36,504 nt of DNA from a virus. The notes beneath the pieces are model-generated. The model had not been told where the DNA came from, made no database searches, and saw only the letters and a program-made list of their open reading frames with translations. The stretch lies in the IMG/VR virus record IMGVR_UViG_3300031595_000165, positions 1 to 36,504 of that record. The stretch is one strand, 5' to 3'. This document shows positions 1-36,504 of this stretch, in pieces (position 1 is the first letter of the stretch; each line of letters starts with the position of its first letter). The position numbers and the translations under genes are program-made.

Positions 1-114
1 GCACGCCGTCTCCGCCGAAAGCCTCCGCTGGCCTTTCTGCCAAGCATCCGGATTGCCACAGGTTTCGGCGAGCGCTCCGGTCCAAAATCGGCATGTTCCG
101 CAAGATTCGCTCAT
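1..114 (-). CDS. Small Cys-rich protein, cut by window edge
   Basis: An ATG at 112-114 (minus strand) follows an AGGAGA-type ribosome site and reads 38 codons without a stop to the window edge, so the 3' end is missing. The visible part starts MSESCGTCRFW and has Cys at residues 5, 8, 19 and 38. A CxxCRFW start is common in short zinc-binding phage proteins of alphaproteobacteria, but I cannot name a family. It is the most distal visible gene of the leftward unit that includes the leucine-rich-repeat gene. Function unknown; a metal-binding role is inference from the Cys spacing. Confidence 0.5.
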   Translation of the reverse strand, partial: MSESCGTCRFWTGALAETCGNPDAWQKGQRRLSAETAC

Positions 115-303
115 CGTCTCTCTCCTCTTCCGCCTCCCGGATGCCCGCCGCCGGAGTTCGGCTCTAGCGGCGGGCGCAGTGGGGAGGGCACTGCCGAGGT
201 GTGAGCCTCTGACCCCTTGAGCCCCGCTGCCGGTTTGCACGGCATGCGGGGCTGGGTGGGGCGATGAGGGCTATTCGGCGGCATCCTCCTTTTTCAGGCC
301 GGG
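115..303. other. Gap with two strong hairpins between leftward genes
   Basis: The 189 bases between the two leftward genes hold two long inverted repeats. One pairs 143-151 with 167-175 (GCCCGCCGC / GCGGCGGGC, 9 of 9). The other pairs 221-232 with 240-252 (12 pairs with one bulged T at 245, loop GTTTGCA). Neither is followed by a T run on either strand, so they are not classical terminators. They would form in the leftward transcript downstream of the leucine-rich-repeat gene and could act as 3' stabilisers or attenuators; that is inference. Confidence 0.5.
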
Positions 304-750
304 TCAGCCGGAAATATCAAGCAGGTCGGTCGCGGCGGAGGTGTCGGCCTCGGCCAGCAGCGGCAGGTTGAGCAGCCACAGGTCGGTCGCGGCGGAGGTG
401 TCGGCCTCGGCCAGCAGCGGCAGGTTGTCCAGCCACAGGTCGGTCGCGGCGGAGGTGTCGGCCTCGGCCAGCAGCGGCAGGTTGTCCAGCCGCAGGACGG
501 TCGCGGCGGAGGTGTCGGCCTCGGCCAGCAGCGGCAGGTTGTCCAGCCACAGGACGGTCGCGGCGGAGGTGTCGGCCTCGGCCAGCAGCGGCAGGTTGTC
601 CAGCCACAGGACGGTCGCGGCGGGCATGGGCGGAAGACTGGTCAGGGTCTTGAGGCCCCGCGCCTCGACGCGCTTCGCGGTCTTGGCGACCTCGGCTGTG
701 AATTCATTGACGCCGATCCGGCGGCCATCGACGAAAAGATACTCGGACAT
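304..750 (-). CDS. Leucine-rich-repeat-like protein made of 19-aa tandem repeats
   Basis: 148 aa. A unique N-terminus of about 45 residues (starts MSEYLFVDGRRIG) is followed by five near-identical 19-residue units with core LWLDNLPLLAEADTSA, then a short tail. The unit fits a leucine-rich-repeat pattern (L-x-L-x-N-L-P-x-L), close to the LPX type, and suggests a small solenoid binding surface. The start at 750 is chosen for its AGAGGAAG ribosome site six bases upstream; the upstream in-frame ATG at 774 has none. Repeat copies differ mainly in V/D, W/R and D/L swaps, implying recent expansion. A promoter (TTGACC at 816-821, 18-base spacer, TACATT at 792-797) is overlapped by two copies of the phage repressor operator, so the gene appears to be in the lysogeny regulon. 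Target and function are unknown. An accessory (moron) role is likely by position. Confidence 0.65.
   Translation of the reverse strand: MSEYLFVDGRRIGVNEFTAEVAKTAKRVEARGLKTLTSLPPMPAATVLWLDNLPLLAEADTSAATVLWLDNLPLLAEADTSAATVLRLDNLPLLAEADTSAATDLWLDNLPLLAEADTSAATDLWLLNLPLLAEADTSAATDLLDISG
322..606. repeat. Five tandem copies of a 57-bp coding repeat
   Basis: Copies start at 322, 379, 436, 493 and 550, each 57 bp, with a partial sixth copy from 607 to about 622. Variation is limited to a few bases per copy, for example GGTCGG/GGACGG, TTGAGC/TTGTCC and CCACAG/CCGCAG. The period is a multiple of three and keeps the leftward reading frame open. The GC-rich unit also leaves other frames open, which explains long spurious frames on both strands here. 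Confidence 0.95.
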
Positions 751-791
751 TTGGGGCTTCCTCTCAGCGGGCACTGTGGGTGCTGGGGAGG

Positions 792-834
792 AATGTACAA
801 ATTTACTTGTAGTCCGGTCAACAAGTTTTTTTGT
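792..834 (-). promoter_or_regulatory. Promoter with two repressor-type operators for the repeat-protein gene
   Basis: Leftward -35 TTGACC (816-821) and -10 TACATT (792-797) are 18 bases apart. Two 14-bp sites, ACAAATTTACTTGT (797-810) and ACAAGTTTTTTTGT (821-834), lie 24 bp centre to centre, one over the -10/spacer and one just upstream of the -35. They match the three sites in the repressor/Cro intergenic region (2086-2149). The simplest reading is control of the repeat-protein gene by the phage repressor or the Cro-like protein. Confidence 0.65.
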
Positions 835-910
835 AGCGCCCCGTAACCGTCCCTATGCCATCATCCCTTGCGGCGCGGGTGGCGCTGAACGGGATAGATG
901 AGGTGGGGAA

Positions 911-1267
911 ATGGATTGGGGTGCGGTACTTATAGGGCTGTCCGTATTAGTCGCAGCCTTCGGCATCTATTTTCTGCCGGGGATCATTGCGTCAAATCGG
1001 AGACACCCATCGGAGAACAGTATTGTCATCCTCAATCTGTTTTTGGGATGGACGTTTCTGGGCTGGGTGGTCGCTCTGGTCTGGTCCGTTTCCGCGATCC
1101 CAGACAATCCCAGGCCACAGCCCAATAAGCCGCCACCGGCAGACGACGCGCTTCTGCTTACCGATGTGGTTGACCCCACACTGATGCCCTGTCCGCGCTG
1201 TGCCGAAATGATCAAAAAGGCGGCTAAGGTGTGCCGGTTCTGCAATGCAGAATTGGTCCAGTCATGA
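911..1267 (+). CDS. Superinfection-immunity-like membrane protein with zinc ribbon
   Basis: 118 aa. Two hydrophobic segments (about residues 6-26 and 37-61) enclose the motif NLFLGWTFLGWVVALVWS, typical of the Imm superinfection-immunity family (PF14373), whose founding member in T4 blocks DNA entry of related phages at the inner membrane. After a Pro-rich linker (66-77) the C-terminus carries a C-x2-C-x10-C-x2-C zinc ribbon (Cys 94, 97, 108, 111), an added domain placed in the cytoplasm or at the membrane face. The start is set by GAGGTGGGGAA just upstream. It reads away from the operator region at 792-834 and sits next to the lysogeny genes, as expected for an exclusion gene expressed in the lysogen. 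Family call is firm; the excluded phages are unknown. Confidence 0.8.
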   Translation: MDWGAVLIGLSVLVAAFGIYFLPGIIASNRRHPSENSIVILNLFLGWTFLGWVVALVWSVSAIPDNPRPQPNKPPPADDALLLTDVVDPTLMPCPRCAEMIKKAAKVCRFCNAELVQS

Positions 1268-1609
1268 CCCCTTTGGGCAACGCCTCGCTATAGGCTGGTG
1301 TTCGGGTGGGGAAAGGGGGCGCCGAACATCGCCACCCCCTCTACTACTGGAGCCCGAGACTCCCGCCGCGCCGTTACCCCCAATCCTTCGATATATCCGC
1401 CAACGCGCAAATTACTAGGTATTAATTACCCATTGCGCGTGCTCGTAACCGGATGCATTCTTTGCGGATTCCCCGCCTAAACGGGCGAGGGCATCCGGGC
1501 GCTTCCAACACCCGTCCGCATATACGCGCAATCCCCTTGCGCCTCACTGTCAAAGACAGCCTCGCCCTGCCGACGCCGGCATGGGTAAGGTTAGTGCTTG
1601 GGGGATTAG
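1268..1609. other. Non-coding gap with AT-rich island and repeated inverted repeats
   Basis: I find no convincing gene in these 342 bases. An 8-bp perfect inverted repeat, ACGCGCAA (1403-1410) / TTGCGCGT (1433-1440), encloses an AT-rich 22-base core that contains the palindrome GGTATTAATTACC. The same ACGCGCAA recurs at 1524-1531 and pairs with TTGCGC (1537-1542) across TCCCC. A short hairpin CTGTC-AAA-GACAG lies at 1547-1559. These could be protein-binding sites, an origin or an attachment-site core; the sequence alone does not decide. Confidence 0.5.
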
Positions 1610-1771
1610 ATGCAAGACGAAAGTCATAGTCCGATAAAGGACAAAAGTAGAATCCGCATGTCTGCCGAAGTAATTTTGGCGTTCAATGCGCTTCCAGATC
1701 TCCTTAAAGAGGAGATTCTCATTGAGATTAGACGGATTAATTGCGACGAGCAGACTCAAACTTTTTCATAG
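1610..1771 (+). CDS. 53-aa protein resembling the repressor C-terminus
   Basis: ATG at 1610 has a GGGGGA ribosome site six bases upstream and gives 53 aa. Residues 25-44 (FNALPDLLKEEILIEIRRIN) can be laid on the C-terminal helix of the neighbouring repressor (FEGLPDEERELILSTMKKFE), with F, LPD, E and IL shared. The gene converges on the repressor and overlaps its 3' end by 35 bases. It has no helix-turn-helix. One possible role is a partner that forms mixed oligomers with the repressor, that is, an antirepressor; this is inference from a short similarity. It could also be a chance frame. Confidence 0.45.
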   Translation: MQDESHSPIKDKSRIRMSAEVILAFNALPDLLKEEILIEIRRINCDEQTQTFS

Positions 1772-2075
1772 TTGAAAGGATGAGTTCCCGCTCTTCGTCG
1801 GGAAGTCCTTCGAACCTCCTGGTGAATTCATCAGAATGCGCGTTTGTTCCAGGATCATCGACAAGGCCCAGTAGCCATCCCAGGGAAACCCCTAGCGCCA
1901 AGGACATGAAGTGGGCATATCTCGGGAGTCTGGCCTTGCCAGTCTCGGCGTTATGAATAGACTGCTGGGTGCAGACTGTCTCTCCCGCGATCTCGTTTAC
2001 TCGAGCGCACAACTGCGGCTGGCTTAGCCCCAGCTCCTCCCGTCTCTGCCGAATTCTGTCGCCTCGAATTGCCAC
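1737..2075 (-). CDS. Phage repressor, XRE-type helix-turn-helix
   Basis: 112 aa. Residues 3-62 form an XRE helix-turn-helix (RIRQRREELGLSQPQLCARV, then a recognition helix around TQQSIHNAETGK), followed by LALGVSLGWLLGL, a short linker and a charged C-terminal helix (about 88-107). There is no S24/LexA-type peptidase domain, so RecA-driven self-cleavage is not expected. I chose the GTG at 2073-2075, preceded by GGTAGGA at good spacing. The frame is also open from a TTG at 2088-2090, but that codon lies inside an operator. It is divergent from the Cro-like gene with three operators between, the usual lysogeny switch layout. Role as lytic-promoter repressor is inferred from family and position. 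Confidence 0.85.
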   Translation of the reverse strand: MAIRGDRIRQRREELGLSQPQLCARVNEIAGETVCTQQSIHNAETGKARLPRYAHFMSLALGVSLGWLLGLVDDPGTNAHSDEFTRRFEGLPDEERELILSTMKKFESARRN

Positions 2076-2085
2076 GCAACATCCT

Positions 2086-2149
2086 ACCAAATAGCTTGTA
2101 ATCCAGTCCCAACAAGGTTACTTGTAGTCAGAGAAACAAGTTTGCTTGT
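2086..2149. promoter_or_regulatory. Three-operator switch region between repressor and Cro-like gene
   Basis: Three 14-bp near-palindromes lie at 2086-2099 (ACCAAATAGCTTGT), 2112-2125 (ACAAGGTTACTTGT) and 2136-2149 (ACAAGTTTGCTTGT), with centres 26 and 24 bp apart. With the two sites at 797-834 they give a consensus near ACAAGTTTACTTGT. Three tandem sites on one face of the helix between divergent regulators mirror the lambda O1-O2-O3 layout. Divergent promoters must overlap them, but I could not fix the -35/-10 boxes with confidence. Confidence 0.75.
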
Positions 2150-2158
2150 TGGGATTCC

Positions 2159-2494
2159 ATGAACGACCTCATTGGGAAGGCTATCGAGATTGCTGGAGGG
2201 CAGACCGCCCTTGCGGTCAGGTGCGGCAAGAAGCAAGGCCATGTCTGGGGATGGCTGCACTCCAAGCGGGTGACGCCAGAGGTCGCGCTGTTGGTTGATG
2301 ATGCGACGGAAGGCGAGGTTTCAAAGTCCTCCCTTCGCCCCGACATTTTTGCCAACCCCCTGACGACCGTCATCCCCGCCGACTGGCGGCCGCCGGCCAC
2401 GCCCACCGCCCCGACGCCCTCCCCGTCGGACGCGGCAACTCCCCCGGCTGGCGACACGCTCGCCGCCGGGGGCATTTCTCGGGGGGTGGCATGA
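2159..2494 (+). CDS. YdaS/Cro-like DNA-binding protein
   Basis: 111 aa. Residues 1-62 match the YdaS-type Cro family: AIEIAGGQTALAVRCGKKQG, then WGWLHSKRVTPEVALLVDDATEGEV and the family ending LRPDIF. The C-terminal third (72-111) is a Pro/Thr/Ala-rich tail, probably disordered. It is the first rightward gene after the operator array, so it takes the Cro position and would turn down the repressor promoter during lytic growth. Some YdaS proteins have been described as antitoxins, but no YdaT toxin partner follows here. Family call is good; the exact target is inferred from the operators. Confidence 0.8.
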   Translation: MNDLIGKAIEIAGGQTALAVRCGKKQGHVWGWLHSKRVTPEVALLVDDATEGEVSKSSLRPDIFANPLTTVIPADWRPPATPTAPTPSPSDAATPPAGDTLAAGGISRGVA

Positions 2495-2562
2495 TGGCCC
2501 CCATTCCTCATGGCAGAGCGGCCCGGCGGCGTCGAGTCGTCGGGCCATCAATTGGGGGAGCG

Positions 2563-2805
2563 TTAATGCCTCCCCGCTCGCAGTCCTTGCAGCATGTCCA
2601 TGGCGATGCCGGCGTTGATCAACGCCAAGCTGTCGCCGGCTGCTTCTGCGGAAATTCGCAGGCCCTCAAGGGCATTTATCACCCGGCGCGTTGCGTCGGC
2701 CACGGACGCGACTCGTCCCGACTGGCTCCCGATGGCGGGGGCTTGCACAGCCTTGCTTGTAACAAAGCTGTGGTTCTCGCGGGCGGTCTGAGTGAAGGCG
2801 TCCAT
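2563..2805 (-). CDS. Small hypothetical protein, leftward
   Basis: 80 aa starting MDAFTQTARENHSFVTSK, with two Ala/Leu-rich helices likely in residues 34-75. An AAGGA ribosome site lies about ten bases before the ATG. I prefer this strand because the opposite frame is Arg/His-rich and looks like its shadow. The stop codon lies inside a small hairpin (GGGGAG-CGTTAATGC-CTCCCC, about 2555-2575). The gene diverges from the next rightward gene, with an inverted repeat between them, so it may be a regulator or a stray moron. No family recognised. Confidence 0.5.
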   Translation of the reverse strand: MDAFTQTARENHSFVTSKAVQAPAIGSQSGRVASVADATRRVINALEGLRISAEAAGDSLALINAGIAMDMLQGLRAGRH

Positions 2806-2822
2806 ATCGGTGTGTCCTTGTT

Positions 2823-2841
2823 GCCTAAGGTCAACTTAGGC
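2823..2841. promoter_or_regulatory. Inverted repeat between divergent genes
   Basis: GCCTAAG (2823-2829) and CTTAGGC (2835-2841) are perfect inverted copies around GTCAA, 13 bases before the start of the helix-turn-helix gene at 2855 and 17 bases before the leftward start at 2805. The position and symmetry suit an operator, perhaps for the protein at 2855. It could also form a hairpin in the leader RNA. No matching second copy was noticed elsewhere. Confidence 0.4.
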
Positions 2842-2854
2842 GAAAGGACGCGGG

Positions 2855-3322
2855 ATGTTTCGCACGAAGGAGTGCAACAAGTTGCACGGCGCGGCAATCA
2901 CCAGTGATGCAATCACGGATGCTGTCCTCGGGGGCGTCCGAGAGGATGTCGCCGGGATTGGCTCCCCGTATGCGGCGGTGATGCGGGCCACAGGAGCGAG
3001 TTTGCGCACGGTGAAGGGCTGGTTTGGTGGGGAACACAACATCCCGTCCATCGCCTTGGCCCTGATGGTTAGGAGCTTCCCCACGGCGAACGCCCGGTGG
3101 AAGGCCCTGACTGATCCAGAGACACACGAACAGCGGATTGACCGCCTGGAGGCCGAGCTTGCGGCCACGAAGGCGACATTGAGGGGGAATTGGAATGCGG
3201 TGGCCGGAATGGGCGAGGCGAGCGTTTGCATTGGGTCATCTGATCGCAGGGGAATGGCACAGCCGCCGTGCCAGATTTTGGGGCGAGAGAAGGCCGGACA
3301 GGCATCCGCCAGAGACCGATGA
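2855..3322 (+). CDS. Helix-turn-helix protein with C-terminal coiled coil
   Basis: 155 aa. Residues 45-65 read GASLRTVKGWFGGEHNIPS, a compact helix-turn-helix like that of small phage regulators, followed by a helical stretch (about 88-112, RIDRLEAELAATKATLRG) that could dimerise. The start has GAAAGGA upstream. The last 40 residues overlap the next gene in another frame and look compositionally unlike coding sequence, so the functional protein may effectively end near residue 112. It heads the early operon and probably regulates it; this is inferred from position. Confidence 0.6.
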   Translation: MFRTKECNKLHGAAITSDAITDAVLGGVREDVAGIGSPYAAVMRATGASLRTVKGWFGGEHNIPSIALALMVRSFPTANARWKALTDPETHEQRIDRLEAELAATKATLRGNWNAVAGMGEASVCIGSSDRRGMAQPPCQILGREKAGQASARDR

Positions 3323-3419
3323 GGAGCGTTCCGAGCGCCAGTGGATGGCGATCTCGTCCGGTCTGCTGGTGATCGTCCTGGCCGGTCTGGCACTGGTGAA
3401 ATCCTTCGCGCATTTCTGA
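3195..3419 (+). CDS. Small single-pass membrane protein overlapping the upstream gene
   Basis: 74 aa. The ATG at 3195 follows GAGGGGGAATTGGA. The N-terminal half is rich in Trp and Arg, and residues 52-70 (AISSGLLVIVLAGLALVKS) form one membrane helix near the C-terminus. It overlaps the upstream helix-turn-helix gene by 128 bases in a different frame; an in-frame TGA at 3180-3182 excludes a longer start. Overlaps this long are unusual, so one of the two gene ends may reflect a frameshift. No family recognised. Confidence 0.5.
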   Translation: MRWPEWARRAFALGHLIAGEWHSRRARFWGERRPDRHPPETDEERSERQWMAISSGLLVIVLAGLALVKSFAHF

Positions 3420-3441
3420 CCGCTTTTTTTGGGGGGGGATC

Positions 3442-3720
3442 ATGAAGAAACTGCTCACGGCCGGCGCCGAAGTGCGCCCCGACCTCGCACCCTACGTGGT
3501 AGTGGTGAAGCGCAATCGTCCGGGGAGTGACCATCTCAATTGGGTCTCCGTCGCCGGCCGATCCATTGAGGACGCCCGCAACAATTACGACGCCGGTCGC
3601 AGCGACATCGTGCACCAGCGCCTCGATGGCGGCCATTCCCTGCTGCTGGATATCCCGCGCTCGTCCCCCTGCGTCATCGACAAGGGCGCCACCTTCGCCT
3701 TTTGGCGGACGGTGGTGTGA
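3442..3720 (+). CDS. Hypothetical early phage protein
   Basis: 92 aa, starting MKKLLTAGAEVRPDLAPYVV. No signal or membrane segment. Mixed beta-rich composition with basic patches (VVVKRNRPGSDHLNW). A run of eight G directly before the start (3431-3438) serves as ribosome site. The stop overlaps the next start (TGATG at 3718-3722), marking it as the head of a tightly coupled chain of early genes. I do not recognise a family. Confidence 0.6.
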   Translation: MKKLLTAGAEVRPDLAPYVVVVKRNRPGSDHLNWVSVAGRSIEDARNNYDAGRSDIVHQRLDGGHSLLLDIPRSSPCVIDKGATFAFWRTVV

Positions 3721-3935
3721 TGACCTTCGCCCCGATCATCTCCCGTGTCGTGCGCTCGCTGCTGCGGCGGATGCGGTCGGTACGTGAGGCCCTGGCGACC
3801 AGCCACCCAGCCTCCACCCAGGCCGTTGCCCGCAAGCGCCGCGCCGCCGCAATCACCAACCACCGACTGCTGATGGCCGAGGTGTTTGACGCCACCGGCC
3901 GCACCTTCCCGGCCGTCGAAAAGAAATTTTCCTAA
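3720..3935 (+). CDS. Small basic hypothetical protein
   Basis: 71 aa from the ATG at 3720, which shares a base with the upstream stop. The protein is Arg- and Ala-rich (SRVVRSLLRRMRSVREALA; KRRAAAITNHRLLMAEV) and probably helical. It may bind nucleic acid, judged only from charge. An upstream in-frame ATG at 3702 lies inside the preceding gene and lacks a ribosome site. Confidence 0.5.
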   Translation: MTFAPIISRVVRSLLRRMRSVREALATSHPASTQAVARKRRAAAITNHRLLMAEVFDATGRTFPAVEKKFS

Positions 3936-3953
3936 CCTCCACAGGAGACCACC

Positions 3954-4337
3954 ATGCGTCTGTTCACCGATATCCTTCGAGACCTCGACATGGGAGTCGC
4001 GGTCGATGACCTCACCACCGAACTGACTGATTTGGTCAATGCGGTGATCGAGACCGGCAAGGGCGGCATTCTGACCCTCAAGATCGGGATCAAGCCGCCG
4101 GCCCGCCGCGATTCGTCTGCGGTCGAGATCGGCTACGACATCAAGTGCGCCACGCCCAAGCTCCCTGCCGCCAAGACGATCCTGTTTGCCACCCCTGGCG
4201 GCGATCTGGTGCGCGAAGACCCGAGGCAGGCCAGCTTGCCCGGCATCCGCGAGGTTGCCCAGGCTCCCAAGGCGACCGTCCGTGAAGTCCCCCACGACCC
4301 GGTGACGGGCGAAATCAGGGAGGTGGCCGCATCATGA
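3954..4337 (+). CDS. Conserved-type phage protein upstream of DUF2303
   Basis: 127 aa, with ribosome site AGGAGA seven bases before ATG. Residues 1-80 look like a compact alpha/beta domain (starts MRLFTDILRDLDMGVAVDD; then ILTLKIGIKPP and VEIGYDIKC). Residues 88-127 form a Pro-rich tail with the repeated motif REV (GIREVAQ, TVREVPH, EIREVAAS). It overlaps the DUF2303 gene by ATGA, and such pairs are typical of temperate phage early regions near recombination genes. Function unknown. Confidence 0.6.
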   Translation: MRLFTDILRDLDMGVAVDDLTTELTDLVNAVIETGKGGILTLKIGIKPPARRDSSAVEIGYDIKCATPKLPAAKTILFATPGGDLVREDPRQASLPGIREVAQAPKATVREVPHDPVTGEIREVAAS

Positions 4338-5155
4338 ACGACGAAATCAACAACGCCCAGGTGATTGCCGATCTGGCTGTCGTCGGGGGGCAAACTCGGC
4401 AGATTGCCGATGGCGTTCCTTTCATCACTCTCCCCGAAGGCTATAAGGCCCTCGACCTGGAACACCTTCTCCCCAGGCCGGTGCAAAAGCGCGGAACCTT
4501 CGTAGCCCACGACGCCGCGTCATTCGTGGCCTACGTCAACAAGCACAAGACCACCGGCACCATCGTTACTGCCCAGGTGGACGCGACATCGTTCAAGGCC
4601 GTCCTGGACCATCACGACGACGAGCCCGGCTGGGGGGCGCATAAGGTTTCCTATGGCTGCCCCAAGTCCCCCGAGTGGGCGATATGGACCAGGAACGACA
4701 ATCGGCAGATGACCCAGTCCGAGTTCGCGCAGTTCCTCGAAGAAAACCTTCCCGACATCATTGACCCGTCTGGGGCCGACGTTCTGACTGTGGTGCAGAC
4801 CCTGGAGGCCAACACCAAGGTCAAGTTCTCCTCTGCCATCCGCCTCGATAACGGCCAGCGCCAGTTAACCTATGAGGAGGTGATCGAAGGGGCGGCGGCC
4901 AAAGGAACCATGAAAATCCCGGAGATTTTCACCCTCGCCATTCCGCCGTTCCGGGGCTCGGATCGGTACAAGGTCGAGGCCCGGTTGCGCTATCGCATCC
5001 CCAACGGCGGCGGGCAGTTGTCGCTTTGGTATGAGCTTGTCCGCCCTGAAAAGGTGGTCGAGGCGGTGTTTCAGGATGAGCTTGTCTCCATCCGAGATGG
5101 TCGTTCCCCGGAGGCCGCAGGAATCGGGCTCCCGATCCTCCTCGGCTCGCTCTGA
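4334..5155 (+). CDS. DUF2303 family protein (YfdQ-like)
   Basis: 273 aa. The sequence fits the DUF2303 family (PF10065, E. coli prophage YfdQ): an N-terminal region with LPEGYKALDLEHLLPRP, then FVAYVNKHK, ending with a beta-rich half (IPPFRGSDRYKVEARLRYRI). Family members lie in early operons of temperate phages, often beside recombination or nuclease genes, but their biochemical role is not settled. The start overlaps the upstream stop as ATGA. The last 15 residues after RDGR look poorly conserved. Confidence 0.85.
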   Translation: MNDEINNAQVIADLAVVGGQTRQIADGVPFITLPEGYKALDLEHLLPRPVQKRGTFVAHDAASFVAYVNKHKTTGTIVTAQVDATSFKAVLDHHDDEPGWGAHKVSYGCPKSPEWAIWTRNDNRQMTQSEFAQFLEENLPDIIDPSGADVLTVVQTLEANTKVKFSSAIRLDNGQRQLTYEEVIEGAAAKGTMKIPEIFTLAIPPFRGSDRYKVEARLRYRIPNGGGQLSLWYELVRPEKVVEAVFQDELVSIRDGRSPEAAGIGLPILLGSL

Positions 5156-5213
5156 TCAATCCTGTGGGGGCGTCCTTCGGGGCGCTCCCATCCTTCCCCC
5201 GGGGGGGGCACCA

Positions 5214-5594
5214 ATGAACCACTCTGAAGACGATCTCCAGCGCACCGTGATTGAGGCGCTTCGCCTGTCGCCCGATCTTCGGGTGATTGCCATCCCCAAC
5301 GGCGGGAAGCGGAACGCGAAGGAGGCGGCTCGTATGAAGGCTGCCGGCGTCCTGGCTGGCGTGTCCGACCTGATGGTGTTCTGGGCACCCGCCGAAATGG
5401 CGATGATCGAATTGAAAGCCCCGGGCAAGCTGTCGGCCTCGCGTGGACCCTTGTCCACCCTGCGCCCGGCACAGGTGGCGTGGCATATCTGGGCCGAGAA
5501 AAGCGGGTTCTTCGTCACCGTCTGCGACAGCCTCGATAGCGTCCTGTCGTTCCTGCGGGACTGCGGCGCCCCGGTCACGGCCCGGGTAATGTGA
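5214..5594 (+). CDS. VRR-NUC domain nuclease
   Basis: 126 aa. A minimal VRR-NUC (PD-(D/E)XK superfamily) nuclease: PNGGKRNAKEAARMKAAG at residues 28-45, GVSDLMVFW with catalytic Asp 52, IELK with Glu 66 and Lys 68, and Gln 87 in RPAQVAWH. Family members cut branched DNA such as Holliday junctions or flaps, so a role in replication or recombination of phage DNA is likely. The start at 5214 is chosen because the domain begins there. A run of eight G (5201-5208), five bases upstream of the ATG, acts as ribosome site. It overlaps the next gene by four bases. Confidence 0.85.
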   Translation: MNHSEDDLQRTVIEALRLSPDLRVIAIPNGGKRNAKEAARMKAAGVLAGVSDLMVFWAPAEMAMIELKAPGKLSASRGPLSTLRPAQVAWHIWAEKSGFFVTVCDSLDSVLSFLRDCGAPVTARVM

Positions 5595-5803
5595 TTCACA
5601 CGCCCACCCGTCCCATGGACTGCCATGTCACCGCGGCGACCGCTCGCCCGTGGCGGTGGCGCGACCTTTACCCCGTTTCTGCCGCCCATGAGACCACCGA
5701 CACCGCCGTCGAGTGCCGGGCCTTCCGTGATGCCGACCAGCGGCGCGAACTCAATGGCTGCGCCTGCGATGGCTGCGCCAGGATACCGGAGAACCAGAGA
5801 TGA
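5591..5803 (+). CDS. Small Cys-containing hypothetical protein
   Basis: 70 aa from a GTG start that overlaps the nuclease stop (GTGA). The C-terminal part contains CACDGC, a compact Cys cluster that could bind metal. The stop overlaps the methyltransferase start (ATGA at 5800-5803). Overlaps on both sides support a real, coupled gene. No family recognised. Confidence 0.5.
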   Translation: MIHTPTRPMDCHVTAATARPWRWRDLYPVSAAHETTDTAVECRAFRDADQRRELNGCACDGCARIPENQR

Positions 5804-6382
5804 GCATCCCCGCCGTGTCCGCTGGGACAACCGCCTATGTCCGGGGGATTATCCCCGACAAGGCCAACCGTGAGCGCGACGATTTCTATCCCACCCCGCC
5901 GGCCGGGACGCGGGCGCTGCTGGAGGTCGAATCCTTCACCGGCCCCATCTGGGAGCCGGCCTGCGGCGACGGCGCCATCTCCAAGGTGCTGGAGAGCGCA
6001 GGCCATCAGGTGATAAGCACCGACCTGATTGACCGCGGATACGGCACGGGGGGGGGTAGATTTCCTCCTCGACTTCCAAACCCGCGCCACCAACATCATC
6101 ACCAATCCCCCCTTCAAGCACGCCGAGCAATTTGCCCGCCACGCCCTGAGCAGAACAACCGGCAAGGTAGCCATGCTGTGCCGTCTGGCGTGGCTGGAAG
6201 GCCGTGCGCGCAAGACGATGTTCGAGTCCACGCCCTTATCGTCGGTCTGGGTGTTTTCCAAGCGCCTACCGATGCAGCGCGGGAGACTGGTGGAGGATGG
6301 AGAGTTCGGCGGCATGATCGCCTTCGCGTGGTTCGTCTGGGACCATGCCCATGTCGGCACACCGCGCCTGGGGTGGATGTGA
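5800..6382 (+). CDS. DNA adenine methyltransferase, frameshifted at a G9 run
   Basis: Residues 1-85 carry a class I SAM-methyltransferase start: DFYPTPP, then motif I as WEPACGDGAISKVL, then STDLIDRGYGTGG. The coding signal then moves to another frame, VDFLLDF...NIITNPPFKHAEQFARHAL, which holds catalytic motif IV NPPF of adenine-N6 enzymes, and ends at 6382. The switch falls in a run of nine G (6048-6056); eight G would restore one frame of 193 aa. As written, translation from 5800 continues scrambled to 6387 and lacks NPPF. The cause may be a sequencing error, a dead gene, slippage, or phase variation. The intact enzyme would modify phage or host DNA, perhaps as protection from restriction. 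Confidence 0.75.
6048..6056 (+). repeat. Run of nine G in the methyltransferase gene
   Basis: Nine consecutive G at the exact point where the methyltransferase reading frame breaks. Loss of one G restores a full-length enzyme. Runs of eight G also occur at 3431-3438, 5201-5208 and 28456-28463, about the number chance allows at this GC content, so the tract alone does not prove a contingency locus. Confidence 0.8.
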
Positions 6383-6383
6383 A

Positions 6384-6536
6384 ATGACCATGACCCCCGC
6401 ACCCCACGACACCCTATCCGAATGGCAGTTCGCCATCACATGCCTGCGGGCCGAGGCGGAGGCCGGACGCAAGCTGACGCCAACCGAGATGGTCGAGGCG
6501 GTTGACGCGACCAGAGAGCGTGAGGCAGCCGAATGA
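6384..6536 (+). CDS. 50-aa hypothetical protein
   Basis: 50 aa starting MTMTPAPHDTLSEWQF, highly charged and helical in its second half (RAEAEAGRKLTPTEMVEAVDATREREAAE). It starts one base after the methyltransferase stop and overlaps the replication-type gene by ATGA. Small proteins of this type often precede phage replication genes. Function unknown. Confidence 0.55.
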   Translation: MTMTPAPHDTLSEWQFAITCLRAEAEAGRKLTPTEMVEAVDATREREAAE

Positions 6537-7441
6537 GCCGAATCCGCAGCATCCACCCCGGCCTGTTCACCGACGACGACTATATGGCCTTGTCGTTCCC
6601 CGCTCGGGAACTGATCAAGGGCATATGGGTCGAGGCCGACGATAACGGCATTTTCGAATGGAAGCTCCGCACAATCAAGGCGCGGATTATGCCCGCCGAT
6701 AATGTGGACATGGACGCCCTGGCTGTCGAGCTGGTCAAGTACCGCTTCATCAAGCGTTTCGAGGCGGATGGGAAGGCATACGGCGCCGTTCGGAACTTCT
6801 GCCGTTACCAGCGCCCCAAAGAGCCCAACCCGATCCACCCCATCCCTGACGCGATCAAGCTGTATGTCTGCCACGGGTACAAGCGCGGCGGAAAGGCTGC
6901 CAGTTATGAAGACGCCGATTCTCCATCCATAGAGGACCGCTACGGAGAAACTTCCCCAGAGCTTCCCCAGAGCTTCCGAAAAGTCCGGTCAGATGGAGGA
7001 GGGAGGAGGGAAGAGGAAGAAGATGCTGCTGCTACTGCGGGCGAGGGCGTGAACGCTGTTCTCGACCCCTCCCGCCTTGTCGGCAAAACGGTCCTCTCGC
7101 TGATGGGGATCGATCTCACGAAGCTGGAGGCCGCCCACTGGCTCAGCAAGCTCGACCGCGCCGCGACGTGGCTTGCTGACGGATTCGACCCCGACCTGGA
7201 CATCTACTCCGCCGTGAACGCCGTTCTCGAGCGGGAGCGCCTGACCAAAAACAACCCGTCCTGGGTTCCCGCCTCGCTGAGGTATTTCGACCGTGCCATC
7301 GCTGATCGGAACGCTGAACGCATCAATCCGACTCCTCGCCGCGATGCTGTCCCGGCCGGAAGTCGTCAACACCCCAAATCGGCCAAGGCGGCGTTCGACA
7401 AACTCGACGCCGAACTTTCCGCACGAAAGGCCGCCGAATGA
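6533..7441 (+). CDS. Phage replication initiator-type protein
   Basis: 302 aa. The N-terminal 115 residues match the winged-helix-like start seen in many phage replication proteins: RIRSIHPGLFTDDDYMALSF, then ARELIKGIWVEADDNGIFEW and RTIKARIMPADN. A charged, low-complexity linker follows (about 155-172, Gly/Arg/Glu-rich), then a helical C-terminal domain (180-302). The plan resembles O-type or DnaD-like initiators that bind an origin and recruit a helicase loader. It overlaps the next gene by ATGA. A direct repeat of an 11-bp unit (CTTCCCCAGAG) lies in the linker near 6950-6972. The replication role is inference from fold and context. Confidence 0.65.
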   Translation: MSRIRSIHPGLFTDDDYMALSFPARELIKGIWVEADDNGIFEWKLRTIKARIMPADNVDMDALAVELVKYRFIKRFEADGKAYGAVRNFCRYQRPKEPNPIHPIPDAIKLYVCHGYKRGGKAASYEDADSPSIEDRYGETSPELPQSFRKVRSDGGGRREEEEDAAATAGEGVNAVLDPSRLVGKTVLSLMGIDLTKLEAAHWLSKLDRAATWLADGFDPDLDIYSAVNAVLERERLTKNNPSWVPASLRYFDRAIADRNAERINPTPRRDAVPAGSRQHPKSAKAAFDKLDAELSARKAAE

Positions 7442-8124
7442 ACGCCATCGTTGCCAGCCGTCCGGCCATGCCGGTTGCGGCGAAACACCGCGTCGTCCTG
7501 GCACGCGACATCGGAGACGTGCCGGTGATCGCCGACAACGACCCGCTGATTCCGCTGGATGATTGCCGGGTCATCGTCGCCGAGATGACCGCCTCCATGG
7601 GCCGTTGCGACCCGGATGTGGCGGCTAAGCATGCCCGGCTGATCGTGGCGAGCTATGGCGGTCAGAAGCCTGACGATCCGGACGGATACACTCGCATGAT
7701 TACCGCCGCCGTGGCTCAGTGCCCGGCTGATTTGTTGGTCAGGCTGGTGGACGAGGTTTCCCGGCGCCATCCCAAATACCTCCCCAGCAAAGGCGAGGTG
7801 GATGCCGTCGTTTCCGAGCTGATGCGCCCTCGCAGCAACGCCCGTCAGATCGCCCAGGCCCATCTTTCCGCCCACGCCAAGCGCGATACGGTTGGGGCTA
7901 AGGCCCGGCGCCATGCCGCGTGGCTATCTCGGCAGCCTCCGGAGACACTGGACCGGCTGAAGGCGATCCGGGAGGCGAGGGAGAGCGGAGTTCCGGCCGC
8001 ATCTCTGATCGGGAGCGTGGGGCGGTCCATGCCGCTGCACCCCGAGGAGCGCATGAGCGCCGAGACCAAGGACAGGGTGCGGGCGCAGAACCGTCAATCC
8101 CATGGAGCGGAGGCGGCGGAATGA
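7438..8124 (+). CDS. Replication-associated phage protein
   Basis: 228 aa, mostly helical. Residues 45-135 include HARLIVASYGG and a segment around RRHPKYLPSKGEVDAVVSELM like those in P-type helicase-loader or replisome proteins that test how a helix bundle meets DNA. I see no Walker motif, so it is not a DnaC-type ATPase. It directly follows the initiator-type gene with a four-base overlap, and the two probably act together at the origin. The specific function is uncertain. Confidence 0.5.
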   Translation: MNAIVASRPAMPVAAKHRVVLARDIGDVPVIADNDPLIPLDDCRVIVAEMTASMGRCDPDVAAKHARLIVASYGGQKPDDPDGYTRMITAAVAQCPADLLVRLVDEVSRRHPKYLPSKGEVDAVVSELMRPRSNARQIAQAHLSAHAKRDTVGAKARRHAAWLSRQPPETLDRLKAIREARESGVPAASLIGSVGRSMPLHPEERMSAETKDRVRAQNRQSHGAEAAE

Positions 8125-8282
8125 TCTGCGATCACTGCAAACAGCCCGCATCGCCGGGCCTGCCACTGGTCGAATACGGCGGGCGCCGGTCAGGGCCGAT
8201 GTGGTTGCATGGGATGTGCTGGGAGGCTCGGGCGGTGGCTGTTGCTGAGGCGGCTAGGGTAGCGCTTGGGGGTGTGCGATGA
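8121..8282 (+). CDS. Small zinc-finger protein
   Basis: 53 aa with C-x2-C at residues 3 and 6 and H-x2-C at residues 30 and 33, the layout of a treble-clef zinc finger, followed by an Ala-rich helix. It starts inside the upstream stop (ATGA at 8121) and ends inside the next start. Such fingers in phage early operons may bind nucleic acid or proteins. No precise family assigned. Confidence 0.55.
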   Translation: MICDHCKQPASPGLPLVEYGGRRSGPMWLHGMCWEARAVAVAEAARVALGGVR

Positions 8283-8380
8283 GACTCCGCAGCAGCCTCG
8301 CCAGGGCACCATCCAGCTTCACCCCCGAACAGGTGGTCGAACGTTCCCGCCACCTAAATTCGCTCCCTGTTCGGCGCTAA
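8279..8380 (+). CDS. 33-aa hypothetical peptide, last gene of early operon
   Basis: Starts MRLRSSLARAPSSFTPEQVV and ends VRR, 33 aa, coupled by ATGA to the zinc-finger gene. Its only support is this coupling and the even coding look; similar short basic proteins end phage early operons. After it, base composition turns abruptly AT-rich. Confidence 0.4.
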   Translation: MRLRSSLARAPSSFTPEQVVERSRHLNSLPVRR

Positions 8381-8400
8381 TTCTCTCCTACAGCGTGAGA

Positions 8401-8428
8401 GAAAACGCTTTAAAAAATAGCCGTTTTC
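8401..8428. promoter_or_regulatory. AT-rich inverted repeat, candidate attachment core
   Basis: GAAAACG (8401-8407) and CGTTTTC (8422-8428) are perfect inverted arms around a 14-base AT-rich spacer, in a stretch clearly richer in A/T than its surroundings. Inverted core sites around a short crossover region are what tyrosine integrases bind, and the integrase gene starts 129 bases downstream. It could equally be a promoter-region operator. No host junction is visible to confirm attP. Confidence 0.4.
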
Positions 8429-8495
8429 GTGTTATATTTCATGTCGTTAGGTGCTGTTTTGCCTGATGCGTCCAAACCATCAAAAATGGCCTAAA

Positions 8496-8566
8496 TGATG
8501 GCTCAAATTGATGGTTTTTGATGACTCAAATGATGGCTTGAAATCCGGGAAAATTGATGGCTCAAA
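8496..8566 (+). repeat. Four copies of TGATGGCTCAAA at the integrase start
   Basis: Copies at 8496-8507 (exact), 8519-8530 (TGATGACTCAAA), 8531-8542 (TGATGGCTTGAA) and 8555-8566 (exact). Their starts are 23, 12 and 24 bases apart, near whole helical turns. A partial reverse copy (CCATCA) lies near 8478. The last copy contains the integrase start codon. These look like integrase arm-type sites or iterons, and binding there could shut off integrase expression. Confidence 0.75.
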
Positions 8567-9846
8567 ATCGGCTCTCTCACCCTCAAATTTTGGCGGAAAC
8601 CCGCCAAGGCTTGCATGCCGATGGGGGTAACCTCTACCTCCGTGTATCCCCGGGGGGTGCGAAGGCTTTTGTGGTGCGTTTGACCCTCAATGGGGGGAGA
8701 AAGGACATCACGCTTGGGCAATTTCCGGGGGTGGGTCTGGCTGATGCTCGGAAGCTTGCCAAGCAGGAAATTCGGCGCGCCCGATCTGCCCCGAAAGACG
8801 CCCCGCCGGTCGCCCGGCCGAAGCGTGATAAATCATCGAACACCTTCGACGATTGCGCCGCCCGATACATCGAGGCCCACCGCGGCGAATGGTCCGAAAG
8901 CACCCGCATCGGGTGGGTACAGACTATGCGCGATTACGCAAGCCCTGTGATCGGTCGCCATCATGTCAACCAAGTTGACACCGACGTCGTGATGACCATC
9001 CTTGGCCCGATCTGGGAGACGAAGACGGAAACCGCCGTTCGCGTCCGCTCGCGCATTGAGGCCGTGCTGGATTGGGCGGCAGTGAAGAAGCTTCGCAGCG
9101 GAGAGAACCCGGCACGGTGGCGTGGTCATCTTCGTCACCTGTTGGCCGACCGCAACAAGGTATCTCCGGTCAAGCACCATGAGGCGCTGCCGTTCCGCGA
9201 TATCCCGGGTTTCATCGCCAAGCTTCGGGCCTGCTCTGACCATGCGGCCCCGGCGCTGCTGTTCGCAATCCTGACCGCCGCTCGATCCGGAGAGGCTCGC
9301 GGCGCGACCTGGGGCGAGATGAACTTGACCACCAGCGAATGGGCGATCCCGGCCGGCCGCATGAAGGCCGGAAAAGAACACCGCGTTCCGCTGGCGCCCG
9401 AGGTTGCAGCACTCATTGGGGGGCGTCCTGCTCATGCAGCTGCTGCCGACCTCGTATTTCCCGGCCTTCGGACTGGGCGCATCAATGGCCGGATGATCTC
9501 TCACCCGGCATTTGCCCGGGTCATGAAGGCCATCGGATACCCGACGCTGACGACGCATGGTTTTCGGTCGAGCTTTCGGGATTGGGCCGCCGAGACCACA
9601 GACCACCCAAGCGAGGTTGTCGAAATGGCGCTGGCCCATGCCATCGGAAGCAAGGTCGAGGCGGCATATCGCCGAGGCAACCTGATCGACAAGCGCCGAA
9701 AGCTGATGGACGAGTGGGGCGCCTATTGCGCCTCGAATTGCCCTGATTTTTCCGGACCTGTACGCATTAGGGCTTCACCGCAAGATGCAGAGCGGACGAA
9801 AACCCACCGCCCTTGCGGCAATTGTAGCGAAACCCGATCTCGTTGA
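8557..9846 (+). CDS. int: P4-type tyrosine integrase, 3' end altered by IS
   Basis: 429 aa. N-terminal DUF4102 arm-binding domain (LHADGGNLYLRVSPGGAKAF...ITLGQFPGVGLADARKLA), core-binding domain (about 95-190), catalytic domain with Arg 243 (TAARSGEARG), His 334 and Arg 337 (HGFRSSFRDW), His 361 (ALAHAIG) and nucleophile Tyr 371 (EAAYRR). It catalyses site-specific integration and excision of the phage. The ATG at 8557 has CGGGA upstream. Residues after about 399 come from the inserted IS. Without the IS the frame would end SAKKQ...GDLSE and its stop would overlap the next gene as ATGA at 11145. All catalytic residues precede the insertion, so activity may survive. Confidence 0.88.
   Translation: MAQNRLSHPQILAETRQGLHADGGNLYLRVSPGGAKAFVVRLTLNGGRKDITLGQFPGVGLADARKLAKQEIRRARSAPKDAPPVARPKRDKSSNTFDDCAARYIEAHRGEWSESTRIGWVQTMRDYASPVIGRHHVNQVDTDVVMTILGPIWETKTETAVRVRSRIEAVLDWAAVKKLRSGENPARWRGHLRHLLADRNKVSPVKHHEALPFRDIPGFIAKLRACSDHAAPALLFAILTAARSGEARGATWGEMNLTTSEWAIPAGRMKAGKEHRVPLAPEVAALIGGRPAHAAAADLVFPGLRTGRINGRMISHPAFARVMKAIGYPTLTTHGFRSSFRDWAAETTDHPSEVVEMALAHAIGSKVEAAYRRGNLIDKRRKLMDEWGAYCASNCPDFSGPVRIRASPQDAERTKTHRPCGNCSETRSR
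9745..9752. repeat. Left target-site duplication of the IS
   Basis: GATTTTTC directly before the left inverted repeat, repeated exactly at 11062-11069 after the right one. Eight bases is the duplication length typical of the IS1595 family. It lies in integrase codons 397-399. Confidence 0.9.
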
Positions 9847-10666
9847 GATAAAGCGGAAGGTATTTGGCACTGACATGGTGGAATTGGCCGAATATCGCCC
9901 GCTTGACAATTGCCCATACGCTTTCGATGGTGTTGGTATGGGTGTCTCCGTACAGAGCCGCGAACAAGTCACGCTCAACATAACTGACGGAATGATTGAT
10001 GGTCCGGTGCGCGACGAAGCGATTTGCCCGACCATAGCCAGGATGCTCGTCCGTGGTCAGCATCGTCCCCTTGGGTTCAATCATGCGACGGACCATCTTG
10101 AGCAAGCCGCCAGCGGCCATCTCGTCCTTGGTGGTGGCTGCCATCTTGACGCGCCCGCCGCGCTCGACAGCTCCGACGACAGGGGTCTTGCTGGTAACGC
10201 CCTGGCCGCCGGGCGGGTCGTCATCGCGCCGATTTTGCTTCCGAGGCTTACCGCCGACGTAGGTTTCGTCCATCTCGACCAGACCGGCGAGGAGCTTTCC
10301 GTCATCCACCATGGCTTGGCGGACGCGGTGCATCATCGACCACACCGTGGGGCGGCGCATCCCGAGATCGCGGGCCGCTTGGCAGGCCGACAGTCCCTTT
10401 TTCGCCGACAGCATCAGCGAGATCAGCAAAAACCAGCGTTGCAGGTCAATGTGAGAGCCGTGGAAAATGGTGCCCACCGTCACCGAAAAGGACTTGGCGC
10501 AGCGCTGGCACTGCCACCGCGTCCGCTCGGCCTCCCGATGCCGGGACACGCGATCCGCACCGCAGTAAGGGCAGGTCGGGCCGTTCGGCCAGCGTACCGC
10601 CTCCAAATGGGAGGTGGCCGTCTCAGGGGTCGGCCACCGCTTGTAGACCTCGACGATCCCGGTCAT
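9767..10666 (-). CDS. IS1595-family (ISXO2-like) transposase
   Basis: 299 aa, full length for the family. N-terminal zinc finger with Cys 32, 35, 53 and 56 (CPYC...CQRC), a helix-turn-helix around SACQAARDLGMRRPTVWSMM, then the DDE/DDN catalytic core: Asp 133 in MDETYVGG, Asp 206 in TTDEHPGYG, and NTIE with Glu 248. It cuts and joins the IS ends. Its start lies three bases after the stop of the passenger frame, suggesting coupled translation. No frameshift or stop, so probably active. The tail reads into the left inverted repeat. Confidence 0.93.
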   Translation of the reverse strand: MTGIVEVYKRWPTPETATSHLEAVRWPNGPTCPYCGADRVSRHREAERTRWQCQRCAKSFSVTVGTIFHGSHIDLQRWFLLISLMLSAKKGLSACQAARDLGMRRPTVWSMMHRVRQAMVDDGKLLAGLVEMDETYVGGKPRKQNRRDDDPPGGQGVTSKTPVVGAVERGGRVKMAATTKDEMAAGGLLKMVRRMIEPKGTMLTTDEHPGYGRANRFVAHRTINHSVSYVERDLFAALYGDTHTNTIESVWAIVKRAIFGQFHHVSAKYLPLYLNEIGFRYNCRKGGGFSSALHLAVKP

Positions 10667-10669
10667 GGC

Positions 10670-10966
10670 TTAAGCCTCATTGTCGGCCAGGACTTCGCCG
10701 CCCTCGGTGACGGTCTCACCGCTATCCAGACGCAGAGTGCGCGACGCCTCGATCCAATCGCCCCACTGGCTATCCGCACCCCATTCCACCGCCGCCCGGC
10801 CCTCTTCCGGCCACACGGTCATCTGACCGCGCTGACCACCCTCGTAGATGATGCCTCAGGTCTCGCAGCCGGGCTTGAGTTCGGCGCGCTGATCAAGGGC
10901 CCTGCACTCTTCGCGGGCTTCGTCCAGGTTCTCGGCGGTGACGGTGATGTGGTTGATGATGGTCAT
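10670..10966 (-). pseudogene. IS passenger gene with in-frame TGA
   Basis: From ATG at 10964-10966 (ribosome site GAGGAGAG) the frame runs MTIINHITVTAENLDEAREE to a TGA at 10856-10858 after 36 codons, then stays open and coding-like (IIYEGGQRGQMTVWPEEGR, VEWGADSQWGDW) to TAA at 10670. The whole would be a 98-residue passenger protein. A single point mutation to TGA is the simplest cause. Recoding is possible but unsupported. Function unknown; several IS1595 members carry passenger genes. Confidence 0.75.
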
Positions 10967-11011
10967 TTGGGCTCTCCTCGTTTCCTGCGGCCCTCGCCGC
11001 TCTTGAGGACT

Positions 11012-11040
11012 AACATACCGCTACTACACGATGATGTCAA
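11012..11040 (-). promoter_or_regulatory. Sigma-70-type promoter in the IS right end
   Basis: Leftward TTGACA (11035-11040) and TATGTT (11012-11017) are separated by exactly 17 bases. The -35 lies inside the inverted repeat, a usual place for IS promoters. It would transcribe the passenger and transposase genes. Confidence 0.75.
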
Positions 11041-11061
11041 GCCCCAAAGCGTACAATTCCG

Positions 11062-11069
11062 GATTTTTC
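11062..11069. repeat. Right target-site duplication of the IS
   Basis: GATTTTTC, exact copy of 9745-9752. From here the old integrase frame resumes as TCA GCA AAA and reaches its original stop TGA at 11146-11148. Confidence 0.9.
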
Positions 11070-11144
11070 AGCAAAAAAGCAATGTTATAACATCTCAACG
11101 CGAGGCCAGACATGCACTGCCACGAACATGGGGGACCTGTCAGA

Positions 11145-11822
11145 ATGAGCATTTCCAACAAGGCGCGGAAGCTGATGAAGCGCGCGGGGCGCGCTCGGCA
11201 GGACGGCGAGCGATATCCGAGCGGCAAGCTCAAGCCGCAGTCGGCCCTGACCCCGCAGACCATCCGGCGCCGCGCCGAATCGCTCGGCATCGATCCGGTT
11301 CGCCTGATCTCCAGGCCCGACATCGTCGCCAAGATCGTGGGTGACGAGAAATCAGGGACGGCGCTTGGGCGCCTGACTTGGCAGTTCGGCCAGGACGGCG
11401 GGCGTACCCGTCGAGAGGGCATCTTCGGCGGACGGAAGGCGGAATGGATCACCGAAAGCATGGCCCTGGCCGCCGAGGAATACCGCAAGCTCTGGGTAGA
11501 TTGGCACAGCAAGAAGGGGATGCCGAACCGCAACCCGAAGGGCCAGCAGTTCGACCGGCGCGATCCTGGCCATGATACCGGGATTTGCGAATCGGGCTGC
11601 ATCTGCCGGAAGTGCGACGATTTTCGCCGCGTCTCCCAGCGCCTTGCCGCCGCTGATGCGAAGTTTGGCCTCTGCCCGCACCCCAGGATGGCGCGGCGCA
11701 TGGTCGAGATGGTGGTGATCGACGATGTGATGCCCGATGGCGTTGACCGCGGCGAACGGTCGGCTGCGCTGGAGGCGCTGCGGTATGGGCTGGCGGTGCT
11801 GGCGCGGTTCTTCCGGCATTGA
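11145..11822 (+). CDS. Hypothetical protein, candidate late regulator
   Basis: 225 aa. Basic N-terminus (MSISNKARKLMKRAGRARQD), a central domain with a Cys cluster C-x3-C-x-C-x2-C (Cys 148, 152, 154, 157) that could hold zinc, and a helical C-terminus (RSAALEALRYGLAVLARFF). Before the IS landed, its ATG overlapped the integrase stop as ATGA, so it was the last gene of that unit. It lies between early and head genes, where antiterminators or late activators usually sit. That role is inference; I recognise no named family. Confidence 0.5.
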   Translation: MSISNKARKLMKRAGRARQDGERYPSGKLKPQSALTPQTIRRRAESLGIDPVRLISRPDIVAKIVGDEKSGTALGRLTWQFGQDGGRTRREGIFGGRKAEWITESMALAAEEYRKLWVDWHSKKGMPNRNPKGQQFDRRDPGHDTGICESGCICRKCDDFRRVSQRLAAADAKFGLCPHPRMARRMVEMVVIDDVMPDGVDRGERSAALEALRYGLAVLARFFRH

Positions 11823-12065
11823 GCCACCCGTTACCACCTATTGCAGATTATTCTTGCGCAGTCCCAATTAGTGGCGTAACTTCCGAAACTTCAGTGTGAG
11901 CGATTGCGCCCGGAGCCGAAAGGTTGCCGGGCGCAGTGCTTTTGAGGCGGCCATCCCATCAGCAGACTCCATGCCTCGTGGATGATGCCGCCGACCGACA
12001 ACGCCGTTGAGGCACCCGGCCGGGTCGCTGCGCCACAGTGCGCATATCCGGCCGGCACAGAATTC
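11823..12065. other. Non-coding leader with long GNRA-loop hairpin
   Basis: No gene seen between the stop at 11822 and the tRNA. A long hairpin at 11905-11935 has a perfect 9-bp stem (TGCGCCCGG / CCGGGCGCA) continued by AGCC/GGTT around a GAAA tetraloop with one bulged G. GTGCTTTT follows, so it may be a Rho-independent terminator with a weak T run, or a structured leader. A second small palindrome is TGCGC-CACAGT-GCGCA near 12033-12048. Confidence 0.5.
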
Positions 12066-12139
12066 GCGGGTTTGACCGAGAGGCCAGGTAGCAGCCTTCC
12101 AAGCTGATGACAGCGGTTCGATTCCGCTATCCCGCTCCA
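12066..12139 (+). tRNA. tRNA-Gly (UCC anticodon), phage-encoded
   Basis: 74 bases with CCA encoded. The acceptor GCGGGTT pairs with ATCCCGC (one T-T mismatch at pair 6). The D arm ACC...GGT carries a GG loop. The anticodon loop CTTCCAA gives UCC, on a stem with one G-A mismatch. The T arm is AGCGG-TTCGATT-CCGCT, discriminator T, then CCA. The anticodon and T arms closely resemble bacterial tRNA-Gly(UCC). Two imperfect pairs leave open partial decay. It lies just before the head genes and would be transcribed with them. Confidence 0.75.
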
Positions 12140-12187
12140 TTTGAGCTTCGGCCCCACCACCATGGTGCTACGCCGATTTGAGGCGCG

Positions 12188-12868
12188 ATGGTCAAGATCG
12201 ATATCCGCGCAGATGTGAAGGCGCTCAGAAAGGATCTCGACGCCCTCGCGCGGAAGCAGCTTCCGTTTGCCATTGCCAGGGCCGCGACGGCCACGGCCAA
12301 GAAGGTGCAGGCCGCCGAAGGCGCCGCGATCCTCAAGGCCATTCCCACCGCAACGCCGTTCACTCAGAAATCCGTGGGCGTCATCCCCGCTCGGAAGCAG
12401 AACCTCACGGCCACCGTGTTCGTGAAGGACATCGCAGCAGCCTATCTCGAGCCCTTCGAATTCGGCGGGCCGCATTTCCTTGGGAAGAAGAAGGGCCTGT
12501 TGGTCCCCAAGGCCCAGCGCGTCAACCAATATGGCAACCTGACCAAGGGAACTGTCGCCCGGCTCAAGGGCAAGCCCAATATCTTCGTCGGGCCAGTGAC
12601 CTTCAAAAAGTCCGGGCAAACCGTCTGGGGCGTATGGCAACGGCCTGTGGTTGGGTCGAGACGAGATGGCGTCAAAGGCGTTAAGGGCAATACCCAGGCG
12701 ATAGCCGGTGGCGTGCGGAGCGGCCTCAAGCTTCTGATCCGCGCCGAAGACCCGATGCCCGTGAAGCAGCGCCTCGGCTACATGGCCACCGCCAAGCGCG
12801 TGGTCGACGCCACGTTCAAGGCCGAGCTGGCCAAGGCCCTCGCCGAGGCGATGAAGACCACGAGGTGA
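12188..12868 (+). CDS. Phage minor tail protein Z-like protein
   Basis: 226 aa. The N-terminal half reads VKIDIRADVKALRKDLDALARKQLPFAIARAATATAKKVQ, then a PTATPFTQKSVGV segment and a Gly/Lys-rich middle. This resembles the minor-tail-Z/neck-type proteins (PF06763 group) of temperate phages, which sit at the head-tail junction. Its location before the terminase genes, away from the tail module, is unusual for that role. Ribosome site GAGG precedes the ATG. The stop shares a base with the next start. Family call is moderate. Confidence 0.55.
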   Translation: MVKIDIRADVKALRKDLDALARKQLPFAIARAATATAKKVQAAEGAAILKAIPTATPFTQKSVGVIPARKQNLTATVFVKDIAAAYLEPFEFGGPHFLGKKKGLLVPKAQRVNQYGNLTKGTVARLKGKPNIFVGPVTFKKSGQTVWGVWQRPVVGSRRDGVKGVKGNTQAIAGGVRSGLKLLIRAEDPMPVKQRLGYMATAKRVVDATFKAELAKALAEAMKTTR

Positions 12869-13131
12869 TGATGCTTAAGCGCGGAACGTGCCTGCTTCTT
12901 GTCACATCTACAGGCGAGATAAGGCTTACTCCTCTCCGTGGCGACGTGGTCGCTTTTAATGTGGAAGCGATCATTGAACGTGACGATGCATCCCAAACGA
13001 TGCGGGTTGTTGATCTGGTCATTCCCGAGATCGAGGCCATGAAGGACCGCCTGGGGATGTGGGCCGCAAATCACTGGGATGGTGTGGCTGATGTGATTGA
13101 GGATTGGGCTGACGTTGAGGAGCAGCCCTAG
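12868..13131 (+). CDS. Hypothetical protein before terminase
   Basis: 87 aa, starts MMLKRGTCLLLVTSTGEIRLTPL, beta-rich N-terminal half and acidic, Trp-containing C-terminal half (AANHWDGVADVIEDWADVEEQP). The start shares one base with the upstream stop (TGATG). Codons are less GC-rich than those of the flanking genes. No family recognised. Confidence 0.5.
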   Translation: MMLKRGTCLLLVTSTGEIRLTPLRGDVVAFNVEAIIERDDASQTMRVVDLVIPEIEAMKDRLGMWAANHWDGVADVIEDWADVEEQP

Positions 13132-13271
13132 CCCTCGCCGTCCTCATCCGCCGCGAGGTAACCCACCCCCCCTACCCCCCCTCGATGGGTCCTTCCTGGA
13201 GGGTTGTGGGGCACGGGAATTGCGCACCGCGATCTTTCTCTAGGTTTAGACGTTCAAAAGGGGTTCGCACC
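13132..13271. other. Gap before terminase with paired C7 runs, candidate cos region
   Basis: The 140 bases before the small terminase hold CCCCCCC-TA-CCCCCCC (13166-13172 and 13175-13181) and no gene. In phages with GpA-type terminases the cohesive-end site usually lies just upstream of the small subunit gene. I cannot identify a nick site by sequence alone. Confidence 0.3.
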
Positions 13272-13817
13272 ATGGCGTCTGGGATTTCCATTCGGGAGTT
13301 CTCCAGGCGTGAGGGTTGCTCGGATACGCTCGTGCGCAAGGCCCTGAAAAGTGGCCATCTCCGCGCCTTTGACGATGGCACGCTTGACCCTGCCCTTGTC
13401 GGCACCGGGTGGCGAAAGGGAAATCGGGAGGCGGCTGCGAACGGCGCGAACAGTTCGCAGCAGTGCGAACCGAACGAAACCCCGGCCCAGGCCGCCGAGC
13501 GCATCATCTCCACGTCTGGCGCGACCATGACCCAGGCCGAGGCCGAGCGAGTCAAGGAGAACTATCTCGCCCTGCTCCGGCAGCTCGAATACGACACCAA
13601 GGCCGGCGCCGTGGTCGAGGTGTCTCGCGTGGCGAAACTCTTCGGGGATGCGTGCGCCAAGGTGAGAACCAAGCTTCTGGCGATCCCCGCCGAGCAGGCC
13701 CCGGCGCTTCATCGTTGTGCGACGGTCGCCGAGGTTCAGGCCCTGCTTCTGGGGATCATCGCCGAAGCATTAGAGGAACTGGCTCGTGATCAGGGGGGCG
13801 ACGACGACGAGGTATGA
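13272..13817 (+). CDS. Terminase small subunit, Nu1-like
   Basis: 181 aa. The N-terminus carries a winged-helix-type DNA-binding motif (SIREFSRREGCSDTLVRKALKSGHL) as in lambda Nu1, which recognises the cos site. The middle and C-terminal parts are helical (about 85-175) and end acidic (DQGGDDDEV). I chose ATG 13272, preceded by AAAAGGGG; the earlier ATG at 13185 gives an unconserved-looking Arg-rich extension. It overlaps the large subunit by 32 bases. Together they recognise, cut and package phage DNA at the portal. Confidence 0.8.
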   Translation: MASGISIREFSRREGCSDTLVRKALKSGHLRAFDDGTLDPALVGTGWRKGNREAAANGANSSQQCEPNETPAQAAERIISTSGATMTQAEAERVKENYLALLRQLEYDTKAGAVVEVSRVAKLFGDACAKVRTKLLAIPAEQAPALHRCATVAEVQALLLGIIAEALEELARDQGGDDDEV

Positions 13818-15792
13818 GGCCGGCTATGCCGCCCTGGTCCGCGCCCTAACTGTTGCACTTCGAGAGAACCTTGCGCCGCCACCCCGGCTGACGATCAGCC
13901 AATGGGCGGAGCGCTATGCGATCCTGTCAAAGGAAACCAGTGCCCAGACCGGGCGCTTTCGGGCCTACGCCTACCAGCCCGGAATTATGGACGCGGTGAG
14001 CGACCCCGCTGTGACCCAGGTCACGGTAATGAAGTCGGCCCGCGTCGGCTACACCAAGATCCTCGATCACATCGTCGGGTACTACCTCCACCAAGATCCG
14101 AGCCCGATCCTAATCGTCCAGCCTCGCGTCGAGGACGCCGAGGATTACAGCAAGACCGAAATCACGCCCATGCTGCGTGATACCGCCGTCCTGGCGGCCA
14201 TCGCGGGCGACCCGAAGGCGAAGGACAGCGGCAACACCATCCTGAAAAAGACCCTGCTCAATGGGTCGTCGATCACGCTGGTGGGCGCCAACAGCCCCGG
14301 CGGCTTCCGCCGCATCACCACGCGGATCGTCTTGTTCGACGAAGTCGACGGCTACCCGAAGGCCGGCGCCGGCACCGAGGGCGATCAGGTTGCCCTGGGG
14401 GCAAAACGCTCCGAGACCTTCTGGAATCGCAAGATCGTGCTGGGCTCAACCCCGACGGTGAGAGGCGAGAGCCGGATCGAGAAGTCATGGGAGGAGAGCG
14501 ATCAACGTCGTTTCTTCGTGCCGTGCCCCCATTGCGGGGAAATGCAATACCTGGAATGGGGCGGCCCCGACCTCCCCTATGGCATCAAGTGGGACAAGGA
14601 CGAGCGGGGGCATCCCCTCCCGGAGACGGCCCATTACGCCTGCCGCCTGAACAGCTGCATCATCGAGGATGCGGACAAGGCCGAGATGATCGGCCGGGGC
14701 GAGTGGAGGGCTTCGCAGCCATTTCGCGGCCATGCCGGCTTCCACATTTGGACGGGCTACAGCCTCAACGTCAACGCCACTTGGCCGATCTTGGTCGCCG
14801 AATGGCTCCGGGTGAAAGATGACCCGCTCCAGCGGCAGACCTTCATCAATCTGGTGCTGGGCGAGCCCTACGAGGACCGGGGCGAGAAGGCGCTGAATGA
14901 GGCCCGGCTTGCGGCTCGGACCGAGGTATGGGCGGCGGAAGTTCCCGACGGCGTGGCCGTGGTCACCGTCGGCATCGACACCCAGGACAATCGCCTTGAA
15001 TGCGAGGTGGTCGGCTGGGGCCGGAACGAGGAAAGCTGGTCGATCTGTCATGAGGTGATCGAGGGAGACCCGGAGACGCCGGAGCTTTGGAACTGCCTGG
15101 ACGCCTTCTTGAAGCGCATCTGGCGCCGGGCCGATGGTCGTGGCTTCGATGCCATGGCGGCCTGTATCGACTCGGGCGGCCACCACACGCAGAGGGTCTA
15201 TGACTTCGCCAAGGCCCGCCTGGGTCGGAAAATCTGGGCCATCAAGGGCGAATCGGCAATCGGCGGCAAACGGTCCCCCGTCTGGCCGACCAAGCGGCCG
15301 AGCTCGCGGACCAAGGCGACATTCCGGCCGGTGATCATCGGCGTGAACGCCGCCAAGGACTCGGTGCGGGCCCGGCTTCACATCGATCAGCCCGGTCCCG
15401 GGTACATGCATTTCCCGGCCGACCGGGACATCAACTATTTCGCCCAGATGGTGGCCGAGCGGTCTGTGCTCAAGGTTAGCGGTGGCCAGCGTTACCGCGT
15501 CTGGGAGCTTCCTCCGGGCCGGGCCAACGAGGCTCTGGACTGCCGCGTTTATGCCTACGCCGCCCTTTGCGGCCTGATGCACTTCGGCCTGAAGCTGAAC
15601 AAGCGGGCCGATGCGCTGGAGGCCGGAGCCGTGGCCGAGCCCACTCCGCCCCCTGCAGCGGAAGAAGTACCGCCGGCCAGCGCCGCCGCCATACCGGCGC
15701 CGACCGCAGAAAAGGCCGCCGTTGCCATCGACGGACCGAAGGTGACCGTGGCGGAAAAGCCGAAGCGGTCATTCGCGAGCCGCTTGGCCTGA
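13786..15792 (+). CDS. Terminase large subunit, GpA family
   Basis: 668 aa, normal length for lambda GpA-type packaging motors (PF05876). Residues 81-91 carry the deviant Walker A motif VMKSARVGYTK; 181-188 the Walker B IVLFDEVD; then a CPHCGEMQYL half zinc site near 244 and the nuclease domain with VGIDTQDNRLE and DSGGHHTQRVYDF. It translocates DNA into the capsid and cuts at cos. The GTG start at 13786 has GAGGAA at good spacing and lies inside the small subunit gene. The last 60 residues are a Pro/Ala-rich tail. Confidence 0.95.
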   Translation: MIRGATTTRYEAGYAALVRALTVALRENLAPPPRLTISQWAERYAILSKETSAQTGRFRAYAYQPGIMDAVSDPAVTQVTVMKSARVGYTKILDHIVGYYLHQDPSPILIVQPRVEDAEDYSKTEITPMLRDTAVLAAIAGDPKAKDSGNTILKKTLLNGSSITLVGANSPGGFRRITTRIVLFDEVDGYPKAGAGTEGDQVALGAKRSETFWNRKIVLGSTPTVRGESRIEKSWEESDQRRFFVPCPHCGEMQYLEWGGPDLPYGIKWDKDERGHPLPETAHYACRLNSCIIEDADKAEMIGRGEWRASQPFRGHAGFHIWTGYSLNVNATWPILVAEWLRVKDDPLQRQTFINLVLGEPYEDRGEKALNEARLAARTEVWAAEVPDGVAVVTVGIDTQDNRLECEVVGWGRNEESWSICHEVIEGDPETPELWNCLDAFLKRIWRRADGRGFDAMAACIDSGGHHTQRVYDFAKARLGRKIWAIKGESAIGGKRSPVWPTKRPSSRTKATFRPVIIGVNAAKDSVRARLHIDQPGPGYMHFPADRDINYFAQMVAERSVLKVSGGQRYRVWELPPGRANEALDCRVYAYAALCGLMHFGLKLNKRADALEAGAVAEPTPPPAAEEVPPASAAAIPAPTAEKAAVAIDGPKVTVAEKPKRSFASRLA

Positions 15793-15812
15793 CCTAGAAA
15801 ACTGGAACCCCC

Positions 15813-16073
15813 ATGCGCTTTGACCCCACCACCAGCGACTTGGCCGGCGTGAGCCCGTCGACGCTTCAGCAGTGGCTTACCGATGCGCAGCAGGCGATGC
15901 ATGACCTGATGACTGGCGCCAAGGGGGAATCCTACAGCTACACCCAGGGCGATGGCGCCAAGTCGGTGACCTATACCCGCGCTAATATCGGGCAGCTTCG
16001 CGCCTATATCTCCGAGATCAAGGCGCAGCTCGGCATCCGCACCCGTCGCCCCCTGCGGTTCAACTTCCGCTGA
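15813..16073 (+). CDS. Head-tail joining protein, gpW-like
   Basis: 86 aa. AMHDLMTGAKGESYSY, then YTRANIGQLRAYISEIKAQLG matches the lambda gpW fold and length (68-90 aa). gpW seals the filled head and provides the binding site for the next connector. Lies between large terminase and portal exactly as in lambda. The stop shares a base with the portal start (TGATG). Confidence 0.85.
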   Translation: MRFDPTTSDLAGVSPSTLQQWLTDAQQAMHDLMTGAKGESYSYTQGDGAKSVTYTRANIGQLRAYISEIKAQLGIRTRRPLRFNFR

Positions 16074-17707
16074 TGGTCGGCGCAGTCTCAATCCTTGGGC
16101 CGGACGGCAACCCAATGCCCCCGACGCGGCCGCGGATCGCCGCGCTGAATGGCAATGGCAACATCCCTTATGATGCCGCCGACATCTACGGCGACCATAT
16201 GTCCTCTTGGCGGCCCGCCATGTGGTCGCCCGATGGCGAACTCAATGTATGGCGCGACCGCATTGTGTCCCGGGTTCGGGACATTGTACGCAACGACGGT
16301 TGGGCCTCCGGCGCCATCTCGCGCATTCTCGACAACGCGGTAGGCTCGAATTTCCGCCCTATCGCCAAGCCGGACTATCGGGCTCTGGCTGCCTATTCCG
16401 GCCTTTCGACCTTTGACGCCACCTGGGCCGATGAGTTCGGCCGGCAGGTTGAGGCATCCTGGCGGACCTGGGCGAATGACCTCGGCCGGTATTGCGATGC
16501 TGCCCGGGCGCTCACCATGTCGCAGATTTTCCGCCTCGGGTTTCGCCACAAGCTGGTGGACGGGGACGCCCTGGCCCTCATGCTCTGGATGCCCGAAAGG
16601 ATCTCCGACGGCCGCGCCCGCTATTCCACCACCGTCCAGCTGATCGACCCCGACCGCCTGAGCAACCCCCAACTGGCATTCGACAGCCAGACCATGCGTG
16701 GCGGCGTCGAGGTCGATGAATACGGCGCCGCTGTGGCCTACCACATTCGTCGGGCGCACCAAGGCGACTGGTTCTCGGCAGCCGATAGCCTACATTGGGA
16801 CCGCATCGAGCGCGAGACGGCTTGGGGACGGCCCATCGTGGTCCACGACTTCGACCACGACCGCGCCGGTCAGCACCGTGGCGGTGCCGGCGTCCTTGCG
16901 CCGGTGCTGCAGCGTCTGAAGATGCTCGCGAAATACGACGCGACCGAGTTGGACGCCGCCATCCTGAACGCGGTTTTCGGGGCCTACATCGAAAGCCCAT
17001 ATGACCCGGCGATGGTGCAAGACGCCCTCGACGGAGAGGGCGACGAGATCGGCGCCTACCAGGACGGCCGGGCCGAATTTCACCAGGACCGCAAGCTTAC
17101 CTTGAGCGGCGCCCGACTGCCGATTCTGTACCCTGGCGAGAAGATCAACGCCGTCACCGCCGAGCGGCCGAACAGCAACTTTGCCGCGTTCGAGGCCGCT
17201 GTGCTCCGCAATGCGGCGGGTGCTATCGGCATTTCGGCCCAGCAGCTCAGCAACGACTGGTCTGATGTCAATTACAGCTCCGCCAGAGCGGCGTTGTTGG
17301 AGAGCTGGAAGACCCTGACCCGGCGACGGGATGACTATGGAACCGGCTTCGCCAGCCCGGTCTATGGCTGCTTCCTTGAGGAAGCCATGGACGTGGATGA
17401 TCTGCCGCTTCCGGCGGGGGCTCCCGAGTTCATGGAATGCCGCACGGCATATTCCGCCTGCCGCTGGATGGGGCCGGGCCGAGGCTGGGTCGATCCGGTG
17501 GCCGAGAAACAGGGCGCCGTGCTGGGCATGGATGCCGGCTTGTCGACCCTGGAATCGGAATGCGCCGAGCAGGGGTTCGACTGGGAAGACGTTCTCGACC
17601 AGCGCCGCAAGGAAATTTCCCGCTTCGAGGAAATGGGCATCCCGGTTCCGACCTGGGCCGGGATGCAGACCGCCAGCGAAGTGACCAGAAAGCCGGAGGC
17701 CGTTTAA
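16073..17707 (+). CDS. Portal protein, lambda family
   Basis: 544 aa, family PF05136 (lambda gpB). Typical landmarks are WRPAMWSPDGELN at 43-55, SRVRDIVRNDGWASGAISRILDNAVGS, and the VHDFDHDRAGQHRGGAGVLAPVLQRLKML stretch near 260. The portal forms the dodecameric ring through which DNA is packaged and to which the tail neck binds. Start is coupled to gpW by TGATG. No anomalies seen. Confidence 0.95.
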   Translation: MVGAVSILGPDGNPMPPTRPRIAALNGNGNIPYDAADIYGDHMSSWRPAMWSPDGELNVWRDRIVSRVRDIVRNDGWASGAISRILDNAVGSNFRPIAKPDYRALAAYSGLSTFDATWADEFGRQVEASWRTWANDLGRYCDAARALTMSQIFRLGFRHKLVDGDALALMLWMPERISDGRARYSTTVQLIDPDRLSNPQLAFDSQTMRGGVEVDEYGAAVAYHIRRAHQGDWFSAADSLHWDRIERETAWGRPIVVHDFDHDRAGQHRGGAGVLAPVLQRLKMLAKYDATELDAAILNAVFGAYIESPYDPAMVQDALDGEGDEIGAYQDGRAEFHQDRKLTLSGARLPILYPGEKINAVTAERPNSNFAAFEAAVLRNAAGAIGISAQQLSNDWSDVNYSSARAALLESWKTLTRRRDDYGTGFASPVYGCFLEEAMDVDDLPLPAGAPEFMECRTAYSACRWMGPGRGWVDPVAEKQGAVLGMDAGLSTLESECAEQGFDWEDVLDQRRKEISRFEEMGIPVPTWAGMQTASEVTRKPEAV

Positions 17708-18496
17708 ATGCGCAGCTTGGCCCACGTCCTGACCAACTGCCCGCTGGCGCTCCACCAGGGGCGGGCGGCCGGCATGGTTTCGGCCTGGGCCGCCATCGAT
17801 TCCGAGGTCGGGGGCGAGGCCTCTGGCTCTTACGGTCTGGTCGACGGCGTGGCGATCATCCCGGTTCGTGGTGTGCTGTGCCCTGGCAACTTCTCCTGGG
17901 GCAGCTGGGCAACCGGATATGACTGGGTTCGCCGAGGAATCGCGGCGGCGCTGGCCGCCTCCGATGTCAGGGCCATCGTCCTCGATGTGGACAGCCCCGG
18001 CGGCACCGTGGCCGGATGCTTCGATCTGGCGGACGCCATCTATGAGGCCCGGGGCGATAAACCGATCTGGGCGATCCTGTCGGAAAACGCCTATTCCGCC
18101 GCCTATGCCATCGCCTCGGCCGCCGACCGGATCATCGTGCCGCGCACCGGCGGGACCGGATCCATCGGCGTGATCTGGATGCATGTGGACTGGTCAGAAG
18201 CGCTGAAGGAGGCCGGCATCAAGGTTACGTTCGTGACCTACGGCAGCCGCAAGGCCGATGGCCACCCGGAAATCCCGCTGTCCGAAGAGGCCCTTCGGAT
18301 GGTCCAGGGCGATATCAACACCATGGGCGATCTGTTCGTTTCGACGGTCGCCCGCAATCGGAATCTCGCGGAGAAGAAGATCCGCGACACACAGGCCGCA
18401 ACGTTCCTCGGGGCCAGTGGCGTGAGCCATGGCCTTGCGGATGCGGTGATGGCGCCCGACGCCGCTTTCCAGGCCCTGCTTTCCGAGCTGGGCTGA
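17708..18496 (+). CDS. Head maturation protease, S49 (SppA/ClpP-like)
   Basis: 262 aa. Crotonase-like S49 fold: IVLDVDSPGGTVAGCFDLADAI, then SENAYSAAYAIAS with nucleophile Ser 130, and GSRKADGHPE with the general base Lys 182. The lambda counterpart gpC cleaves scaffold and head proteins during capsid maturation. In lambda the scaffold Nu3 is encoded inside C. Here the protein is shorter and a separate acidic gene follows, which may take the scaffold part. Starts directly after the portal stop. Confidence 0.9.
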   Translation: MRSLAHVLTNCPLALHQGRAAGMVSAWAAIDSEVGGEASGSYGLVDGVAIIPVRGVLCPGNFSWGSWATGYDWVRRGIAAALAASDVRAIVLDVDSPGGTVAGCFDLADAIYEARGDKPIWAILSENAYSAAYAIASAADRIIVPRTGGTGSIGVIWMHVDWSEALKEAGIKVTFVTYGSRKADGHPEIPLSEEALRMVQGDINTMGDLFVSTVARNRNLAEKKIRDTQAATFLGASGVSHGLADAVMAPDAAFQALLSELG

Positions 18497-18518
18497 ACAC
18501 AAACCCGAGAGGTTGACC

Positions 18519-19100
18519 ATGAAGAACCGTTCCCCGATGGGCGCGGCGGCGACGTCGTTTGTCCATCTGCTGGGCAAGATCAAGCCCGCTGCCGCCAAGA
18601 AGGCCGAAGACGACCGCGAGGACGACGAGAAGGCCGAAGACGAAGACGCCGAGGAAGGCGACGAGGACGACGAGGGCAAGGAGAAAAGCTCCAAGTCCAA
18701 GAAGGCCGAAGACGACCGCGAGGACGACGAGAAGGCCGAAGACGAAGACGCCGAGGAAGGCGACGAGGACGACGAGGGCAAGGAGAAGGCCGCGCGCCGC
18801 TCCGAGCGCGTTCGCTGTGCCCGGATCATCGCTCACGGCATCAAGATCGGCCGGGTCGAGCAGGCCGGCGTGCTGGCGTTCGATACCGACCTGAGCGTCA
18901 AGATCGCCACCAGCACCATGGACGCCATGGGCGCCGTCTCCCCTACCAAGGGGCGCCAGACCATTGGTGACCGCATGGCCGGGGTCAGCGTCCCGAAGGT
19001 TGGCGCCAGCGACTCCAGCCGCCCCGCCGCCGACAGCCCGCAGGCCCTCGCCGCCCAGATGCTGGGCGCCTACGAGCGCGCCGCCGGCAAGACCTCGTAA
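18519..19100 (+). CDS. Acidic scaffold-like head protein with internal duplication
   Basis: 193 aa. After a short N-terminus (MKNRSPMGAAATSFVHLLGKI) come two nearly identical, extremely acidic segments rich in Asp, Glu and Lys (about residues 26-56 and 60-90), encoded by an exact 91-bp direct repeat. The C-terminal part (95-193) is a normal helical domain with a Pro/Ala-rich end. Position between protease and decoration protein fits a capsid scaffold or assembly factor, analogous to lambda Nu3. That role is inference. GAGAGG precedes the ATG at good spacing. Confidence 0.65.
   Translation: MKNRSPMGAAATSFVHLLGKIKPAAAKKAEDDREDDEKAEDEDAEEGDEDDEGKEKSSKSKKAEDDREDDEKAEDEDAEEGDEDDEGKEKAARRSERVRCARIIAHGIKIGRVEQAGVLAFDTDLSVKIATSTMDAMGAVSPTKGRQTIGDRMAGVSVPKVGASDSSRPAADSPQALAAQMLGAYERAAGKTS
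18595..18787. repeat. Exact 91-bp direct duplication (period 102 bp)
   Basis: 18595-18685 and 18697-18787 are identical and 102 bp apart, a multiple of three. The 11-base link encodes part of SSKSK. Absence of silent differences points to a recent duplication. Confidence 0.9.
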
Positions 19101-19115
19101 AGGAGCACCCCCACC

Positions 19116-19535
19116 ATGAGCCTTACCGTTTCCTCGGGCGTCGACGGCGCCCAGGTGCCCGGCATCACTGCCGAGGCCTATCTCCCCGACCAGCTGATCG
19201 CCGGCCGCTTCCCGCTCGTCACCGACACGGTGACCATCGTCAGCGGCTCCGGCGTGGTCAAGCGCGGCACCGTCCTGGGCAAGATCACCGCCTCGGGCAA
19301 GTTCACCACCTGCCTGAATGCCGCCAGCGACGGCAGCCAGACGCCCAGCGTCATCCTGGCCGATACCGTCGATGCCACCAGCGCCGACGTGTCGGCTGGC
19401 GTCTATCTGGCGGGTGAGTTCAACACCAACGCCATGACCTTCGGCACCGGCACCACCATCGCCAACAGCAAGGACACGCTGCGCGATTCCAACATCTACC
19501 TCAAGTCGGCCGTCTCGGCCGCTGACCCGTCCTAA
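19116..19535 (+). CDS. Head decoration protein D
   Basis: 139 aa, lambda gpD/HDPD family (PF02924). Landmarks are GVDGAQVPGITAEAYLPDQLIAGRFPLVTDT near the start and AGEFNTNAMTFG near residue 102. The protein trimers bind the expanded capsid lattice and stabilise it against packed DNA. GGAGC ribosome site upstream. Immediately precedes the major capsid gene as in lambda. Confidence 0.93.
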   Translation: MSLTVSSGVDGAQVPGITAEAYLPDQLIAGRFPLVTDTVTIVSGSGVVKRGTVLGKITASGKFTTCLNAASDGSQTPSVILADTVDATSADVSAGVYLAGEFNTNAMTFGTGTTIANSKDTLRDSNIYLKSAVSAADPS

Positions 19536-19548
19536 GGGGGCCTCGACC

Positions 19549-20568
19549 ATGGATATTTTCGACACGAACGTCCTGGTTCAGGTCGTTCCCAACCTGAAGA
19601 CCAGCCAGAATTGGCTGCTCGACCGCTTTTTCCCCAACATCGTGACCAGCGATTCCGAGTTCGTCAGCATCGACGTGGATGTCGGCAAGCGCCGCATGTC
19701 GCCCTTCGTCTCGCCGCTGGTCGAAGGCAAGCTGGTCGAGGCCCGCAAGGTCCAGACCAACACCTTCAAGCCGGCCTACATCAAGGACAAGCGCGCCCCG
19801 GACCTGCGGCGTCCCGTTCGCCGTCAGATCGGCGAGCGTATCGGCGGCGAGCTGACCGGTGCCGAGCGCATGCAGGTCAACCTGATGTTCGAGATGGCCG
19901 ATCAGATCGACATGCTGAATCGCCGCCTGGAATGGATGGCCGCCTCTGCCCTGCTGACCGGCACCGTCACCATTGCCGGCGACGGCTTCCCGACCACCGT
20001 CGTGGATTTCGGCCGCGATTCCACCCTCACCGTCGCCCTCACCGGCGGCAATCGGTGGGGCCAGACCGGTATTGTTCCCTCGAACAATATCGAGGCTTGG
20101 CAGCAGGCAGTCATGAAGAAGTCGGGGGCGACCGTCACCGACATCGTGTTCACCCTGTCGGCGTGGCAGCAGTTCAAACAGGACCCGGTGGTCAAGCAGG
20201 CCATCTGGTATCCCGGCAGCGGCCAGGGCAACACCATGGAAATCGGCGCCAAGGTCCAGAAGGGCGCCAGCTATATGGGCCACTGGGGTACCTTCGACCT
20301 CTGGCTCTACAACGACTGGTATGTGGACGACAACAACGTCGAGCAGCCGATGCTGCCCGACGGCACCGTCATCCTGTGCGGCCCCGACCTGATGGGCACC
20401 CGCGCCTTCGGCCAGATCCTCGATCCCGACTTCAACTATGGCCCGCTGCCGTATGCTCCGAAGTCTTGGGTGGAGAAAGATCCGGCCCAGCGCCTGCTGC
20501 TGATGCAGTCGAGCCCCATCGTGATCCCGAGCCGCGTCAACGCGGCCCTGTGCGCGACGGTGCTGTAA
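19549..20568 (+). CDS. Major capsid protein E
   Basis: 339 aa, lambda gpE family (PF03864), expected length. Visible landmarks: VVPNLKTSQNWLLDRFFP, then RRMSPFVSPLVEGKLVE, and FGQILDPDFNYGPLPYAPKSW near the C-terminus. It forms the HK97-fold capsid shell. A GGGGG run nine bases upstream probably serves as ribosome site. The stop is directly followed by the next ATG. Confidence 0.95.
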   Translation: MDIFDTNVLVQVVPNLKTSQNWLLDRFFPNIVTSDSEFVSIDVDVGKRRMSPFVSPLVEGKLVEARKVQTNTFKPAYIKDKRAPDLRRPVRRQIGERIGGELTGAERMQVNLMFEMADQIDMLNRRLEWMAASALLTGTVTIAGDGFPTTVVDFGRDSTLTVALTGGNRWGQTGIVPSNNIEAWQQAVMKKSGATVTDIVFTLSAWQQFKQDPVVKQAIWYPGSGQGNTMEIGAKVQKGASYMGHWGTFDLWLYNDWYVDDNNVEQPMLPDGTVILCGPDLMGTRAFGQILDPDFNYGPLPYAPKSWVEKDPAQRLLLMQSSPIVIPSRVNAALCATVL

Positions 20569-20859
20569 ATGGCGGCCGGCAAGAACGAGGCGGCGAAAGC
20601 TGCCTCTACCCCCGTCGTTGCGGTCGTGGCCCGTGGCCGCACCGTTCATGGCGATGAGGGCGCCAAGGGTCCGGGCGAGGAGGTTCTTCTCGAAGCCGAG
20701 GAGGCCAATCGTCTGGCCGCCCTGGGCTTCGTGATCCTTCCCGCTACCGAGGCGCCCGAGGCTGAGGAGTCCGCCGACAAGGCGCCCGACGCCGGCAACC
20801 CCGGCCCGAGCGTGACTGTCGAGGGCGAGACGGCCACCATCACGACCACCGAGGCCTAA
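20569..20859 (+). CDS. Small head-region protein
   Basis: 96 aa. Residues 15-57 (VVAVVARGRTVHGDEGAKGP, then LEAEEANRLAALGFVIL) form a small conserved-looking domain found after the capsid gene in lambda-like heads. The rest is an acidic, Ala/Thr-rich tail. It could be a neck or connector accessory in the place of lambda FI. Starts right at the capsid stop (TAAATG). Confidence 0.6.
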   Translation: MAAGKNEAAKAASTPVVAVVARGRTVHGDEGAKGPGEEVLLEAEEANRLAALGFVILPATEAPEAEESADKAPDAGNPGPSVTVEGETATITTTEA

Positions 20860-20863
20860 GGCC

Positions 20864-21190
20864 ATGGCAATCGACTGGAACAAGGCTGTCCTTGGCCCGG
20901 TCATGGGCGTGTTCGGCGAGGCGGTGACCTATTCACCGTCCGCCGGCACGCCGTTTGCCATCTCCGGCATCTTCGACGAGGCATATCGCGAGGTCGAGGT
21001 GGTCGACGGCGATATCCCCGTGACCACTGAAATCCCCGTGCTCGGCGTCCGCATCGCGGACTTTCCGGCGCCTCCGCTGCAGGGCGACCTACTGACCATC
21101 ACCAGGACCGGAGCGACCTATGCGGTTCGCGAGGCCCGGCTCGATGGTCATGGCGGCGCCAAGCTGATGCTCAACTACATTTCAGGCTGA
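20864..21190 (+). CDS. Head-tail joining protein, FII-like
   Basis: 108 aa. IFDEAYREVEVVDGDIP, then PVLGVRIADFPAPPLQGDLLTI and ATYAVREARLDGHGGAKLML fit the lambda gpFII head-tail attachment family (PF05354), in length and in position after the capsid gene. It completes the head neck and receives the tail. AAGG lies close to the ATG. Confidence 0.75.
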   Translation: MAIDWNKAVLGPVMGVFGEAVTYSPSAGTPFAISGIFDEAYREVEVVDGDIPVTTEIPVLGVRIADFPAPPLQGDLLTITRTGATYAVREARLDGHGGAKLMLNYISG

Positions 21191-21196
21191 CCCCCC

Positions 21197-21829
21197 ATGG
21201 CCGATATGGACTCCCTGCGCGATGCCGCCGTATCCGCGCTGAAGGGCAGGACTGCGGCCGGTCAGCACGTCTATTCGCCCCGTGATTGGCCGACGACCCA
21301 CAGCACCTATCCAGTCGTGCTGGTGCGCACGCCCGAGGAGTTCGCGACCTCCAAGGGGCGCTTCGGCGTCCCCGAATTCGACAACACCATCACCCTGGCC
21401 ATTGCCGGGCGCGTCGAGGCAACCACCGAGGCCGCCGCCGACACCGCCGCGCGTTCGCTGGCGAAGCAGATCAAGGCGGCCATCCTCCAAAATGGCCAGT
21501 TCCTCTACAGCCAGGAAGTCCAGCAGGTCGCGAGCTTCACTAGCAAGATCGAGGTGACGGCCGAGGGCAAGCTGCATATCGGCGACGTGATGATCTCCTT
21601 CAGTGTCGAGGTCTTCCAGGTCTACGAGCCGATCTATGACGCCGACGGCGCCGAGATGGCGCCGGCCCTGACCCGCATCGACATTCACGCCGACATGGCC
21701 GCTCCCTTCGATGCCAATGGGGCATATCCGGCCCCGACAACCCCGCCTTACACGCCGGACGCACCGCCCCGCACCAGCGGGCCGGACGGCCGCGACGAGG
21801 CCGCCCTGCAAATCATCCTGCCGCAATAG
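21197..21829 (+). CDS. Tail terminator-like protein
   Basis: 210 aa. The N-terminal 150 residues (YPVVLVRTPEEFATSKGRFGVPEFDN...KIEVTAEGKLHIGDVMISFSVEVFQ) have the alternating alpha/beta look of tail terminators such as lambda gpU. The C-terminus is Pro/Thr-rich and probably disordered. It lies between the FII-like gene and the DUF2635/sheath genes, the position of the neck terminator in Mu-like tails. Function inferred from position and fold impression. Confidence 0.6.
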   Translation: MADMDSLRDAAVSALKGRTAAGQHVYSPRDWPTTHSTYPVVLVRTPEEFATSKGRFGVPEFDNTITLAIAGRVEATTEAAADTAARSLAKQIKAAILQNGQFLYSQEVQQVASFTSKIEVTAEGKLHIGDVMISFSVEVFQVYEPIYDADGAEMAPALTRIDIHADMAAPFDANGAYPAPTTPPYTPDAPPRTSGPDGRDEAALQIILPQ

Positions 21830-21840
21830 GAGTGCGACGA

Positions 21841-22008
21841 ATGTTCATGAAGCCCGCCCCCGGTCTCGCCATTCGAGACCCGGACCTGATGGATCTCATC
21901 CCGGCGGACGGCCGCGATGTCCCCGAAAGCCCCTACTGGGTCCGCCGCCTGCGTGACGGTGATGTGACCTTGGCCGCCCCGCCGTCGGTGGAAGCCGAAA
22001 CCGCCTGA
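21841..22008 (+). CDS. DUF2635 protein, Mu gp38-like
   Basis: 55 aa. Starts MFMKPAPGLAIRDPDLMDLI, followed by DGRDVPESPYWVRRLRDGDV, the signature of DUF2635 (PF10948), which precedes the sheath gene in Mu and its relatives. AGGAG ribosome site six bases upstream overlaps the end of the terminator gene. Role in the tail unknown. Family call is strong despite the short length. Confidence 0.85.
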   Translation: MFMKPAPGLAIRDPDLMDLIPADGRDVPESPYWVRRLRDGDVTLAAPPSVEAETA

Positions 22009-22038
22009 TCAATCAGCCCTTTGGCAAGGCAAACCGCA

Positions 22039-22070
22039 GCGCCGTGAGGCGCCGCATCCCATAGACGGAG
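22039..22070 (+). promoter_or_regulatory. GUGA-loop hairpin and ribosome site before the sheath gene
   Basis: GCGCC (22039-22043) GTGA GGCGC (22048-22052) forms a 5-bp GNRA-type hairpin, 14 bases before the ribosome site GGAG (22067-22070). A matching element precedes the tube gene at 23599 with a compensatory base-pair change. Confidence 0.65.
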
Positions 22071-22079
22071 CCTCACACC

Positions 22080-23561
22080 ATGACCGTGGGTTTTAAGCAC
22101 ATCCCGCAGAATATCCGCGTTCCGCTGTTTTACGCGGAAGTGGATAACTCCCAGGCCAACACCGGCAGCATCAACCAGCGCGCCCTGATCGTCGGCCAGA
22201 TCACTTCGGCCGGCACCGCGACCCCGGGCGTCCCCGTGATTTCGCAGGGCGTGGCCGACGCTAAGACCCTGGGTGGCCCCGGCTCGCAGCTCGCGCTGAT
22301 GACCGCCGCCTATCGGGAGAACGATAATTTCGGCGAGCTGTGGTATCTGCCGCTCTCCGACGCCGGCTCGGCGACCGCCGCGACCGGCACCATCGCGATT
22401 ACCGGCCCGGCCACCGCCAACGGCACCATCTGCCTGTACATCGGCGGCGTGCTTGTCGCCCAGGGCGTAGCGTCCGGTCAGGCGAATACCACCATCGCCA
22501 CGGCGCTGGCTGCGACGGTCAACGCCAACACCGATCTCCCGGTCACCGCCTCGGCGGCCAGCGGCACCGTGACCCTGACGGCCAAGAATAAGGGCACCTG
22601 CGGCAACGGTATCGATCTGCGCCTGAACTATCGCGGCGCCCTGGGCAACGAGGCCCTGCCGACCGGCGTCGGCGCCACCATCACCGCCATGTCCGGCGGC
22701 GCGACCGATCCCACCCTGACGACCCCGTTCGCCAACCTGCTGGATCAGCCCTTTGACTTCATCGCCTTCCCCTACACCGATTCGACCAGCCTCGATGCGG
22801 TGAAGGCCCTCCTCGACGACAATACCGGCCGCTGGGCCTGGTCGCGGCAGATTTATGGCCATGCCTTCGCCGCCGCCTCGGGCACGCTGGGCACCCTGAC
22901 CACCCTGGGCGTTGCCCGGAATGATCAGCACGCCAGCATCATGGGTTTCTATGACAGCCCGACCCCGGCTTGGATCTGGGCGGCAGCCATCGCCGGCCAG
23001 GCCTCGGCCAGCCTCCGGGCTGATCCGGCGCTCCCGCTGCAGACCCTGGCCCTGTCCGGCGTCCTGGCGCCGCCGCTGTCGTCGCGCTTCGCCATGACCG
23101 ACCGCAATGTGCTGCTGTTCGACGGCATCTCGACCTTCACCGTCGCCGACGACGGCACGGTCGCTATCGAAAACCTGATCACCACCTACCAGAAAAACAG
23201 CTTCGGCCAGCCGGACAACTCCTATCTGGAAGTCGAAACCCTGTTCACCCTGGCTTACGTGCTCCGCTTCATGCGGACCCGTGTGACCAGCAAGTATGCC
23301 CGCGTCAAGCTGGCGGCCAACGGCACCCGCTTTGGCGCCGGTGCTGCGGTGGTGACCCCGAACATCATCCGCGCCGACCTGATCGCCGCCTATCGCGAGA
23401 TGGAAACCGCCGGCCTCGTCCAGAACGGTGACGCCTTCAAGGCAGCGCTGATCGTCGAGAAGAACGCCAGCAATCCGAACCGGGTGGATGTCCTCTGGCC
23501 CGGCACCCTGATCAACCAGCTCCGCATTTTCGCGGTGCTGGCGCAGTTCCGCCTGCAGTGA
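22080..23561 (+). CDS. Contractile tail sheath protein, Mu gpL-like
   Basis: 493 aa, sheath family PF04984, length as in Mu L. Starts GFKHIPQNIRVPLFYAEVD and carries RALIVGQITSAG and GGPGSQLALMTAAYRENDNFGELW; the C-terminus has FMRTRVTSKYARVKLAANG. It polymerises around the tail tube and contracts to drive the tube through the cell envelope. GGAG is nine bases before the ATG, behind the leader hairpin. Confidence 0.95.
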   Translation: MTVGFKHIPQNIRVPLFYAEVDNSQANTGSINQRALIVGQITSAGTATPGVPVISQGVADAKTLGGPGSQLALMTAAYRENDNFGELWYLPLSDAGSATAATGTIAITGPATANGTICLYIGGVLVAQGVASGQANTTIATALAATVNANTDLPVTASAASGTVTLTAKNKGTCGNGIDLRLNYRGALGNEALPTGVGATITAMSGGATDPTLTTPFANLLDQPFDFIAFPYTDSTSLDAVKALLDDNTGRWAWSRQIYGHAFAAASGTLGTLTTLGVARNDQHASIMGFYDSPTPAWIWAAAIAGQASASLRADPALPLQTLALSGVLAPPLSSRFAMTDRNVLLFDGISTFTVADDGTVAIENLITTYQKNSFGQPDNSYLEVETLFTLAYVLRFMRTRVTSKYARVKLAANGTRFGAGAAVVTPNIIRADLIAAYREMETAGLVQNGDAFKAALIVEKNASNPNRVDVLWPGTLINQLRIFAVLAQFRLQ

Positions 23562-23567
23562 TCTTGG

Positions 23568-23596
23568 GGCCGCCCCGCTCGGCGGCCTCGTCTTTT
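23568..23596 (+). terminator. Terminator-like hairpin after the sheath gene
   Basis: GGCCGCC (23568-23574), six-base loop, GGCGGCC (23581-23587), then TCGTCTTTT. Compatible with a partial Rho-independent terminator that would lower tube-gene transcription, or with 3' protection of sheath mRNA. Confidence 0.55.
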
Positions 23597-23598
23597 CA

Positions 23599-23631
23599 GC
23601 GTCGTGAGACGCCACCCCTCCCTTGATGGAG
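23599..23631 (+). promoter_or_regulatory. GUGA-loop hairpin and ribosome site before the tube gene
   Basis: GCGTC (23599-23603) GTGA GACGC (23608-23612), then 15 bases, then GGAG (23628-23631). Same loop, same stem length and nearly the same distance to the ribosome site as at 22039-22070, with C-G replaced by T-A in the stem. Confidence 0.65.
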
Positions 23632-23638
23632 TTTCCTC

Positions 23639-24007
23639 ATGGCCGATACCTCCCGCCTCGTCGGCGGCACCGCCTACCTGTCCGTGGACGGGCAATCTTA
23701 CCTTCTGACCGGTGACCTCAAGTGGTCCCCCTCCGTCGTCAAGCGCGAGACGGTCACCGGCATGGACGGTGTCCACGGCTATAAAGAGACCCCGATCACC
23801 GGGCACGTCTCCGGCACCTTCCGCGACACCTCCAGCCTGACCGTGGCCGACTTCAACGCCATGACCAACGTCACCGTCACCATTGAGCTGAACAACGGCA
23901 AGATGGTTGTGGGCCGGAATATGTGGACGGTGGATAGCCAGGAGGTCGATTCGACCGAGGGCACCGTCGAGGTGAAGTGGGAAGGTATGTCGGTCGAGGA
24001 GGCTTGA
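23639..24007 (+). CDS. Tail tube protein, Mu gpM-like
   Basis: 122 aa, family PF10618. Landmarks are RLVGGTAYLSVDGQSYLL, GMDGVHGYKETPITGHVSG and NNGKMVVGRNMWTVDSQEVD, as in Mu-type tubes. Hexamers stack to form the inner channel for DNA. Directly follows the sheath gene, as in all Mu-like tails, and carries the same leader hairpin. Confidence 0.93.
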   Translation: MADTSRLVGGTAYLSVDGQSYLLTGDLKWSPSVVKRETVTGMDGVHGYKETPITGHVSGTFRDTSSLTVADFNAMTNVTVTIELNNGKMVVGRNMWTVDSQEVDSTEGTVEVKWEGMSVEEA

Positions 24008-24009
24008 TC

Positions 24010-24294
24010 ATGGTCGAATCGACCCTTCGCATCGAGCTTGCCAAGCCCATCAGCATCGGCAAGGGCGATTGCCCCGTGACCTATGACCACCTCGACTTGC
24101 GCGAGCCCACCGCCGAAGAGTTCGCCAAGGCGACCGAGTCGGCGACCGGGTTCCGTCAGACCATGAAGCTGATCTCCCTGGCGGCCAAGGTGCCTGAGTC
24201 CGTGATTGGCCAGATGCCGGTTGGCCAGGTCAATGAAGCGGGGGACTTCCTCATGGGTTTTATGGAGCGTGGCCGGAACACTGGCGAAACCTAA
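24010..24294 (+). CDS. Tail assembly chaperone, short form (Mu gp41-like)
   Basis: 94 aa from the ATG at 24010. IELAKPISIGKGDCPVTYDHLDLREPTAEEF is the signature of the phage tail assembly chaperone family of Mu gp41 type (PF10109). It would coat the tape measure during tail assembly. The stop is TAA at 24292-24294. A slippery heptamer at 24255-24261 allows a -1 shift to the long form. Confidence 0.88.
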   Translation: MVESTLRIELAKPISIGKGDCPVTYDHLDLREPTAEEFAKATESATGFRQTMKLISLAAKVPESVIGQMPVGQVNEAGDFLMGFMERGRNTGET

Positions 24295-24428
24295 TCGCCG
24301 ATCTGACCCGGTTCTATGGCTGGGGGCCGCGTGATGCGTGGTCCCTGACCGGAACCGAGTTGGCGTGGTGGGAGGCCCAGGCCCTTCGCATGGCCGGGCA
24401 AACGGGGGCTAGTTCCGATGGCCAATAA
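24010..24428 (+). CDS. Tail assembly chaperone, -1 frameshift fusion form
   Basis: Ribosomes slipping -1 on GGGTTTT (24255-24261) would read on as YGAWPEHWRNLIADLTRFYGWG and so on to TAA at 24426-24428, giving a product of about 139 aa. The added 55 residues (W, D, L, W-rich: GTELAWWEAQALRM) look like the conserved second part of Mu gp42/lambda T-type chaperone extensions. The fusion ends 11 bases inside the tape measure gene. Programmed frameshifting at this spot is a known feature of tail chaperones; that it happens here is inference from sequence. Confidence 0.75.
24255..24261 (+). other. Slippery heptamer G GGT TTT for -1 frameshift
   Basis: Canonical X XXY YYZ in the zero frame of the tail chaperone: codons ATG GGT TTT. 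Both tRNAs can re-pair on GGG TTT. The -1 frame is open from here to 24428 with coding-like sequence. Confidence 0.8.
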
Positions 24429-25992
24429 ATTCCAGATCACGATTTCGGCGGTCGATAAGGCCACTGCCGTCGTGAACAAGGTCAAGGAATCGGTCGGGAA
24501 AGCAACCCGCCCAATCACCGACCTTGGCAAGGCGACCGCCGGCCTTGGAAAATCCGTTGGCCTGGACCGCTTCGCCAAGGGGATCGGCACTTTCGCGTCT
24601 AAAGCCGGAAAGGGGATCTCCAGCGTTGTGGGGATCGGCGCCCCGATGGAGGGGCTTCTTACCGGTGGCGGCATGGCGACCGCTGGCGTTGCTGCCGGAG
24701 CCGCCGTGCTAGCAACCTCAATCGCGGCCCTCTCTGCGGAATTCGGGCGATACAGCCAGGCTCTCACCCGCACATCCTATCTCTCGGGCGTGTCGACCAG
24801 CCAGCTTCAATCGCTCTCGGGCGCGGCGAAGTTGGCCGGCGTTTCGGCGGAGACGATGCAAGGTAGCCTCGGCGCTCTCGGCACTACCATGCAAGACGCG
24901 CTGTATGGCCGCAACGACCAGGCCGCCGCGATGTTCAAGTCGCTCGGCGTCACCATCCGCCATACTGCCGACGGGACGGTTGACGCCGCTGATATGTTCC
25001 GGCAGCTGTCGGCCGCCCTGAGCGATGCTGACCCGAAGGCGGCAGCGCTGATCGTCGGGATTCTTGGCGTCGATGCCAGCCTCATTCCGATGATGAAAAA
25101 CCTGAAGCAATCGGAATCGGCCGCCCGTGCCCTTGGGTCAACCATGGGGCCCGAGCAGATTGCCCGCGCAGCCGCCTTTGAGGGGTCGATAAATCGTCTC
25201 GGCATCGCCTTCGGTGGCCTAGGCCGGTCGATTGCCGACACCTTCATCCCGCCGCTGCAAAAGGGCATCGATAAGCTGACGGAAATCGCCGTCCTGTCCA
25301 ATCGATGGTGGTCGACCCATGGCGTGAATGCGCCCGGGCCCTCGACCAGCTATGCGATGCCCGCCGCATCGAATAAGCCGCTCCCGGCAGACCTTCAGAC
25401 CGCCCCGACCCCCAATAGCGGCGCGACGGTCACGCCCAGGAACGGCCGGGGGTCGACTCTTGGCCTTGACCAGAACAACCCTGGAAACCTTCGGGCGGGA
25501 CAGGGGCAGACGGGAGCGGCGAACGGATATGCGGTATTCCCGACCCAAGAGGCGGGCCTATCGGCGATGGTCCGGCAGATCCAACTTTACGAGACCCGTG
25601 ACGGCCTGCGCAGCATCAACGACATTGTGAGCAAATACGCCCCGGCCAGCGAGAACAACACTGCGGCATATGTCGATGACGTTTCCAAGCGAACTGGCAT
25701 CGCCGCCGACCAGCAGATTGACCCGAACGACAAGCAGGCTATGACGGCGCTGGTTTCTGCCATGATCCAGCACGAGCAAGGCAAGCAGCCGTTCACCCCG
25801 GAGCAGATCCGAGCGGCCGTTGACCAGCGCATGGCAAGCAACAGCGCCGGCCGGCCCAGCGACGAGCCGATCAAGATCGAACTCTCTATCAAGGATCTTC
25901 CCCAGGGCGCCACCGCGAAAGCCACCTCGCCGAATGCTTCTATCGGCCCGACCCGGGTCGCCTATTCCATGCCCACGACGGTGACGCCATGA
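24418..25992 (+). CDS. Tape measure protein with C-terminal murein hydrolase-like domain
   Basis: 524 aa. The N-terminal 300 residues are helical and Ala/Gly/Ser-rich (KAGKGISSVVGIG...GGMATAGVAAGAAVLATSIAAL), with a hydrophobic stretch near 84-105, typical of tape measures that set tail length. A Pro-rich hinge (about 302-345) leads to a globular domain (about 350-470: QNNPGNLRAGQG, GYAVFPTQEAGLSAMVRQI, SKYAPASENNTAAYVDDVSKRTG). This matches lysozyme-fold virion hydrolases of the P5 structural-protein type. It could open the peptidoglycan during injection. The protein is rather short for a tape measure. Confidence 0.85.
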   Translation: MANKFQITISAVDKATAVVNKVKESVGKATRPITDLGKATAGLGKSVGLDRFAKGIGTFASKAGKGISSVVGIGAPMEGLLTGGGMATAGVAAGAAVLATSIAALSAEFGRYSQALTRTSYLSGVSTSQLQSLSGAAKLAGVSAETMQGSLGALGTTMQDALYGRNDQAAAMFKSLGVTIRHTADGTVDAADMFRQLSAALSDADPKAAALIVGILGVDASLIPMMKNLKQSESAARALGSTMGPEQIARAAAFEGSINRLGIAFGGLGRSIADTFIPPLQKGIDKLTEIAVLSNRWWSTHGVNAPGPSTSYAMPAASNKPLPADLQTAPTPNSGATVTPRNGRGSTLGLDQNNPGNLRAGQGQTGAANGYAVFPTQEAGLSAMVRQIQLYETRDGLRSINDIVSKYAPASENNTAAYVDDVSKRTGIAADQQIDPNDKQAMTALVSAMIQHEQGKQPFTPEQIRAAVDQRMASNSAGRPSDEPIKIELSIKDLPQGATAKATSPNASIGPTRVAYSMPTTVTP

Positions 25993-26855
25993 CGATCCTC
26001 GACACGGTCAGCAGCGGCGCCAATCAGGCCCTCCGCCTCGGCAAGGATCTGGGACTTGGCGGTCCCGGCACCCAGGCGGCCAACTGGTTCCAGCAGCTTC
26101 GCCCGGCCTCGTATCGCGGCCTCGGGTTCGGTGTGCTTACCGGAGATGGGAAATTCGGCCGGCGGAATGCCGTGCACGAATACCCCTACCGCGACACGCC
26201 ATGGGTCGAAGACCTCGGCCGGTCCGCCCGGCGCATCATCATGCAGGGGTTCATCGTCGGCGACGACGTGATCTCTCAACGCGACCGCATGATCGCCGCC
26301 GTCGAATCCCCCGAATCCGCCGAGCTGGTGCACCCGACCTTTGGGCGCCTCAAGGTGGCCCTGATCGATTTCGGGTGCCACGAACGCTGGGACAATGGCC
26401 GTTATTTCGAGCTGAATTTCAGCTTCATCGAGGCCGGCGAGCGCGTCTTTCCCGCCGCCACCTCGTCAACCTCTGATGCCGTCAAGAACGCTGCGGACGG
26501 CGCCGACGCTGCCGCATCCCAGGACTTCGCCACCCGAGCCTATGCCGCGCTAAAAAAGGGCGCCATCGCCGCGAGGCAGGCCGCGACCATGGCAAATATG
26601 TTGGTCCGTAAGATCCAGCGCGTCGTGAATGACGCGACCAACCTTTACAACACGGTGGGCAGCCTGCCCGGCCAGTTCGGGCGCTTCTTCGGAAGTCGCC
26701 GGCAGAGCAAGGCCGCCAAGGCGCAGACCGGCATCACCAACGCGGTAGGAGTGGCGGCCGGTGTCGCGGTCCTGATCGCCGCCGGCTCGGCATCTCGGGT
26801 CAATGTGTCCTCGGCTGGCGCGGCCCTGAACACCTCGGCGGCGAATCTGCCATGA
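25989..26855 (+). CDS. DNA circulation protein N-terminal part, Mu gp43-like
   Basis: 288 aa. LRPASYRGLGFGVLTGDGKFGRRNAVHEYPYRDTPWVEDLGR and the following residues up to about 155 match the DNA_circ_N domain (PF07157) of Mu gp43 and relatives, baseplate-region proteins. The second half is Ala-rich and helical. It overlaps both neighbours by ATGA. The family C-terminal signature is absent here and appears in the next gene. Confidence 0.88.
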   Translation: MTILDTVSSGANQALRLGKDLGLGGPGTQAANWFQQLRPASYRGLGFGVLTGDGKFGRRNAVHEYPYRDTPWVEDLGRSARRIIMQGFIVGDDVISQRDRMIAAVESPESAELVHPTFGRLKVALIDFGCHERWDNGRYFELNFSFIEAGERVFPAATSSTSDAVKNAADGADAAASQDFATRAYAALKKGAIAARQAATMANMLVRKIQRVVNDATNLYNTVGSLPGQFGRFFGSRRQSKAAKAQTGITNAVGVAAGVAVLIAAGSASRVNVSSAGAALNTSAANLP

Positions 26856-27412
26856 GCACCCCGGAAGATTTCGCCAGCGCGACCCAAGCCCTGGTTGCCG
26901 CCCTCTCCTCGTCCGTCAGCGATCCCGGCGATGCGCTGCGCCTGCTCTCCGACCTTTCGGCCTTCGTCCCGGTCGACCCGACGGCGCCGGCCATTGGCGC
27001 GGTGGCCTCCGAAATGAAGGGGGCCACGGCCGATCTCTTCCGCCGCGCCGCCGTGGTGGCCATGGCCCGCGCCGCCGCCGCCTATCAACCGTCCTCGTAT
27101 GATGATGCCGCCCAGGTGCGGACCATCGTTTGCGCGGCCCTCGATGCCGAGATCACTACCGCCGGAAACCAGGGCGAGGATGCTAGCTTTGTTGCCCTCA
27201 AGGCTCTGCGGGTGGCCGTCATCCAGGATCTGACCGAGCGAGGCGCCACCCTGGCCCATATTTCGACCATCAAGACGGCCGCCTCGGTGCCGGCGCTGGT
27301 GCTGGCGAACCGGCTCTACCAGGACCCCAGCCGCGCCGAAGACCTGATCGCGCGCGGGAATCCCCGCCATCCGGCCTTTATGCCGACGGCCATCAAGGCG
27401 CTTTCGAGCTAG
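26852..27412 (+). CDS. DNA circulation protein C-terminal part (split gp43)
   Basis: 186 aa, mainly helical. Residues 148-178 (VPALVLANRLYQDPSRAEDL, then IARGNPRHPAFMP) form the conserved end normally found at the C-terminus of Mu gp43-type proteins. With the upstream 288 aa the total of 474 is near the 491 of Mu gp43. ATGA coupling suggests a genuine two-gene arrangement rather than a sequencing slip. The stop overlaps a convergent gene stop (CTAG at 27409-27412). Confidence 0.75.
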   Translation: MSTPEDFASATQALVAALSSSVSDPGDALRLLSDLSAFVPVDPTAPAIGAVASEMKGATADLFRRAAVVAMARAAAAYQPSSYDDAAQVRTIVCAALDAEITTAGNQGEDASFVALKALRVAVIQDLTERGATLAHISTIKTAASVPALVLANRLYQDPSRAEDLIARGNPRHPAFMPTAIKALSS

Positions 27413-27657
27413 GGAGTGACGGTGCTCGGCTCGCGATAGGGCGGCCGATAGGGCGGCTTGACGTTTGGATCGGACTGGAACTTTCGGACCTGATGACAGG
27501 TGAAGGTGGCGGGGTGTCCGAAATTGGTCATCTGGCTTGCATGGCGAATCCCGAAGCTCTGGCACTCCTCCACGGTCTTGAATTCGGCCGCCGGGCCGCC
27601 GCCGCCGAGGTAGCCATCAGCGAAGAACATCGTCAACAGAACGACAACCGGCCCCAT
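27409..27657 (-). CDS. Secreted small protein, leftward moron within tail genes
   Basis: 82 aa on the strand opposite to all tail genes. CGGAGG lies five bases before the ATG. The N-terminus GPVVVLLTMFFADGYLGG is a likely export signal or membrane anchor. The rest has two Cys (32 and 54) that could pair outside the cytoplasm, and a Pro/Tyr-rich end. Its own transcription unit between gp43 and gp44 is the classic sign of a moron expressed in the lysogen. Possible envelope modifier; no family recognised. Confidence 0.65.
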   Translation of the reverse strand: MGPVVVLLTMFFADGYLGGGGPAAEFKTVEECQSFGIRHASQMTNFGHPATFTCHQVRKFQSDPNVKPPYRPPYREPSTVTP

Positions 27658-27683
27658 GGATGCCTCCGATTGGAATGAATGCC

Positions 27684-28757
27684 ATGGATGATCTTACCCT
27701 AATTGTTGGTAACAGGGCCATATCCGGTTGGCAGGGTATCCGGGTCACCCGTGGCATCGAGCGCTTGCCCAGCGACTTTGAAATCGAGATGACCGAGCTG
27801 TACCCAGGCGAGGCGAATGCCTTCGTGGTGCAGCCCGGCGATTCTTGCCAAGTGAAGATCGGCGACGACCTTGTCATCACCGGCTATATCGACCGATATT
27901 CGCCGTCCCTGTCCTCCCGGCGCCACTCGATCAGGATCATGGGGCGCGGCAAGTGCGCCGACCTCGTCGATTGCTCCGCCGAATGGCCGTCGGGCCAGAT
28001 CAGCGGGGCGACGGTGCTAGGGATCGCCCAGAAGCTAGCCGCGCCCTATGGCATTTCCGTCTCGTCCCAGGTGGCCGAGGAAACAACCATCATCCCGCAG
28101 TTCAACGTCTGCTGGGGCGAAACTCCGTTTTCGATCATCGAGCGCCTGTGCCGGTATCGGGCGATGTTGGCCTATGACCAGCCAGACGGCAATTTGCTGC
28201 TGTCCCGGGTCGGGGTGCTGGCCCATTCGACAGGCTTCGCCGAGGGCAAGAACGTCGAATCCGCCCACGTCCTGCTGACCCAGGACCAGCGATATTCGGA
28301 TTACGTGGTGCGCATGTTGTCCACCTCCGTGTTCAGCGATGCCGGCGGGAATCAGGGCGACATCCTGGCCCACACCGAGGACAAGGGCGTGAAGCGCCAC
28401 CGCCTGAAATACATCATCGAGACGGGCGGCATGGTCCAGGATCTCGGCAAGATGCGGGGGGGGTGGGAGGCAGTTCGGCGCTTCGGCCGCTCGGCCATGG
28501 TGCGAATCGAGGCCGACAGCTGGCGCGACGGAGATGGCAAGCTGTGGACGCCGAATCAGGTCGTCCCGGTTGATCTGCCATCGCTTCGTGTTGGGCAGAA
28601 GGCTTGGCTGATCTCCGAAGTGACCTTCGAGCGAGGAGATCGCGGCACCCGGGCGCATCTGACCATCATGCCGCCGGACGCCTTCGTGCCCCAGCCCATC
28701 CTCCTTCAGCCCACCTATGGCGATGTTGCAAATCTGGCGAAGAGGCCCCCCGCATGA
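27684..28757 (+). CDS. Baseplate hub protein, Mu gp44/gpP-like
   Basis: 357 aa from ATG 27684. LTLIVGNRAISGWQGIRVTRGIERLPSDFEIEMTE is the hallmark of Mu gp44-type hubs (late-control-D-like fold), with ITGYIDRYSPSLSSRRHSI and ETPFSIIERLCRYRAMLAYD further in. It forms the trimeric hub on which the spike sits. In-frame ATGs at 27660 and 27675 are alternatives. It overlaps gp45 by ATGA. An eight-G run lies at 28456-28463. Confidence 0.9.
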   Translation: MDDLTLIVGNRAISGWQGIRVTRGIERLPSDFEIEMTELYPGEANAFVVQPGDSCQVKIGDDLVITGYIDRYSPSLSSRRHSIRIMGRGKCADLVDCSAEWPSGQISGATVLGIAQKLAAPYGISVSSQVAEETTIIPQFNVCWGETPFSIIERLCRYRAMLAYDQPDGNLLLSRVGVLAHSTGFAEGKNVESAHVLLTQDQRYSDYVVRMLSTSVFSDAGGNQGDILAHTEDKGVKRHRLKYIIETGGMVQDLGKMRGGWEAVRRFGRSAMVRIEADSWRDGDGKLWTPNQVVPVDLPSLRVGQKAWLISEVTFERGDRGTRAHLTIMPPDAFVPQPILLQPTYGDVANLAKRPPA

Positions 28758-29287
28758 GCGAGATGCTTGACGCCATCGACCGCCTATATCGGCGCGTCGT
28801 GATGATGATCGGCGCCGGCCGAGTTTCAACCACCGGAGATGCGGGATCTGTCCAGAGGCTGCAGGTCCAGCTTCGGGGGGATTCCGAAATCAGGGATAGC
28901 ACCCCTCGGGTTGCCGAATATGGCTTTACCTCCGTCCCGATTCCCGGTTGTGACGCCGTGGTGATCTTCGCCGGCGGGGATCGGTCGGAGGGGATCATCA
29001 TCGCCACTGGCGACCAGCGGTATCGGCTGAGCAACCTTGCCCCAGGCGAGGTCGCCATCCACGACGACCAGGGCCAGAAAGTGCACCTGACCCGCAGCGG
29101 GATCATCATCCATAGCCCGATCAAGATCCGTTTCGAGGCTCCGGTAATCGAGCTGCACGCCAGCACCTCCTATCGCTGGGATGTCAATGGCCACGGCCAG
29201 CACTGGTACGGCACCTACATCGATACTTGGCAGATCGGCGAGACGGCCGGAACCGCCCACAACATCAGCCCGCCGGAAATCTCATGA
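28754..29287 (+). CDS. Baseplate spike protein, Mu gp45-like
   Basis: 177 aa, family PF06890. LYRRVVMMIGAGRVSTTGD, then TPRVAEYGFTSVPIPGCDAVVIFAGGDR is the OB-fold part. The C-terminal part is a beta-helical spike (ELHASTSYRWDVNGHGQHWY), whose HGH-like residues may bind metal at the tip as in other phage spikes. It pierces the outer membrane. ATGA overlaps on both sides. Confidence 0.93.
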   Translation: MSEMLDAIDRLYRRVVMMIGAGRVSTTGDAGSVQRLQVQLRGDSEIRDSTPRVAEYGFTSVPIPGCDAVVIFAGGDRSEGIIIATGDQRYRLSNLAPGEVAIHDDQGQKVHLTRSGIIIHSPIKIRFEAPVIELHASTSYRWDVNGHGQHWYGTYIDTWQIGETAGTAHNISPPEIS

Positions 29288-29724
29288 GCGACATCGCAAC
29301 CACATGGGTGGCCGACCTCAGTCGCGGCGACTGGTCCTTGGTCGGCCCGGCGCTGACCTCTGGCAACGACCTCGCCACCGCCGTGGTGCTGAGCTTGTTC
29401 TCGGACCGGCAGGCCAATCCCGACGACATCGTGCCCGACGGCACCGGTGACCGCCGGGGATGGTGGGGGGACATGGGCAACGACAAGCCCATCGGGTCGC
29501 GCCTCTGGCTGCTGGCCAGGGCCAAGCAGACCACCGAAACGCTGCAGCGGGCGCAGGACTACATCACCGAGGCCCTGCAATGGCTGATTGATGACGGCGT
29601 AGTTGCAAAGTTCGACATCGGCGTCGAGTGGACCCGGGCGGGCATGCTCGGCGCCCAGGTCGTCGCCTATCGCAGCGACGGCGGCAGCGCGGCGATGAAT
29701 TTCTCTTGGGTCTGGGGGTCTTAG
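29284..29724 (+). CDS. Baseplate wedge protein, Mu gp46-like
   Basis: 146 aa, family PF07409. NDLATAVVLSLFSDRQANPDD, then RRGWWGDMGNDKPIGSRLWLLARAK is the clear signature. It has the gp25-like/lysozyme-like role in Mu baseplates. Coupled to gp45 by ATGA and directly followed by gp47. Confidence 0.93.
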   Translation: MSDIATTWVADLSRGDWSLVGPALTSGNDLATAVVLSLFSDRQANPDDIVPDGTGDRRGWWGDMGNDKPIGSRLWLLARAKQTTETLQRAQDYITEALQWLIDDGVVAKFDIGVEWTRAGMLGAQVVAYRSDGGSAAMNFSWVWGS

Positions 29725-30864
29725 ATGCCTTTTCTTCGGCCGTCTCTTTCCGATCTGCGGTCCCAGGTCGCCAGCGACATCGCCGCCGCCATTCCTGGCG
29801 CTGATGCTCTCCTCCGATTCTCAAATCTTGGCGTGATGGGCGATGTCGAGGCGGGCCTCGCCTTCCTCCACTATGGCTATCTGGACTGGATTTCTCAGAT
29901 GGCCGTGCCGTTCACGGCGCAGCAGGAATTCCTTGAGGCCTGGGCCGGTCTGGTTGCGATCACCCGCAAGCCTGCGACGGCCGCCAGCGGCACTACCACC
30001 TTCACCGGGACTGCCGGCGCCGTGCTTCCGGCCGGAACCAGCGTCGTCCGAAGCGATGGCATTGCCTATACCACTCAGGCCAGCGGCACGGTCGGCGGAG
30101 GTGGGTCCGTCACTGTAGCAGTGACGGCAACCGTTCCGGCTGCCGCCGGAAACGCGGTCATGGGAACCTCGATGGTCCTGGGCGCTGCCGTGGCGGGGAT
30201 CAACTCGACCGGCTCGGTCACCGCCGCGATCACCGGCGGCGCTGACATCGAGACTGACGACGCCCTTCGTACCCGCATGCTGCAGCGGTTTCAGGCGCCT
30301 CCGCAGGGGGGCAGTCAAAGCGACTACGTGACCTGGGCGCTGCAAGTCCCCGGCGTCACCCGGGCATGGTGCAACCCCAACGGCATGGGGACCGGGACCG
30401 TCGTCGTTTACACCATGTTCGATGACGCGGAATCCGCCCATGCGGGCTTCCCCCAGGGCGCCGACGGCGGCGCAACTCTGGAGCCCCGGACGGCGGCAGC
30501 GACCGGCGATCAACTCGCCGTCGCCAATTGGCTCTATGCCCTGCAGCCGGTCACGGCCCTGGTCTATTCCGTGTCGCCCATCGCCACGCCGGTCAATTTC
30601 ACAATCACCGGCCTATCCAGCGCTGGCGCTGCGGTACAGGCGGCGGTCGCCGCGGCGATTGTCGAGGTCTTCCGCCAGCAGGCATCCCCCGGCGGCATCC
30701 CCCTGCTGAATGGGACCATCGGCGGAACGGTGGACTTGAGCTATATCAACTCGGCTATCGCCGCAATCGCGGGGACCACGCCGTTTGTGATCACTAGCCC
30801 GACCGCGAATATCACCATGGCCACCGGCCATATGCCGACCCTCGGCACGATCACCTGGGCCTAA
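29725..30864 (+). CDS. Baseplate J-like protein, Mu gp47
   Basis: 379 aa, family PF04865. PFLRPSLSDLRSQVASDIAAAIPG at the start, GGADIETDDALRTRMLQRFQAPPQGGSQSDYVTWALQVPGVTRAW in the centre, and the FRQQASPGGIPLLNGTIGGTVDLS region near the end. It builds the baseplate wedge with gp46 and gp48. Starts directly after the gp46 stop (TAGATG). Confidence 0.95.
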   Translation: MPFLRPSLSDLRSQVASDIAAAIPGADALLRFSNLGVMGDVEAGLAFLHYGYLDWISQMAVPFTAQQEFLEAWAGLVAITRKPATAASGTTTFTGTAGAVLPAGTSVVRSDGIAYTTQASGTVGGGGSVTVAVTATVPAAAGNAVMGTSMVLGAAVAGINSTGSVTAAITGGADIETDDALRTRMLQRFQAPPQGGSQSDYVTWALQVPGVTRAWCNPNGMGTGTVVVYTMFDDAESAHAGFPQGADGGATLEPRTAAATGDQLAVANWLYALQPVTALVYSVSPIATPVNFTITGLSSAGAAVQAAVAAAIVEVFRQQASPGGIPLLNGTIGGTVDLSYINSAIAAIAGTTPFVITSPTANITMATGHMPTLGTITWA

Positions 30865-30867
30865 CCC

Positions 30868-31467
30868 ATGGCCGCCCCCGCCTACACCACTGCTGACTTC
30901 GTCTCGGCGATGCAGTCGCTCATGCCGCGCGGCATGGCATGGCCCCGCGACCCCGATACAACTCAAGCCCAGGTTCTTGCCGGGCTGGCCCCCACCTATG
31001 TGAGGCAATCGGCCCGCTCCGGTCAGCTACTTGTCGACGCATTTCCGGCCACGTCTTACGAACTTCTCCCCCAATGGGAGGCCACCCTCGGCTTGCCGGA
31101 CCAGTGCACCGGGACGGCCACGACGATCCAGCTTCGGCGGGATCAGGTTGTCGCCCGTCTCGCTGGTCAGGGCGGCCAATCGGCGGCCTATTTCGTCGCC
31201 TATGCCGCAGCCCTCGGATACCTCGGCTGCACCGTGACCAACTTTTCACCGTTCCGCGCCGGTCAGTCCAGGGCAGGGCAGCCCCTAGGTGATTCCCGCT
31301 GGTCCCACACCTGGGCGATCAACGCCCCGGCAAATTCGATCCATTCGTTTGCTGCTGGAGCATCTGCGGCCGGCGAGCCGCTGCGGCTCTGGGGCAACGC
31401 GTTGCTCGAATGCAAGCTCGAGCAAATCGCCCCCGCCCATTCCATTCTGCAATTCCGCTACTCGTGA
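30868..31467 (+). CDS. Tail protein Mu gp48-like (DUF2313/YmfQ)
   Basis: 199 aa. MQSLMPRGMAWPRDPDTTQAQVLAGLAPTYVR, then DAFPATSYELLPQWEATLGLPD is the DUF2313 (PF10076) signature. It ends with CKLEQIAPAHSILQFRYS. The protein links baseplate wedge and tail fibres. In order after gp47, as in Mu. Confidence 0.93.
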   Translation: MAAPAYTTADFVSAMQSLMPRGMAWPRDPDTTQAQVLAGLAPTYVRQSARSGQLLVDAFPATSYELLPQWEATLGLPDQCTGTATTIQLRRDQVVARLAGQGGQSAAYFVAYAAALGYLGCTVTNFSPFRAGQSRAGQPLGDSRWSHTWAINAPANSIHSFAAGASAAGEPLRLWGNALLECKLEQIAPAHSILQFRYS

Positions 31468-31474
31468 GGTAGGC

Positions 31475-32404
31475 ATGTATCAGATTGACGTATCGACTGC
31501 GGCGACGACGCAGCCGGCCGCAACCTCTTTGGGGGCCATCGGATATTTCACCGATGGCAACCCGGCGACGGCGACCCCTGCGACTCTTGTCCCGGCGGAA
31601 TTTCTCAACGCGACCATGCTGGAGATCCTGAACGCCATCACCGCCGCTGGGCTCACCCCGACCAAGTCGACCTATAACCAACTGGCGACGGCGATCACGA
31701 CTCTGATCGGCAATAATCGCGCTGCCATGTGGACGGCGACCGATACCGGCACCGCCAACACCTACGCCGCGACCCTTTCGCCGGTCCCGGCCGCGTATAC
31801 CTCCATGGTGGTGGTGCTCCAGATCGTCAACGCCAACACCGGAGCCGCGACCTTCAATGCCAATGGCCTTGGCGTCAAAAACATCAAGAAATACTCGTCC
31901 GGCGCCCTGGCGGCGTTGGCGGCTGGAGACCTTCCGGCCAGCGGGATAGCGATTCTGGTCTATGACGGGACACAGTTCATCCTGGTGAATGTGGCGGGCG
32001 GCGTCTCGGCCGTCACCGCCGGAAACGGCACCGTCACCATCGGCGGAACGGCAGGAGCACCCACCGTTGCGGTGAATTTGGGCAATCCCAATACCTGGAC
32101 GGGATTGCAAGGGTTCGCCGTCCAGACCCTGACCGACGCCGCGACGGTCGCCTGGAACGCTTCCCTCGGACAGGTCGCCAAGCTCACTACGAGCGCCGCT
32201 CGCGCCATCGGCGCTCCGACCGCCCTGGCGCCCGGCTTTTATTTCCTAGAGTTGATCAGCGGCGGCTATACGCCGTCCTGGAACAGCATCTTCAAGTTCC
32301 CCTATGGGGCGCTTCCGGCGGCGCTGACCGGCACCTGCACATTCAGCTTTTTCTATGACGGCACCTACCTCCACTGCTTCAGCTTCACCATCGGACAGGC
32401 CTAA
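31475..32404 (+). CDS. Tail fibre protein
   Basis: 309 aa from ATG 31475, with GAGGTAGG upstream. The N-terminus (YFTDGNPATATPATLVPAEFLNATMLEILNAITAAGLTPTKSTYNQLATAI) is the baseplate-attachment part common to many tail fibres of Mu/P2-like phages. The rest is Gly/Thr/Ala-rich, with repeated beta segments and a compact C-terminal domain (FKFPYGALPAALTGTCTFSFFYDG). It is probably the first fibre section, with the receptor-binding tip supplied by the next gene. Confidence 0.85.
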   Translation: MYQIDVSTAATTQPAATSLGAIGYFTDGNPATATPATLVPAEFLNATMLEILNAITAAGLTPTKSTYNQLATAITTLIGNNRAAMWTATDTGTANTYAATLSPVPAAYTSMVVVLQIVNANTGAATFNANGLGVKNIKKYSSGALAALAAGDLPASGIAILVYDGTQFILVNVAGGVSAVTAGNGTVTIGGTAGAPTVAVNLGNPNTWTGLQGFAVQTLTDAATVAWNASLGQVAKLTTSAARAIGAPTALAPGFYFLELISGGYTPSWNSIFKFPYGALPAALTGTCTFSFFYDGTYLHCFSFTIGQA

Positions 32405-32407
32405 ATA

Positions 32408-33217
32408 ATGCTTATCGTCCCAGGCGGCACCCCACTTGTCACTCTCTACAACGCCATCGTTTCCTGCGGCCTGACCGCCAACCTCAGGCTGTGTCTGGAT
32501 GCCGGCGATGCCCTATCAGCGCCGGCCGGCGCCACCAAATGGTTGGACCGCTCGGGCACCGGCAGTGATTTCTGGCTGGGGCCGGATGGAACCACTACGG
32601 CTGACCCCACGTTCAACGGTTCCGTGGGGGCGCTGCCGCAATCAACCAACTTCGGCCTGAACGGGTCTTCCTACTTCAAGCTGGTCAACGGCCAGATGAC
32701 ATGGACCAACAACCTGCATAAGGCCGGGGCGCAGTGGACCATACTATCCATTATTTCGCTGGCTGGTGCCGGGGCGCAGCCTATCGGCGATAGAGGGGGC
32801 ACCAATGCGCAGGTGGGAATGGCCATCTATGCCGACGGTGGAGCGGCCCTGGGGGCTTATGTGGCAAACGGAGCTGCGCAGGTATTCGGCCGGGCATCGG
32901 ACAGCAATTTGCCCAACGCGACACCAACATTTATTGCGTCAACGATTGCCGATGGCGGGACGGGCTACCACTGGTGCAATGGGAGCTACATGCCGGCCGG
33001 GGGCGCCAATACATGGCCTGTCGCGTTCGTCGGCCCCTCATCGTCGGCCTCGACCAAGCCGTTTTACCTCGGGTGCCAGGATCATAATTCGGGCAACAAG
33101 TACCTGGACCCGAACGGCGAGCTGATGCACGGCTTTGCCGTTTGGGAGGGGCTGACCCTGACCAAGCCTCAACTCGACGCCATCTTCCAGCGGCTGCGTG
33201 GCCGCTTTGGTTTGTAA
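32408..33217 (+). CDS. Putative receptor-binding fibre tip, lectin-like
   Basis: 269 aa. LRLCLDAGDALSAPAGATKWLDRSG and the following beta-rich stretch, plus FAVWEGLTLTKPQLDAIFQRLRGRFG at the end, suggest a concanavalin A-like (LamG-type) jelly-roll domain. Lying next to the tail fibre and before DUF4376 it is the likely host-range determinant. Family call is a pattern impression. Confidence 0.6.
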   Translation: MLIVPGGTPLVTLYNAIVSCGLTANLRLCLDAGDALSAPAGATKWLDRSGTGSDFWLGPDGTTTADPTFNGSVGALPQSTNFGLNGSSYFKLVNGQMTWTNNLHKAGAQWTILSIISLAGAGAQPIGDRGGTNAQVGMAIYADGGAALGAYVANGAAQVFGRASDSNLPNATPTFIASTIADGGTGYHWCNGSYMPAGGANTWPVAFVGPSSSASTKPFYLGCQDHNSGNKYLDPNGELMHGFAVWEGLTLTKPQLDAIFQRLRGRFGL

Positions 33218-33226
33218 GGAGAGACC

Positions 33227-33910
33227 ATGCACAATATCGCCTATCTCATCATCTCCGAGGACGGCCAGACGGCGGCCAACGTCTTCGCATCGCGCGATGA
33301 CTATGCCGTGGTCAACGACTACCAGGTTTCGCCCTCCATCCTCTGCCAGCACTCGGCCGCAGCCCTGGCCGAGTTGTATGGGATCACCATGGCCGAAATC
33401 GTCGTGCCAGAGATCGATACCGCCACCACGGCGCTGACCGGCGATTATACCGCTCTCAAGGTGGGAGGCATCTGGAAGTGGGTTGCTCAGCCCCGTCCCC
33501 TTTCCGTCGATGAGATCGCCGCCGCCCTGTCCGAGGCTAAGGCCGTCAAGGTTGCCACACTGACCGCTGCCTGCGCGGCGTCGATCTCGGCCGGGGTTGT
33601 CCATGATGCCCTGGGCTCGCCGCACACCTACCCTATGAGTGACAAGGACCAGACCAACCTGCTGGGCCGTGTCGCTCAGGCCCAGATGGACCCTGCCGGC
33701 ACCCATAACCTGTGGTGCGTTGATGGGGGCGGTGTCTGGGCCAAGCGGTCCCATACCGCCGCCCAGACCATCCAGGTTGGCCTTGCCGCCGCCGCCTGGG
33801 TGCAGTTCAACAGCGACAAGCTGTCGGGCGAGGATGGTCATGGCGGCTTGCTTAGGGCCGTAGCTCAAGCCGCCACCGTTATGGAGGTTCAAGCCATCGT
33901 GTGGGGTTGA
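33227..33910 (+). CDS. DUF4376 tail fibre-associated protein
   Basis: 227 aa. The C-terminal half carries the DUF4376 (PF14301) signature: KAVKVATLTAACAASISAG, then ALGSPHTYPMSDKDQTNLLG. The N-terminal half is a short beta domain. Such proteins follow tail fibre genes and may be fibre components or assembly factors. GGAGAGACC before the ATG. Its last residues (GLLRAVAQAATVMEVQAIVWG) resemble the end of the small gene that follows. Confidence 0.85.
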   Translation: MHNIAYLIISEDGQTAANVFASRDDYAVVNDYQVSPSILCQHSAAALAELYGITMAEIVVPEIDTATTALTGDYTALKVGGIWKWVAQPRPLSVDEIAAALSEAKAVKVATLTAACAASISAGVVHDALGSPHTYPMSDKDQTNLLGRVAQAQMDPAGTHNLWCVDGGGVWAKRSHTAAQTIQVGLAAAAWVQFNSDKLSGEDGHGGLLRAVAQAATVMEVQAIVWG

Positions 33911-33917
33911 CGCAATA

Positions 33918-33941
33918 CCCTGCCGGTCTCGGCCGGCAGGG
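33918..33941 (+). promoter_or_regulatory. Hairpin overlapping the ribosome site of the fragment gene
   Basis: CCCTGCCGG (33918-33926) and CCGGCAGGG (33933-33941) pair perfectly around TCTCGG. The 3' arm holds part of the AGGGG ribosome site of the gene at 33950, so the hairpin could block its translation. No T run follows, so termination is less likely. Confidence 0.5.
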
Positions 33942-33949
33942 GCCTCTAA

Positions 33950-34093
33950 ATGCCTTCAATCCTGTCCGAAATCAGCCGCAAAATTGTCCGAAATCGCCCG
34001 CGCCGCTACACCGGCGCCGACGGAGCCAGTGGTCTCGTCGGGCAGGTCAAGTCTGCCACCACCGTGGCGGCGGTGCAGGCCATCGTCTGGTAG
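33950..34093 (+). pseudogene. Truncated DUF4376-type tail fibre fragment
   Basis: 47 aa. The last 26 residues (GADGASGLVGQVKSATTVAAVQAIVW) match the end of the DUF4376 protein just upstream (GEDGHGGLLRAVAQAATVMEVQAIVWG). It seems to be the leftover 3' end of a second fibre-associated gene, a typical remnant of fibre-cassette exchange. A TGTCCGAAATC direct repeat lies in its first half. It may still be translated. Confidence 0.6.
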
Positions 34094-34121
34094 CCCATCA
34101 GCACCTCACCCACCCATCAAT

Positions 34122-34143
34122 GGCCGCTCGCAGCGGCCTTTTT
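34122..34143 (+). terminator. Rho-independent terminator after the tail module
   Basis: GGCCGCT-CGC-AGCGGCC (34122-34138) followed by TTTTT (34139-34143), a complete terminator. It separates tail and lysis genes. Confidence 0.85.
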
Positions 34144-34167
34144 CATGGCCACTGAAGGAACGACCGA

Positions 34168-34650
34168 ATGGAGGAAATTGCCCTGGCCGCCAGCAAGGAG
34201 GCCATCACCGCCGCATCGAGCGGTAACCCGGGTGCCGTGCTGGTGCTGGTGCTGGTGCTGTTCGTCGCTCTCGTTGGCGTCCTGGGGATTGCCTTGATCA
34301 AGGAGCGTGGCAAGCGCCCCAGCGATTTGCCGCCAAACTGCCCGCCGCCCGGCGGATGCCCGGATATCGGCAAGCTGTCCGCCCAGGTCGCCGGCCTTAC
34401 CGAGCAGATCAGACAAGACCGGGAGGAGCGCAGGGAGCACCGCCAGGAGGTCCGGGAGTCGGTCACCCGCATACATGAGCGCCTGGACGATACCGTGACC
34501 CAAGGCGAGATGGCGCGAGCCCTCACGATGACCCAGCACGCCCAGGAGGAAATGAACCGAGTCCTGGCCGCCGTTACGGCCTTGATCGAAACCGTGCGCA
34601 CTGCACCCTCCCGGAGACGTGCGTCCCCCGCCAAGAGGAGCGCTAGTTGA
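34168..34650 (+). CDS. Membrane-anchored coiled-coil protein in lysis module (spanin-like)
   Basis: 160 aa. One N-terminal membrane segment (about residues 23-45, AVLVLVLVLFVALVGVLGIAL), a Pro/Cys-rich link (54-66), then a long charged helix likely to form a coiled coil (70-145). This plan fits inner-membrane spanins (Rz-like) or related lysis accessory proteins. A holin role is less likely with one segment. AAGGAACG precedes the ATG. Its stop shares a base with the lysozyme start (TGATG). Confidence 0.55.
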   Translation: MEEIALAASKEAITAASSGNPGAVLVLVLVLFVALVGVLGIALIKERGKRPSDLPPNCPPPGGCPDIGKLSAQVAGLTEQIRQDREERREHRQEVRESVTRIHERLDDTVTQGEMARALTMTQHAQEEMNRVLAAVTALIETVRTAPSRRRASPAKRSAS

Positions 34651-35087
34651 TGACCATGACCGGCGAACGCTATACCCAGCTCAACGAGGCCTGCAATTTG
34701 ACCGCCAAGACCGACCTGGGCGGTAATCAGGTCATCGGCTGGGGTCACAACAGCCCCGACATCAAGCCCGGCACCGTTTGGACGCAGGCACAGGCTGATG
34801 CGCAGTTCGCCTCTGACTATGCCCGCGCCAAAGCCCAGGCCGCCACCGTGCTGGGCGACACCTGGGCTGGGCTCGATTATGTCCGCCAATGCGCCCTCAT
34901 CGACATGGCGTTCGAGCTTGGGGGAACCGGTCTCGCCGGCTTCCGCCGCTTGCTTCTGGCCGTCTCCCAGCGGGCCTGGGACGTGGCCTCGGCCGCCTGC
35001 CTGGACTCGGCCTACGCCAAGCAGGTTCCCACCCGGGCGAATGGCACCGCCTACATGTTGAGGACTGGCCAATGGCCCGCGAAATGA
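34650..35087 (+). CDS. Endolysin, T4-type lysozyme (GH24)
   Basis: 145 aa. Glu 13, then Asp 22, then VIGWGH align with the E-x8-D-x5-T plus GIGH core of T4 lysozyme (Glu 11, Asp 20, Thr 26). Here position 28 is Val in place of Thr. The C-terminal half (ALIDMAFELGGTGLAGFRRLL...RANGTAYMLRTGQW) is typical of the family. It cuts the glycan of peptidoglycan. No signal peptide, so a holin is needed for access. Start at 34650 is coupled to the upstream stop with AGGAG nearby. Val for Thr is uncommon and may alter the mechanism or rate. Confidence 0.88.
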   Translation: MTMTGERYTQLNEACNLTAKTDLGGNQVIGWGHNSPDIKPGTVWTQAQADAQFASDYARAKAQAATVLGDTWAGLDYVRQCALIDMAFELGGTGLAGFRRLLLAVSQRAWDVASAACLDSAYAKQVPTRANGTAYMLRTGQWPAK

Positions 35088-35692
35088 CCCCCGCCTATCC
35101 GCTGGCGCTGCTGTGCCGGGACGCCTACACCGCCCCGCCCGATATCAAGGTGGGCGGCATCGTTCGCGCCCTGTCCAGGCCATCCACCGCCGGCCGCGTC
35201 ATCGCCTTTCAGGGCACCCAAGACATCGACCAAGCCTTGGCTGACCTCGACATAGGGCCGGAACACATCATCGGCCTCGGAGATATGCATGAGGGCATCT
35301 GGCGAGCCACGAAATCGGCCTCCACCCTCTGCGACAAGGCCTTGGGCGACGAGCCCGGAATCCTGACCGGTCACAGTCTCGGCGGTGCCCTTGCCCTCGC
35401 GCTGGGGGCTCATCGCTGCCTGCGTGGTCGCCCTCCCCTGGCCATTATAACCTTCGGCGCCCCGCGCGTCGGTGTCGGGCCGGCGCTACGGCTGTTGTTT
35501 GAGCAACACGGCGTTGACGTGCGGCTCTACCGCCATGGGGCCGACCCGATTCCCTATCTTCCGCCTTGCATCGAGGCATTCGCAGATTGGGAGCACCCGG
35601 CCGACCTGATCCAGATCGGCGAGCGGGGAGAATTTCCCGAGATCGCGGATCACGCCATCGCCGGATATGTGGCTGCGCTCTCCGCCATCTGA
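35072..35692 (+). CDS. Class 3 lipase/esterase in lysis module
   Basis: 206 aa, alpha/beta-hydrolase. The nucleophile elbow GHSLGGALA holds Ser 102. Asp 158 (HGADPIPYLPP) and His 194 (ADHAIAGY) complete the triad. VIAFQGT near 44 gives the oxyanion side, and ITFGAPRVG the strand after the elbow, as in class 3 lipases. No export signal. It overlaps the lysozyme gene by 16 bases. By position it could cut membrane or outer-membrane lipids at lysis, comparable in idea to the LysB esterases of mycobacteriophages. Substrate unknown. Confidence 0.8.
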   Translation: MAREMTPAYPLALLCRDAYTAPPDIKVGGIVRALSRPSTAGRVIAFQGTQDIDQALADLDIGPEHIIGLGDMHEGIWRATKSASTLCDKALGDEPGILTGHSLGGALALALGAHRCLRGRPPLAIITFGAPRVGVGPALRLLFEQHGVDVRLYRHGADPIPYLPPCIEAFADWEHPADLIQIGERGEFPEIADHAIAGYVAALSAI

Positions 35693-35811
35693 CCGATTCC
35701 CTTCCATCAGGTGGCCAGCCTCAACGCGAGCGGCCATGCGGGCTTGAGGGTGATTTCCTCTCCTCTGGTGGCCACCCCCTGACCATTAACCGGAATCCCG
35801 GTTATCGCCCC

Positions 35812-35841
35812 GCCGCCCGGCATCCCGCCCGGCGGCTTTTT
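35812..35841 (+). terminator. Terminator-like hairpin with T run
   Basis: GCCGCC (35812-35817) and GGCGGC (35831-35836) around a 13-base C/G-rich loop, then TTTTT (35837-35841). Likely ends the lysozyme-lipase transcript. The following gene starts 22 bases later and would need read-through or its own promoter. Confidence 0.65.
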
Positions 35842-35862
35842 CATGCCTGAAAGGAAGTCACC

Positions 35863-36504
35863 ATGTTTGCTTGGTTTTCCGCTCGCCTGTCCGAGCGCTC
35901 CACCCAGATCGCCCTGGTGGGCGCTCTCGTCACTGTCTCTCAGGTCGCCAGTCACCCCGAAGCGTGGGCTACCGGTTCCCTGCCGCTGTGGCTGGCCATT
36001 CTGCCCGCCATCGTGACCAATCTCGCCAATGCGGTCGTGCCCGAGGGCTCGTCCGCTCCGCCCATCAGCAGCCCCGTCATCGGCGCCCTGCTGGCCGTGC
36101 TGCTGATGGGCGGCGCCCTGTCGGCCTGCTCGAACGCTCCCCCGACCGCCAGCCCGATGCAGTCCGATCTGCTCGCCGCCGAGACCGCCTTTAATGTGGC
36201 CGTCACCGGCGCCGAGGTCTATGCCGGGCTTCCCGACTGCTCGACCGGCGCCAAGCTGTGCAGCGATGGCCAAATCACGGCCGATATCGTCAAGGCCATT
36301 GCCGGCGCTCGGATCGCCTTCGGGCAAGCGGATATCGCCATTCTCGGTTGCTCGTCGGCGACGTGGCGTGCAGTCCAGGCGGGGGCGCCGTCCGCGACCT
36401 GCGGAATCCCCATCAAGGATATGGACGCTCAAGGTCAGGTGCTGGCCGCCGCCCGTGCCGCACTGCTTACGGCCGTCGGTCTGGTGCCGGTCATCCAGCA
36501 GTGA
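35863..36504 (+). CDS. Holin-like membrane protein with internal lipobox
   Basis: 213 aa. Two hydrophobic segments (about 15-28 and 40-57) resemble a short holin. A third (72-88, VIGALLAVLLMGGALSAC) ends with a lipobox LSAC, Cys 89, as if a lipoprotein signal had been fused behind a holin. The rest (90-213) is a soluble Cys-containing domain with five Cys. GGAA precedes the ATG. It may act as holin, outer-membrane spanin, or both. The stop codon is the last three bases of the window. Confidence 0.55.
   Translation: MFAWFSARLSERSTQIALVGALVTVSQVASHPEAWATGSLPLWLAILPAIVTNLANAVVPEGSSAPPISSPVIGALLAVLLMGGALSACSNAPPTASPMQSDLLAAETAFNVAVTGAEVYAGLPDCSTGAKLCSDGQITADIVKAIAGARIAFGQADIAILGCSSATWRAVQAGAPSATCGIPIKDMDAQGQVLAAARAALLTAVGLVPVIQQ

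Follow-up and report, generated by a model that had tools for sequence, protein, structure and literature searches.

The leader of T7 gene 10 carries a 5' hairpin and a strong SD in front of the major capsid gene, and is thought to raise its expression. In Escherichia coli, the leaders of ribosomal-protein genes and of thrS contain folded mRNA just upstream of the SD, which contacts the platform of the 30S subunit. The put RNAs of phage HK022 consist of two hairpins in the phage RNA, which act on RNA polymerase. Conserved RNA structures of single-stranded RNA (ssRNA) phages include a 5' hairpin, an operator hairpin at the replicase gene that is bound by the coat protein, and a 3' domain (PMC3561173). 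Comparative genomics of metagenomes has yielded candidate structured RNAs, such as manA and wcaG, which form families in 5' UTRs, some of them in phages (PMC2864571).

The DNA analyzed here (the window), a phage record of 36.5 kb from IMG/VR, encodes a contractile tail module of the Mu/SfV-like type, and in it a structured leader precedes two tail genes. Like the T7 gene 10 leader, leaders of this type place a hairpin (P2) upstream of an SD, with a major capsid gene behind it in other carriers. The T7 hairpin, however, starts at the phage promoter, has no sequence or loop in common with the new leader and is not joined by a second hairpin, whereas the new leader is a covarying family found across unrelated phages. 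The E. coli leaders are repressor sites of host genes, while the new leader is viral and its contact with the 30S subunit is only inferred. It shares the two-hairpin layout with HK022 put, but is tied to the SD and also occurs in RNA phages, and its presence in ssRNA phages argues against a put-type action on RNA polymerase. The structures of leviviruses are likewise short hairpins of conserved shape, and the optional hairpin P1 of the new leader (5' bulge, 2 pairs, tetraloop) resembles their operators. None of the levivirus structures listed is, however, a GNRA hairpin before the coat SD (PMC3561173), and P2, unlike the levivirus operators, precedes coat or maturation genes and is also found in DNA phages. 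Among the metagenomic candidates for which phages are mentioned, none precedes capsid genes (PMC2864571). When the window and nine carrier loci were compared with Rfam 15, only a tRNA in the window reached the gathering score; the leaders alone, at a lax threshold, gave no match in the window and two weak chance matches in one carrier (L182). A description of the leader was not found in the open full-text literature, which does not exclude one elsewhere. We therefore regard it as a new, previously unnamed family within a known kind, the structured 5' leader, and one that is unusual in being common to DNA and RNA phages.

Anatomy of the two leaders in the window

An earlier note on this DNA had described hairpins ahead of the sheath and tube genes with a common GTGA loop, a 5-bp stem and 14 to 15 nt to GGAG, and the sequence agrees at both copies. 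At the sheath gene, GCGCC-GTGA-GGCGC (22039-22052) lies 14 nt from GGAG (22067-22070). It forms the inner stem (GCGCC/GGCGC) and GUGA loop of a larger P2 hairpin (22036-22055, + strand), which is extended by an A38.C53 mismatch and the outer pairs C37-G54 and G36-C55. A linker follows, UCCC...GACGGAG (22057-22070, +; placed by alignment to the covariance model R1, see below), and ends in the SD. The start codon comes 9 nt after GGAG and opens the tail sheath gene (22080-23561, +; 493 aa; phrog_165, E=3e-193).

Upstream of the sheath-gene P2 lies P1 (22016-22030, +), with the sequence GCC-C-UU-UGGC-AA-GGC. Its 3-bp stem pairs GCC (22016-22018) with GGC (22028-22030) below a bulged C22019 and a UU-UGGC-AA top, and the bulge, the loop and the 22-nt distance to GTGA match the covarying P1 family described below.

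The tube copy, GCGTC-GTGA-GACGC (23599-23612), lies 15 nt from its GGAG (23628-23631). Here, P2 (23598-23613, +) has the inner stem GCGUC/GACGC and a GUGA loop; the mismatch is present (A98.C613) and the position-7 pair is absent. The linker UCCC...GAUGGAG (23619-23631, +) was again placed by alignment to R1, and the tail tube gene (23639-24007, +; 122 aa; phrog_185, E=3.5e-33) starts 7 nt after GGAG. No P1 was found upstream of the tube gene, so that the sheath gene alone has one. The place that P1 could take is occupied by a terminator-like hairpin between the two genes (23565-23590, +), followed by TCTTTT. With its GC stem and U-run, this hairpin does fit the criterion for an intrinsic terminator, which neither P2 in the window meets, as no U-run lies 3' of them on the + strand. 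The earlier note had overlooked the mismatch of P2, the flanking P1 and the conserved UCCC / GA-N-GGAG linker. Its impression that there are no further copies held, the next R1 match in the window reaching only E=0.54.

Thermodynamic folding of whole leaders was unexceptional (z from -1.75 to +0.13), and the lowest-energy predicted fold of the window's sheath leader excludes P2. For two leaders, the predicted fold encloses the SD in a weak CUCC/GGAG hairpin; in the window, a small hairpin of this kind is predicted over the SD of the tube leader. Elsewhere in the window, a tRNA-Gly gene (anticodon TCC; 12066-12139, +) is located between the early genes and the packaging module.

A covarying leader family in tailed phages

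The two 14-mers by themselves prove little: allowing one mismatch, shuffled sequences gave a mean of 0.9 matches, compared to the 2 found, and 21 of 100 shuffles gave at least 2. We therefore relied on R1, a covariance model built from 45 other phage leaders with both window copies left out. R1 matched the window at 22034-22070 (51.7 bits, E=1e-13) and at 23594-23631 (36.2 bits, E=4e-9), which confirms, at the level of sequence, that the two hairpins belong to a widespread phage leader family.

Members of this family were sought in viral contigs with a pattern of a fixed-stem hairpin plus an SD, regardless of the downstream gene. This gave 91 matches, versus 5 for a reversed control, and although any gap of 6 to 25 nt to GGAG was allowed, 13 nt occurred 38 times and 15 nt 24 times. 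The pattern left one Y and one R position of the stem unlinked, which were filled by TA (60), CG (29), TG (3) and CA (0); as these positions were unconstrained and are paired nonetheless, the covariation is no product of the search. Another pattern, requiring GTGA and the linker but leaving the stem free, gave at least 120 matches, and those listed include many different paired stems as well as a five-base loop variant, GUGAN. In all, the leader recurs in hundreds of other phage contigs. One hundred carrier loci held 146 R1 matches, with one to four copies per contig. In four contigs, P2 occurs as tandem pairs about 45 to 65 bp apart (L179:173-256, L228:2274-2358, L278:808-910 and L341:6207-6290), of which only the second unit adjoins a long ORF.

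The complete unit consists of an optional P1, P2, UCCC and GA-N-GGA(G) containing the SD, with the start codon about 7 nt further on. P2 has an inner stem of five pairs, followed by an A.C mismatch at position 6 (94/128) and a pair at position 7 (CG, GC or UA; 124/128); position 8 is often paired as well. Across 139 distinct instances, 98% of the cells were paired, and 151 cells showed double changes, against 46 in shuffles. Double changes occurred at 5 of 6 pairs, and the covariation was lost when the partner column was shifted by 1 to 3. These counts lean toward the model, to which the matches were fitted, but the training alignment gives the same picture. The compensatory change from C-G to U-A that the earlier note had inferred from just two copies is borne out by the same instances, in which this pair is UA in 79, CG in 54, UG in 5 and otherwise in 1. 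The P2 loop is a GNRA loop with a preference for U, mostly GUGA or GUGAN. An obligatory GUGA can be ruled out, as loops of GCGA and of GAGA are also found at the correct spacing.

P1 is present in 50 of 125 leaders (about 40%), with a bulged C and the loop UU-NGGC-AA. When instances were picked by the loop TTNGGCAA alone, the stem pairs were formed in 35, 36, 35 and 33 of 36 cases, with all pair types and in a single register that includes the bulged C. In most instances, 21 to 24 nt separate the P1 loop from GTGA. The linker (CC, 5 to 10 nt, GGA) was found in 129 of 135 instances, although the search patterns imposed part of it. A pseudoknot between the GG of the P1 loop and the CC of the linker is possible; covariation cannot assess it, because GG and CC are both nearly invariant and CC is kept in leaders without P1.

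The leader did not descend with the sheath and tube genes. Relatives of these genes were gathered from viral and bacterial contigs (the best at about 70% identity), and none of 100 loci (972 kb) carried the leader by R1 at E<0.05. The earlier note had named the lack of a hairpin at these leaders in relatives as a refutation, and in the literal sense this has come about. However, the sheath and tube genes are not what the element moves with, and their relatives were thus the wrong place to look. Many of the relatives (L009, L021, L038, L047, L077 and others) have a terminator-like hairpin a few bases before the tube SD, with the form GCCGCC-loop-GGCGGC-U run, and in some also before the sheath SD. 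This is a different hairpin in the same place, which may lower read-through or protect RNA ends.

Behind 133 of the 146 R1 matches, an ORF of at least 60 aa follows at SD spacing; the commonest distance from SD to start codon is 7 nt. PHROG assignments of representatives include major head proteins (phrog_617, 283, 212, 1328, 1357, 1005, 9953 and 334), a scaffold protein (3927), major tail proteins (13196, 158 and 807) and another tail protein (290), as well as a portal (1216) and a tail fiber (1640); some leaders precede genes that are unidentified or not high-copy. That such unrelated structural genes follow the leader suggests that it is tied to a functional class, the bulk parts of the virion, rather than to a gene lineage. 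A BLASTP comparison of nine carriers, some on incomplete contigs, revealed no protein family common to all of them, the widest covering 5 of 9. This speaks against a shared phage-encoded binding protein, so that any factor involved is probably encoded by the host, or is the ribosome itself.

Leaders in ssRNA phages and probable hosts

In the ssRNA phage SRR6254353_2, BLAST with the consensus picked up an identical stretch of 18 nt; GUGA hairpins stand ahead of the maturation gene of this phage and ahead of its coat gene. In a second one, SRR6050738_4, the A.C mismatch and the CC linker are kept. A pattern scan, run without a reversed control, gave 24 stretches, 18 of which are levivirus contigs as recognized by size, gene order and a GDD motif. 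RNA_replicase_B was confirmed in four of them, and Phage_mat-A plus a phiCb5-type coat protein in one. In 17 of the 18, an ORF of 116 to 124 aa lies directly behind the element, in the position of the coat gene; the coat leader itself lies around nt 1200 to 1500, internal to the genome. R1, trained on DNA phages only, detected 13 of the levivirus cases (E=2e-9 to 3e-4). While the hairpin itself was forced by the pattern, the linker was not, and it contains CC in 14 of 17 leaders; the position-7 pair also varies (GC, UA and CG). Two further contigs of levivirus size (L536 and L587) have different paired stems that the search had not forced. Upstream hairpins with a stem of at least 6 are enriched in the 17 levivirus leaders (8/17, compared to 2.8 in shuffles).

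In leviviruses belonging to two orders (Steitzviridae and Fiersviridae), the hairpin precedes the maturation gene and not the coat gene alone (L394, 162-175 and 1615-1628; L487, 217-246). As P2 in leviviruses lies before coat or maturation genes and not at the replicase start, it does not meet the criterion for a coat-protein operator. It is not a general levivirus trait either, as the isolate phiCb5 lacks the leader and no copy was found in any of six other levivirus records inspected.

The hosts of the carriers are probably alphaproteobacteria, which is indicated but not proved by two observations: matches at E<=1e-4 were found in 7 of 385 alphaproteobacterial genomes and in 0 of 274 gammaproteobacterial ones (small counts under strict filters, with one of the 7 chosen because it holds a related prophage), and one levivirus coat protein is of the type of a Caulobacter phage. 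The clear bacterial matches precede phage head or tail genes or small ORFs, by which a leader of host genes was rejected, insofar as the strict filters allow. In the alphaproteobacterial MAG REEB112 (prophage loci L378, L382, L384 and L386), two prophage-like contigs both carry the leader ahead of a major head-like gene and ahead of a tail gene, with about 3.8 kb between the two. Short BLAST searches of known tailed phages gave nothing convincing, and relatives of the capsid proteins from Rhizobium, Roseibium and Pseudomonas phages lack the leader.

Function of the leader

The fixed SD distance, the covariation, the high-copy structural genes and the ssRNA-phage coat genes support the earlier suggestion of a translation or mRNA-stability element, and action at the RNA level is strongly supported. 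In the absence of data on expression, structure probing or binding, we consider it somewhat probable that the leader is a modular, cis-acting RNA by which translation initiation is increased for virion proteins made in many copies; enhancement, as opposed to regulation, is an inference, and so is the identity of the contact. Its position before abundant structural genes of unrelated phages suggests that it boosts their translation, and its position before the coat genes of ssRNA phages favors translation over transcription. Tailed-phage late operons and levivirus genomes are alike in that host ribosomes translate their capsid or coat gene. In the mechanism we propose, P2, 13 to 15 nt upstream of the SD, would touch the platform of the 30S subunit, or an RNA-binding protein of the host that sits on this platform, and the contact would speed capture of the 30S subunit at that start codon. 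P1 may supply a second contact or prevent misfolding of the leader; the module itself would pass from phage to phage separately from the genes that follow it. Contact of this kind during 30S binding fits with a folded hairpin held at a constant SD distance beside a conserved linker. Against enhancement, the weak SD hairpin predicted in two leaders would by itself lower initiation. The unexceptional folding of whole leaders and the carriers whose downstream genes are unidentified or not high-copy also count against the proposal.

The alternative that we take most seriously, while still thinking it unlikely, is that P2, with P1 or another upstream hairpin, shields the 5' end of the transcript from RNase E-type decay, so that a processed or primary structural-gene transcript gains segmental stability within the late operon. 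Other strong upstream hairpins are indeed overrepresented in leaders without P1 (stem of at least 7 in 15/75, versus 4.9 in shuffles), as are, to a modest degree, promoter-like sites a short way upstream (7/75 versus 2.2), which implies that P2 can lie at a transcript 5' end. Stability does not, however, need a near-fixed SD distance or a linker next to the SD that is as conserved as the hairpin, and the coat leader of the ssRNA phages is internal to the genome. Somewhat more doubtful is a regulatory switch, in which P1 or P2 is bound by a protein, of host or phage origin, or by a small ligand that opens or closes the weak SD hairpin and thereby times late expression. Two hairpins with conserved loops would suit it, as would the bulged C of P1 two pairs below a tetraloop, a layout resembling coat-protein operators, and the ability of UCC to pair with the GGA of the SD. 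The A-N-GGA at the SD also recalls CsrA/RsmA sites, but the P2 loop is GNRA, and the weak predicted SD hairpin has GGAG in its stem and not in its loop. Speaking against a switch are the absence of a phage protein common to the nine carriers, the conservation of UCCC with or without P1, the lack of P1 in more than half of the leaders, and the genes behind the leader, which belong to the same high-copy class and not to one pathway.

A role in transcription, as a promoter, a DNA operator, an intrinsic terminator or a put-like modifier of RNA polymerase, is very improbable. Palindromic DNA, the two-hairpin layout and the terminator-like hairpin just upstream of the tube copy could be read in this way, yet leviviruses have no DNA stage and carry the leader, so transcriptional explanations fail as general accounts. 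Moreover, the stem sequence of P1 is free while its pairing is kept, the position of the unit is tied to the SD, terminator-like hairpins upstream are rare (5/142), and none of 50 leaders with P1 has a promoter-like site before it. Finally, a coincidence, or an artefact of shared sequence confined to this single genome, can practically be dismissed: the two 14-mers alone were within reach of chance, but this explanation is refuted by the independent R1 matches and by the excess over the reversed-pattern control together with the covariation.

Beyond translational enhancement as such, the data raise a broader possibility, for and against which we see about equal grounds. A single translation-leader cassette may be in use in tailed dsDNA phages and in ssRNA leviviruses that have no common gene ancestry but share their hosts, bacteria that are mostly uncultured and probably alphaproteobacterial; it would be read by a host ribosome or factor not previously known to recognize such a hairpin, and would have been gained by transfer or convergence before whichever structural gene has to be expressed most. 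If so, it is a compact signal for very strong translation common to unrelated DNA and RNA phages, it points to a so far unknown way in which the host ribosome, or an RNA-binding protein of the host, recognizes RNA, and the hairpins of DNA and RNA phages should act alike. For uncultured phages, such a signal would help to predict hosts and capsid genes; it could also serve as a portable expression leader for alphaproteobacteria.

In three carriers (L294, L306 and L347), repeated TTTGCAAA sites surround a promoter-like TATAA box just upstream of P2 (for example L306:4248-4285, minus strand). This array looks like a set of operators on a promoter, with the transcript starting near P2.
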